Under the pieces are notes generated by a model. It saw nothing but the letters and a program-made list of their open reading frames with translations, was not told where the DNA came from and did not search any database. Source: Leptodontidium sp. MPI-SDFR-AT-0119 (Eukaryota; Ascomycota; Leotiomycetes; Helotiales; Leptodontidiaceae). Taken from it: DNA of 64,000 nucleotides. Shown here one piece after another: positions 1 to 64,000 of the stretch (its first letter is position 1; every line of letters starts with the position of its first letter). The translations under genes and the position numbers were made by a program. Location of the stretch: the NCBI GenBank assembly GCA_020726505.1, contig JAHLEZ010000022.1:930001-994000 (forward strand), in the 5' to 3' direction.

Positions 1-1
1 G

Positions 2-127
2 GCGGTGGGTATGGGTGGGACGGAGATTGTGGGGGGGATTTTGGAGGGGGTCAGGGAGGGTGCGAGAGAGTTCGTTGAAACGGGCTTGGAGAGTGCTTTG
101 CAGTACGCTGCTGCGTTGGCGGCGTGA
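2..127 (+). CDS. 3' end of an upstream gene (partial)
   Basis: An open frame enters from the left edge and runs 41 codons to TGA at 125-127. The product tail has helical, amphipathic character (EIVGGILEGVREG early, ESALQYAAALAA at the end) with no recognisable domain. It is the most coding-like frame at this edge and points toward wc-2, so the two genes would be convergent. The family cannot be named from so short a tail; it could also be chance, since the stretch is very G-rich. Confidence 0.45.
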   Translation, partial: AVGMGGTEIVGGILEGVREGAREFVETGLESALQYAAALAA

Positions 128-679
128 TGATGGTGGTGTGTTTTGTTGTTGTTGTTGTTTTTGTTGTGATATAAAGGGAAATCTCGCTTGAGGTGGATGA
201 CTGACTGGGGTCTTTGGCGTTTCGGTGCAAAGAGCATAGGATTGGCGTATTCACTCTCTCACTCACTCACCCACTCATGTGCTCTGCAATTTTGGTTTTG
301 GTTAAATTTCGTTTTCCTTTGGTACTCGTAAGCAAATTAATCATCAATCAATGATAAATCAAGCAAAGCAAGCAACGCAAGCAACGCAAGCAAGCGAGCG
401 AGCAAAAGAACCCCCCCCCCTCCCCCCGATTTCCAAACGCCTGTCCTGTGCTTAAAGCTCCATTACCCGTTTCCTGGTATACCGTAAGAACAAAAAAAAT
501 CAAGGCGAACCCCCCGCCCGGTACGCCGTCCATTTTCTTAAAGGATATTGAAACCCGGCCGCTCCCAGTTAGCATACGAGTACGAAAGTTGATTCGCGCT
601 AGCCATGTTCGTTCGACACCTGCTGAAATGCAAACGCCGAAATCAGACGGACAATTCACTAGGTCTTGGTGAGGAGTTA
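128..679. other. intergenic, 3' flanks
   Basis: Convergent 3' flanks of the partial gene and wc-2. It holds a GTT-rich run near 141-165, a CAAG/CAACG-type short repeat and a C tract (listed separately). No further gene is visible. Confidence 0.6.
361..427. repeat. AAGC-type microsatellite followed by C tract
   Basis: Imperfect AAGC/AACGC units run from 361 to about 405, followed by a C tract at 411-427 broken by a single T. It lies in the 3' flank of wc-2. Confidence 0.8.
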
Positions 680-2280
680 TCACACGGTTCCGGGTGTATT
701 GCTGGGTGGCGTGGGTGAGATGTGTGGTCCTTTCTTCTTTTCTTTCTTTGCCCAGCGGAGACCGCATGCGTTGCAGAGGGTCTTGGGTCCGGTTGGTCCT
801 TTCCGCCATTCGGGTGAATCGAGAGTTCCTTCATAGAGTGTAAGCACTGAAAACGTTGGAGATCTTGGAGACGCATACCACAATCCGTACAAACATACTC
901 ATCCGGTAGCTTGATCTTCTTCGTCTTCTTGTCTGCTCTTCCGTCTTTGTCGACAGGTATTGCGATTCCGGCATCTCCTCGAATAAGAACTGGGCTTTGA
1001 TCTCCGGTGCTGATTCCTCGACTTCTCTCTCCGTCTTGGTAGCGTAGACCCGTGAGCATCTCAATCGTTTCGATATGTGTAGCTCCTTCGTAGCGAGCCA
1101 TCTTATCATTGATCGAATCCGGTCTGCTTCCGGCATTGGCATCCGCCAGGTTTTGTGTTGTAAGAGCAGGATTGAGGGTCGGTTTCGCCGGCGGCGGCAT
1201 TGCTAAGGCATCTGGATTCATGGTGTGCATTGATGTGCTAACAGATCCCATGGTATCCGTCTCTTCGGAGGGCTGATCCGATCGGGCTTCTTGACTCTTT
1301 AACCAGTTCTGGTGTAATTCATCGGCTTCCTCTGCCTCTTCTCGTTTCAAGTCATCAATACGCTTCCTTAACCGCTCGTTTTCGATCTTATGTTCCAGAA
1401 ATGAGTCCAGTAGAGCTGCATTCTTGGTTGGATATGGTCGAGCCATCATAAAGAACCCTCGACAGAACCCGGATGCATTGACTGGTCCTGTATATTGTGC
1501 AGCCTCGGACGTAAGATGTGGATGGCCATGAGATTCGAATATGGTATAGGTATCGTCCTTCCTCCGAAATCGATAGAAGAACCGAAGAGGATTCCCACTT
1601 GCAATAGATTCATTGAACTCCCGTACAAAGATCCCACTGTCATCCGGATGTATGAAGTCGACTATGAATTTCCCCACTAGCTCATCTCGAGGATATCCCG
1701 TCAACTGCTCTCCACTCGGGGAGAGGTATACAATCCGACCGTCCGGAGTCAAGATGTGCAAGAAGTCCTTCAATTCCTCTACCACCCTCTGTGACCAGTT
1801 CCTCCTCTTTGTAAACTCCGTCAGTGTGCTGCCACCACTCAAAGTCGACTGTGCTCCAAACCCGGTAGGCAACGGTCCAGCGCCCGCACCAGTCATTGGA
1901 TTATCCACAGGACTTGATATCAGCCCTCCCGCCTCATCTCCGTCGCCGTTATGTTGGTGCGTGCCGGAGGTTATTTGCGCATAGCCCTTCTGCCCATTTC
2001 GGTTGTCGAGTCCGTTGAGATCGAGCTGGCTGGGCATGTTATCGTAATCATCAAGCATCCCGTCTTCTAGCATGCCGCTCATAGACGTGTCGTTTCCATT
2101 GGGAGCTGCCTTGAGGGGGAGATGATTAGCATGTCGCAGCGGCAAATGAAGAGGCATATCTACCTGCGAGGCTGACAGTCCCCCAGAAAGGCTGTCCATG
2201 GCGGCCAAGTTTGAATAGTACATGGACGGATCCATGTTGAGGGCGTTGGGATTCATCGGAGAAGCGTGCGAGAGGGACAT
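680..2280 (-). CDS. wc-2: White collar 2-like PAS/GATA photoreceptor partner
   Basis: Predicted WC-2, which pairs with the flavin photoreceptor WC-1 in the nucleus to activate light- and clock-controlled genes. Two exons, 2280-879 and 828-680, are joined across a 50-nt GTATGC...AAG intron at 829-878, giving 516 aa (Neurospora WC-2 is about 530). A PAS domain spans about residues 165-275 (from [20 protein letters not shown] onward). A C-terminal GATA-type finger is C464-x2-C467-x18-C486-x2-C489 with the core DSPEWRKGP and the tail [12 protein letters not shown] charged coiled segment follows the PAS domain (about residues 295-325). The intron cuts the glycine codon right after the second zinc cysteine, so an unspliced message reads a frameshifted, finger-less tail. 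It is divergent from rad50. The family is certain; the start is the first Met of the frame. Confidence 0.95.
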
Positions 2281-2973
2281 GCTCTATACAAGGTCGCATT
2301 CGAGGTGGTGAAGGCCAAGATGCCTTATGCGGACCTGTATAGTGAGAGTGGTACTGGTGTGGTGCTGTTGTGATCATAGCGAGGGAGCGAGCGAACGCAA
2401 GTGCAGTTGCGCCTGTGATATTGATTGAAGGTTTGGCTGGGGCTGGGTTGGGCCGGGTGTCGGGTGTCGGGGCACCAGGCCAGGGATCCGGCGGGAGAGT
2501 TAGTGTGTATGAGGTGGAGGTGAGGTGGGCTGGGCTGGGGTGTATTCGACCTCTTCCTGTAAGGGTGGACAGTGGACAATGGAGGGAATGATCGATCGCC
2601 TACGCGAGATGTCGCAGAGAGGTACAGTAAATTGAATCGAACTTAATTCCTTGACGAGGCTGCAGCCTTTTCCGTGAATGAATCGCCTCTTTGGGCTCGG
2701 CGACGGTTCTATTTATTGCCCATCGCTACAGCGGCGTTCTGCCAGCCAAATTTCTTTCCACTTTAGCGGTGTCACGTGCTCTGGAGCCTTGCAAACGCGA
2801 CTCTCCCGAATTAGGCGCGTCTCGCTTTCGGAGTCAACCTCGAAATCTACATTAAAGTCAACATCCTCCACCCCATCCCCTCCTCGCCCCCCAACCAAGA
2901 ATCTCGACAACACCGACCTTCTATGGTATCGACGAAGGAACCACACCAAAAAGGATAGGAAGTATCCGTCGAT
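2281..2973. promoter_or_regulatory. shared divergent promoter region of wc-2 and rad50
   Basis: A 0.69-kb region between two divergent start codons. It contains GATCGATC at 2590-2597 and TGATCATAG near 2371, GATC-core elements like those bound by White Collar complexes. No gene is supported here: an upstream in-frame extension of rad50 from about 2678 is possible in principle but has no conserved content. The assignment as a promoter is inferred from position. Confidence 0.55.
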
Positions 2974-5900
2974 ATGTAAGTAGTACCCTCCGCATTTCAT
3001 GCACCATTCACAGCTAACTATCACAGGTGTAAGTTCAACAAACGGATCTAGCCTGGATATTGCAATACTGACTGCGCTCTAGCTTCCATTACTAAACTCG
3101 ACATCAGAGGGTAAGATATCCCTTGCATACATCCATCTGCCAATAGCTAACCTTGCAACTACAGAGTGCGCTCCTTTGATTACATGGACCACCAAACCAT
3201 CCAATTTCATGCCCCTCTTACCCTTATTGTCGGAATCAACGGATCTGGCAAGACAGTACGTGGATCACATCATAGCTACAATACACCGTGTGTTAACATG
3301 CGCAGTCTATCATCGAATGCCTCAAGTTTGCTACGACTGGTATCCTCCCACCGAATAGCAAGGGTGGCGCATTCATTCATGACCCAAAGGTACATCCCCT
3401 CCACATAACGCATACCGCACTTACTGATTTTGCATAGCTATCTGGAGTTAAAGAAGTGATGGCGCAGGTCAAGCTTGGTTTCCATAACGCATCTCAGGCG
3501 AAGCTCGTCGTGAATCGAAGTCTCTCCCTCACCGTTGCGAAAGCTACCGTCAAGCAAAAGACGCTCGAATGCAACCTCCTCATCAAGGCCAGAAATGGTG
3601 AACGAACCTCCATATCCACAAAGGTTAGCGAGTTGGATAAGATTGTGCCACAACATCTAGGAGTCTCCCCTGCCATTCTAGAGGCTGTCATTTTCTGCCA
3701 CCAAGATGAATCTCTTTGGCCCATGAGCGAACCATCCAAACTCAAGGTCCGATTCGACGAAATCTTCGAGGCTCAGAAGTACACAAAGGCTATCGAAAAT
3801 ATTATCAAGATTGGCAAGCTTCAGAAGATCGAACTTGGCAAGCTCAAGATTCATGAAGCCAACTTCAAGGATCTCAAGGACAAGGCAGAACGCGTGAAGC
3901 AGAAATCATACGACCTACAGGCAGAAATCGATGCCCTCGAGATCAAGCAGCAATCCTTGAAGGTGGAAATCATCGAGGCTGAAAAGGTATCAGCTGAGAA
4001 GCATCGCCTTAAGGCTGAAGCCCATGGTCTTGCAGCCAAGTTGGAGCAGAAGCGAAACCATGCCGAGTTTCTTGAGAGCTCTCTGGAGAGTTTGAGAACC
4101 AATTTGGTGGAGCTTAAGGAATCCGATGAGTGGCTTGAGTCGACTCTTAGCCAGTATGAAGAGCGCATGGCTCAATATCGAGAGCAAGAGAACAGCTACA
4201 TCGAGCAGTATCAACAGCTTCTCGACGAAGCCAAGTCCTGCCGAGGTCGCATCTCTCAGAAGGAGATAGAGCAGGGACAGCATCAGGCTACGAAGCAGAC
4301 TTTTGAGCAGAACTTGGTTCAACGTGTTAATCTTATCCAGGAGACTGCGCGAGAGTATTCCCTTCGTGGCTATGACGGCGATCTTGACGATAGCCAGATC
4401 AGCGACTTCCTGCAGAGAGTTGACAAGCTTCTTCGGGATAAGGGCCGTGAATTAGAGAGTGTGAAGAAGGCCACCGCTGACGAGTCGCGACAAACCCAAA
4501 GCACTTTGACGCAGCTCGACAATCGAAAGGCCACCCTCAACCAGCAAAAAGTCACTGCTAGCCAGGCAATCACGGCAAATGACAAGAAGATCCGATCCAG
4601 ACAAGCTGAGATGACAAACGTCCACATGGACGAAGGGGCAAAGGCAAAGCTTGATGCTGCTCTCGGCGATGCGGAAGAACGTCTGACAAAGGCTAATAGT
4701 GACTGGGATGCAGCTTCATGGGATCAAAACCTGAAGGTCGAAAAGGCAAATCTCAAGGAATTGGAGCATGAGGCCACCAGATTGGGCGAGGAGCTTTTCC
4801 AGATCAACAAATTGGCCAAGGACCGCGCTGCACTCGAATATGCAAAGAAGGAGGCAAAGAGTGCCAGCAAGTCCCTCGAGACCATGGTGTCTACGCACAA
4901 GGATCAGCTAAACGATTTGATTGGTGAAAACTGGACCCCTGATAACCTTCTGGAGGAGTACGAAGCCGTCCTCGAGCAACGAACTCGCACCCTCAAGGAC
5001 CTGAAGTCCCAGCAAGATTCCGCCGTCCAACAGCTCACGCAGACTGAATTCGAGCTCAAGACAGCCCGCTCAACTGTCACGAAGAAGAAGGCTGAGCTGG
5101 CAAAGAATCAAACCAAGGTCCTTGCCTCCATCACTGATGATCAATTCAATCCAATCACCTCACTGGAGCAATTCAAGGAGGAGTATGAAGCTTTGAAGAA
5201 GGATTACGCCGACCACAAAAACGGTTTAGCTGGCACAAGTGCACTCTTGAGCATGTACACCCAATTTCTCACCTCGGTCAACTCAAAGGATTGCTGCCAG
5301 CTTTGCGAGCGAGCTTTTACCGACCAGAAGCAGCGTCTCCATGCAGCAGCGAAGCTAGAGAAGCTGGTGGCTAAGCAAGACGAGGCTGACAAGAAGAAGG
5401 ATTTGGAGGAAGTTGAGGGATTGTTCAAGACAGCTGAGGCAGTTCGTCCTCTTTACGACGTTTGCATGAAGCTACGTGACATCGAAATTCCATCTCTTGA
5501 AAAGGAAATCAAGCGACTGGAGGCTGAGAAGACTTCCCGGGTTTCAACCACCGAACGGCAGGATCGGTTGTTCAATGATGAAGAATCCGCCAAGAGAGAT
5601 GTTGAGGCCCTGAGCAAGACTGTTAGCGATATCGCCTCATACAATCGTGAAATCTCCAAGCATGAGAAAGAGATTACCCGGCTTGCATCACAAGAGACTT
5701 TCTCTAGCTCTATGTCCATTGAGGAGATTCGCGAAAAGTCCGATGCCTGCAATGGTAAGATCAGAATTCTCAAGAGCAAGACCGAGAAGATGGATGCAGA
5801 CAAGGAAAGTGCAAGAGTCGAAATTGTTACTTTGGAGAAGCAAGTTGGAAACTTCTCCCAACAACTTGCCAGTGCCAAGCATCTCTTGGAGAAGAAGCAG

Positions 5901-7216
5901 ACCCTTGCTGTCGCAATTGAGGAACTTCGCGACTCTAACAATCAACAACGCGGCGTCATCAGCAAGGCTGACAGTGAGCTTGAGTCCCTTGAGCCCCAGT
6001 TTGCCAAGGCCACTGCCCAGCATGAAGATGTTCAGCGACGAGGCAATGCTAAGGCCAAAGAGGTTCAAGCTGACAAGGACAATCTCTCCCGAACCGTCAA
6101 TCGATTCAAGCTCGTTGAAGATGCTATCAAGTCTTACATCGAGAATGATGGACCAGGAAAGATTGAGGCTTGTGAGCGATCGATCAAGCTTCTCAAGAAG
6201 GAGCTGGATCGCAACGAAAAGGAAACCCTTCAAGTCACTAAGAAATCCAATGACCTGAAGACTCAACTCGCGGATGGTGATAATACCAAGAGAAGCATCC
6301 AAGACAACATCAGGTTCCGAAAGTCGGTCAAAGATCTAGAAACTGTGAACGATGATATCGCTGAACTGGAGACCCACAACGCCACCGACGACTACCAGCG
6401 ATATCTTCGTGAAGCTAATGCCGCCGACAAGCGTCTTGCAAAGCTGACTGCTGAGCGAGGTCCAATCATCGGATCCATGCACGCCAAGGATGAAGACCTT
6501 GGAAAGATCATGACTGAGTGGGAAATCGACTACAAGGATGCTGCCGCCAACTATCGCAAGGCCCATGTTGAAGTTGAGACTACCAAGGCTGCGATTGATG
6601 ATATGCAGAAGTGCTCCAAAGCACTAGACAATGCTATCATGCAATTCCACAGTGTCAAGATGGAGGAGATCAACAGCATTGCTGCTGAGCTTTGGCAAAA
6701 GACATATCAAGGCACCGATGTGGACACTATCATGATCAAGTCCGAGAATGACAACCCATCAGCATCTACGAGAAGAAATTTCAATTATCGTGTCGTCATG
6801 GTCAAGCAGGAGGCTGAGATGGACATGCGTGGTCGTTGCAGTGCTGGTCAGAAAGTTCTGGCTTGCATCATCATTCGTCTTGCTCTCGCGGAGTGTTTTG
6901 GAGCCAATTGTGGAGTAAGTTCTCCTTCTTTGATTACATCGTTTCCTACTAACAAATTTCCAAGGTCATCGCTCTTGACGAACCCACTACCAACCTGGAT
7001 CAGGATAACATCAAGGCTCTGGCCCAGTCACTACACTTGATTATCGAGAGTCGTAGACACCAGCCGAACTTCCAGCTGATCATCATCACCCACGACGAGG
7101 AGTTTTTGAAGGAGATGAAGTGTTCCGATTTCACCGAAACATACTACCGCGTTTCGAGAAACGCTGCGCAGAAGAGTGAGATTGAGAGACAGAGCTTGAC
7201 GGATTTCATGGGATAG
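2974..7216 (+). CDS. rad50: Rad50 DNA repair ATPase
   Basis: SMC-like ATPase of the Mre11-Rad50-Nbs1 complex: double-strand-break sensing, resection, telomere and checkpoint functions in the nucleus. Best model has seven exons: 2974-2975, 3027-3028, 3083-3110, 3165-3255, 3306-3389, 3438-6914 and 6965-7216, giving 1311 aa (yeast and human 1312). Walker A GINGSGKT is at residues 34-41; long coiled coils flank the zinc hook C689-Q-L-C692; the signature region [11 protein letters not shown] lies near residue 1197; Walker B and D-loop [11 protein letters not shown] start near 1230; a His-loop ITHDEE follows. All later junctions keep phase and have CTAAC- or CTGA-type branch sites. The start is odd: A-T ends one exon and a 2-nt exon G-T is flanked by two complete introns, restoring Met-Ser-Ser-Ile-Thr-Lys-Leu. 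Treating 2976-3082 as one intron instead gives a frame without a conserved start. Confidence 0.96.
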
Positions 7217-8093
7217 AGTCTCAATGGCGCATTTTCAAGGCGTCTACCTCTGGAGTACTGGGGTTTACGGAAAGGTTACTGGTCATGGATGGGGCGTTTA
7301 TGTGCAGCGATTTTTTCATTAGAGTGACAAAAATGGTGCACGGGTATGAATAACATGGCATGGGCATAGCTACGGCGTTAGCTTCTTGGTGTATTTTGCT
7401 TTTCACCTGGGGTAATACTTGTACAATTAGCGATCTGGGGTCTTTTAGAGTCCTTTTATTTGATGCGAAATTCCTCGCATTCTGTTTCTCTGTGCTTTTG
7501 ACTTGACTTGCTTCCTTGTTTCTTTTAGTCTGTTCTGCAAATTGCAACCCTTCAAGTAGTGGCTATCTTGAAGACAGCCAAACGACCGGTTGCGTACTTA
7601 ACAGCCCTCGCCACGTCCATCCCAAGTCCTACAACTTCATGCTAGTGCATACCTAACGACGACGCGACCATGGTCTTCACACTGACAGACAGATCTAGTA
7701 GTATTTCTAGACACTGGTCAAGTTGTCGTTGGCTTTACCTACAGTACTGTACATATTTGGGTTCCAGTGCTACAACTCTGAAGGCATGGGATAAAATGTA
7801 AATATTGAAAATAAAGTCGTATCCCAAATCTCAATGAGAACTTAAGTTGATGTGGGAATTTGTGAGGATTTTGGCGAACTCTGCTTCGTCATTTTCTCAA
7901 ATGGGTGGGTGATTGGAGCACACAAATGAGAAAGTGGTGACCCGTGCCCGTGTCCACCGTTAGTGTCAACTTGAGATCTCAGCCTCGCCAACCTCCCAAC
8001 TACATACCTATCTCACTTCACCTTACTGTCACGAATCTGTATTCCTGACAGTAGCAACCCGTCTTGAACATTGCGTCCTCATAAAAACGCGAG
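7217..8093. other. intergenic between rad50 and the HET gene
   Basis: The rad50 3' flank and the upstream region of the HET gene, moderately AT-rich. No coding frame with plausible composition and no RNA gene is seen. Confidence 0.6.
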
Positions 8094-10174
8094 ATGTCGT
8101 TCTGCATACCATGCCAATCATTCGGAGCCTGGATCCTCACCAAACGTGTCGAAAATCTCGCACGATACTTCAAGACTTCGTATGACATGAAATGGGAGGC
8201 AGCAGATGAGGCTGGCAAAGACCCTCGACTAGCATTTCAACACCATGCAGATGACAATGAGCTCTTAGAAGCAGCCAAGGCTGGCTGTCCCCTCTGTGGC
8301 CTTCTCCAGGAGCTCCGATCAGCTCGATTGCTGGATCGGATTCATTCTCAAAATGCCGGTAGCTCTAGACCCTTCAAGTTTCAAATATCCCCTGCAAGAA
8401 TAAATACAAGTCTACGTTACATCAGTATCGATAATTCAGAATCAGTTGAATTGGAGATCTACTCGCGAAACTCGGTTTCGGATATTTGGGGCTCAAAGGA
8501 CCACCATCCCACCCACCCACTGCTTGCTGGTACGGTGGATTGGATTAATATCCGGATCAGAGAGTGCGTGAGCGATCACGAAGAGTGTAACCAGCAAGTC
8601 AATCCATATGTTCCTACCAGGCTCCTGCATGTTGGCCAAGAAGATGGATCGGAAGAGCCATATCTTGTGGAAAAGGACGACATGGTCTTCGTCGAAAATC
8701 TTCATACCTCGCTACCATCTGGTGGGGCGACAACTCCTATTCTTTACGCGGCTCTGAGCCACTGTTGGGGAACGACGGCACACTGCAAAACCACAAAGGC
8801 TACACTTTCTGAGAGAAAGGCCTGTATCCCAATGTCAAGTCTCAACAGAACTTTTGCAGATGCGGTGACGGCGACCCGCGCCCTTGGTCTGAAATATCTA
8901 TGGATTGATTCTCTGTGCATTATACAAGACTCAGTACAGGACTGGGAGAAGGAATCTGCTACCATGTGCTGGGTGTATGGAAGTGCTTATGTCAATATTG
9001 CTGCAAAATCAGCTAGTGATGGTGATACAGGATTCCTCCATACAAGACCGATTGTGGATATGTGTAGTATGAAACCGGCGGCTGGAAAAACGAATTGTCT
9101 ACTTGGCGACTTCTGGATAAGACCTGAACGCAGAGAGTCTCAATCACAGACAGACAGCAAGCTATCTAGCCGGGCATGGTGCTACCAAGAGATGCTGCTC
9201 ACACCACGCATTCTTAGCTTCGAGGCCAACCACATCACGGTGGAATGCCGACTAAGTTTCAGAGCAGAAGGGGACCAACGACCGAGATTGAGAGGGTTTG
9301 GGGATACGAAAAAAGAAAATTTCTCTCGGATAGTGACACAGCCCATCACCAGTGACGAAGAACGGCGAATTGCATTCACCACATGGAAACTAATCGTAGA
9401 GGAGTACTCCGGTAAAGACTTGACTTTTGAAAGGGACAAACTCCCTGCTATCTCTGGTGTAGCGAGTCAGTTTGGGGCGGCCATCAAAAGTAGGTATCTT
9501 GCTGGTCTATGGGAGGGTGACCTTCTTGGGAGTCTTTGCTGGGTATCAATTGCACACGAAATCGAAGTAAAGGCCGGGACTTACAGAGCGCCAAGTTGGT
9601 CGTGGGCTTCACAGGTCAGGAATTCCCCGCCTTGTCTTCTCAAAGCCTTGGGGAGCCGAATCCCATTGATTCGTGACCTTTCATCAATCTCCTGACATCG
9701 CGGCTGGATATTTGGGTATCTAAAAACACGTGCTAATATTTAAAATAGGTCTCAGCTGTATATTATTACCTATTTGCAACAGATACCTGGGACGCCGAAA
9801 TCCTCGACTGCTCTGTAGATTTGGTGTCCGATGAATATGGGCAAGTGAAAGACGGTTCAATAAGTCTTCGCGCTACAGTTTTAGCAGGTACATTGACTCT
9901 AACGCCATTTGTTGATCCTGACGCGAATCGGCCATGGTATATGTTTTCCACGGGAGACGACGAGACCGCCCCAGTTTACTGTCCCCTTTTCCGTCTTGAT
10001 GACCTAGCGAGGAATTTCTCTGGGACGGTTCAGTCGTGGATGTGTCACTTGGGAGACGGTAGAGTTCTTGTTCTGAAGAAGTTGGATGGAGGTCTGTATC
10101 AGAGGTTTGGTTTCTTTTGGGGGTGGGACTATGACTGGAGTTGTGTGGAGCGGGTTGTGGTTACAATTATTTAG
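8094..10174 (+). CDS. HET-domain protein (heterokaryon incompatibility type)
   Basis: Fungal HET-domain protein of 648 aa. Proteins with this domain trigger programmed cell death in vegetative incompatibility, and many paralogues have unknown partners. Two exons, 8094-9614 and 9749-10174, are joined in phase 0 across a 134-nt intron (GT...TAG, branch-like TGCTAAT). A CPLC motif lies in the N-terminal third. The HET domain starts near residue 218 with YAALSHCWGTT, continues through ALGLKYLWIDSLCIIQD and YGSAYVNIAA, and ends around SSRAWCYQEMLLTPR. YRAPSWSWAS sits just before the intron, as is common in this family. The longish intron has a weak donor (GTCAGG), so retention would truncate the protein by about 115 residues. 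No fused STAND or ankyrin module is seen. Confidence 0.92.
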
Positions 10175-10219
10175 GACACCGCACTTGATTCTACAGTAGA
10201 GTGATGTACTTAGCTGGAT

Positions 10220-10492
10220 ATGTGGTATGGTAAGATTATTGTGAGGACCTTGGGAATACCTGTCGAGAATTCAGGGAAGAGGAGTGTTTATCTGATGACG
10301 AGCGGTGGGTTTGGTGGGAATGGAGTGGAGGGGGTTCTTACGACGAAGAAGACGGTGTTAGGGGCTTTGTTCTGTGTTGATGATAAGTTAGTGGGACTTC
10401 ATCAGGAGAAATTCATGGCTGAATTGAGAAGTCGGGATGCGGGGAGTATGGTTTGGGATAGGCTGATGAAGGTGTTGGGACCTCATTTGTGA
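10220..10492 (+). CDS. hypothetical short ORF downstream of the HET gene
   Basis: A 90-codon frame starting ATGTGGTATGG, 45 bases after the HET stop. The product is not low-complexity (GKRSVYLMTSGGFGGNG, later LGALFCVDDKLVGLHQEKF) but matches nothing I recognise. It may be 3'-UTR sequence, a decayed C-terminal exon, or a small gene. Support is only length and composition. Confidence 0.2.
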   Translation: MWYGKIIVRTLGIPVENSGKRSVYLMTSGGFGGNGVEGVLTTKKTVLGALFCVDDKLVGLHQEKFMAELRSRDAGSMVWDRLMKVLGPHL

Positions 10493-11422
10493 GATGATAG
10501 GGGAGGTGCAGGTGTTTGTTTGTACCCTTCCACTGGATATATAGATAGCTATGAAGTCAGATGAATCGTACGTAGTAGAGGAGACTTCCCCGTGAGCGGG
10601 CCTGAATTCAAAAAGTAGCATCCCGGGTTCCCGTTGAGTCTGGCTTATTTTCAGCGCGACGTTGACCTCGCTTAAAACAGTGGAGAAAGTGTAAACACAA
10701 CAACGCCGCCAATGAAAAAAGTTTACAGTCCCCAAATACGCTTCTCCCGAATTACCAAAAAGAAGACGAAAAAAGGTAAATCATTTGAAAGGGGGATTTT
10801 TAGTTCAAACGGCAAAAACTCAGAGGGGACCGGAAGCTCAGTCCACAACGTAGAACAACCGGGCGGAACCGATTTGTTTATAGTTGGCCATCGACGGGAT
10901 TTTACCCTGCGCTCTCCCAACTAACTTATGCTTCAGAAGGGTGCACTACACGGTTGACGGTTAAGCCAAACGTGAACGCCGATTATGATGTGGAAGTGCT
11001 TGTTTGGTTATATAAAGGACGTGGTTTGGTTGGTGTTTTGGTAGGGTCTCGCTTGAGTTGGCTGGGGCCCGACTTTTTGCCTTGATGCCGTGAGGGCGGT
11101 GACGATGTACTGTTGGAGGTGAGCTTGTTAATACGGAGATGATCGAGTTATGGTGTAAATTGTGACTATGCGCCATAATCCTCGCATTTGGATGTCCCTT
11201 GACTATACTTTGGCGCGACTTGATGGTCCGATTTCAATCCTTTTCATCTCCTTCTATAACTTCTGGTGCCGACTCCTGAGGAACTGGAAATGAGCTCTTT
11301 CCACCCCACTAAAAAGAGACTAGATACTTCAGACTGGCCGTAGTATCTGGGTGCTCTTTTGCCAACGCTGATTCAGATCGGTCCACGATACAAGAGCTAG
11401 GCTTCCTCTGACCTGCCCTCAA
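10493..11422. other. intergenic, no gene seen
   Basis: Several short frames on both strands overlap one another and look like chance. No domain, splice series or RNA gene could be supported. Confidence 0.5.
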
Positions 11423-11997
11423 CTAGAGAACCACCGCAAAATTATCCACGAGGATGCATGTCTGCCGGTGCTTCCTTACAGAAGTTCCCTGTCGAATTCC
11501 CAGTGCTTTGCGACAAATGTGCCCTGCCTCGCTCAGTCGGTCATGGGCTTGACAGACAGCCGCGAAGCTGCTCATGCTTTCGAGCGTCTCGGAGTGATGT
11601 TCTCCTTTTCCCGTTCGCTTCAAAATATCGATCCTGCGAAGATAATCTCCGCTTCAGCCAGTCGCGCTAGAAGATTCAGAAGGAGAGCGTGCCTATCGCA
11701 GTAGGCAAGTGTGTCCGCATGATATACTACCAGAAGTCGACCACCGGCGGCCGATATTTTCTCATAGACCGGCACAGCTTCATAGAACTTCTGCAGGGGT
11801 CGTAAAATGGAGACGAAAAGAGTCGCAAATGAACGTGATTCTTGGTTTCCATCGCTAAAACTGGATTGAAACCGTGTCAAGACCCCCTTTAACATCAGTT
11901 CGGCTTCCGTATATTTCCCTTGGTCGGACACCAAGTTTGCAGGCTGTCGCATGCTAATATGGTCTTTCTCCAGAACTCGTGACTTACCCACGAGCAC
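11423..11997 (-). pseudogene. relic of a TPR-repeat protein (frameshifted)
   Basis: Two adjoining minus-strand frames in different phases together read as kinesin-light-chain-type TPR units. The upstream part has PANLVSDQGKYTEAELMLKGVL and later ARLAEAEIIFAGSIF. After a phase change near 11620 the other frame has HHSETLESMSSFAAVCQAHD, then LSEAGHICRKALGIRQ and finally LVDNFAVVL before a stop. These correspond to the usual HPDTL..NNLA..YRDQGRYEEAE..YRKALEIRE unit. Such arrays are typical C-termini of fungal STAND/NLR-type proteins. No start, NB-ARC/NACHT or effector domain is left nearby, so this is a degraded fragment and probably non-functional. An unrecognised intron at the phase change cannot be fully excluded. 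Confidence 0.65.
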
Positions 11998-12908
11998 TTT
12001 TCGAGAGTAATATTCTCCGATCTCGTTCTAGCCTCCCAGGGGAGAATAAAAGAGAGAAATTACTCATAGCAACGTTTATACCCCTCGCGATGCTATGATA
12101 GTCCAAGAAGACTAGTTTTCCGAATTGCGCCGTGCCATATTAGTTGACATTCCTAAATGTTCTTCAAGATAAAGCTTCTAGTGATGATGAATTTGAGATA
12201 CAGCGGATGTTTCGAAGTTCATATCCAGATAGTCTGCCTCGTTCGTTTACCAGTATAGAATATGGATTTCTGGTGTTTCGGGGTGCTTTGATGATAGGGT
12301 GACGGCTTCGCCCTCGATTCCAAATGTTGAGCCTGGCTTTGCAAGCTCAGAGAAAAAGTCTGAAGAGGCATCATCGTTCGTGATTATGAACAAGAAAGAA
12401 TTGCCTTCAACTGCAATAAGTTTCGGACCAGAAGGCGGAATCTTGGCATCGGATCAAAGAATCGAGGGCTGATGATCATGGACAAGTCATCTGCTTTGAA
12501 AGGGCAGCTGAGCAACAGGGCAAAATGAAAATGCCAAAATTAAATTCCACTGGATAATGAGATGTAATGTGCTATTGAAAGATGGGTTTATTGCGATATT
12601 GCGCTAGTGGACAAGTAGAGGAAGAGGATAACGAGCGGGGAAAGGAAGACTTGGCTTGGCCGGGCTGAAGACCAAGTCTCATCAACCAGTACGCCTATGG
12701 AGAAGAATGAACTTATGATTTTGGACTGTTCAAAAGTCTCAATGGAGCTAATCTATGGCTTGGGAGAACCGATGATCATGAGATGATCATACACTCTTTC
12801 GGATGCCGTGAGGGGAGATGGAAAGTGGAAAGGGGAAACCCCACCTTCAGCTTGTGCAGCACTTGTAACGAAGTAGCTGAAGCACCACCTACTACCTAAC
12901 GTAAAAGC

Positions 12909-12940
<32 letters not shown>

Positions 12941-13442
12941 ATAGCGAAATGTTAGGTTTAAAATGTTGAAAAATAAGATAGAGGGTGAACGCCGGGAAAT
13001 AAACACTCTCGATCGCGATACGTTCCATGGAATTCTCACCAGCTTATATACATGAGTATTTGTTCAAAGAAGTTTGTGAATCAGAGTTACACAGGCCTGA
13101 AGAGGGGTTCGAACGGGATATTCCCAGATTTCCAAGCAATCTAGACAAGCCACTAGAGATCTATCAAGTCAGAGATCAGAATTCACGACCCGAACCAGGT
13201 TTTAAGTTTACAGTGGCTGGAAATCCTGGCTCTCATTCGACCATTTCAGCCCCTGTTCTCAGCTCTCAGCCTTCAACGACAAAAAGCAAACAATGGCTGT
13301 TCAGCCGGGATCCCGATTGCCCGCATCCTGGGACGGAGGGCTTCTCCATATCTGCTGCAACCCCCAAACCCCAAACTTTGTCGATACATCATCCTTAAGT
13401 CCGCATCGTTGCATACGAGGATCACGATTCACGAATCCAAAG
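11998..13442. other. intergenic, possibly further decayed sequence
   Basis: 1.4 kb without a convincing gene between the TPR relic and the Zn2Cys6 gene. It may include more of the relic (an open stretch FGKLVFLDYHSIARG on the minus strand near 12,100) but nothing that can be assigned. A CAA microsatellite lies at 12908-12940. An upstream in-frame extension of the next gene (from about 13293) has no conserved content. Confidence 0.45.
12908..12940 (+). repeat. (CAA)11 microsatellite
   Basis: Eleven perfect CAA units, not inside a gene. Confidence 0.95.
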
Positions 13443-15553
13443 ATGCAGACCCCTGAAACCACAGCGCCACGACGGCAGCGACGACGTCCACAAATCTCCT
13501 GTACAGAATGCCGCCGCAGGAAACAAAAGGCATGCTTTTCCCCCGGCTCTTCATCTGCCATTGTACTGACATGAGAGAATGTAGTGTAACCCGAGGAAAG
13601 ATGGCCCCTGTGCGAATTGCTTACGAAGGTACCCTCCAGTACCATGTTACGTGCAAGAACTCGACGAGCCAGAGAGTGCCCGAAGCACCACACGGCAAGA
13701 AGGCTCCCACAGAGAAGCCACTTTGACGGCGACGGATCCTACTGGCAATTCCAGAGGGGTGGCTTTACCCTCCATGCATGATTTCAACGCATTTGTATAC
13801 CCGGCGATTCCACTGAGTCGGATCTTGCATCCCATTGACTCCCCTTATCCCTACCCTGAGGCTGTTTTGGCTGTACGAGCGGCAAGACACGAGACAGTAT
13901 CAGACGACGGGTCTGACTTCATTGACCCAGACCTTGAATCCAAGGACAAGCTGCAGTTCGAGCCGACTCGGAGAAAGTTGAAACAGCAAAAGAGTGGCTT
14001 ACAAGAACTAATGAGCAAGCGACCTGTGGGACCCAGAGCAGTTGGCGGGATTCTTTCTATGCTGAACGCCTTCAACGCCGCGCCTATTGAGCCAACTACC
14101 CGGAACACCGAACTGCTGTATTACTGTAAGTCTAAAGTTCCCCTGGTTCAAGCAAGTGATGAAGTGGAATGATCTGATTGGGTTTTAGACCGCGATTATG
14201 TGGCGCCGACATTCTGCTCCGTGGACGGAGGAAATATCCCGCCAGTCTTCGCGACTCACTGTCTTCCGTGGATGATGAACTCTCCTCTCATGCCCAATGT
14301 CGTAGTTCTCATGGCTTCGGCTGCACAGAGCTATTCTGGAATCATTGCGAAGGCCGAAACATTGCATATCAAGTCGCAAGTCCTCTCTCAAGTCAACAAA
14401 TACATCCAGAATGATTTCCATCAGGTCGCCAACCAAGCATTGCGCATCGTTATCCATCTTGTGGTTCTAGAGGTATGAATTGAACACGCAACCTCTAAGT
14501 ATTTGAGTGACTGACGATGAAATTACGAAAGCTCTTTTGGGGCTCTTCGGACAGCATATGGCCACACATGCAAGGCATTAAGCTGATGTTGAAGCTCCGA
14601 GGTGGCCTGGAAGCCATGGACGACCCTCTCAACTACAATGTACTCATTGTGTCAGTCAACTATCCGCTTGACCTAAAATCTGCGCGTTCTGACCATTTTC
14701 TAGAACCGACTACGAATTGGCATGTGCCTTCGAGCGGGAACTCGATCTCCAATCCATGGAAACCGCCATCGCAGCCGTACTTTCCGTGGGAGAATGGCTG
14801 CCCGAGCCAATTCGCTCTCCTCTGCTTCCATACCCAATTTCCTTTCAGGAGTGCAAGGATTCCTTGAATTTGAGTCAGGTTGCTGCGGAAATCCTTGATG
14901 ATGTGAGGTTTCTCACTACGTCTATCACATCATGCTTTCTCTCTCCCGAACTAGAGCAGACCAAGACCACCAAGATACAGAGTACCGCCGAATGTAAGTA
15001 GCCAAGCATCCCTACTTCCGTTCTGTTCAGCGATATTCAATTGAAACGAACCCCGAAATAACTCTCCCTCCCAGGGCTATACAAACGCGTCGAAGCCATT
15101 ACCGAACTAGATATCGTATCCGTAACACCCACGAGCGAAATTATAATCGACACTATCCGTCTCTGCGCACTCGTCTACACCTCCTCTATCAAGTCCCTCA
15201 CTCCACTATCGCAGAATTTCCCACCTGAGCTCCAAGAACGCTTTTACTCCAATATATCGCTTGTGGGGCTGAAGAAGTGGAAATATGTCCCGGGGATTTT
15301 CCTGTGGATTCTGTTGGTGGCGACGCCCTGTAGTAAGGATGATCATAGGGGGAGGTTTTTGAGGAAGCAGATGGCTTGTACGGGGATGACTATTGGGATG
15401 GATGATTTTAATCTGGGGACGGCGGGGTTGAGGGCTTTTTGGTTGGTGCAGAGGTGGATTGTGAGGGAGGGGTTGGAGATGACTCGGGCGGGTGTTGTTG
15501 CTGGTGCTGATGCGGATGCGGACCCTGGCCTTGATGCTGCACTAGTGTCGTGA
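13443..15553 (+). CDS. Zn2Cys6 transcription factor
   Basis: Nuclear DNA-binding regulator of the fungal Zn2Cys6 class, 599 aa in six exons: 13443-13529, 13585-14125, 14189-14472, 14532-14650, 14704-14993, 15075-15553; all phases agree. The zinc cluster starts at CTECRRRKQK and continues CNPRKDGPCANC, giving C-x2-C-x6-C-x7-C-x2-C-x8-C, preceded by a basic run RRQRRRPQ. The first intron (13530-13584) begins with GC rather than GT, ends GTAG, has a CTGAC branch site, and falls directly before the third zinc cysteine. The middle and C-terminal parts (for example PTFCSVDGGNIPPVFATHC, VLMASAAQSYSG) resemble the Fungal_trans_2 type regulatory region. The end of the protein is Ala/Asp/Gly-rich. Targets are unknown. 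The start Met was chosen because it is the nearest to the zinc cluster. Confidence 0.85.
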
Positions 15554-15691
15554 TCAAGGTAAATTTGGAGGTATAGTTTGATGGTTCAAGCAAATGAAGT
15601 CTTGTAGCTCAAATGCCAAATTTTTGGAAGCTATTTGAAACATTTGTCCTCAAGCTCTCAATCTTCCGTTTTCAGCCCTCTCATCGCCCCA
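15554..15691. other. short convergent 3' intergenic
   Basis: 138 bp separate the stop codons of two convergent genes. Nothing else is visible. Confidence 0.6.
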
Positions 15692-16871
15692 TCACGCCGG
15701 TCCCTGCATGACAACCTGATCAATAGTACATGTCGTCAAGCCACCTGAAGTCGCAACTTTTGGTGTAGTCATGGTATATTTCGTCGCTGAAGCATAATTC
15801 TCAGGCGGGCTACGAAAATCGGTCAATACCTACTTATCTGATATCTCAAATGGGAAGAACGTACTTTGTGCACCAAGCTGTTGAAGTTGTGTTCATCACC
15901 TGAGATTTGGGCAGTGAGTTTTGGTGGAATAGTGGGATTGGGGGTGGGGAAAAATTGAAACCGAGCCAGAACGTACCATGACGACGTTATTCCAAGTCAA
16001 AGGACCGAAATCCCATGTCACTCCAGTGAGTTCGATAGCGAGCAACGCCTGACAACATTGTAATTAGTAAACCAAAAAACAAGTGCCGCTTAAGTACCAA
16101 AGCTCTTCATTCGCATGCTGGCCGCCGTTTTATTGCTGTGGAGTTACAGGACTGGAATAACAGAGCCAGGGACGAACATACCTGGTTGAAATTCTTATAC
16201 CCCAACGGAAACGAGTCCTTCGTAGAAGAAGTCCCCATATTCATGGTCGCGGTCCAATTCACACCATTAGTGTCACGCGTGTTGGATATTGTGACTTTGC
16301 TGCCGACTGGAGCCTGTTCATCTGTGAGAACCACTTGCTTCCCATCTCTTGTGCAAAAAACTACTAACCGAGAACCCTGAACCCCATGGGAGGCTGGGAT
16401 TACTGTTGAAAATTTTGTTAGTTCACTAGTCTGTGAGTGGTAGCTGGACAAGTGATAAGCAGGAAGGGCGATGTAGATGTATTTTACGAACCTGCAACAC
16501 CACCCAGCACCAATCCACCAAGCGCCTGTCCTTCCATCTAGGACCTCTTGGTAAACGCCTGTGTTACCGGTGTCTTGAAGGCCGGGCCAGAGGTAGTAAG
16601 TCCCGGCTTGTTTGATTGGTGGGACGATCATGTCCATTGAGAACTTCTCGAGTCAACATTCTCGTGCTCGTGTAATGGGGAGGGGGAAAGGAGAAAGAGG
16701 GAACCTTTTGTAATTGCGCTGATGTGCTGGGTGTATACCAGCGCAGGAAATACCTGAGCTGTTTATTAGTCGAGATCATCCGTCACTTCTGAGGGGACAC
16801 CGGTACCAGGTAGCAGCTTCAACATGCTGGAGAGACAGGCTAACGAGTAGGAGTGGAGCGAGGAACTTCAT
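15692..16871 (-). CDS. small secreted protein, concanavalin A-like fold suspected
   Basis: Predicted extracellular protein of 218 aa assembled from eight small exons: 16871-16807, 16753-16705, 16643-16492, 16402-16369, 16313-16182, 16048-15977, 15899-15865, 15809-15692; every junction keeps frame. The N-terminus MKFLAPLLLVSLSLQHVEAA is a signal peptide. The mature part has the pattern GTYYLWPGLQ, GVYQEVLDGRTGAWWIGAGW, then CCSNPSLPWGSGF, and later FNQALLAIELTGVTWDFGPL. I associate this with fungal secreted proteins annotated as concanavalin A-like lectin/glucanase fold, from memory of the pattern and not from a search. Exon density is high (introns 53-133 nt). Enzyme activity is not claimed: no catalytic residues could be assigned. 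It is convergent with the Zn2Cys6 gene. Confidence 0.7.
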
Positions 16872-17459
16872 GGTTTGTACTGAAGAACAACACCTGTTCT
16901 TGAATTTCGTAAAGTGGTGGGATGAGTTTGGCATATAAATAGGAGGGTGAAGACGGTTGTTTCATTTATACTTTGTTTGGAACCTTTCTATATCCCTCCT
17001 CTCTGATAATCACCAGGATCAGGCACTTGCATATCATCCGATCAATTCGCAACGTAGCATATACCACACCTCGCTTGCATCCGATCACACCCCTCATCCA
17101 GCGGCTCAGAACCATTACATTTTAATTGTGAATATCAGACGGTAAGATTGGTGGAAAGATGGGGGTTTGAGCGGAAGGCCAAGGTTGAGTGTGGGGTCGC
17201 GATTAGCCGAGGGGGTGAACTGCCGGGCAGGGATCGGTGGTGCGCATAACGTCCTGCCGGGTTGGGATGGATGTGTGTGGAGACCCGGAGGATGGGTCCT
17301 GGGTTCTGATAATAGATTGACGATCGTGATGTGAGCTTATCTTCGGTTGTTGATGAGATAATAACCTAATCTTTATCAGCATTCGGAAAGGACCAGCTTG
17401 AGCAAACTTTATCATGTGAATTCACTTACACAGTGCCGTACAGCATACCTGGGGCGTGT
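16872..17459. other. intergenic
   Basis: Upstream region of the secreted-protein gene (an AT-rich TATA-like ATATAAATA at about 16932-16940 lies 60-70 bp from its start) and the 3' flank of the kinase gene. No gene seen. Confidence 0.5.
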
Positions 17460-20400
17460 TTACTGTACTTTAAACCTATCTTCAATACTCTCTCTCCCCC
17501 TCAAAATCAGAGTTCTCAGTTCGTCCTTCGTACACGCTGTCTCCAGAAACGCATGTCTCAAAACTTCAAAGATCGAAGCCCGTGACACCACATCAACGCA
17601 AAGCATGTAGCTCATCAGTGTTACAAGCTTCTTACTCCACAGTTTAGGTTGTTTAAGTCGCGGCGTACCATTCGTGGCTATCAAATACAATGCTTTGAGA
17701 GGTTCCTCGGCATAGTATGGCGGCTCCGTTTCCTTCATCTCGATGATGGTGATGCCGAGGGACCAGACATCCACTTTGAAGCTGTACTCCTTTTGCTTGA
17801 TCAGTTCGGGGGCCATCCAGTATGGTGAGCCCATCATGCTGCTAGAATTTTTCTGCCCTAGAGAGCAAGAGCTGAAATCGACTATGGAGAAATATGTTAG
17901 CTAGTGATGTTCCTACTTCCCCAGCGAAGTCAGCTTACAGATTTTGACGTCCCCCTGGGCGTTGAAGAGAATGTTCTCGCTCTTCACGTCTCTGAACATG
18001 GTCTGTTGGGTATGAAGAAAGGCGAGCCCTTGCGCCACCTGCCATGTATCAGAATGTTTCTCTAGCTCGGGGAGTGTTAGAGTATGCATACCTCGCGAGT
18101 TATCCTAGCTATATGTGGCTCCCTCATCGTTGATGTATTGTCTATCAATTTCTGCAAAGAATGGCAGTCCATGTGTTCCATCACTATCCACAGATTCTTC
18201 GATTCCTCACTCCACACAGTGTCGTAGTAGCGGACGATATTTTGGTGGCTGCACTCTCGCATACCCTGTATCTCCTCTAACACCGAGACCTGGTGATTCT
18301 TTCGTGGAATTGTCAGATCCACCTCCTTGATTGCTACCTCGCCACTCCTTAACCACTGTTCTATATCACTTTGACCAACGATGTTCTTGATCCCTCTATA
18401 TACTACACCGCTAGGATCCGATCTAATCCATTTTAACTTGCTATAGATGCAGGATTCTGTAGACTCTCTAATGGCGAAAGAACTTAGCTGCAACCTCTCT
18501 TCGGGTGTAAGATGGTAGGCTTCGAGGGCTTTTTCATGTCGTCTTGCCCAGGTTGAGAGGAGGGTGTAGACTAGTACCACTTGTCGGAAAGACATTGCGT
18601 GAGTCGATTCTGGGACGTGGATTCGCTTGAAGATCGCCACTTCGGCTTGCTCTCTCTTCCGGGCCTGCAGTCTCGCTTGTCGAAGCCTCCGCTCGGTTTT
18701 GCTGTCTGAAGTCGGAGGAGCTGCCTGGTCTGCATCCGGACGGACGTTCGAATTTTGAGGAGTCGTCGCAGCCTCCATTGCTACAGGTCCTAGTAGTTGT
18801 CTCTCGGTCACCCCATCAGTCATCAATGGTGTATACCTAGAATTCATGTGCCGACGATTATTAGGTCTATTAACGCCTTAGTTGGCGTAAATTTGAGCTC
18901 ACACTTTGGGCTGTAAGGTCCCGGTAAGCAAGAAATCGCGGCAGAGTCTGGGCAAGGGGAAAACATACCACTGGAATAGAAACAGAGTACGAGCCAGAGT
19001 TCCCGTCACCGAAACAGCCAGGTCGCGGGCATTGACTTCCCCGAACCCGTAGGTTTCTCATAATCATGGACATGGCAACCGTCGATCCGGGTAAGGCAAT
19101 GTTCTCCCAGTTATCTTTGGTGACCAGTTGGCCATCTGGACTGACAATCTGGTAGAGTTTCTGCATCACCAAAGATGCCCCCGGCTTGTTCTTGAACTCA
19201 GATTGGATCATGCTTTGGAAGACCTAGTATGATTAGCATATAGATAATAGATTGGAAAACGGGGAATGGGCTTGCGAATTCATACATCCCAGTGCTTGAA
19301 GAACGCAAAATCCAGACTTCGTATTTGGCCAAGGCAATCTTCGAACAAAATGTTGGTACTCAAAAGTCGATTTGGGGCACGAATTATGGTATCTTGAGTC
19401 ATGCGTAAGAGAAGTGCGAGCTGTGGAGCGACGAGCCTGGGGAGGATTAACTGACGGTACCTTTGATGTGAATGGGTAGATAAGTGCTTACAAGAGGTTT
19501 CCAATTAGTCGACTGAGGACGGTCGCAATGATTAGGTATCTATCTGTGTTAGAGTTAGTTGACCAGGTAATACCTGAAACTTACATCGTTGAAGCCTGGT
19601 TCTTCAGCCATATGAAATCCGCTTTTGACAAATTCCCGATTGAGACCCCAAGAAATGTTGTGGATCGCTGAGCTGGACTGGGGTTTTGAATCACTAAAGC
19701 CTGAGTGATGTGAGCCAGTCCTTCAACCGTATTTCTCAAATCTGCTAGTAAATCTGACTGCTCGGCTCTTTGAGTATGTAGAGTCTGAAGAATGCTTTGA
19801 ATCTCATGGGTCGGAGGTGGAGCTGCAGGCAAGGACCCGATTGTCTCGGCGGCCTGTGACTGAGCTCCGGCTCTTGAGATTGCTGGCAATTGAAATTCTG
19901 CAATAGAATCTGTGTCAGAGTAGTCCATAATTGTACATCCGGAAAGTCGAAAGGTGTATGAGCTCCTTGCGCTACTCAGGATAGCTGGGGTAGTAGCGCT
20001 TTGGGACAGATATTTTTCGATACGAGACAAAGCATTTCTTGGAGTTGCAGGTTAGTTAATGGTCCGAATGGGGCGATTGTATTTCTTACAGCTGTCCGGC
20101 GCCCATGAGGAGGTTCATCTTTTCAACCTCCGAGCTCATTATTGACTGCAATTTCGTGACCTCCTCTGCAACAACCACAACCCATTGTGCTTTCCTAGCA
20201 CTCCCCAATACCCTTCCACCCCATGGTACTGCTCCAAGTCGCTTGTCATACTTTGAGATTGCGTTGAGAAAGTCGTTCAACGGCTTGAGCGACAAGTGTG
20301 CTTGTTCCTGGACAGCATTGATCAGGGTCCGGTTCGCTTCACTTGACTCGAGGTCTTCGAGATGTTGGAATATCAATTTCAATGCTTGTAGATGTTGAAG

Positions 20401-20520
20401 GAGCCGCTGGTACTCTGTTGAGGCTCCATTGTGGTCTTGTAGAGCCTTGCCTATCTTTTGGACCTGGCCGATGACGGCAATGAAGTCGCCGACAGAGAAG
20501 CCAAAGGGAGGAAGGACCAT
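17460..20520 (-). CDS. fungal N-terminal domain / ubiquitin-like (ULD) / STE20-like kinase fusion protein
   Basis: An 870-aa multidomain protein from nine exons: 20520-20090, 20037-19585, 19539-19492, 19436-19286, 19223-18969, 18910-18903, 18836-18092, 18038-17939, 17881-17460, all in phase. Residues 1-145 (PPFGFSVGDFIAVIGQVQKI onward) match the helical N-terminal region common on fungal STAND and ULD proteins. Residues about 345-435 form a ubiquitin-like ULD (FEDCLG, YQIVSPDGQLVTKDNWENI, GSTVAMSMIMR), followed by CPRPGC. The kinase runs from about 570 to the C-terminus: VAIK lysine K619, catalytic loop FRDVKSEN (D714, K716, N719), DFS instead of DFG at 732-734, GSPYWMAPE at 748-756, as in STE20/PAK kinases. 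The His of HRD is Phe and the Gly loop is degenerate (IRSDPSGVVYRG), so activity may be weak. The join at 18837-18968 uses an 8-nt exon and is the least certain part; two separate genes are possible but the gap is too small for a normal promoter. Confidence 0.8.
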
Positions 20521-21684
20521 CTTGCCGACTTCCTACGCCTAACATCAGTGTACCAAGTATGACCTGGGAGTCACCATGACAGGCGGTAAGGAAGTCATTG
20601 GTGTACTCACCAAGGTCCAACTCACCGAGATACAACACAGCCTCGCTAGCTGAGACCCCACCTCCGTAACAAGTCGACCACGTGATACTCACATGATCAG
20701 AGCACATCTCGTGACAACCTCGAAAGACAGCTTCTTCGATAACGCGCCACGCCAGCCTTGCAGCAAGAAAGGGACTAATACGACTTGGCTACCGTCATGA
20801 ACAGGGCTCTGGGTTTGATAAGGGTCAAGGCTGAACCCAAATAATTGGAAATCACGGAGGCCTTAAATGTCCGAAGGCCGCAAGAATTCCCCGTATTCCT
20901 GCGAAAGATGCGTTAAGGGCAAAATGTGAGTAATAATTTGAAAGCCTTAAAATTGAGGGTTTGAATTCTGAAGGAAGGGTACAACGAGGAAAAGCGAAGC
21001 AAACAAATAAGGGCCACGGTAGAGATATCTATTTTAGATAGATCATGGACATATTTTGCATAAGGATGCTAGAACTGGCTAATCAATGTTAACACATATT
21101 GTACGAAGGACACCTTATGCTTGACATCTTACCAGAAGCGAACTTCGCTCGTACTATAGCATAAAGGCGATCTCAGTGACAATTTATCTCATAAAGTAGG
21201 TAGTTTTGACACAAGATAATTGTAGTGAGGGGATGTAACAAACAAATGGCTCAGCATTGAATCGGTCTTTTCGGAGTTAAGAGATTCAGCGCATCGGGGT
21301 ATTGACAAGCCTTGCCATGTACGCTCCGAAGATGAATAGCTTTCGAAGAATCAGATGTACTTACACTTATTATTATTACATAGCGGGTCATCAGATCCTT
21401 TTTTTTTATCAGTCATCCATCCTCGTTCTAGCACCGATTGTCAGAAAACCGCGAGGCTAGACCCCATCTTCCCTCGGCGGCAGATCCCACCCGCTCGCCG
21501 ACTGGACATCAAACAAAATAGTCTTTACGTCTTTATTATAACCCCCCTCGAGCTCCGTCTCCTTTCTCCACAACGATACAGTGTCAGCTCCTCGAACACT
21601 TGCCCGTTAATCCAATGATCGAGAACACGCAGACTGGCCCGCAAAGCACACACGAAGGAGACGAAGTGATCTAGAAGAAAGAAT
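20521..21684. promoter_or_regulatory. divergent intergenic region, kinase fusion and Zn2Cys6 gene
   Basis: 1.16 kb between divergent start codons. It is AT-rich in the middle (about 20,860-21,370). No coding content or recognised element; promoter role is inferred from position. Confidence 0.45.
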
Positions 21685-24296
21685 ATGTTTTCACCAGCGC
21701 AGGCCGCCGCGTCGCTCACGTCCATGTCAGAAGCATCAGCACCAGAACCCTCGAGCGCATCGAATCCTCAGTCCGCTGAGCAAAGCCCTATCGAGAGGAG
21801 GACCTCCCACGAGATACCCCATGGCTTGAATGCAAGGTCCTGTGTGACTTGCAGGCGGAGGAAGGTCAAATGCGACAAGAAGAACCCTTGTACGAATTGC
21901 GCCAAGGCAGGCAGCGTTTGTGTTTTCCCAGCACCAGGACGGGCTCCTCGCAGACCTAGACAAGGTGGAAAGGTCGTCAGTGAGCGAGAGGCAGAGTTGC
22001 TGAAGAGGTTGAGAAGGTTGGAAGGGGTGGTGGAAGAGTTAAGCGGGCAGGTCGAAGTCGAGGCGGTTAAGCACTCTCCGTCAAGCGACAACTCCTCGCT
22101 ACCCAAAGATGGGGATTCGGGCGAAACAAACAATGAGAAACCCACCACTGTTCGAGTTGTGGGAATGGACGAAGGGAATGGAAACAGAAAGACGTGGTTA
22201 GCCAGAAGCTTTAGGATCGGCTCTGGCCCTCCCAAGACCGCATACAGTATGGATGAACTCCAGACTGGGCTTGGACGATTGGTTGTGGATGAGGGCAAGA
22301 GTCATTATGTTGCATCTCCATTCTGGGCCCAGATCTCAGACGAGGTAGACGAGATTCGCGAACTATTGGACGACCAAGATTTTGATTCGGACGACTCAGA
22401 TATCCCGATTGTTCCATCCCACACTATTACCGAGCCAAATCATCAGAGTTTCATAATGGGGTACAGCAGCAGTGATGTGAACCTGAAGGGACTGCATCCG
22501 CTGCCATCTCAGATCCCGTTCTATTGGCAGACGTATCTCGAGAACGTCCATCCCCTTGTGAAGATACTGCATACACCTACCATGAATAAGGTCATCAAGG
22601 AGGTTCAAAACAACCTGAGCAGCTTAAGCAAAAGTACCGAGGCTTTAATGTTTTCTATATATTTTGCAACAATAACTTCAATGACCGCAGCAGAGGTTTG
22701 TTCTTCCACATTTTGGCATAGCGGGTTTACTAATTGAGTCAGGTTCAAACGAATCTCGCCGTCGACAAGGAGGTCCTACTCCGTCAATACCGTTTTGGTG
22801 TCGAGCAAGCACTTGCAAGAGCTGGCTTCCTCAATACCAACGAGATTGTCACTGTGCAAGCTCTCGTTATGTTTCTTGTCTGCGTTCGCCGACATGACGA
22901 CACTCGTTTCGTATGGTCGTTGACGGGCTTGACGCTAAGAATCGCGCAATCACTCGGCCTTCATCGAGATGGATCACAGTTTGGGCTTACCCCCTTCGAC
23001 ACTGAGATGAGGCGAAGATTATGGTGGCAGGTTTGCGTCCTCGATACAAGGGCATCCGAAGATCACGGATCGGATCCTTCCATAACGGAATTCTCTTACG
23101 ATACACGCTTCCCACTGTCTATTGACGACGAAGATCTTGATCCCGCTGCAACGGAGCCGCCGACTGAAAGAGAAGGCGTTTCCGAGATGACATTCTGCCT
23201 GATTCGATACGAGATCTGCAACCTCACCAGAAAGCTGACATATATTCCTCCTGGACCCGTACCATGCAAAGTCTCTGGGCAGATGTTGACGCTTGAACAA
23301 AAGGAGAGCTTGGTTAGAGAATGTGCTGAATATATCGAAGAGAAGTACCTGAAGTACTGTGAAGACGCGGGTCCTCTCTATTGGGTAGCTGCGACAGTTG
23401 CCCGATTGATTATCGCCAAGATGTCTCTCGTCATCTATCATCCTCTTACGCTTCCAGGGAAACCTAGCAGTCTTTCTCAAGACATCAAGGACAGACTATT
23501 CATAGCGTCTATCGAGATTATCGAATACTCTCGGATCCTGGAATCTGAGGCCACGACGAAGAAGTGGGGATGGCTTTTCCATACCTACATCCAGTGGCAT
23601 GCTATTGCCTTCATTCTTGGCGAACTGTGTGTTAGGTCCAATTCGGCTGTTGTTGAGCGGGCATGGCGAGCTGTGGACCTGGTGTTCAGTGACTGGCCAG
23701 GAGTAGCACCACACGGGAAATCTGGTATGCTGTGGAAGCCGATGAGAAAGCTCTTCGCAAAAGCACGACGCAAGCGCCTCGAGAATGCAAAGACCGCCAA
23801 TATTGATCGAACAAACAATGGCCTTGGGATGTCTAGTGTTTATTTGGACTGGCACCCACCTCCACAGCCACCATATTCTACGCCCGGTCGATACCCAATA
23901 ACTATCGCACGCGATCGCATACAGTCGCAACAGGCTAACAGTACAGAAAGCGGTCCCCCAGAAGCTGTTATACCACCAATTACTGCACCAGAGGTGTATC
24001 CCAATGATATTTCGATGTTGCCTCCTCAGGTAGTTGGAATGGGCATGTTGGCACCAGACCAGATTCAAATGCAAATGCAGCAGATACAGCGGCAAGACCA
24101 AGCAGTGCAACAACAGGCGCCTTGGTTAATGGAAGACAACGCAATGCTGGACTTGGATATGACTGCCGTAGAAGGGGAGATCAGCTGGGAAGGATGGGAT
24201 GATCTGGTGCGAGACTTCCAGTTGGAGTCGGATAACAATCAGCAGCCGGATATGGCAAGAGGACCAACTCTGGGAGGCATGGGTCAATGGTGGTGA
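21685..24296 (+). CDS. Zn2Cys6 transcription factor with Fungal_trans domain
   Basis: Nuclear regulator of 854 aa from two exons, 21685-22695 and 22743-24296, joined in phase 0 over a 47-nt intron (GTTTGT donor, TACTAAT branch, CAG). The zinc cluster near residue 53 reads [20 protein letters not shown] and ends with a sixth cysteine after AKAGSV (C-x2-C-x6-C-x5-C-x2-C-x6-C). A linker with basic residues and a short leucine-rich coil follows ([18 protein letters not shown]). The middle homology region includes [39 protein letters not shown] and [14 protein letters not shown], diagnostic of Fungal_trans. The C-terminus is Gln/Met-rich and acidic, fitting an activation domain. Targets are unknown. 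It is divergent from the kinase fusion gene. Confidence 0.95.
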
Positions 24297-25042
24297 TTTC
24301 AATCGATATTTAGCATTTCGGACGAGTGGGGGAGAGTTGTGTTTAAGCGACAGAACATCTGATGGAATATGGCTGCAAAATGGGACGAAATGATAATGAG
24401 GATAGACAAGGCGTTGGTTATACCTAGGAGTTACCAGGTGATTGGAAGTTAAGTTAATTTGGTTAATTGGGTGGTGGCCTCCTATCAGCGGTTTGGACTC
24501 AAACACTCTTTGTTGTACTTTATAAGATCTCAACTGCCGTTTACTTTGGTTATTAGTTGTAATGAACTTACATCCACTCCACCCTTCGTCTGGAGTAACT
24601 GTACCACATCCTAAATAGCTCTAAGGACAAGAACATCCTCTCACGTCGACTTGGAGAAGGATTTTACCTCCTACATAGTATTAAGCTCCTTAGCAGAGCA
24701 ACGAGACGCACACAGCATTTTTCCAGTCGACTTTTGGAGAGGAGAGGGTAATCCCCGGAAGAAGTCAATCACTCACGTGCCCGCCGAGGTTAATGACATT
24801 CATCGCTTCGACCGCCGCAAGGTTTGGATGGAAGCGGCCACTTTTCAGGATTACCAACCACCGCATCCACCCCTCGCAACATACATTGCTCGTCGCATCT
24901 CGATATTCCCTTCTGGCCCAAACTCGAAAACAAGGTTGTGATCTTGCATTGGCCAAGCTCACATGCCTTCCGCCAAATATACTCATCGGTGATGCCATTG
25001 CGATGGCGAGCTTTGCTGGGCATGTCCTGGAGCGCTCATGCT
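24297..25042. other. intergenic
   Basis: 3' flank of the Zn2Cys6 gene and 5' region of the GH47 gene. The reading frame of the next gene is open further upstream (to about 24,824) but only the part from 25043 begins with a signal peptide. Confidence 0.5.
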
Positions 25043-28000
25043 ATGGGTAGACTACAGTCTAAATGGATTCTATGGGGGGTGTTCACAATATGGCTGGCTG
25101 TTGCCAGTGCCATGACGCCGGCAAGGATAGCGGAATTGCGACTGGAGACCGTGGAGATGTTCTATCATGGCTTCGACAACTACATGAATGTCGCATTCCC
25201 AGAGGATGAGGTAAATTCTCCCTCACCCAAGCATGCAGGTTGGCATTGGTACTGACTATCTCGAAGTTGCGTCCAGTAACCTGCGTGCCCTTGACTCGGG
25301 ACTCCCGGAATCCGCGGAATGTTGAACTCAACGACGTCCTGGGGAACTATTCCCTCACCTTGATCGATAGTCTCTCGACCCTAGCCATATTGGCATCTGC
25401 CCCTTCGGATCGAAGGGGTACTGGCCCCAAGGCTCTGCGAGACTTTCAGAACGGCGTGGCTTCGTTGGTATCACAATATGGGGATGGTACAAGTGGTCCT
25501 TCGGGCCAAGGGCAGCGGGCGCGGGGTTTCGACGTTGACAGCAAAGTCCAAGTCTTCGAGACGGTTATCAGAGGAGTTGGTGGATTGTTGAGCGCACATC
25601 TATTTGCTGCAGGGGAGCTACCAATCAGTGGGTACAAGCCTCGTAGGGCATCAGGGTCGAAACGAAAGCTGCAGAAGGGAGAGATACCTGCCATCTCATG
25701 GCCGAATGGGTTCAAATACAATGGACAGTTGCTGCGACTGGCCTTGGACCTTGCACAACGACTCCTGCCAGCTTTCTATACTGCTACTGGAATGCCATAC
25801 CCTCGTGTAAACTTACGCCACGGAATTCCGTTCTACGTGAACTCCCCTTTGCATCAGGATTCCGACGCAGACGACATTGTCCAAGAAGGAGCCCCGGAGA
25901 TAACAGAGACTTGCAGCGCAGGAGCAGGAAGTTTGGTCCTGGAATTTACAGTTTTGAGCCGTCTCACTGGAGATCCGAGATTTGAGCAGCTTGGCAAACG
26001 AGCTTTTTGGGCTGTTTGGGCTAGGAGGAGTAATATTGGACTTATTGGAGCTGGTGTCGATGCCGAGAATGGCCATTGGATTGGGCCATACGCAGGTATT
26101 GGTGCTGGAGCAGACAGCTTTTTTGAGTATGCCCTAAAAACGCATATCCTACTTTCTGGACACGAGCAGCCGAATTTGACGGTTCCATTTAAAGAGCCAC
26201 ATCAGTCGTGGTTGGATCCGAACACCATTTATAATCCCTTGAGTGTGGAAGAGAATTCCTCAGAGGCGTTCTTGGAAGCGTGGCAGGAGGCACATGCTGC
26301 GATCAAGAGGCACTTGTATAGTGGCACTCACCATCCACATTATGTTAACGCTCACCTTACTACGGGATCGCCGCAAGCGTACTGGATTGATAGTCTGGGT
26401 GCATACTATCCTGGCTTGTTGACACTTGCTGGAGAAGTAGAAGAGGCCATCGAGACCAATTTGTTGTACACGGCGCTGTGGACTCGATATTCAGCTTTGC
26501 CAGAGAGATGGTCTGTTAGAGACGGCCAAGTTGAAGGTGGTTTAGGCTGGTGGCCTGGGCGACCGGAATTCATTGAGTCGAACTACCATCTCTACAGAGC
26601 TACGCGGGATCCCTGGTATCTCTATGTTGGTGAGATGGTGCTCGAAGACATCAAGCGACGATGCTGGACGAGATGTGGCTGGTCTGGGCTGCAAGATGTC
26701 CGGACAGGCGAGAAGAGTGACCGGATGGAAAGTTTCTTTCTCGGGGAGACAGCGAAGTATCTCTATCTTCTGTTCGATACGGATCATCCCCTGAATTCGC
26801 TTGATGCGGCGTATGTCTTCACTACTGAAGGCCACCCTCTTCTCATCCCCAAAGAGAAAACTCCGCGAGTTGTCAAGAGGCAAATTCCTTCAACTAAGGC
26901 TGTACAGCCGTATGATGAGATAGATGTGAGAGCTACATGTCCAGTGGCCCCAGCAACTATTCCTCTCACCATTTCAGCAACGGCAGCCAGAAGCGATATA
27001 TTTCACGCGGCCAGTTTGATAGGTTTGCATTTGATACCAAACACACATACGATAGAAGGCAGATCCCGGCCGGATTTGGTTGATGGCATGCAAGGAACGG
27101 GCTCGCAGATCGTGAACTACACTTACTATCCCTGGACTCTTCCGGATACACTTATGCCAGCCAACGGAATGTGTGCTAAACTGCCATTAAAACAGACATT
27201 CAGCATCGAATTTCCAGTCAGCACTCCGTTGACGACATCTTCTGGAGCTTCTAATTACTTGGTTCTTGGTCCCCAAGGCCTTGTCCGCCTGAATGAAGGA
27301 ATACTTGTCAAGAGCCTTTCTGGCATTAAACTAGGCATGATCTACGAGTCACCATCTCCTTTCCGCGCCATCGATGGGCCGCTCATCGAGTCGTACCGCG
27401 TATCGAGTATCGCAAATATGCCACTTGGCCGGGACGAGCAAATCTTCATCCCACGCGACGTGATTGGCGAAATGATTGACCCTTCATTTACACGTATTCG
27501 AGATACGGTCATGGTTGACATTGTCCTCCAACTTGAGAATCCTGTCGTAGTCAACACTACCGCCACTGGCAGTGTTGAGGAATTTTACGACTCCGAGACT
27601 GATCAGGATAGCTTCGAAGATGGCCCGAACGTCTCTTTCGAAGACTCGAGCACTGGCATTGCGGCTGAGTATAGGACCATGATCTCCTCTCTACTTCGCC
27701 AAGTAACCTCCGCACTTCGTGACCCTGCTGCGACTCTTCTACCAGAACCCCAAATCCCAACCACATATCAATTCACCGCTCTTCCGGCAATCTCTCCCAC
27801 TGGCATGGGCGCTGCACCAATTATCGATGTAGCAGACGCCCCAGACCCAAACCTTGGCCCCCAATCCGAGACCTTAACATGGTCAAGGATCTACTTCGCC
27901 GGCGAGTCTTGCCATGGAAAACTCCCCGACGACGCCGCAAAGAAACACGATATCATCGTGATCCGTCGCGGCGGCTGTACGTTCTCTCAAAAGCTCGCCA

Positions 28001-28305
28001 ACATCCCAAGTTTCGTGCCCTCTACCAGGAGCCTCAAACTCGTGATCGTGATATCAGGCTCAGAGGACGAAGACGACGCGGATGATATGCCGAAAGGGAG
28101 CGGAGAACACTTGATCAGGCCGCTACTAGAGAAGGCGCAGGTTACGCCTAGTGGGCTGGTGCGTCACCATCAAATATCTATGGTTATGGTTGGAGGTGGA
28201 GATGCGACTGAGGAGTTACTCAGACGCACGAGGAGTGTAGGGCTGAGGAGGAGGTATCACATGGAGAGTCAGGGAATGGTGATAGGTAATATCATCGTGG
28301 TGTGA
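25043..28305 (+). CDS. EDEM/Htm1-type GH47 alpha-mannosidase-like protein
   Basis: Predicted ER-luminal protein of glycoprotein quality control: EDEM/Mnl1/Htm1 proteins trim mannose from misfolded glycoproteins and mark them for ER-associated degradation. Two exons, 25043-25210 and 25267-28305, phase 0, give 1068 aa. The signal sequence is MGRLQSKWILWGVFTIWLAV followed by ASA. The GH47 core starts at ETVEMFYHGFDNYMNVAFPEDE and continues ELNDVLGNYSLTLIDSLSTL, SYGAG-type glycine motifs (GPYAGIGAGADSFFEYALK) and FIESNYHLYRATRDPWYLYV. A protease-associated (PA) domain lies toward the C-terminus (IYFAGESCHGKL, IIVIRRGGCTFSQKLAN). No HDEL-type retrieval signal is seen at the end. It belongs to the PA-bearing EDEM subgroup (like S. 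pombe Mnl1) and not the ER alpha-1,2-mannosidase group. An alternative start a few codons upstream (MSWSAHAMGR) is possible. Confidence 0.93.
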
Positions 28306-29529
28306 AATGGAGAAAAGAGAAGGCGAGTTCTTGTGCATTTGAAATGATAGACATGCTTGCATTCGGCTAGGATACGGCGTCTGGGTGTTTTGTGTTTTGT
28401 GCTCTGCGGCGTGTAGATACCATGTGATATGAACGAACGAAACGCCCCAAGAGTTTTGCTTGCCAGTTTGTTTATGTGAAGTTTCGCGTCTTTTTGGAAG
28501 CATTCTGCAAATGCTGTTGCAAGTCCTTCTCTCAACTTCAAGACTTCGCGCCATCAGGTGTGATCTAGTTGGTTACTGGTGAGGGGTCCTTCTCAAGCCT
28601 CAGCCTGTCGGTTGAACGGAGGTGGGAAACTGTGGAGCGGAACTCATTAAGAAGGAAAAACCGTGACCATGGAAGAAACTGCGAGGGTCCAGTGGCTTTG
28701 GCAGGCGGGGTATCTTGTTTCAAATACATCCGAAAGATCTTCAATCCAAAAAGGCAAGAAATAGGAGGCTCTAACTCGTCACCCAAGGATCCAAGGATAT
28801 ACAAAAAGTCCGAACCCGCTGGTCTCCTCCTATGGCGGTACTCCGAACATTGAAACATCCGTTGACGCTAATTTCAAAGTGTCGAGATGATTAATCATGA
28901 GACCATTCCATTTGAGCACCTTTTGAGTTTCTTGCGACGATATCATGGTATTGACCTAGGCGACGTTTACTGATCAAGTGAACAACTTAGTTACATTGTA
29001 CAGTACCCGCCTGTCCCAACGTTATACGGTAGAGATTTTGTTTCTAAGCTGCTTTTACGGTAGCAAAGTGCTTTCCCGTCACGGTTGCTCTGTTGATATA
29101 GAACCGATTTCCATTGCCGCCTGTCTCATTATAAAGCAGCTTGAAATCTGCCTCTGTTGAGTCTACCTAAGTGATAGGCAAAGAGCCTCCACCATAAAGT
29201 TGGGACAAGGGGGTACACTGTACGTCTGTAAGCAATAATATGAATCAATAGAGACGGTCCAACATTCCCCCCTCGACGCAGAACGAACATATTTCTAATC
29301 ATTGCGATTAGCGGACATGCGCAAAACCGGAAGTACCTGTCTTACGAACCCCGCAAGCTTTTGAGCTTAAGCCTCTGAAGAAAATTGCGGGGTAAGTGCG
29401 GGTCATACAATAGCTGGGTAGACGGGGGAGTTAAGGTACGTACCTTGAAGTATATAAGGGATGATGAACTTGGATATGTGCTCCCGCAACCAGCACCAAT
29501 CGAAGTGAACAGACGGAACAAAAGACGAC
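28306..29529. other. intergenic
   Basis: 1.2 kb with only short overlapping frames. A TATA-like TATATAAGGG at about 29,451-29,460 lies 70 bp before the NmrA-like start codon. Confidence 0.5.
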
Positions 29530-30733
29530 ATGAAGGAAATCCTAGTAATTGGCGGCACAGGTGCCCAAGGACTACCCGTTGTTAAATGTGCGTGTCAAAA
29601 CAGCTACTACTCAACTCACTTTGATTTGACAGAACTGACTTTCTCCTGCAGCTCTTTCAGCAAGCAAGCATTTTGCTGTCAGGGTCCTGACTCGCGATGT
29701 CAACTCGGCTCGTGCACAGCAAGTCGCGAAACTCCCAAATGTGACCCTGATCCAAGGCACACAGGACAACCAAAAAGATCTGCACAGAGCCTTCCATGGT
29801 GTTTACGGCGCGTGGGTCAATACAGATGGCTTTACCCTTGGGGAGAAGAATGAGTTGTTCTACGGTTGTCGGGCCTATGAAATCGCAAGACATGAAGGGG
29901 TGCAGCATTACGTCTATGCCTCTACAGATTATGCACTGAAGGATGCAAACTGGAATGAACTCTACCATTGGGGTCACAACGACGCCAAGGGCAGAGTTGC
30001 GGATTTTATTCTAGCTCAAGGACAGAAAGGAGCAATGAAAAGCTCCATTCTAACCACAGGCCCTTACATGGACATGCTCTTGGACGGTCATTTCTTGCCT
30101 CAAGAACAGCCTGATGGGTCATTCGTTTGGGCCAATCCAGCAAGTAAGTCTCTTAACCCCATCCGATATCTCTCTAACCAAACTTGAGAAATCGCTAATG
30201 AGTGGATTTACGTGGGCTCAGAATCTGGAAAGTTACCTCTCATCAATCTTGAAGACGTTGGACCATACTCTCTCTGGCTGTTCGACAATCTTTCGGAGTC
30301 TGCTGGAATGGATCTCATGGTCGCAACAGATGAAGTTACCTTCGAGGATATAGCCGCCACCTTCACCAAGGTGACTGGAAAGAAGGGCGTGCACCAGTAC
30401 ATCCCCATTGAGGACTGGCTCAATGCCGCTGAGCCTTACCCGAATGCCCCAGCGAATTTCGTTGCTGGACCGCAAGCTCACAGGGACGAGGCAAGCATGA
30501 CATGGCGCGAGAACTTCACGCCCTGGTGGAAATACTGGGGCGAGGGGGTCTGTCAAAAGAGAGATTTCAAGCTGCTCGATCGTATCCATCCTACCCGAGT
30601 CAAGAATCTCGAGGATTGGATGATAAAATATAAGTATGAGGGGCGACAAAGGAATGTTCTGAAGGGGGTTGAAGATTTGAAGAAAGCAGCTAGGTTGATG
30701 ATGGATCAGGCCAAGAGTTCGAATCCAAACTAG
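29530..30733 (+). CDS. NmrA-like NAD(P)-binding protein
   Basis: Atypical short-chain-dehydrogenase-fold protein of the NmrA-like family, 353 aa. Some members sense NAD(P) state and regulate transcription factors (NmrA binds the GATA factor AreA); others are reductases. Three exons, 29530-29587, 29652-30143 and 30222-30733, keep phase. The Rossmann motif is at the N-terminus, ILVIGGTGAQGLPVV (GGxGxxG). Other family landmarks are VRVLTRDVNSARA, VTLIQGTQDNQKDLHRAF, GAWVNTDGF and VQHYVYASTDYALKD. The catalytic YxxxK of classical SDRs is not evident, as is usual for NmrA relatives. Cytosolic or nuclear location is inferred from lack of targeting signals. Confidence 0.92.
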
Positions 30734-33366
30734 GTCGGAGCTGAGAGCATCTCGATTCCAAGCAATCTATTCTTCCACACCTGCTCACGTGATCCATTTC
30801 TTCTATCATAGTGCAAGTGAATCGAAATAGTACAGTATAGTCGAGCCCGCAGCTTGGAGCTAGAGTAAAACTAGGCAATAGTATCCTGGAGGAGAACCAC
30901 TAATGCCGCGAAACATACGCGGTAACAAAACAAGCACATAGGCCTCAACGCTATCAGTAAAAAATAACTAGTACATCGAACCTATATGTATCTTATACGT
31001 GGGAAGTGCAAACTGTTAAATAGAAAGCGGAGATGCGAATAAATCAGCTTAAATTGTTATTAAGTGCGTGTATGCGAAGGTTTGTACTGTGAACCCCCCC
31101 GAGGCACAAGTGAACATTATCTTAACACTTAATAGCCATTTGAGGGTTAAATGTGCCATAGCATTTTAATTTGACTTACTGTGATAGGGATTAAAAGCGC
31201 TATTTGAATTGATAAGGCTAAATACAGGTACTGCTTTGTATTTCTGAATCTTTTTGTCGGCGTAACGAAATAGGGCATACGAGAGGGATCTTGCACAACA
31301 GGCCAGTTTTTTCGGAGTTAAGAACTAAGATTCGTTGTATATAAATAGCTTGTTTATAGACTTTGTAGATTGGGATTATAGTGCTTACGAAGAATGTGCA
31401 GTGTTTGGGGAAGGCGGAGGATGTGTCTTGACGATGCACATTCCTTCACCTGGGGGTTGTAACTCGGTCGAGATAGTTGGGTGGGTTGGACTTGGAGTTT
31501 TGAGGTGTACTTGGTCTTGTTTGTTTGGTTGGGTGTGTGGGTTGTTGTACAGTTTGGGTTCTGGAGGAAGAGTTTGTGTATATTGCGTGAGAGAGGGGAA
31601 GAGTTGTTTGTAAGGAGTTGGCTATAGATGGGTTCATGCATGGGTTGGATGACTGGGATATTGAAGTTAATAAGGAGTCAGAATGAGGTTTTGGGTTCTG
31701 GGAGTGGGACGGAAGAGAAATTCCATCTCCTCAGTAAGTAAAACTGCTACCGGGGTGTCAGAATGACGTGGTCTCCTTCATTTCATGGAGAATGAAGTAA
31801 GTTGTGAGTCTAGATTCTAGAATTCGCCTAACGCTCTATGCACTTCTCTTTCTTTCTTACTCTCCCAAGGACCTAAAAACCATACCTTGGGTACAAAAGC
31901 GACATCTCAATCCAGGATACGAAAGCTTTATTGTCTCTCTCTTACATCCCCACACACGCACTTTTCTCTCTCTCCTCTCCAGTCTCAGATATCTCATCCC
32001 TCGTACTTTGCTCCTCTCCATAATCCCTAATTGCTTGCCTATTCCTTGAGCATCTCTCGGATTAGCACATGTCCTATTCAGGTCTCACCCAATTTGCATC
32101 TTTCTGTGCTTCTCTCTTTTTCCCTTTCCTTTTCTTCTTCTCAATTATCAACGTACCTAGCAGGACATTCATGGCCCCTATCAAAAGCATCAACTTCCCG
32201 CTCTCTTTCCTTCAGATCATCGCATTTTTTGTGGTTGTATCCATGCCCGAAGCCTAGGGAGTCTTGTTTCGCTTTGTAGAGATCGCAGAGGGTTACTAGG
32301 AGGTGCGTGTGCGCGCAGTATTGGCAGGTTGTTGAGAGGGAGGTGCACATTTTTGCGTCTGGTTAGCTGGGTTTGTGGTGTTGTTGTTTTGAGAGGGTGT
32401 GTAGGTGTGATTGTGTTTGAAAAGATTTGCGGGCGGAGTTGGGAGATGGGAGGTGGGAAGGAGTGAGAGAGAGAAAAAGGTTTGGTTTTATGATCCGGAT
32501 GGGAGGTGGAGAAGTTGAGTGAGTGTTCTTGGTGTCATAGAAGTCCTTCAAGTTCGTGGAAGAGTCATGAACATTGTTGACTGTTCAACTCTTGGAAGAC
32601 TGTTTCGACCGTCAACGAGTGTTTGTTCTACTGCTCATGCTTGAGCTTCTGTCTTCCAGATTGTAATTGAATGAAGCAGTTGTTGGCTTCTTTCTTTCTT
32701 AGCTTTCTAGAAAAGAACACCTTGACAATGAGTTCATTTTGACCACCTTAAACACAACTCTTGTCCTGCAGGTTGTAAGAGTTTCAAATCTCTTCGAAAG
32801 TCAAGGACACCTTGTCTCTTTGCGCTGGTATGTATGCCTCGCGCCGCAGAGCTAAGCCCTTTCTTTAGTCGTACCTCCTTGCTTTCGGTACTCATCCGCT
32901 TTAATTGGAGGCTCTAAATTTCGTCTCATCGGGAGACAGACTCCAAGTGAGGTAATAGTCTATTGTTTCGTGTCGTACAACATGGAAGCATCCGTCAGGC
33001 CACCTAGAAATTAGACTTTATCAGATGTTCTCTTCAGGGTAGCAGTGGTGTCATACGTGGTATTAGTCTCATTATAGTAAACATGGCCGCGATAACCGAC
33101 TTTCAGAAGGCGGGAAGATCAAGCCTCCATGTGCTGCTGTAGTGAACAGAGAAGCATGACCATGCTCCTGGCATGTGGGCTGACATGAAGATCCACACAT
33201 GGCATCAAGATCAACATGTCACATTCGACAAAACATCGAAATATTCTCTTCAAAGAGGAAGACAAGCATCTCATTCAAATCAAGTAATTACATTTTCCAG
33301 TTTCCAATTTCGCCTCCCCCTAGCCCCGCAACTCCATGTTCGATGACCCCAAGTCCACCCACCCTC
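30734..33366. other. intergenic, 2.6 kb
   Basis: No convincing gene. The part 30,900-31,330 is AT-rich with many stops in all frames; 31,400-32,600 has GT/TC-biased strands giving spurious frames; near 32,703 there is TTCTAGAAAAGAA, which matches a heat-shock-element pattern but is far from any heat-shock gene. Confidence 0.45.
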
Positions 33367-34275
33367 TCAAGCAGCACACTCACAATCATCATCATGCTTA
33401 CAAGCCTTCTTATGTCCCTTATGACTATGCGGCTGCGCTTTAACCCTTACGACAAAGTTCTCGCCCGTCTGGCCCACAGCATGGACAAGACAATCCTCTC
33501 CATACGGCCACTCACCGACGAAATCAGCCTTGACATCGTACTCGGCGAAACTGTCTTTCGTAACTTCGTCGTCGAGGAGTGTGGTCAACGCAGCGCTGAA
33601 AGCGAGGGCTCGCGTCGGGAACGTGCCTTCGACTTGCGTGAGTTGAGAGGAGCCGGTGCGGTCGGTGTTGTAGTTTATTGTGGTTTGGAGGACTATTTTA
33701 TTGATTTTTAGTATAAGTACAATGCAGGAGATAGGACATTAAAGGAAAGCAGACATACCATAATGCAAAAACCCTTCCACCTCGCCCTGAGTATTACCCT
33801 TGAATCCCGCAGCGTTGACCTCAGTTTCCAAACCGACCTCGAATTGCTGTCCCGCTGGCGCTTTGGCGAAGACTAACACGCCGTCGCCGCGCTTCCATTC
33901 TTCGCCGGCGGGAAGTTCGCTCTTCTGCTCGTAGAGCTCGAAATCGGATTTTATGTAGCCTTCGGACTGTTGAGTGGGTTTTGTGGATTAGCTTTGTCTT
34001 CTGCTTGCCAGCGGTTGGGAGGGAAGTTGCATTGGGATCCATGTAATGATGTGGAAAAGGATAAGGTGGCTGATGGTAGGTTTGAGATTGATGGGGAATT
34101 TAAGATGGGAAGAGAAGGGGGTTGATTAACTTACAGCGAGCCCAACATTGGCAGCTGCTTTCGCAGCAGCGAGATCCGTGAAAGTACCTAGGATATCGAC
34201 ATCACGAGTCGCTCCGGAGGAATCTTCATCGAATCTGATGATGGTGCGTATGACGTGGTAGAGAAGATTGGACAT
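33367..34275 (-). CDS. conserved-looking small protein with His/Cys-rich tail
   Basis: 224 aa from three exons, 34275-34135, 33966-33759 and 33692-33367; phases 0 and 1 are respected, with GTAAGT and GTATGT donors. Nothing in the sequence identifies a known domain. The N-terminus (MSNLLYHVIRTIIRFDEDSS) has no signal peptide. The central part alternates charged and hydrophobic residues (YIKSDFELYEQKSELPAGEE) and probably forms a compact beta-rich domain. The C-terminus is HSHKGHKKACKHDDDCECAA, eight His/Cys among twenty residues, which suggests metal binding. The first intron (168 nt) is longer than its neighbours. It is divergent from the Hsp20 gene. Function unknown. Confidence 0.75.
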
Positions 34276-35047
34276 GATGCTCGTTGGTTTATTGGCTTAG
34301 CAAAGAATGTGCTTGGTGCTTGGTGCTTGGTACTTGGTTGCAATTGTAAGTACGTACGTGTTGATTTTGGTTGGTAGCGAACTGTTGTTTGGGATTTTGT
34401 CGGGAGAGAGATGGAATAGAATATAAAGCTTGGAGGGAATGCATGATCTATATACCTATTCCATCCAGTCTCTCCCGTTTGTCATCTGTTTGCGCACATG
34501 CATGTCACCAGTCCATTCACTATGTAAGTCAAAGCAAGAGCAAGGCAAGCAAGTGCCTATGTCAGTCCACCCTGCCAGTCATTCCTAACAGCACGTGATG
34601 TTCACCAACATGAGGGTGGAACGACCATGAGCTGATCATCATCAACGCATCCGGCAATTCACAACAGCCCACATACCGTAGACAATTTGCAGACGTACAA
34701 CTTTGCGTCACTCGACGCTTCGTGATGTTCGTGACGTACAGCGCCCGTGGTTCGATGCTCGGATTCTGCCAAGAGATTCTGGGGTGGTGTGTTGGTGGGA
34801 CGTGGGTCGATTCCCCAGATCTCCTCATGGGCGAGAGGAGATGGGGTATAAATCTACGAGAGCGTCCCGTAGACGCCAGGGAGAAGAAAATTAGAAATCG
34901 AATTTCTGACAACAGTGAGACCTTTTTGCAATACTTGGCGGCGGAACAAACGCATAACAGAAATCTCTCAAAGAGACAATAATTTCGTCGACAGAGGTCC
35001 TCACACGTAAGCGAAACCAACCCAGCCAAAATAAAACAAAGCCAACC
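34276..35047. promoter_or_regulatory. divergent intergenic region upstream of Hsp20
   Basis: 0.77 kb between divergent starts. TATAAAG at 34,420-34,426 lies about 150 bp upstream of the minus-strand gene. Scattered GAA/TTC triplets occur but no in-register heat-shock element could be confirmed. Confidence 0.4.
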
Positions 35048-35845
35048 ATGTCACCATTCACACAACTCCAAACCGCGTTGGGGCACAACTATGGCTACGG
35101 CAACGGGATCGACAAAGACTTTTCACCTATCCTACACTACATCGACGAATTCGACCGACACTTCTCAAGTCGTCACCGCTTCATGAACTGTTTCATCCCG
35201 CGCTTCGACCTCGAGGAGGACGATTGGAATTATTACCTGTATGGTGATATCCCCGGTGCGACGGTCAGTGACATTACAGTTGAGGCGAATGATGAACGTA
35301 CGCTGGTCGTGTATGGGAATACTAAGAGGCCCGGACCGGAAAGGGAGGGCGAGGTGAAGGGGGAGGGAGTATCGAATCCGACTCCTGGATTTCAGGCTTC
35401 TTCGTTGCGAGAACAGGAAAAACAAACTTCCGAACCATCACCACCAATCCAACCAGCACCAGCACTCACGCATCACCAGCGACACCTGACCTCCGACTCC
35501 GACCCAAACCCCAATCCCAACCCAACCACCAACCACGTAATCCTCCTCTCCGAGCGCCTCACTGGAGACTTCCACCGCACATTTGCCTTCCCCCGTGCCG
35601 TCAACGAGAAAGGCGTGAAAGCTAGTATGGAAAACGGGGTGCTGAGTGTTGTAGTTCCGAAGAGGCATGCAGCGGAGGAGGAGAGGAAGAAGGGGAATAA
35701 AATTCCGATTTTGAAGGGTGGGTGGTGGAGGGAGGAGAATGGATTGCATGGGGAGAATGAGGCGAGGGGAAGGATGGCGACGAAGGTGGGGGGTGAGGGT
35801 ATGGACCAGGGGAATGCAGTGGGGTTTGGGGGCGGTGCGGTCTGA
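35048..35845 (+). CDS. small heat-shock protein (Hsp20/alpha-crystallin)
   Basis: ATP-independent chaperone of the Hsp20 family (Hsp30-like in fungi), 265 aa, single exon. The alpha-crystallin domain starts after FIPRFDLEEDDWNYYLYGDI with PGATVSDITVEANDERTLVV and ends with RTFAFPRAVNEKGVKASMEN, then GVLSVVVPK, the standard last strand. Between the two halves is an insert of about 75 residues rich in Pro, Ser, Asn and Gln (for example SDSDPNPNPNPTTNH), placed where fungal Hsp30 proteins also carry a loop. The C-terminus is Gly/Glu-rich (GLHGENEARGRM). The IxI/V anchor may be KIPIL, present shortly after the domain. Cytosolic role in heat or stress is inferred from the family. Confidence 0.92.
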   Translation: MSPFTQLQTALGHNYGYGNGIDKDFSPILHYIDEFDRHFSSRHRFMNCFIPRFDLEEDDWNYYLYGDIPGATVSDITVEANDERTLVVYGNTKRPGPEREGEVKGEGVSNPTPGFQASSLREQEKQTSEPSPPIQPAPALTHHQRHLTSDSDPNPNPNPTTNHVILLSERLTGDFHRTFAFPRAVNEKGVKASMENGVLSVVVPKRHAAEEERKKGNKIPILKGGWWREENGLHGENEARGRMATKVGGEGMDQGNAVGFGGGAV

Positions 35846-37051
35846 GGGATTGGAGTGCTGGTGAGTGTGTGTCAGTGAGAGCCTCTAAAATGATGCTTCA
35901 ACGTATGGTTTGAAAGAGAGGGTCTGTGATTTCTGTTTGGGTAATTTAGTGGAATGGTAGTAAGGCAGGAGCTGATTTGTGAAATTCATTTTCTATTTTG
36001 TTCCTTTGCGAACAGCCATAATATCCGATTGGAGCTTTCGGCGCATGTATCCTAGTCTTACAATACCGCCTTCTGAACAAACTTTCATATCGACGGAGTT
36101 TATATGCCATCCCATTGCTTGATCTTAGCCAGCCCACCTTCCATGACATATCAACAGTCTTTGCGCCAGGAAATAGTATTGTTCGAAGGGAGTTCGAGGG
36201 ATGTATCCCAGATTAGATTACATTGAAACCAAAAGTGCAAAGACATGGCTCCAATCTTTCTCCTTGCCTGAGACAAGACGCAGTACCTGTTTCTAAATTA
36301 GAGACGAATCGAGGATCTACGAAGCACGGATGGGTTCTTTTTGCTGCCCTGCAAATGGTGATGAATCATGCTAAACGCTATCACTCAACTTGTAAGTCTC
36401 AGGAGCTTATTCTTAAAGACATGGGTTCCACCTTTTGAAACTCTTCCTTGAAAAGACCCGTGGAGGTTATGCAACGCGAAGGCGGTAGCGTGAGGCAACC
36501 TCACGATAACTGCAAAGAGCCTGCACCAGCCCAATAGTCTCAGTCCGACAATTGTTGTTCGCCAGATCGTGAGGCTCAGTTTGATGAGTGGATTAGTTGC
36601 CTCTCTTCTCTTACCCTTGCTAGCGTGGGTAATGTCTCACCGGACGAAGGGATAGAGCTTAGATACGACTCTATCATATATAATAGAGCTGTGCTTAAGG
36701 AACTTTGTTATTTTATAAAGGAGACTGCTTGCAGATGCAGCCAAAAGCTGACGGTGCGAGCGTAATTTTCTAATAAGGTAAGTTAGGTACTTGGTCAGCC
36801 TCACATCTTGTGTCACCACTTAGCTACCACGTTCCCAGGCACAATATTCATCCCCTGTGAGAAACCAAGGCTAACGAAACGGCGTATCTCCTTGTCAAAC
36901 CATATAAGTCATTGCTTTCCCACCTTCGTTTCCTCAGTTTTACATACATTTTCCCTGTGTGTAACCACTCTCACCCCCACCGCCAACTTCCCTGCTTCGA
37001 CCTTGCATACGCCTTCGCGCCCTCTCGCCCCCTCGCCCTCTTGCCCGCATT
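35846..37051. other. intergenic
   Basis: 1.2 kb with no supported gene. It contains a perfect 7-bp hairpin with a CAA loop at 36489-36505 (CGTGAGG / CCTCACG). Confidence 0.45.
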
Positions 37052-37911
37052 ATGCAAACCTTCGACGAAATTGAATTTCTGGCCAACGGGACCGACACTT
37101 CGCCCGCTCTCAGCCTCCTGCCTAATCCCCATGACGTGGGCTCTGGTAGCGCTGAGGCTGGGTAAGTTTTTTTTTTTTTTAACGATGTTAATGTTCTGTA
37201 GTACACATACTGTCTCAGAGTGCTCCCGGTTACAATGAGCATTTTGCACCATTCAACACTTCAGTCCCTCCAACACTTATCGATGGCAACACAGGATGGC
37301 TAAACCACAGTCTATTTCCCATTGGGAATGCCCACGACCTGAATGCCGAATGGCTTCAAGGTTATGGTAGTGCAAGCTATCAGCACGAGGGATTTTCGGT
37401 GCATCCCTCCACCGGCGGCGACCTCTCTCCCGGGTTTCAAGAGCAGATCATTGCTATGAATGGCCTCGTCGGACCTGACAATGGCTTCGACATGTTCAAC
37501 GTCGACTCATTTTGGCCATTTGGCCACCAATTCGGCGACGTTGGCTTCACTGGTACGCTAATTCAGAACAGTGCCATGGACTGTGAGCTCCAATGGCAAG
37601 TCGGGGAACCTTTCCCGGACCAATTCAACCTCCCATCATCTGGCGAAGTGCATGATGGGAATCTTCCATTGCTTGCCGGCAACAGTCTTCCTATTTCATG
37701 TACCCAATTCAGATGTTTCGTGACGTTCAAACGTGACGCTGATCGTATTCGTCGTCACGAGGCTGCCATCCATGGCATTAACCAGGCACTGTACCTCTGT
37801 TCAGTGCTTGGATGCGGCAAGGATCAGGGAAGAGGATACACTCGTAAGGACAAGTTGACCGAGCACTTGTGGAAGAAGCATGGAAATTTGGGCTACGTAA
37901 AGAGGACTTGA
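37052..37911 (+). CDS. C2H2 zinc-finger protein (two fingers)
   Basis: Putative nuclear DNA-binding protein of 266 aa from two exons, 37052-37161 and 37221-37911. The intron (59 nt) starts GTAAGT followed by a long T tract; the acceptor CAGAG|T is the only one keeping frame with the conserved end. The N-terminal two-thirds is acidic, Gly/Asn/Phe-rich and otherwise featureless (NGLVGPDNGFDMFNVDSFWP), as in many fungal regulators. The last 80 residues hold two C2H2 fingers: C-x4-C then RIRRHEAAIH, and C-x4-C then YTRKDKLTEHLWKKH. This paired finger is common in Pezizomycotina. Targets are unknown. Confidence 0.82.
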
Positions 37912-38934
37912 AATCTCTGATAAAACTAAGATGAGAGGGGGGTTGCGACTGGTGAAAGATGTTTCTCTTATAGCTTTGGATTTTCTTCGTTCAATGGATT
38001 TTCGTTATTAGTACAATTCAGCGTCTTCGTTCAAAGTCTCATGCATCTATCATCTGTATCCCTATTCCTTCGCCTGGTGATATGAACTCACACATTCAGT
38101 GGTATCCATATGCTCATTATAGCATCTCGCTGTTGCATATGCGAAGCGGCATAAGGTCAGCTACTCTAAACTAAAGCCTTGTCAAGGTGGCTAAGCAAAT
38201 TTCACGAGAATATCCTTCAGCTCTTTAACTTAATAGTGCAACGACGCTAGCACAAGAGAGTGTTATTAGAGGTTATATGGGAGTAGGTAGGTGGTGACTA
38301 TTTAAGTAACTAATAGGTTTAATGCGAAGAAAAAAAAGAAGATATAAAATATAAGGGGTTCAAGAAAGAACCTCCTTATATATGCGAATCGCTTTCAAAA
38401 CCCTATTAGAAATGATTATAATTAAACTTAATCCAAATACCTAAATCTCTTTAGCATTGTAATATTGTTAAGCGACCAGTAGGGCCAACTTTTAGCTGAA
38501 ACCTGAGGCGCCAGGATATGGACCATACCACCCTTTTGAGGTAGTATAAGAAGTTCTCCCATATTGTATTTTAGAAAAAATCGAAGACTTTTTCCACCTC
38601 GCATTTGAGGACCTAGTGCCCGAAGGGCTCAGCATTTGGTGCTCCACACCTTATTCTAGTTCTTATGTTTTTGTAGTCTTTACAATATGTGAATTGATCA
38701 TTATAAATAACGTAAAAATAAATAAAAGCCTTAATAACGTAGTAGACATGATTAAAGCATAGTTGGGTTTGCCTAATAATATACGATAATTGATAATCTA
38801 CAATAATTACGATAATCCTAAATTACTTAGGAAAATAGATCTCGCTGTTATAGATATTAGAAGGTTTATCCCGGAATCATATTAAAGATTAATTATTATT
38901 ATAACACGGTTAACGCAAGTCCGAATTGGTCATC
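37912..38934. other. AT-rich island
   Basis: About 38,160-38,920 is strikingly AT-rich (runs such as ATAATTATGATAATCC-like steps and TTAATTATTATTATAACACG), with stops in every frame. This composition suggests an old repeat eroded by RIP-type C-to-T mutation, but no terminal repeat or transposase could be recognised. Confidence 0.5.
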
Positions 38935-39263
38935 TTATCCATATTCAGAAGCTTGGTGATGCGCGTGATAGCCTTGAGATTTTGTCACTGTTGGATCTCT
39001 AGAGAGTGGCCGTGCCCTGCAGTATGCATCACCGTCATCCTCAAAAACACATGGAGGACCTTCGTCCTCCCAGAAGATCTCATCTGCGGGTACTGCAAAT
39101 ATTTCGCAGACATCTTCCAAGAAAACAGTAGAACAAAAATCAACATCAACCGGCGAATTACTATGCCAGATACGTGTCCATGTCTCGTCGGGATCTTCCT
39201 GAGCTGGATGGACATTAGAGAGCTGTGGGTCGACGAATGAGATACTACGATCAAGATGGGGAT
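38935..39263 (-). CDS. possible coding fragment, start not found
   Basis: A minus-strand frame stays open for about 110 codons to a TAA at 38935. It is acidic with non-random composition (PHLDRSISFVDPQLSNVHPA, later EDVCEIFAVPADEIFWEDEG) but has no good ATG. A candidate acceptor GATCGTAG precedes it, so it may be the last exon of a gene or a decayed remnant next to the AT-rich island. No family recognised. Confidence 0.25.
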
Positions 39264-39983
39264 CAGTGTATATTTGTTAGTTGAGGAGTTCTCGATCGTT
39301 GGTCTGTAGGATAGTGCGCTTCGTGCGATGAATAGCTTTCCTGGAAGTGGAATTTTGTTGGAAGGGAACTTCGTGAGGGTTTGGACCAAGACTAAGCGTG
39401 GAAGTAGTCTGAGGAGGTATTGGATGGATTGTTTAGGATTGAGAATGTTTTATTTCTTTGCTTAGAAAGTACTTGCATGTGCGAAAGCATGGAGTTTTGA
39501 GGTGTTTCGATACAGGGGGAATTTGGCTGACGAAGCGAGGGATGCCTCTCGCTTAAACAGGAGGCGGGGGTAAATAGACAATAGAGGGGTAATGAAGCAA
39601 CCCAATCAACGTAAGCCTGTGTAAATGCCTTTTGGATACATGTAACATGCAACCATGCATACCAATTATTCTGGAAAGTGCTCACCCTTTGTCATATCTG
39701 CGAATGTTCGCATTTTCCGCATGCCGCTGCTGGTGGTTCGTCGGCGCGGTGCTGCCAGTTCCAATTTCTGCGAATTTTCGCGAGAGCCCTCGCCTCAATC
39801 TTGCACTAATCTACAGATAACATTCCAAGATATATATAAACAAAATTGTTCTGGCATCAGCTGTGATTCTTATCCTCTTCCAACTCCGATCCAGGAATCA
39901 TTTACCGCTCTGTTCTATAGAAAGCCCTTGGTTTCATATTTTCCAGATCATCAAACGCCCACATATCCTATCACCTCCTCGAG
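39264..39983. other. intergenic
   Basis: No gene supported. TATATATAAA near 39,829 lies about 150 bp before the next plus-strand start codon. Confidence 0.4.
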
Positions 39984-40481
39984 ATGACCTTACTAGCATC
40001 TCATCTCGTGGATCGAAACGATGATCCGGCTGCGACTGGGAATGGAGGTTCAGGGCCAGTGACTCAGCCAAGCGATCCCCGTAAGGATTTTCCCTCCAGG
40101 TATCTTGCAAACCCTAACATTTCTAGTCTATGGAGGTTCGAGACTCAGTACGTAGGACTATCACAGTGCCGAAGGAGAATTTCGTAGGTATTCCTTTGCT
40201 CAACACATTTCATCCCCATATTCCTAACTGACATTGACAGCTTGTCGGTTGTTTCGAAGCAGGGTGATGCCGTGTGGCTCTGAGTGGCAGCTGATAACCC
40301 AATACCCCGACTTCAAGAGGATGGGGAGAGCAATCTTTGGTTATTGCTTAGAGAGAAGCTTAGATATATCAATGAAAATTCCGATTTTCTCTTCCGCATT
40401 GATTTACTTCACCCTTTGTCTTGGGAATCAACAAGTGAAGTGCCCAACAGCCAATCCAGCTCGGTGACTGCGATCTGGTAA
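39984..40481 (+). CDS. small hypothetical protein, three-exon model
   Basis: A 116-aa model from exons 39984-40147, 40241-40263 and 40318-40481; phases agree. The first intron has a GTACGT donor and a TAACTGAC branch region; the second (54 nt, GTGATG donor, GCTGATAAC branch) removes an in-frame TGA. The product is acidic early (DRNDDPAATGNGGSGP) and has ESNLWLLLREKLRYINENSD near the end; no domain is recognised. The last 73 bases overlap the 3' end of the opposite gene. Without the second intron the protein would stop after 68 aa. Only splice logic and composition support it. Confidence 0.35.
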
Positions 40482-42944
40482 TCTTCAGCACTCAGACTGA
40501 AACCCCCATCTTTGGGACTGTCGTCTAAACTCAGGTCCTCACTGGGACTCGGCAAGAAGGGAGCCAATGTGAGATTTTGTCTGATAGCGGAAACGTTCAT
40601 TTCAGATGGGAGCGACTCTTGTGCCTCGGGGTGTGGCCCGAGATTGAATTCTTGGCGATCCTGCGAAGGGTCTACAGTGGAGAGAGGAAAGACCGACTGA
40701 GGGCTGTACCCATGACTGGGCGATAACAGAGTTGCAGTCGGATCAATTCCTGAGTTAGGCAGCCATGCTGGAGTAATTTCTGGCGCTGAGTCTGTAGAAA
40801 TGGAAGAAAATACAGGATCTTCCCCTGGTAGCTGGAGTCCAATTTCTGGAAAGACTTGCTGTGCTTCGGATTGTTGGCCATGTTTCTCATACTGGAATTC
40901 GAGCGGTACTGTACTAGTTTCACAAACAGATTGCTTCTGGTGGTCCTCTAATTCTTCGCAGTAGTCTGTGGGAAAAGCGGGTGACGGTTTCGGGAAATAA
41001 AATGTTCTCGGTCCAGTTCGAATTAGACAACGACTTTGTCTCTAACTTATCATGGTAATTGGAGTGTGGAACTAGCTCCAAACAGGCATGAAAAGTCTCC
41101 CGCAGAATATCTTCGTTTATCCGCGTCGTGTTGTCGTCCTGAATCAAAATCTTTTTCCATATTTCACGCGTGCTGATTTGCTTGAACGTGGCAATGTACG
41201 ACTCGATAAAACCGGGAGAGGGTGTAAAATGGGAAGGTGGTTCAACCCCTAAAGAGTTAGCACGCTATTTTCCATGACGTTGGCTTCACCTACAGGGCGT
41301 TGACGGCTGTGGGATACCTGGGGACATAATATTCCATATCTTGTACCACTTGTCGATCTCATCTCTTTCCTTGTTGGCATCCTTCAAACCGCCCTTTTCT
41401 TTCAACAACTTGGCAATTTCCACCCATTTCGTACTCGATATTCCATCTTCAAGACACAATTGAGGTCCCATACTTTCCACGCATGAACTCAAGGCTTTCA
41501 TGTGCTTCAAGAGCTCCGGCTCTTTTTCAAAAGGCTCAAAACACCTGGCACAATAGAGAGGGCCATGTCTTTTTAGAAAATGCTCCCTGTATTAATGTCA
41601 GTGTCAAGGAAAATCAAAAAGGAAGTGGGTCTTACTTCAAACGACGAAGTTCTAACACAGGAGCGCTTGGAATAAGGCAAGTGTTATACTTCTGGTCTAC
41701 TCTTGGATCGTAGGTGAGGGGGTCTCGTTTGTTGAAGTGACATGCAAAGATTCGTTGCGCTTCATTAGAACTCGTTCGTGGCCTTTTCGACACTCGCTTT
41801 CGCTTTTGACCCCGTTCAGCGGCAACTTGACGGTTCTTTCTGGAACTGCTCATACGGGCGTCAGTAAATCCCTGTAAACCGGCTTCATTCTTACCTAGGG
41901 GATGCAAGGTTCGAATCCGATACGGTCGTAATTCGGGGTTTGGGTTCTTCGGGTTTGCTGGGACTGGTGTGAAATATATTAGCCAGTCCTTATGCGAGAA
42001 AAAGAATTGTATTCTTACTCAAGAACGGCTTGGCTGCAAAAGTCCCATACGTTCGTCACCTGGGCTTCGAACTCTTCGAGTGTCGCTGCCGGTCTTTTGA
42101 TCTGCAAGGCATCGATAGTGTGAGCCTGGACAACAGCACTCGTAGCACTCGTCGTAACCTCTTTTGATGTCGAAGTGATCTTTGGAGTAGTTGGTCTATG
42201 CAGTGTTTCCTTCATTCGCGAAAGTAGCTTAACTTGCTCAAGAGGGCAATATTCACATCGCAAGGAACAACAGCTTGGGCAACCTAGGGTGGCATCTACG
42301 GACATAGCAGCATGTACTCCACACTGGCAACACGACCAGAGCCATTCGTAAACGTATTCAATGGAGTCTTTTGCCCCCGAGCCTTCCTTGACGGACATTA
42401 TGTTGAGGGCCATTTTCAAAGTCGCTTGAGTAGCCTTCTTGAACTTGGTTAGTTCGCGTCGCGTCGTTGGATTCACACCATGCTTTGAGCTGCTTACACT
42501 TGTGACTAAATCTACTACCAATGCCAATTAAAGTCGAAGAATCTCGAGCACTCGTCAAGGGCAGCCGTACAGGCGACCCCCAGACTCTGCGTGCTGATGT
42601 TGACAGTCTCGGGTAGCGGAATAGGCGACATTCAGTGGTACTTCCAACAAATCAAAGCCCACTGATGCTGATTGGCTAATAGTGACAAGGCTTAAGAGAA
42701 GGTTCGGTACGTTGCAGAAGGAATCGCGAGGCCGTAGCCGGCTCTTTGCAATGAGGTTTGATTGCGGAGCCTTGTCATTACATTCACGACATCCGATGTG
42801 CGAGCACCTTGCTTTCAAACATGATGGTTCGGATTGAGCAGAAGACGGCCTGGCCAAGTATTCTTGCGAACGCTCGCAAGAACTGCATGAGATAGAGACC
42901 ACCGCTATGGCTCGTAAAGCGATCCAATGATCTGATGGAGGCAT
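40409..42944 (-). CDS. cysteine-rich / C2H2-type zinc-finger protein (model incomplete)
   Basis: Clean exon series: 42443-42019, 41963-41895, 41845-41636, 41586-41318 and 41248 to about 40,960, all in phase with GTAAGA-type donors. It encodes a cysteine cluster (WLWSCCQCGVHAAMSVDA, then CPSCCSLRCEYC), a basic stretch (RGQKRKRVSKRPR), then FACHFNKRDPLTY, LKEHFLKRHGPLYCARCFE and ELLKHMKALSSC, the layout of a fungal C2H2 family whose fingers follow an R-x-FACPF-like motif. A further 5' open segment, 42944-42555, carries another Cys pattern (SCSSCERSQ, CSHIGCREC) and may be the first exon, but the junction to 42443 is unresolved. At the 3' side the frame must shift near 40,950 to reach a clearly coding Ser/Pro/Gln-rich tail (DYCEELEDHQKQSV to SAEDYQIAVTELDWLLGTSL, stop at 40409). 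Nuclear regulator inferred. Confidence 0.6.
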
Positions 42945-44398
42945 GTCACGTGAAATCGAGACCTCGTGATGGTTTGTTAAAACTGGATGCACTATCCTGG
43001 TTCTACTTCTAATAGCGGGTACGGAGTATGAGAGCTAATGGGGAAATAAGCCGGGATTTGGTTAGCCTTCATTTGGTGAACGGTTAAAGATAGACAAATT
43101 TAAAAGCGCTGCGAGTATCACTAGCACAAATATACTCTTGAAACCTTCCCAAAATGATATTTTAAAACAAACTCAACTGACCAGATCACGACGAAGCCAA
43201 GGCTAAATAAAGAGCCCAAAGCTTAAAATACACCTCAATGATTGATTCAAACATCTCTCACCCCTAGTATCAATATCACGAAGCTAGTGTAGTCCATGAA
43301 GCCCGACTGTCAGGGTGATGGTCACATCCCACTGGCGGGGAAAGTTGAGGACCAGATATTTCGCCGCTACTGTTAATATCAGTATACCTTTCAACCCAGA
43401 TGAACTGGTTTGGCGTGGAATTTTGTACTAATATTCCACTGCGAGCCAGGGAAGACGCAATAGAGCAGTATAGACCCATGGTATTGTGAAGTCATTCTTC
43501 GTGGCCTGAAAACAAAATCCATCAAGTTGTTTCTCCCAAGGCCTTAGCATCCACAGTTTTTGTCTACCATTTCCGGACGTAACACTTCAGAGCCCTGATA
43601 ATACCCAGCATTCTAGGAATCACAGTCGCCAGAAACAAGCCGTCAAAAGTATACCCCAAGTCTTCACAGGCGCTTCAGTACATGCCTCGAAGTGCTGTTT
43701 GGCTATTCGAAGAATAATCTATACGAGGTCATGCGCAAAGACTGAGTTGAGGTAGGAGTAGGAGCTGAACTCTGACGTGGACACTGCGGAAACTCGTGAG
43801 AATGCAAATGCACCATTGAAGCGAGCCAATGGGGGATATAGGTTATGTCACGTGGGTCTCCTGGGCTCTTGCTATGGTTTGTTTACTTCTGAACTTGGGG
43901 AGGGGAGGCGAGGCAAGGATTGAGGGCTCAGGCTGGGGCCGTATTGTAGCATAGCGAGACGACTCCAAGAAACCCCACCGCCTAACTAACTATCAGGCCA
44001 TTAATCAAATAAATGAACATGTAACCTAGTAGAATCATATTTTTGATATCGATTTCATTTTGCACCGCGCTGCCTACAGCAACGCTGGTTAGTCAAACGA
44101 ATATACATTCATTCCATGCTAGCACAGTAACTATTTCATAGGTCATCTAGAATAGAAGGGGAATCAAAGCTATAACGCAATCGAACTCCCTGAGCGAATG
44201 AAGGGGTATCCTGCCGTATGTATCATGAACGCAAGCATGCTGTCGTAACATCGTAAACACCACCACCCTCCCGTTCCTCCTCCACTTTTTCGTTTCCGTA
44301 AGTGAGTACTGTACATTGTTCTCCCTTCCTCCCTCCACGCCAAACCCGACTTCTGCCGAGCCACAAGTGTCGAAAGCTAGAGATGATACCGGCAAAGT
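42945..44398. other. intergenic
   Basis: 1.45 kb with no coding frame of plausible composition and no RNA gene seen. It is the 5' region of the cysteine-rich gene and the 3' flank of the GH5 gene. Confidence 0.5.
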
Positions 44399-46042
<1,644 letters not shown>

Positions 46043-48727
46043 GACGATGGCTATGGTAGCGAGGAGATATGTGTAGTTGAGTATATCATTCAACGAAAAG
46101 TTGGAAGTCAGTCAGTCGTGAAGGAGGCTGAGAAGGAGCTCAAAGGAAAGTAACTGGGCAACCACAAGCTTTAGTAGAAGGCAGAGGAACGGCCCATCCT
46201 CACCTGCCCTGCCTAACAATGAATGCAACACTAATCCGATCACCTACCTGCATGACTACTTACCTAGTAGCTTGTGCTCTTCCCCGCAAAAGAAGACATG
46301 CAAAGTCATGAAATGGCTCGGAGCTGTATGCCCTGAAAGAAACAGAAGCCGCTGATCGTATCTGCAAACGGGATACGACTTGGCAGTCCACAAGGTTACT
46401 TGAGCTTGTTGAGAGGCTGGCTAAACTAGACTAGACCAGACTACCACGGAGCTTTGCCGGTTGATCTCAAACTAGACAGCCAGTCCTAATGATGGTGACA
46501 GCTGGATCATGAAGTAGTGACATGTTTATGCTTCTTTGGTCTTTGGTGGCAGCACCGTCCTTTGTCCTTATCCAGGGGTCCAAGTGGCTGGGGTGGCTGC
46601 CGTGAGGCGTGAATCGCTGGTGTTGGCAAGCATCCGTACCTCATCCACCAAGCATGTGCTCGTCCTCATCGAAAGGTACCGCCGCAAAGCCCTGCACTTC
46701 ACCTGCAGCCTGCAGGACACAATTCAGCCGTGTGCGTTGTCATTGGTTGTGTAATAGTGATTTGTGGTTGTTTTGCCGATGAATCAGCCAGCGCAGTCAA
46801 TGGCTTGGAGGGGTGTTGTGCGATGATAGGAGGGGAACGAACCCACACACCCCCTCGATTGTTGTGTTGTTGTCTGTGATCCCTGACCACAGCTTAACTA
46901 GGTTCGGATATGTTATCGCAATCAATATCAACAGATTGTACTGTAAGATCGACAGAAGCGCGTCATAGGTAAGTAGGTAGGTAAGTGCTGCACTTTCTTG
47001 CTTTGGAATAATTGGTTTACTTCACAGTCTGGGGAAGAAGATCTCAAGCCACAGCTACTTTCTAGGGGTACTAAATGATTCGAACTCAGCTGATTAAAAG
47101 CCTCGGGCCTTCTCAAGATCTGGTCGGCTTGTAGCATCATGAGATGAGATGATGAGATGAGAACCGGGCCGAACCAGCAGTAAGAAGCAAAACCCCGCCC
47201 CACTTTGGCAGACTTCTTATCACATCTTAATCGCCCAATGAGGGATATGAAGCCAGAACCTGTGTATATCTCCGAGCCGCACCAATACGAGTCTCGCCTC
47301 TGTCCAATGCAACAGCTCAGCTCTTCGTATATCGATTTTGTAATCCAAATATTGAAAACCTACATTCGAAAGTATCAAATTTACGTCCAGGGTTTTGAGT
47401 CATGAAGTAAGTAATCGATGAATGACATGAGATGGACTTGGCGGTATTCCTCCTGTTACCGGAGCACAAGCACGAGTTCCCCACTCACCCCTCATGTCTC
47501 GGACAATTGGGAGCTTTCCCCATACCGAGGCTTGTCAGACGACGATCAACAACTTAAAATTCTTAAGACGATACCTTAATTCGCTCTATCTCCGTGATAA
47601 GCATCGTCATCTGATTTACTTTCTCGTTTGCATCGCGGGGTCAAAGCCGCTCAAAGGGAGCTTGCAAGGGATAGTAGGGGAGGGGATGCGGAAGGGAGCG
47701 AGCCAGAGGGTAGAGACTGAGCCGATACGAAGAAGCAAGTACCCATAAGTATATCTGCACGTATCCTTGGCGGGGAAGTACATAATCGATACACATACAC
47801 CTCACATTTCAGCCTTCCTTCACCAAGATTAAAACGGCTTTTAAAACTTTGACTCCGTGCTACTTATTACAATTCCGGAATTAAGGGATCTGTTACTACC
47901 GCCAGCCACGAGAACGCCACGATCCACGCTAGAAAAATCGAGTGCGTCCATAATGCGAGGACAAAGGCGGGGTACGTCGCTTTGGTGTTACCTCATCGCT
48001 GATCGACATTTTCTCTAACCCCGTGGATAGTGGGAGTTCATACAAGGTTTAGCAGAGCGTTTATTGGAGAGTAGATATTGAAGAAGAGCAATGCACAAGA
48101 GGAATGAATTAGAGCAAGAGATCAAGGTAGTTGATAAAGGTAGCTGTTTATCTCTTGGCTTTCGCAATCAGCTTGCTCAGACATCATTGACACTCAAATC
48201 GAACAATGCACTGGTGCGAGTGGTGCCGTAGGTGCAGTTAACAACAGAAAAGAGAGAACTCAACTCTGCACGTCTTTACCTAGTCTTTTGGTGAAGAAAC
48301 AGCAGACTAGAATGTAGGGTTATGTGAGGCACAACAATCCCGTACTTCAGCCATGCTGTGCCGCCTGCCATCCTTCCGAGGAACGATCCTCGGACGAGTC
48401 GGTTCGGAGATCGCAAATATCCGCACGGCGCAAGCTATGCCGACTTCACAACACAAAACCACTTCACTTACCTACTTTTATTTTTGACAAGTAAGAGCCT
48501 CCCAAGAAACTTGGCAATTGCTAGTAGAGTAAAGTGTTCAGGCCTGGAATAATGGAAGAGCAATTTAGAGGACTTGGTACTGCGGACAATTCTCCAGAGG
48601 TGCATGCAATTTTGGTTTCTCTGGAGTTGAGAGAGTATCAGCGATTGAGATGACACTGTTGGATGGGTGGGGATGAGATGAGATTCGTCAGGTTCGCAGT
48701 GGCATAAAGCGGGGTTTGCAGTTGAAC

Positions 48728-48755
48728 TTGAAGTTGAAGTTGAAGTTGAAGTTGA
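48728..48755 (+). repeat. (TTGAAG)n hexamer repeat
   Basis: Four perfect TTGAAG units and a partial fifth, preceded by a degenerate copy. Confidence 0.9.
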
Positions 48756-49276
48756 GAGAAATGAATGGGTGATTGAGCTAGTGAAACAAATGAGTGGACA
48801 GAATAAAACACGGTACAATGCAGGAGGATGAATGGATGGCAAATGATGTATGTAGCTTACTAGCTTTTACATTACATTGCAAACTATAGCGCAACTAGTT
48901 CTCAGTAAGATCGTGGGCACATGATTGTACAATAGCTCGAGCTCAGATATTGCAGATAGCTAGCTAAGGTTTGGCTGGAAGTCATGGAATAAATCGCTAG
49001 ATTCTCGCTTGCTATGTGCGCACCTCTATTCGGTGCTTTATCTGTGATGGTAGCTGGTGGTGTTGTTGTTGTTGTTTACTTTGTTGAGGGTCGGGGGGTT
49101 GTGTTCGCTGTTGAATCGCGCATTTGTTCTTTTGTTGGGGGTGAGTTGAGGTGGATGTGTGTTCTTTGGTGTGGTGTGTGGTGTTGGGTGGAAGAACGAG
49201 GGGGAGGGGGAAGGTAGTGAGATTTAAATGGTGAGGTAAGAGGGAGGAGGATTCGGGATGTACGTGGAACGGACTT

Positions 49277-49322
49277 GGGGGGGGGGAGGGGGGGGGGGGA
49301 GGGGGGGGGGATATATATATAT
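49277..49322 (+). repeat. G tract followed by (AT)n
   Basis: 34 bases of G interrupted by two A residues (49277-49310) run directly into (AT)6. The G part could form quadruplex structures. Confidence 0.9.
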
Positions 49323-52300
49323 GTTTATATATTTATTGCCAAATTTGATTTCCTGTTCTCGGATGCTGACGCTGCGGTGGGTGTATTGGCAGAGGGAGCT
49401 GTCTTGTCTTGCTTGATTTTGATATAGTGTGGGGCGATGTAGTGCAACGCGCTGTGTTATTTTGGGATACAGGTAGGTATGTATCTTGCTCGACTGACAG
49501 GAGTTGGGGTGGAGGAGGACGTGGCTGGAGGAGGAAGGGAGGAGGAGTGATAGGGCTGGAATTGTGGGAGAGATGGTAGATTATGTACATACATACGTCT
49601 ATGTCTAAATATTCCTCCTGCAGATTGATTGTGATTTTCTCTTCCACCTTCGTTTGCCATGATAGAGGAGTTCTGGTGATGGAGATGGAGATGGGCTTCG
49701 GCGAAAGTGTGTTGATTGATTGCACTTGTAGACATCCACTTACTATCATATAGGCTGCGAAGAGAGTGTGATGGGAGGAATTCCAGTCATACGTACTTAC
49801 CTACCTAGGTAAGTAGCTTGTGAGAGGGATACGACGAGAGTGAAGGCTGAGGAAGGGTGTGTCCTTTGAGCCAGCAACTTGCTAGCTCGGGAACTAATTT
49901 AGCGCTTTGGGATGTGTATTTCGACGGCGACGCATCTTGACGTGTATTTGCAACCAAATGGAGGACAGCACTGATGATGGAAGACATCGACACGCGATGT
50001 TGGAGAATATCTGTGGTTGTGGATGTTCGTTGTGTAGTAGGGTTGAGGTTGAGGAGGTGGGGAGGGTGAAAGTGGCAACGAAAGTATGAAGTGTGAGGGA
50101 AACGGAGAATCCTGAAGATACACAGGCGTGGAGGTTGAGAGAGATGACAAGTGAGGGGATGAATTAAGGTATGAGGACAGGTTGTCCATTGGAGCACTTA
50201 CATTGAATTGTATGTTGATGGCGGGATGCAAGAGAAGTATCTCTTCCCTTGGACACGACGTGCTTGCTAACTGTTTGCCAGCACAAGCACCAGTCCCGCA
50301 GAATTACACGGGGAGCGGAACTTTCCTACTACACGTGGATTACACAAGATTGAGCTCCTCAGCTGCCATAATGTCGCTGTGTGATCATGAGACAGAGTGG
50401 CACAGTCGAACAGGCCACACAACTTACCTGTCTGGGGACTGCCTTCGCATCGGATCTCGTGGTCAAGAGCACAGCATTGATTTTGACACTGGTTATCGTA
50501 CTCGTCTGAAAGAATCATATGATAGGCAAAATAGAGGATGTCTTGGGGATGGCGAGTGGGTGGTCCGTCGCGTCAACATTCACGGCCGAAAGCCACAATG
50601 AACCGTGCGAGGATCCATGACTGTAGGTTCTGATGCCTCTGTGTTTCTCCATGGACGCGGCTTGTGGGACACCGACCCGCATGGTGGCCAATTGTTGAAG
50701 ATTTGTTGATGTGTTCCACTCGAGGATTCGTACAGTCGCTACGTCGTGAGCTTGGAGTATTCGATTCATCCAAGCTCCTGGCGAGCGAGCTGGCAAGACG
50801 ACTCTTCTGCGATCCAACCCAGTTGTGTTTGTCGAGCCGTATTCCATTCAATCTCTCCGCGAAAGATTGTTGATACCAGTGCGAGGTTGAAGCGGGGTGC
50901 GCGGTCTCCAAGTAGGTCGCGTTGAAATTGCTCGCGGTTCGAGCTTCCGCTTTCGGCTTTTGCTCTTGTTTTTTTTCCCCTTCTGTTTTCTGCTCGCAAG
51001 TTTGCTGTATTTTCTCTGCAGGAAGGACGAGCCTTCCTTTGCTCGTGGAGATTCAGTTGATCGAGGTTGAATCGTGTTCATCGTCCCTTCCCAACCAAAT
51101 GACGACTCATCCAGATCAAGAGCGCTCGGGTCTCGCAATTTTGGATGTTTGTCGACTTTCCAAATCGGTGCCACCGTGGGGGATATGCCCATATTCGCGT
51201 TCTCGGCCGAAAACGAGGCGTGTCGGTGGTCCTCGAGACGGCCTTGTTATGATTGAGGTCTTGCTGAAGGCCGAGTAGTACGTGTGTACCTGTTGACCAT
51301 GAGACGCCGAATCGTATATGATCGGTGCTGCTCCGACGAACATGCCTTGCTGTGTCGATGGCCAATTTTCCGAATGACGTTCTCCCGAGTCGTTTCTTGT
51401 CGCACGGTTCATTTGTCTTGGGTTTCTGTGTCTGGATCTAGTATCATCATTGCATCTGGATGCTTCCATTCACATTTATGGCTTGCGAATGTCGATCTGT
51501 CTCTGAGGCAATTGGGGATGCGATAGAATGTCGTGGTTCCTTGGTGCGATCTGTTGCAACCAGTGCTCCCACGAAGTTTCTTGAGCTTAACAACTCTCCT
51601 TCGGCAACAGTGGCAGCTGAACCACTGTATCCAAGATGGCGGATATCCTCCCAAGCAATTTTTCCAACAGTATCTTGGGCTCTAGAGGTAGAAAGCCTCC
51701 ACGAGGTTGGGTATGATTCCGAGTCGACGTCGCCGCCTGTCCCTTTCTATAGACGGACTTTGCGAAATAGCGCGATCGAAGACAATGTTAGGGACGTTTC
51801 ATTCCTACGAGAAATAGCAAGAGGATATTCAGTTGGGGTATTGTGGTTCGTGCGTCCCCAACACCGGCTCGCGCGTTAGATGTTGTGTTGCCATTGCCGC
51901 CGCTGTAGGGGTTTTGACGTCAAACTGTGGCCGGCGGGTACTATCGAATAAAGAGAGGTCGTGATGCGCGTTGACGTTTATGGGCTTCTTTCAACAACAT
52001 TGCAATGTCTTCATGGACCATATCCTGGTGCATTCGAAGCTTGCTGCTGTACTTAAAGTGGTTGAGGTTGAGAACAGGACCAAGCCAAACAGCCAGTCTG
52101 GAGGACCATCAAAGTGGGAGACCCCGAAAACCCCCATCTCCTGCCAGAAAAAGACAGAGGCCCCAGAGGATTTGTGTTGGTCGTCTAATTCGAGGTTCGT
52201 TTCTGTCACCTCCTTTTCTTCTTCCAATACTGATTTCCTGCACGTTCAAGCCGTTGCACGGATATGGAATTGTCACACCGCATCACCACCACCATGCCTT

Positions 52301-55300
52301 CTCCAAGCCCTGACAATACCACTGCTATCATTGAACTAGGTTTCCCTCGAGGTCTCCCTGCTGTGATTAGTATTCTCTTGTGCTTGTTAAGCGCCGATGT
52401 CTTTCCTGATGCCCCACAGCACTGTTGGAATCAGCTTGACAACTCGGGGCCAGGTGCTGGTCAACACTCGCAGTCGCAAATGTGGGCCAGAGAGTCACCG
52501 GCCAGCATCACGGTCTCGTGTGCTTCTCGTTGATCATGGTTGCATGAGGTTATGCACACAGAAGCACAACTCACCTCTCAGGGATGTTCATTACTCCATC
52601 GCTCCTGCGATGAAGCGTCGCGGTTTCAAGTTTCTAGATCACGGGCAAGCGAGAACCTGCTGGGAACAGTCAAAGAATGCACATCGACGCCCTGGAGACT
52701 GTGTAACCTTGGACCCTCGTCTTTTATCCTAGGCCTAGGGTTAGGTTGGGCCTCGAAGCAGGTGTGTGTCGATCCTCCAAGGCGTCCTTGCATTTTTGCC
52801 TGGGCACTTGCTGAGCTTCGAATGGTTCGGAAAAGATTCTCATTGGATCTCTGGCAATGGCATCGCGACATCTTCAGGACACAGACGAGTCATCCGCCCA
52901 CCATGATTTAGCGTGCTGCAAGAGGATGGAAAATCGCCATGCAGTTTCTCCATGGTTAACCATGCCTCTTGATCGATCTTCTTATCCAAAAGGTTCATCT
53001 CAACCAACAAACAAGGCTACTGAAATCCCCGCGGTGGCTGAGCAAGTTCGGCTGGCCCTATCATTGATTCGATTGAGTGTCCTGGATCCGTCGCCGATTG
53101 TCAGCCAGATCTCGGATGTCCCGCCCGCCCGTTTATTCAGTTAGTCCGGCTTCCAATGAAGGCCTGTTACCTGAAAATTGCCAGACAAGGAGCGGGACAA
53201 TATGTCCATTGCTTCCTGATTGGTGATGTGGATCTGTAATTAGGTCCACAGACGGTTACAATGAGAAAATGTGCTCCATGAGTGGTTGTCGATGGTCTCG
53301 ATCAATGACCGCCAGCTGCGGAATGTCTGCCCCATTGGCTGGCAAGTTCAAACGTGGGTTGGTGTAACCCTCTCCGGTTGCTATCTTCCGTGCAGTTCTT
53401 GAGGACAAGCCATGCGCCTGAAAAGATCAGGTGGCAGTGACTGATGGAAGGCTAGTGACGGTGTGCAACTATTTTGAGTATCGTTAGCCGAATCACCACT
53501 TTTCGAGATTGAGGACTGCATCAAATCTCCCGTTCGCAGGCAGGTCCCAGCCAGTATCGCTTCAGATGAAAGATGACGGCCCAGATATGATATGCGATTG
53601 CCGCCGTGGTGCAACAAAAGTAGATCGGCGTCAAGGAGCGCTTCTCTATTGTTGTCTATTCCCCGCACGAACAGCACGGTTCACATGTTGCGCTTCGAGA
53701 CAGCTGTCAGCTTGGGGGCGGCATGGACATGAGACCGCATTTCGGCAGTGTCCCCTGGACGTTTCGCTTTTTGAAACCGAGCGATCCCCCATCAAGATTC
53801 AAAAGGCGTTGACGGGCCTTTTTGTTACAACCGCATCTAGAAGGAAGAGCTGTGCATGCAAGAAGCAGCATTCAGAAGCTGCTCCGATCGTTCATGCAGT
53901 ACCCATCACAAATCCCAGACCCCGACCAGACCCGCAAAAGAGAAAGGCGACGGAGGATGGTTTTGGCACTTTTTGACGAATCGTCAAGGGTAAGCGAAAA
54001 GACGAGCCTGAACTTCCTGATGAAGATGGGGAGGGGTAGGGTAGGGGGAAAGGGAGGGTCCGTCGGATATGAGATAGGGACCTGGTATATGAGTCTCGGC
54101 AGGGCCGACTGTGCCGTAATATCAAGGTACCGGCATTTGATTGTGGTGTCGTCACTCGTCAGTTCAATACCACCGACTTGCTCGCAACATCAATGTTGAT
54201 GTTGATTGATGTTCAGCTGGCGCTTGAAATACCTTCACTGGCTGCACGTCCGTCCCAAAGCAGTCGATACACCCTTGGGGTGTAACGGCATCTCGCTGGA
54301 AGAGGGAAATCGGAATCTATTCTCGCGTCAAAGATGCAGATGCAGGCTAATTGTGGGGGTGTTGGCTGTGTTGACTGCGTTGACTGCGTTGACTGCGACT
54401 AATTGTTCGCGAGAGTTTTGCTGTGCCGCGCACGCACAGGAAATCACACCGAAGGCGCGCGGTTACGAGACACTCACTCGTCTGCACTGCCTCCATACAG
54501 GGCCCTGCAAGACACAGCCGACACCTCTTGATTCGCTGCGGCTGCTGTCTCCCCCTGCTAGCTGGTTCCGGGAGACTGGAGACTGAACCAAACTGTCGGG
54601 TTTCTTGGCGGAAAATCGATCAAATCACGTTACGAGCCGGAGCACCAGCACAGGGGGCGGCGTGCGGCCGAAACTCGAACAACGGGGGCACACACGCCAT
54701 ACGCTTTACGCGGGCTAGCTACATGGGGCAGGAGGTAGAAGAGGTACAGATGGAGGGGAGGGGGCGGACAAGGTGTGTTGCAGGAGGCGGAGGGAGGTGG
54801 ATAGGTCAGTCGGTCGGCCCGTACAGTTAGTTGGCTGTAGGCTATGTACGACTTGGAGATCAAGGCAGTAGTAGTCAGGCAACAGGTTTGTCTACCTACT
54901 GTCTGTCTACTGTCGCGGCTGCTTCTGCGCGATGATCACTTCATACACACCCCCTTTTCTTATTCTTTCCTCTCCTCTCTTGTTTTCTCTCCTATCTTCT
55001 CGGCTCCCTCTCTCCCCCTTTCACTTACCGGTTGATCACTGGTCTTAGACACACCCTCGTAACGAGGCTGATGCGCTCCAAGAAAGGGAACTTGGCAAGG
55101 GAGAGGTTGAAGTTCAGTGCACAGTGACGAAAGAGAACACACATACACCCACACCTACTCGGAAACTGAGATTTCGCATATTTAGATTGTTTGCTTGCGA
55201 TCCTTCAGTTGCGACGTGGCCCCTTTTCTCCCTTCTCGCTTCTGTTTTGCGATCGTTTTCAACTTGCCACCCGGCCAAATCTCGAAGTCAAGGCTTGCCC

Positions 55301-55902
55301 GTGATTTCTGCTACCCTCATCAAATCACAACCGTCAGTTAAATGCGGCAGTCCAGCCGTCGGTCCGGCTCGACCCTTGCTTGTCGTCGTCTATACCTGGC
55401 GATGCCCTGCTTTACACCCTACGCTGCCATTCCGACCAACAAACACGCGCCTGCAGCGCATACTTACAACAGGAACCAGATCATCCATATATTGTCCCGC
55501 ACGGCTAGACCATATTAGCGAGTTGCTGCTAGGTTCTGGTGTAGGCAGTCTGGAGATAGAAGTGCCGTGTGTCGTCCAAAATCCCTTCCGCCAGTCCACT
55601 GGGCGGCTACCTTGCATTTCCAACAGTGGACACACCTTTCTTTACTACTGCCACCCAGGCCACCAGTTTGGCGACCAGTTTGGCGACCAAACAGGGCTCA
55701 TGCCTGCTGTGCCTCCCTTTCGACCTGGGTAAACTTATAGGCCTTTGCCGGCCAAACTGCAGCTCAAACGACATTGCCCTAGCAGCGAGGCTCTCTCCTC
55801 AGCTCCTGACACATCCTTGAACTTCATAATCGCCAGGCAGACTCCCAGTTGAATCTCTATATAATTTTATCGACGCATCTTTGTGGCTTGATCTTCATCT
55901 GA

Positions 55903-55969
55903 GTAAGAGCACCTCCCTCCCGTGCACATTGATGTCTTGATTTGTGCATCTCTTAACTTCACTAAACAG
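55903..55969 (+). other. probable 5'-UTR intron of the Myb-like gene
   Basis: GTAAGA donor after CATCTGA, a CACTAAAC branch-like site and AAACAG acceptor give a 67-nt intron ending 46 bp before the start codon at 56016. The size and signals match the coding introns in this window. Confidence 0.55.
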
Positions 55970-56015
55970 TTGCACCCCTCCAGTTGCACATCAGAATCAC
56001 CAATCGCCTCTCAAA

Positions 56016-57704
56016 ATGCCAGAAGTCAAGCAAGAGCACCGTCAAGATGACAACATCTATGTTGCGAACCATCTGGGACGAACACAAGCCGAAGACCTCG
56101 CTCCATACAGCGCACGGAGTGGTGTACGTCTTACTAACATCGTTAAAATCGTCGATGCATATCTAACTCCCTTACTTAGGTATCCTCCTTCAACCTTCCT
56201 CTTAATTACGGCTCTACCCTCGTTACTCCTGTCTCAATGACAAGCTCTCCTAGCCTCACTACCAAGTCGGTTCCTGCAATGCATAGCGACCTGGACGTCA
56301 AGTTATCACCAGGATCACTCTCGCCAACCTACGGACTTTACAGCCCGGACAGCGACTTCTACCCCAGATACAACCCTCCGATGAAGCACAAAGACTCAAC
56401 TGGAGTCTTGCATATCTCCACAGCTGATAACTTCTTCCCTCCTGGCTCGCCGTTCACTTGCCCATCGCCTTATTACGGCGATTACGGTGTCTCTGCACCA
56501 TCACAGTCCGGCAAGACATCAAACTCCTCTCCAAGCTTCCATCACAGTCCAAACATGCAGTCTGCAGGTGGCTGCAGTAGCAGTGGATACTATTCCAGGA
56601 ACCAGACCCCAGCTCTTAGCGCAAGCAGCTACAAGAGCAGCAGCCAAACACCAATTCGCGTCGCGCCCAGTCCTTCGAGTCCTCCGATCCTCATTGCGCC
56701 CAATCCATCTACGTTGAAGCCCGCAACAGCAAAACTCCACCCTGAAGTCCGTCGTCAAGCGCCTTCGGACAAGATGTCTCGGCCGTTTCAGAAGCCTATC
56801 CAAGAGAGATACTCTCCTGTTAGTCAGGACCAAGCATCAAAAGTGCAGAAGGCCAGCAAGAAGAAAAAGAATATGCCAGATGGCTTCTACGAGAAGCTCA
56901 TGGCTGCTGGCGAGATCCATGAGATGACTGCTGAAGAGCGAGTACTGCTACAGTTGGTTATCCGTGATGATCTTCCTTGGAAGGCGGTCATGGAGAACTA
57001 CAACGCAACTTTCCCAGCAAAACAGAAGCAAACACCAGCTTTGCAGATGAAGAAGATGAGACTAATAGAGAGACTTCAACCTTGGACTGCTGTGGAGGTG
57101 AGAAAGGTGTTTAACACTGGTTCTTTCTTGTCAGAGGTGAAGACAAAACTGACACGATATACAGAAAAAGGCGTTGGAGTTGTCTGTTGAAGCGAACAAG
57201 GGGAATTGGAAAGCGGTTGCGAAGAACATGTCCAAGTTTGGTGCTAAAGAAAAATGGTCTTCCGAAGCATGCCAAAAGCAATGGGAAGATATGCAAGGCA
57301 GAGAAAGCTTGTCTCAGTATGAGATGGCTCAGGCGGGGGACTACAGGCGTCATCGAACCTTATCTTCGGACATTACCCAGCTGTCAACGGATGAACAGTC
57401 GTGGTCTGATGAAGCGCTTAGCGTCAGACATAGCCCGTTTGGAGATGATCAGGGGCAGTTGGTCTCTTCTCTGTCGACAGCGACCATGGACAATACACGA
57501 AGCAGGACAGCAAGCGATGCAAGTGTCCACATGCAAATGCAGCAACAACATCTTCACCACATCCAGCAACAGATGGTGTATAGCCAGCAAAACCAGCAAT
57601 CATATCAACCACGCCAACAGCAACAACGACAATACAACCAACCCAACACCCAACATCATCAAGCTCAACAACCACGCAATAACAGTTGGGCCCAAGGGGC
57701 TTAG
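56016..57704 (+). CDS. Myb/SANT-like transcriptional regulator
   Basis: Putative nuclear DNA-binding protein of 521 aa from three exons, 56016-56123, 56180-57097 and 57165-57704, all phase 0, with branch sites TCTAAC and ACTGAC. Residues 1-210 are Ser/Pro/Tyr-rich and disordered (SPTYGLYSPDSDFYPRYNPP). After a basic run (KASKKKKNMPDGFYEKL) comes a tandem Myb/SANT-like region: MTAEERVLLQLVIRDDLPWK with VMENYNATFPAKQ, then LQPWTAVEKKALELSVEANK with GNWKAVAKNM and ACQKQWEDM; the spaced Trp residues support the fold. The C-terminus is Gln/His-rich (MQMQQQHLHHIQQQM). It stands alone between long gene-free flanks, a layout often seen for developmental regulators. No specific orthologue is named. 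Confidence 0.85.
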
Positions 57705-58496
57705 ACTTCAAAACTTTTCACTTCAAGATATATCTTTGGGCAAACTTTGGTCGGTATTCACTTCTTCTGGTATGAATTTTGGGATCTTTTAGTTCAGTTA
57801 CACGACGAAACGAGGGTGGGTGGGCTGGTCAAATCGAGTTGTGAATAGGGTATAGGGGAAATGGGACATGCGCTAGGCCATCTGTTTTAGGTCAACGGAG
57901 AAGGCAGAACAGCGGGTAGAATTTCCTTGGGGCTATAGGCATTTATCAAGGGATTTATCTTGGAAGTCAGCAAGCAAGCCTGGATGGCTTCCATTTATAT
58001 TTTCATTGTATCAATATTCACCTACCTACGAGGTGAAGCTTGAGAATTTTTTTCACGAGATATGAATAGCGGTCAATCAACCAGCTAATGAAATATGAAT
58101 TGGGCTCTTTGAGGTTCAATCCAGTAGCCAACAATAGAGCAGAGAGAGAGAGATAGAGAGCTAGAATATCCAATATTGACAAGCCTGCTATTCCATCTCT
58201 TCCAAAATTAAGTCACTATCAACAGCAGATTTCGTTTAATTCAGGACTCAAGAGGAAGAACTGCAAGCCGGGCTTTAGCTCAAGCCCCCATCACCCGGGA
58301 ATGGAGCACGGGGTTCGGCAGGCTAGCATGGTCGTCGCTCAGGCTTTTCTTTTTCTCATCACATCTGGTCACATCTGGAGGCGCTTAATTTTTGCTTGGT
58401 TCATGGTATGATACTACCTTGCCCTAGGCGTGTCGTGGCGTTGACAGGGGGAGGGGGGGAGGATTTGCGGTTGTGTCTCCCCTTCCAGAAGTCCAT

Positions 58497-58543
58497 TCCA
58501 TCCATCCATCCATCCATCCATCCATCTATCCATCTATCCATCC
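58497..58543 (+). repeat. (TCCA)n tetranucleotide repeat
   Basis: TCCA units, near-perfect, with two TCTA variants toward the end. Confidence 0.95.
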
Positions 58544-58928
58544 CTTTTCTACTGTAACTGTAATCGAATTCGACGAGGTAATGCAAGGCAAGGCAGCGAA
58601 AGCGGGTGGAAGTGCATGGCCTATCCTGCAACTTATGGGGAGAGGGAGAGATGAGCAAGGGAAGCACCAAGAACGGTCCAAAATTTTCAGATGGAGGGGT
58701 GAGGAGGGGTGAGTGGGAAGGGGAAGAAAGCCACTTGGCGGACGTGCGAGGCCGGGTTGATTTGCTAGAAGAGCGAGGCGAGGCGAGGCGAGACATTTTC
58801 AACTTTAAAACTCTCGCTCCTTGCTAGCCTATGGTATTGAGGTAGGGGATTGGCATTTCTGAAATGCTTCTTTTCTTTTCTCGCCGTCCTCGCTTGTGAT
58901 GTATCACAGAGTGGAGGAGTTGGAGCTC

Positions 58929-58946
58929 AAGCTCGAGCTCGAGCTT
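58929..58946. repeat. 18-bp perfect palindrome
   Basis: AAGCTCGAGCTCGAGCTT reads the same on both strands; it is built from overlapping AGCTCGAGCT units in a gene-free region. Confidence 0.85.
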
Positions 58947-60623
58947 AAGCCAACTAGCAACATCCCCATGCATGCTCGTCATTTCTTAAATTACGACGAC
59001 GGTGACGGTGTGGACGGAAGGTGAGACTTTCTTAACGGCTCGTACTGGCTACGGCAAGACAGGTCTCTTTTTCGGAGCATGCCGAAAGAGATAGATGTAT
59101 AGATGCAAGGATGGATGCATGGCGTTTCTTTTGCATGTGTGACCATGTGTCAGGGAACATGGCAGAGCATGGCATGGTATGGTATCAATCACAGTAAGGG
59201 ATAGAAAGTGGAGAGGAGGGGGACGGTAAAGGAAGCAGAAAGGAATGGAGGCGTAGAAACGGAAACTGCCCCTGCGGCCATCATCACTAGCCCATCTTCT
59301 GCCGTCACCGCAACGCCAATGCCAAAAGCCAAAGCCAGTGCCAGACCGAACTTGTACCGTACCTTACCCTATCTTGCCCGTCTTTTCGGCATCGTGCTCC
59401 AGTAGGAGACATTAGACGAATGAAGGAGTATTTGCGTAGAATTTGCACACCTTACTTAGGTACCTTACCTTATTCACCTGCCGCATGTGTCTCTGTGGCA
59501 AATGATGGTGAAGGAGGGAATACAATGATGATTTGGCTTGCTTCTACCCGTACGGCACAGAAGCTAGAAATGAGATGAGGGTGTGCAGACCAATTCGACC
59601 TGGCCGAAAGTTTCGGCATTTGACTTTGAACTTCTGCGAAGCATGCACGCACGAAACCGGTGCAAGCCACTTGTTGGATCCCGTGTGCCTGGTTCTAAAT
59701 CTTGGTTGAGTGCTTCATGGCTGCATATCATGTCCTGCGTGCTGCTGTGCAGCGTATTGCGGAAATGTTGGAAGGCTGGCTGGCTTGGTTTGGTTCCTTC
59801 ACCTGGACACCTATGGGCGCTAGGGTGTTCCGCATAAGAACAGGTACGGACAACCGCAATAGCCTCCTTTGCTAAGGGAAACAGTTTACCATCAAGGCTC
59901 ATCCTTCCTCCTTCAGAAGTCATAGGGTCCTAGAAATCTAGCACTACATGAGGCCTGACTAACTGAGATGGTTGCCTAATTTTCTACTCTAACATGGCTT
60001 AAACTTTGAAATAGGCTTAATTCAACTTGTTGATGTAATTCATCGTCTTGCTGCTTCAGGGAGAGCAATGTGCCGCCGGTTGTTCTGCTTCTCTGATGTG
60101 ACTGACCCTTCCCCATGGCCGAAGCGCCACTTCCCTTTTCTCTCATTCACCTACTCACCAAGCTACTACTTGGCAGCCTCAACCTTCCAATGGAATTGAA
60201 AGAACTGATTTTTTTAACCGCCTACTCTTCCTAGCTAGTCAGTTTACAGGATATTCTACAGCATCGAAATAATATATCGCCCGTCCATTCGGTAGCCATG
60301 CCGATCGACAATCACTTGACCATGTGGACGCTGCGAGTATCCTCAAACGTACGATATCAGAAACTCGCATGCAGAAAGTGAAAGTGACAGGGCACAAACG
60401 AGGAAGGGGTGAAGCGGCGGCACGACAGAGCAGACAAGAAAGACAACTGTGGATCTAGACCGTCCTGACATCGGGCAGATCGCATCGGTGAGCCTGCCCA
60501 TACGGAGGATATGTGGGTGTCGTGCTCTTCTCGATTGGCTGGTGGCCAGATCTTGATCTCGGTGGCTTGGGAATATCCCTGGGTGTGAGTGAGCGGTGGA
60601 GAGGGGAGGGGGGGTCGAGGTTG

Positions 60624-60647
60624 CAGCAGCAGCAGCAGCAGCAGCAG
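60624..60647 (+). repeat. (CAG)8 trinucleotide repeat
   Basis: Eight perfect CAG units outside any supported gene. Confidence 0.95.
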
Positions 60648-63268
60648 CACGCAAGGGTGGCTTTCCCCTCTCGCATCCCCCCACCAGCCCCCAGTCCAAT
60701 ACTTTACTCTTTCTTGTGATGAAGTTCGTCTGTATTTGAAATATGAGCTGCGTGGCGGCTTGGTAGGAATGCACCAATGCAGCTTTCCTGCCATCCTGAG
60801 CAAGTGATTTGAGGATCGCGGTTGCATGGGAGGTGCGCCTTGCTGTACTGTATGCCAGGTAGCTTCGGAGCACCATTCCCTGCTTCATGTTTCAGGAAGA
60901 AGCAAATACTGGGTCATATTGAAGAGGAGGATGAACAGGTCTGATGATAGTGATATTTGGATGGGGTTTAAAAACTTGAGATTTGAATAGATGTAGGTAG
61001 GTTTTTAGGGTACTTGGAAGGCCTCCCCAAGGTCCAGCGCGCCTTGTCACACTGTTCTTGGCCAGTTACAATTGAGAAGGTGGATGGCTTAGTGCAGAGA
61101 GCTTGTCATGTGTACTCATGTCATTGTCTTTGAGAGGCATTGCAGAATCCCAAGGAAGTTCGCGATTGCAGCCAACAAGTTGGATACCATACCATGATGC
61201 CAAACGGCGACGTTGAATATTAGATCGCCGATACCAACGGCCATGGTGGTGGGGTTGAAGTCTGTCTCATGCGCAGTGCAAGTGTCTTCGGCCTGCGTTG
61301 GAGATGTTGTGGGACTGTGAGTTGTCGATTTCTCGAGTTTGTCTAACGAATGGTTGTATTTCGTACTTCTCTTCAGTGATCGTGGAGAATATTGGCAGGC
61401 TTCTTGCGGCTATTTAAATGCGCTATTGAACGAGGAAGATTCGAAATGATGTAGCACAGAGTGTTAGATGGAGATGGTTCCGCTGAGCCTTTGCTCATGG
61501 TGTTGACACTGCTTGATTTCCTGAGCGAGGGCGTCGTGGAGAGGCCAGTACCGAAGTAAACAATGCAATATCTGCTGCTCTGGAACACCTTGAATTGACT
61601 GAAAATGCACAATTAATGGCTCTCAATACTAAAAGCCACACAAATTAATCGGCAAGATCTAATTTACCAGGTCGTGATGATTGTGTTGCTATTTTCGTTG
61701 GGATTCATTGATTCTCGCTTGTTGTTTCTCTGTTAGGCCAGCCAATTCCCGAGTATTCGGGTCAACAGAAGCTGACAAAGTTGGGGAACTGCGCCGACAC
61801 CGTGAACTATTTATGCTTTAGAATGCTGCCAAAACACTGCTCTGATGTTCTTGTAACCTGATTCTCGATTGATAAAGTTCTCGCAATGAAACTTCGGAGT
61901 TCCGACGATGAGAGGTTGCTTGTTGATGTGTCTGCGACGGATTGATCGGGCGGCCTGCAACTCCACCAACGCTTTCTCTCCTGGATGCGAAACATCTTTA
62001 TTCTGTATGCTATCTTCGAGTTAAATCCAACTTCGTGACCAAACCCCCTTCTGTTAATGACCCGGCTGACTGGCATAACATGACACGCAATAGACAATCC
62101 ATTCGAATACCTCGATCATCCCCTGTCCCTTCGAACCCGACTTCTCGTCTCCAAAGCACTCGAATCCCTACCCTACCGTCGAAACGATACCGCCTCACCG
62201 TCCATAATCTTCCTCTTGCAGTCATACTCCGCGAGCATTCCCGTCAGGCATACTGTACCCATCAAGTCAAGTCTGTTAAGTCCCTCATTAGCTTTCGAAG
62301 CGCTGAGGGCCCTAGATTTTCTTGTTTTGCTGCAAGCCGACGTCCTCCGAAGAAACTCGTCGAACTACAACACAGTCGCGTGCTTGCGGATGTAGCGCAG
62401 CAAGACACAGCACAATAGCTGGTAACAGTGAAATGCTCCCACGGCCCTTGCGAACTCCCTGAGATGTTCTTCTGGTCCTCGGAAGTGTTTCCTGAATCTA
62501 GGACGAATCTGCTTCAACGGACGAAGCTCTTCCGAACAACAACCCAGGAGGAGAAGAGATGAACATAAGGAATAAACGGCGGCTGTCTTGGAGCTACAGT
62601 TACTATTCGAGGTAATGAGGTATGGTCGACTTGACAAGAGACCGAATCATACCTGACTTCTGTGGCCACGGCAGTCAAGTCCATTTCTTTCGAGTCTTGG
62701 ACACATCTTGAAGTTTGAGGATCTTGCTCAACGAACATCAAGTGATCAGAAGCTTAGTTGGATTCACTCTGTACTAGGTTGTATTGGATTTTATGCGTTG
62801 TTTCTTGCTTTGCTTGCGAAGCTCTGCAATCTCTGGTTTAACTACAAACTCAAGCCTATCGGCAATGGTCTCTGAAGCAAAACTTTGCCTTTTGCGAAAG
62901 CATTTGCAGCTCAATGACATTCGTATCTGTCTCACTGTTCTACTAGCCAATTTTTAGAGCCTGCGAAGGCCAGGGAGGGAGTATAGATAGTAGTCTATTG
63001 TTTATTGAGGAAGGTATCCTCGCGCCAACTTTGCGATCAGTGGCCTGCTTCTGATCATATCCCTGATTTCATTGATGACTTGATCAACAATGTTCTCCCA
63101 ATCATGGTCTCCACATTGTCATAATCTCTTCACTGCCTCTAAATTTCCTGCGCTAGTCCATCACTTTTCAATTCGGCGCGACGGCGACTCCGTCTGAATT
63201 CCTGGAAGCCAGGGGTAGTTTAGTGACTGGACATTAATCTATTCATTCCGAACTTGATTCTCCACTCT

Positions 63269-63578
63269 TATAAATACACCCACTTCGTATATCTCTAATA
63301 TCGCACCTCTTCCAATTATTCACTTCCGAAGAAGCCCAGGAAACTCCAGGCATCAACGAGGCACCAAAACCTCCCCCCTATTCCTGCTCATGCAGCTAGC
63401 CGCATAGCCGAATTTAAGCGGGGGGAGGCCACAACAGCGGCCACGGCGACCATATCAAAGACCTGCCTACTTACAGGGAATTGAATCCTGTAGCTGAAAA
63501 GACGGCGTGTCCGTCATTGTGGTCTCTGATCTGCAACCGCGGCACCGCCGCTAGAAATCTGCCTTGCCGGCCCTTTTT
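63269..63578 (+). ncRNA. candidate structured RNA gene
   Basis: TATAAATA at 63269-63276 is followed by four separate hairpins: 63370-63378 with 63420-63428 (CCTCCCCCC/GGGGGGAGG, with an inner CTGC/GCAG hairpin), 63472-63477 with 63487-63492 (TACAGG/CCTGTA), 63501-63505 with 63511-63515 (GACGG/CCGTC), and 63539-63543 with 63547-63551 (GCGGC/GCCGC). A T5 run at 63574-63578 could end RNA polymerase III transcription. No match to U1-U6, 5S, SRP or RNase P/MRP motifs was seen by eye. Hairpins may occur by chance, so this is a candidate only. Confidence 0.25.
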
Positions 63579-64000
63579 CATGACTCCTTCCTTCCCTTCA
63601 CTCCTTATGTATGGTGACGCATAATTCAAGGCAGCAGGACTTCAGCTGTAAACTCAATATCTGTGATGAAATGGCACGGTTCTATAGTCCCTGGAAATGT
63701 ATTTGATTGTTTTTTTCCTTTTTTTTTTCTTCGCAGAGATGGCCTCGCCGCCTGATGTTGACAAGTGTTGACAAAGTTTCGGTTCCTCCGACTGGTGCCT
63801 TTGGTGCTACATATGCAGCTCGTTACATTGGTCTTGACGAGTAAGTGGGAGGGCAAGAGAGGAAGTTATGTTTGGAATGTATAAATGGATTTGCACAGCC
63901 CGATACTAGATGCTCGATACTTGACTTGACTTTAGAGTTGCGGCGCTGCATCGTTTAGGCTAATGTCCTCTGTCCTGGAGAGGGTCAAGTGATTGACTGG
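63579..64000. other. intergenic to right edge
   Basis: A T tract at about 63,711-63,730 and no supported gene. Confidence 0.5.

Follow-up and report, generated by a model that had tools for sequence, protein, structure and literature searches.

The rad50 gene of Leptodontidium sp. MPI-SDFR-AT-0119 raises the question of how a start codon is assembled if its bases lie in different exons, one of which would measure only two nucleotides. The gene is located in a stretch of 64,000 nucleotides (positions 930,001 to 994,000 of contig JAHLEZ010000022.1), which is called the window here and in whose numbering all positions are given. A sequence-only reading had proposed that an intron splits the start codon and that the G of AUG comes from a 2-nt exon. 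The coordinates and letters of this proposal were found to be exact, and the joined frame is open over all 1311 residues. The features of the locus are compiled in Table 1. Both rad50 and the stretch itself were found in at least one place each in the 77-Mb assembly (69 contigs).

Structure of the rad50 5′ end

Table 1. Features of the rad50 locus, as predicted from the sequence, and of the genes next to it (window positions; a slash marks a splice junction).
Feature	Position	Strand	Remarks
PAS-domain protein, divergent from rad50	643-2280	-	Pfam PAS_3
uORF, 11 codons (MVSTKEPHQKG, stop)	2923..2958	+	presumed 5′ leader, out of Rad50 frame
rad50 coding region	2974..7216	+	1311 aa, six introns, one stop at 7214-7216
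Exon 1 end (AT)	2974..2975	+	start codon bases 1-2
Intron 1, 51 nt	2976..3026	+	donor GTAAGT, branch site GCTAAC, acceptor CACAG
2-nt exon GT	3027..3028	+	G of AUG and base 1 of codon 2 (Ser, T/CT)
Intron 2, 54 nt	3029..3082	+	GTAAGT, ACTGAC, CTCTAG; phase 1, within codon 2
Exon 3, 28 nt	3083..3110	+	starts CTTCC; remainder of codon 2, S-I-T-K-L-D-I-R, two bases of next codon
Intron 3, 54 nt	3111..3164	+	ordinary
Remaining rad50 introns	3256-3305, 3390-3437, 6915-6964	+	
HET (heterokaryon incompatibility) domain protein, adjoins rad50	8094-9695	+	Pfam PF06985

Joining 2974-2975 to 3027-3028 and to the sequence from 3083 onward yields ATG-TCT-TCC, which translates to M-S-S and is followed by I-T-K-L. 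The double-spliced junction string reads ...GTCGAT/GT/CTTCCATT. The encoded protein is a full-length match to the Rad50 family TIGR00606 (552 bits, cut-off 453.75, residues 3-1306 of 1311), and its residues 1-200 align from residue 1 with the solved structures PDB 5da9, 5dac, 7zr1, 9bi4 and 9q9h. Near the N-terminus it contains the motif K-L-x-I-x-G-x-R-S-F, whose residues I, G, R, S and F do not vary among 14 aligned Rad50s. According to the joined frame, the alignments and the N-termini of relatives, M-S at the conserved Rad50 start requires the GT exon. Judged from its sequence, the start region of rad50 very likely includes a 2-nt exon.

Translation could alternatively begin at Met18 (MDHQTIQF...), the next methionine in the Rad50 frame. 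The upstream introns would then belong to the 5′ leader and the 2-nt exon would be irrelevant to the protein. As Met18 lies past the first conserved motif, such a start loses K-L-x-I-x-G-x-R-S-F together with the residue-1 alignment to the solved structures, and it appears extremely improbable.

The donors, branch sites and acceptors that had been named for 2976-3026 and 3029-3082 were confirmed letter by letter. The signals of both introns match the Aspergillus nidulans consensus GURWGY / RYURAY / YAG, as it is given in PMC12403724. A point against this assignment is the T at position -1 of both donors, where G is usual; for Aspergillus fumigatus, a G at this position is reported in 79.9% (PMC12940212). 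By its sequence, an exon of two bases that is flanked by two canonical introns belongs to the ultra-small exons (1-2 nt). Four of the six rad50 introns (2976-3026, 3029-3082, 3111-3164 and 3390-3437) have a length divisible by three, so that the frame would be kept upon their retention. In-frame stops are present inside introns 1 and 2.

Splicing and the start codon

In the unspliced DNA, the triplet A-T-G is contiguous at 2974-2976, where the first G of intron 1 completes it. As intron 1 and the GT exon both begin with G, an AUG exists before and after splicing. The earlier idea that splicing creates the AUG had to be given up for this reason, and the related idea of a partly spliced mRNA without a start does not hold either: the AUG stays in the unspliced and in both partly spliced forms, and what differs is an early stop. 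Retention of intron 1 places UAA immediately behind the AUG. Retention of intron 2 alone results in AUG-UGU-AAG-UUC-AAC-AAA-CGG-AUC-UAG, i.e., a stop after seven further codons. Skipping of GT, which equals the removal of one 107-nt intron, leaves AUC in the place of the start triplet. That translation depends on splicing was nevertheless a sound part of the sequence-only reading; the route leads via stop codons, or via AUG loss by skipping, and a corresponding effect in the cell may follow.

It is considered highly probable from the sequence that the rad50 5′ end consists of two short canonical U2 introns around the 2-nt exon GT, which would be spliced successively and would both have to be removed for Rad50 to be made. 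Intron 1 would interrupt the start codon (AT/G) and intron 2 codon 2 (T/CT). Both would be recognized by intron definition and excised one after the other, in free order, and the AUG would give Rad50 only once both introns are out. Because misspliced forms contain early stops or lose the AUG, the output of Rad50 should depend on correct double splicing, while unspliced forms may be silent or degraded. The view that a 2-nt exon rules out a simultaneous removal of both introns is supported as a deduction.

Uniqueness of the splice model

Splice models were enumerated over 2701-3082 with the acceptor at 3082, introns of 40-120 nt, an internal exon of at most 30 nt, and a branch site and an in-frame AUG as requirements. 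At 4/4 donor thresholds, the model with the 2-nt exon was the sole one with an in-frame AUG. Together with the alignment to solved Rad50 structures, this bears out the claim that the conserved N-terminus needs the three-part join.

A different product would arise if intron 2 alone were removed, as 3027-3082 with a donor (GTGTAA) that lies two bases further upstream, and if translation started at AUG 2999 inside intron 1. An open frame for this exists and CACAG/GT resembles an exon end, but GTGTAA is poor compared to the consensus, with GTAAGT only two bases off, and its donor score is under the lowest threshold of the enumeration. The same RNA would also carry the AUG-UAA of position 2974 upstream, and the N-terminal extension would be unlike any canonical start. 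Use of AUG 2999 is therefore rated as very unlikely.

The removal of a single 107-nt intron (2976-3082) would require an in-frame AUG far upstream and would provide Rad50 with a long N-terminal extension. Donor and acceptor of this intron are strong, and no stop interrupts the frame as far upstream as an AUG at 2678. This AUG is outside the enumeration, which begins at 2701, and was covered by a separate scan of GT donors: 16 of them (any GT, 2281 to 3042) have an in-frame AUG when joined to 3082, with only that of the 107-nt intron matching the consensus. However, AUG 2923 is out of frame, and the distance from the sole in-frame AUG to the junction is 298 nt, which implies a 99-residue extension, whereas 52 of the 228 relatives listed exhibit a canonical M-x-x-I start. 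The 107-nt intron would furthermore pair distant sites over nearer ones, contrary to intron definition. Although the gene model of Cadophora gregata (see below) seems to use the same two sites, with an upstream in-frame AUG near the position of the uORF in the window, a single 107-nt intron is regarded as unlikely.

The arrangement with the 2-nt exon is also rare by chance. Dinucleotide shuffles of 2861-3068 (last 14 bases fixed, 2000 per threshold, three thresholds), a span shorter than the 2701-3082 enumerated, yielded no solutions with an exon of at most 6 nt (0, 0 and 0), any two-intron solution in 0, 0 and 2 cases, and single-intron solutions in 5, 41 and 129 cases. On both strands of the 64-kb window, two consensus introns 0-4 nt apart occur in one instance, which is the rad50 start, and they occur in none of 20 shuffles of the 64-kb window (0/20). 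The exact pattern ATGTAAGT-N(30-60)-AGGTGTAAGT has one occurrence in the 77-Mb assembly.

Relation to stwintrons and ultra-small exons

In stwintrons, as they are defined in PMC6616335, an external intron has one of its consensus elements split by an internal one. Fungal [D] and [A] stwintrons resemble rad50 in that two short introns at one place are removed successively (PMC6616335, PMC5639578, PMC8469720, PMC12403724), and [D1,2] stwintrons are reported to be mis-spliced as a single long intron (PMC12403724). In rad50, unlike in the stwintrons described there, no element is interrupted and an exon is left between the introns. All six splice elements of introns 1 and 2 are intact before splicing, so the comparison with stwintrons, which had been drawn before, fails at the uninterrupted donors, branch sites and acceptors. 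For the same reason, the sequence permits either order of removal, and the rad50 case is grouped with ultra-small exons and not with stwintrons. Stwintron parses of the locus ([D1,2], [D2,3] and acceptor-split) were inspected by eye and rejected, with no split donor or acceptor being restored by one removal.

Among ultra-small exons, the single-nucleotide exon of Fusarium CYP621A comes close to rad50, as it also lies between two introns, is missed by gene models and is needed for a conserved motif. In contrast to the 2-nt exon in the start codon of rad50, which is known from sequence alone, it measures 1 nt, is situated in the coding interior (PKG motif) and is documented by transcript reads (PMC12940212). 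The single-nucleotide exon of Arabidopsis APC11 likewise has two flanking introns and is below the size for exon definition; its authors prefer intron definition with a successive removal of the introns (PMC4674806). The APC11 exon differs in comprising 1 nt, in belonging to a plant and in having been studied with reporter constructs, while that of rad50 comprises 2 nt, is fungal and was read from genomic letters (PMC4674806). The Trichoderma virens Xlr2 microexon is another case from a filamentous fungus in which inclusion alters the product. It is alternative and glucose-dependent (PMC11121469), and is not known to form part of a start codon. Within titles and abstract openings of the open-access literature, no spliceosomal split or interrupted start codon with such an exon was found, and nothing relevant on rad50 with an intron or micro-exon. 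A search of the open-access literature for an AUGUAA start-stop yielded no match.

Gene models of close relatives

Among the matches listed, the nearest Rad50 proteins are those of Cadophora sp. M221, C. gregata, Oculimacula and Rhynchosporium, which most likely places the fungus close to Cadophora within the Helotiales. The gene model of Oculimacula yallundae (P0003, ...GIEGDIITPRIGSVSPANGSS...) aligns with window position 2961 joined to 3027 and reads into the GTAAGT of intron 2. The alignment score is 77, compared to a maximum of 50 in 300 leader shuffles, and the 2961-3027 join was added to the six window products tested only after P0003 had been inspected. Further on, P0003 also matches the terminal part of intron 2 that includes the branch site. 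This match would place the Oculimacula acceptor directly before GT, with GTAAGT following (AG/GT/GTAAGT), as far as can be deduced from a gene model.

The model of C. gregata (P0002) exhibits MVSSEVQYTKDRKYPSS followed by SSITKLD, and the exon-skipped product of the window reads KDRKYPSI followed by SSITKLD. From its sequence, P0002 appears to join the donor of intron 1 to the acceptor of intron 2. Without the conserved core, its leader has a score of 41, compared to at most 44 in shuffles (mean 23), so that the match rests on the junction position. By its spacing, the start of P0002 is probably the AUG that corresponds to the uORF AUG of the window. The two starts share only M-V-S; the AUG is one base out of frame in the window and in frame with the skipped junction in C. 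gregata.

The M221 model (P0001) shows 96% identity over residues 1-130 and again over 140-700. Its first 25 residues match window positions 2266-2343, more than 600 bases upstream, with a score of 127 (at most 46 in shuffles); this is the region around the beginning of the divergently oriented PAS gene. A leader from so far upstream is expected if gene finders miss the true start. Rhynchosporium P0004 is barely higher than its shuffles in the same region (36, shuffle maximum 33), and the leader of Drepanopeziza P0008 reaches only 35 against the window, below the shuffle maximum of 47. Based on these gene models, rather than on DNA, the 2-nt exon is likely common to the near relatives. Searches of viral contigs with the window protein and the 14-Rad50 alignment yielded no DNA of relatives, and genome contigs searched with the 14-Rad50 alignment gave one distant match in a Chlorobium MAG, which was not used. 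With the first 124 residues of Rad50 as query, the best match had 65% identity, and none was of this lineage with a joined start, which counts against the model.

N-termini of public Rad50 records

For a broader comparison, 228 relatives were listed, comprising the best 120 of 831 matches and 108 more from the best 120 of 747. Among these 228, a canonical start is found in 52, M-S with an upstream extension in five, an unrelated leader in 59 and a start at the codon-2 slot in one. The remaining 111 were set aside as they lack the core pattern within the first 350 residues, which is explained by the pattern fixing the residues allowed after the codon-2 slot. The set-aside records include models that break elsewhere (e.g., P0021, P0024, P0068, P0083), several models whose first residues stem from the exon downstream of intron 3 (...VRSFD; e.g., P0080, P0097, P0106) and canonical Schizosaccharomyces starts (P0095, P0107); many others start well downstream.

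An unrelated leader thus precedes 59 of the 117 listed records with a recognizable N-terminal core. In all 59 (59/59), the codon-2 slot holds one of four residues (A in 30, S in 20, P in 6, T in 3) that together have a background of 30%. Such residues correspond to codons of the form N/CN, as is predicted by the position of intron 2. Of the 20 listed leader records with S, 12 have R before it (background 5.5%), three have K, two have V, and S, L and I precede it once each. R before S is the reading of AG/G-T, which the position of the intron 1 acceptor predicts; in some species, R-S leaders could also be produced by a lone intron at AT/G. Since the species are related and not independent, binomial values for these leader counts are only a guide. 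Penicillium, Aspergillus, Talaromyces and Pseudogymnoascus each have both kinds of leader among the records listed. Acceptors on either side of the unit of 2-nt exon and intron 2 would explain this coexistence within one genus, with the introns themselves unmoved.

The leaders were also inspected for their capacity to encode a branch site before the acceptor. CTRAC can be encoded by 13 of 28 A-ending leaders (the 30, minus two with fewer than six residues; null 2.8, 0/1000 draws as high), a test that cannot separate intron 2 from intron 1. For the R-S leaders (the 12, minus four in which R is preceded by fewer than six residues), the result is weak, with 3/8 encoding CTRAC (null 1.2, P 0.12) and 5/8 encoding looser branch sites (P 0.045). 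Judged from these sequences, the leaders in 59 of 117 listed records apparently reflect systematic misannotation at an intron that lies within codon 2.

Canonical starts occur in some Aspergillus records (P0025, P0027, P0031, P0032) as well as in P0101, P0109, P0112, P0113, P0114, P0118, P0119, P0305 and P0306; the latter nine presumably belong to Sordariomycetes. An ancient origin of the 2-nt start-codon exon, with the arrangement AT-intron-GT-intron-CN in many Pezizomycotina outside the Sordariomycetes, is conceivable, its chance being put at slightly less than even. If ancient, a DNA-repair gene would have kept for a long time a start codon that can be used only once two introns have been spliced out, AUG-UAA would represent the unspliced default next to a skipped form without AUG, and the odd starts of many public Rad50 records would be accounted for. 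The intron positions in the rad50 gene described here predict the true starts of the leader-bearing records.

Significance and neighboring genes

The ultra-small exon would sit in the one codon where skipping deletes the start, and it would do so in a core DNA-repair gene. The rad50 start may serve as a natural reporter for the order in which near-adjacent introns are removed. On the upstream side, a GATA-like zinc-finger sequence was recognized by eye at 680-892, in another frame, where it continues the divergent PAS gene; this PAS/GATA-like gene at 643-2280 is presumably white-collar-2-like.
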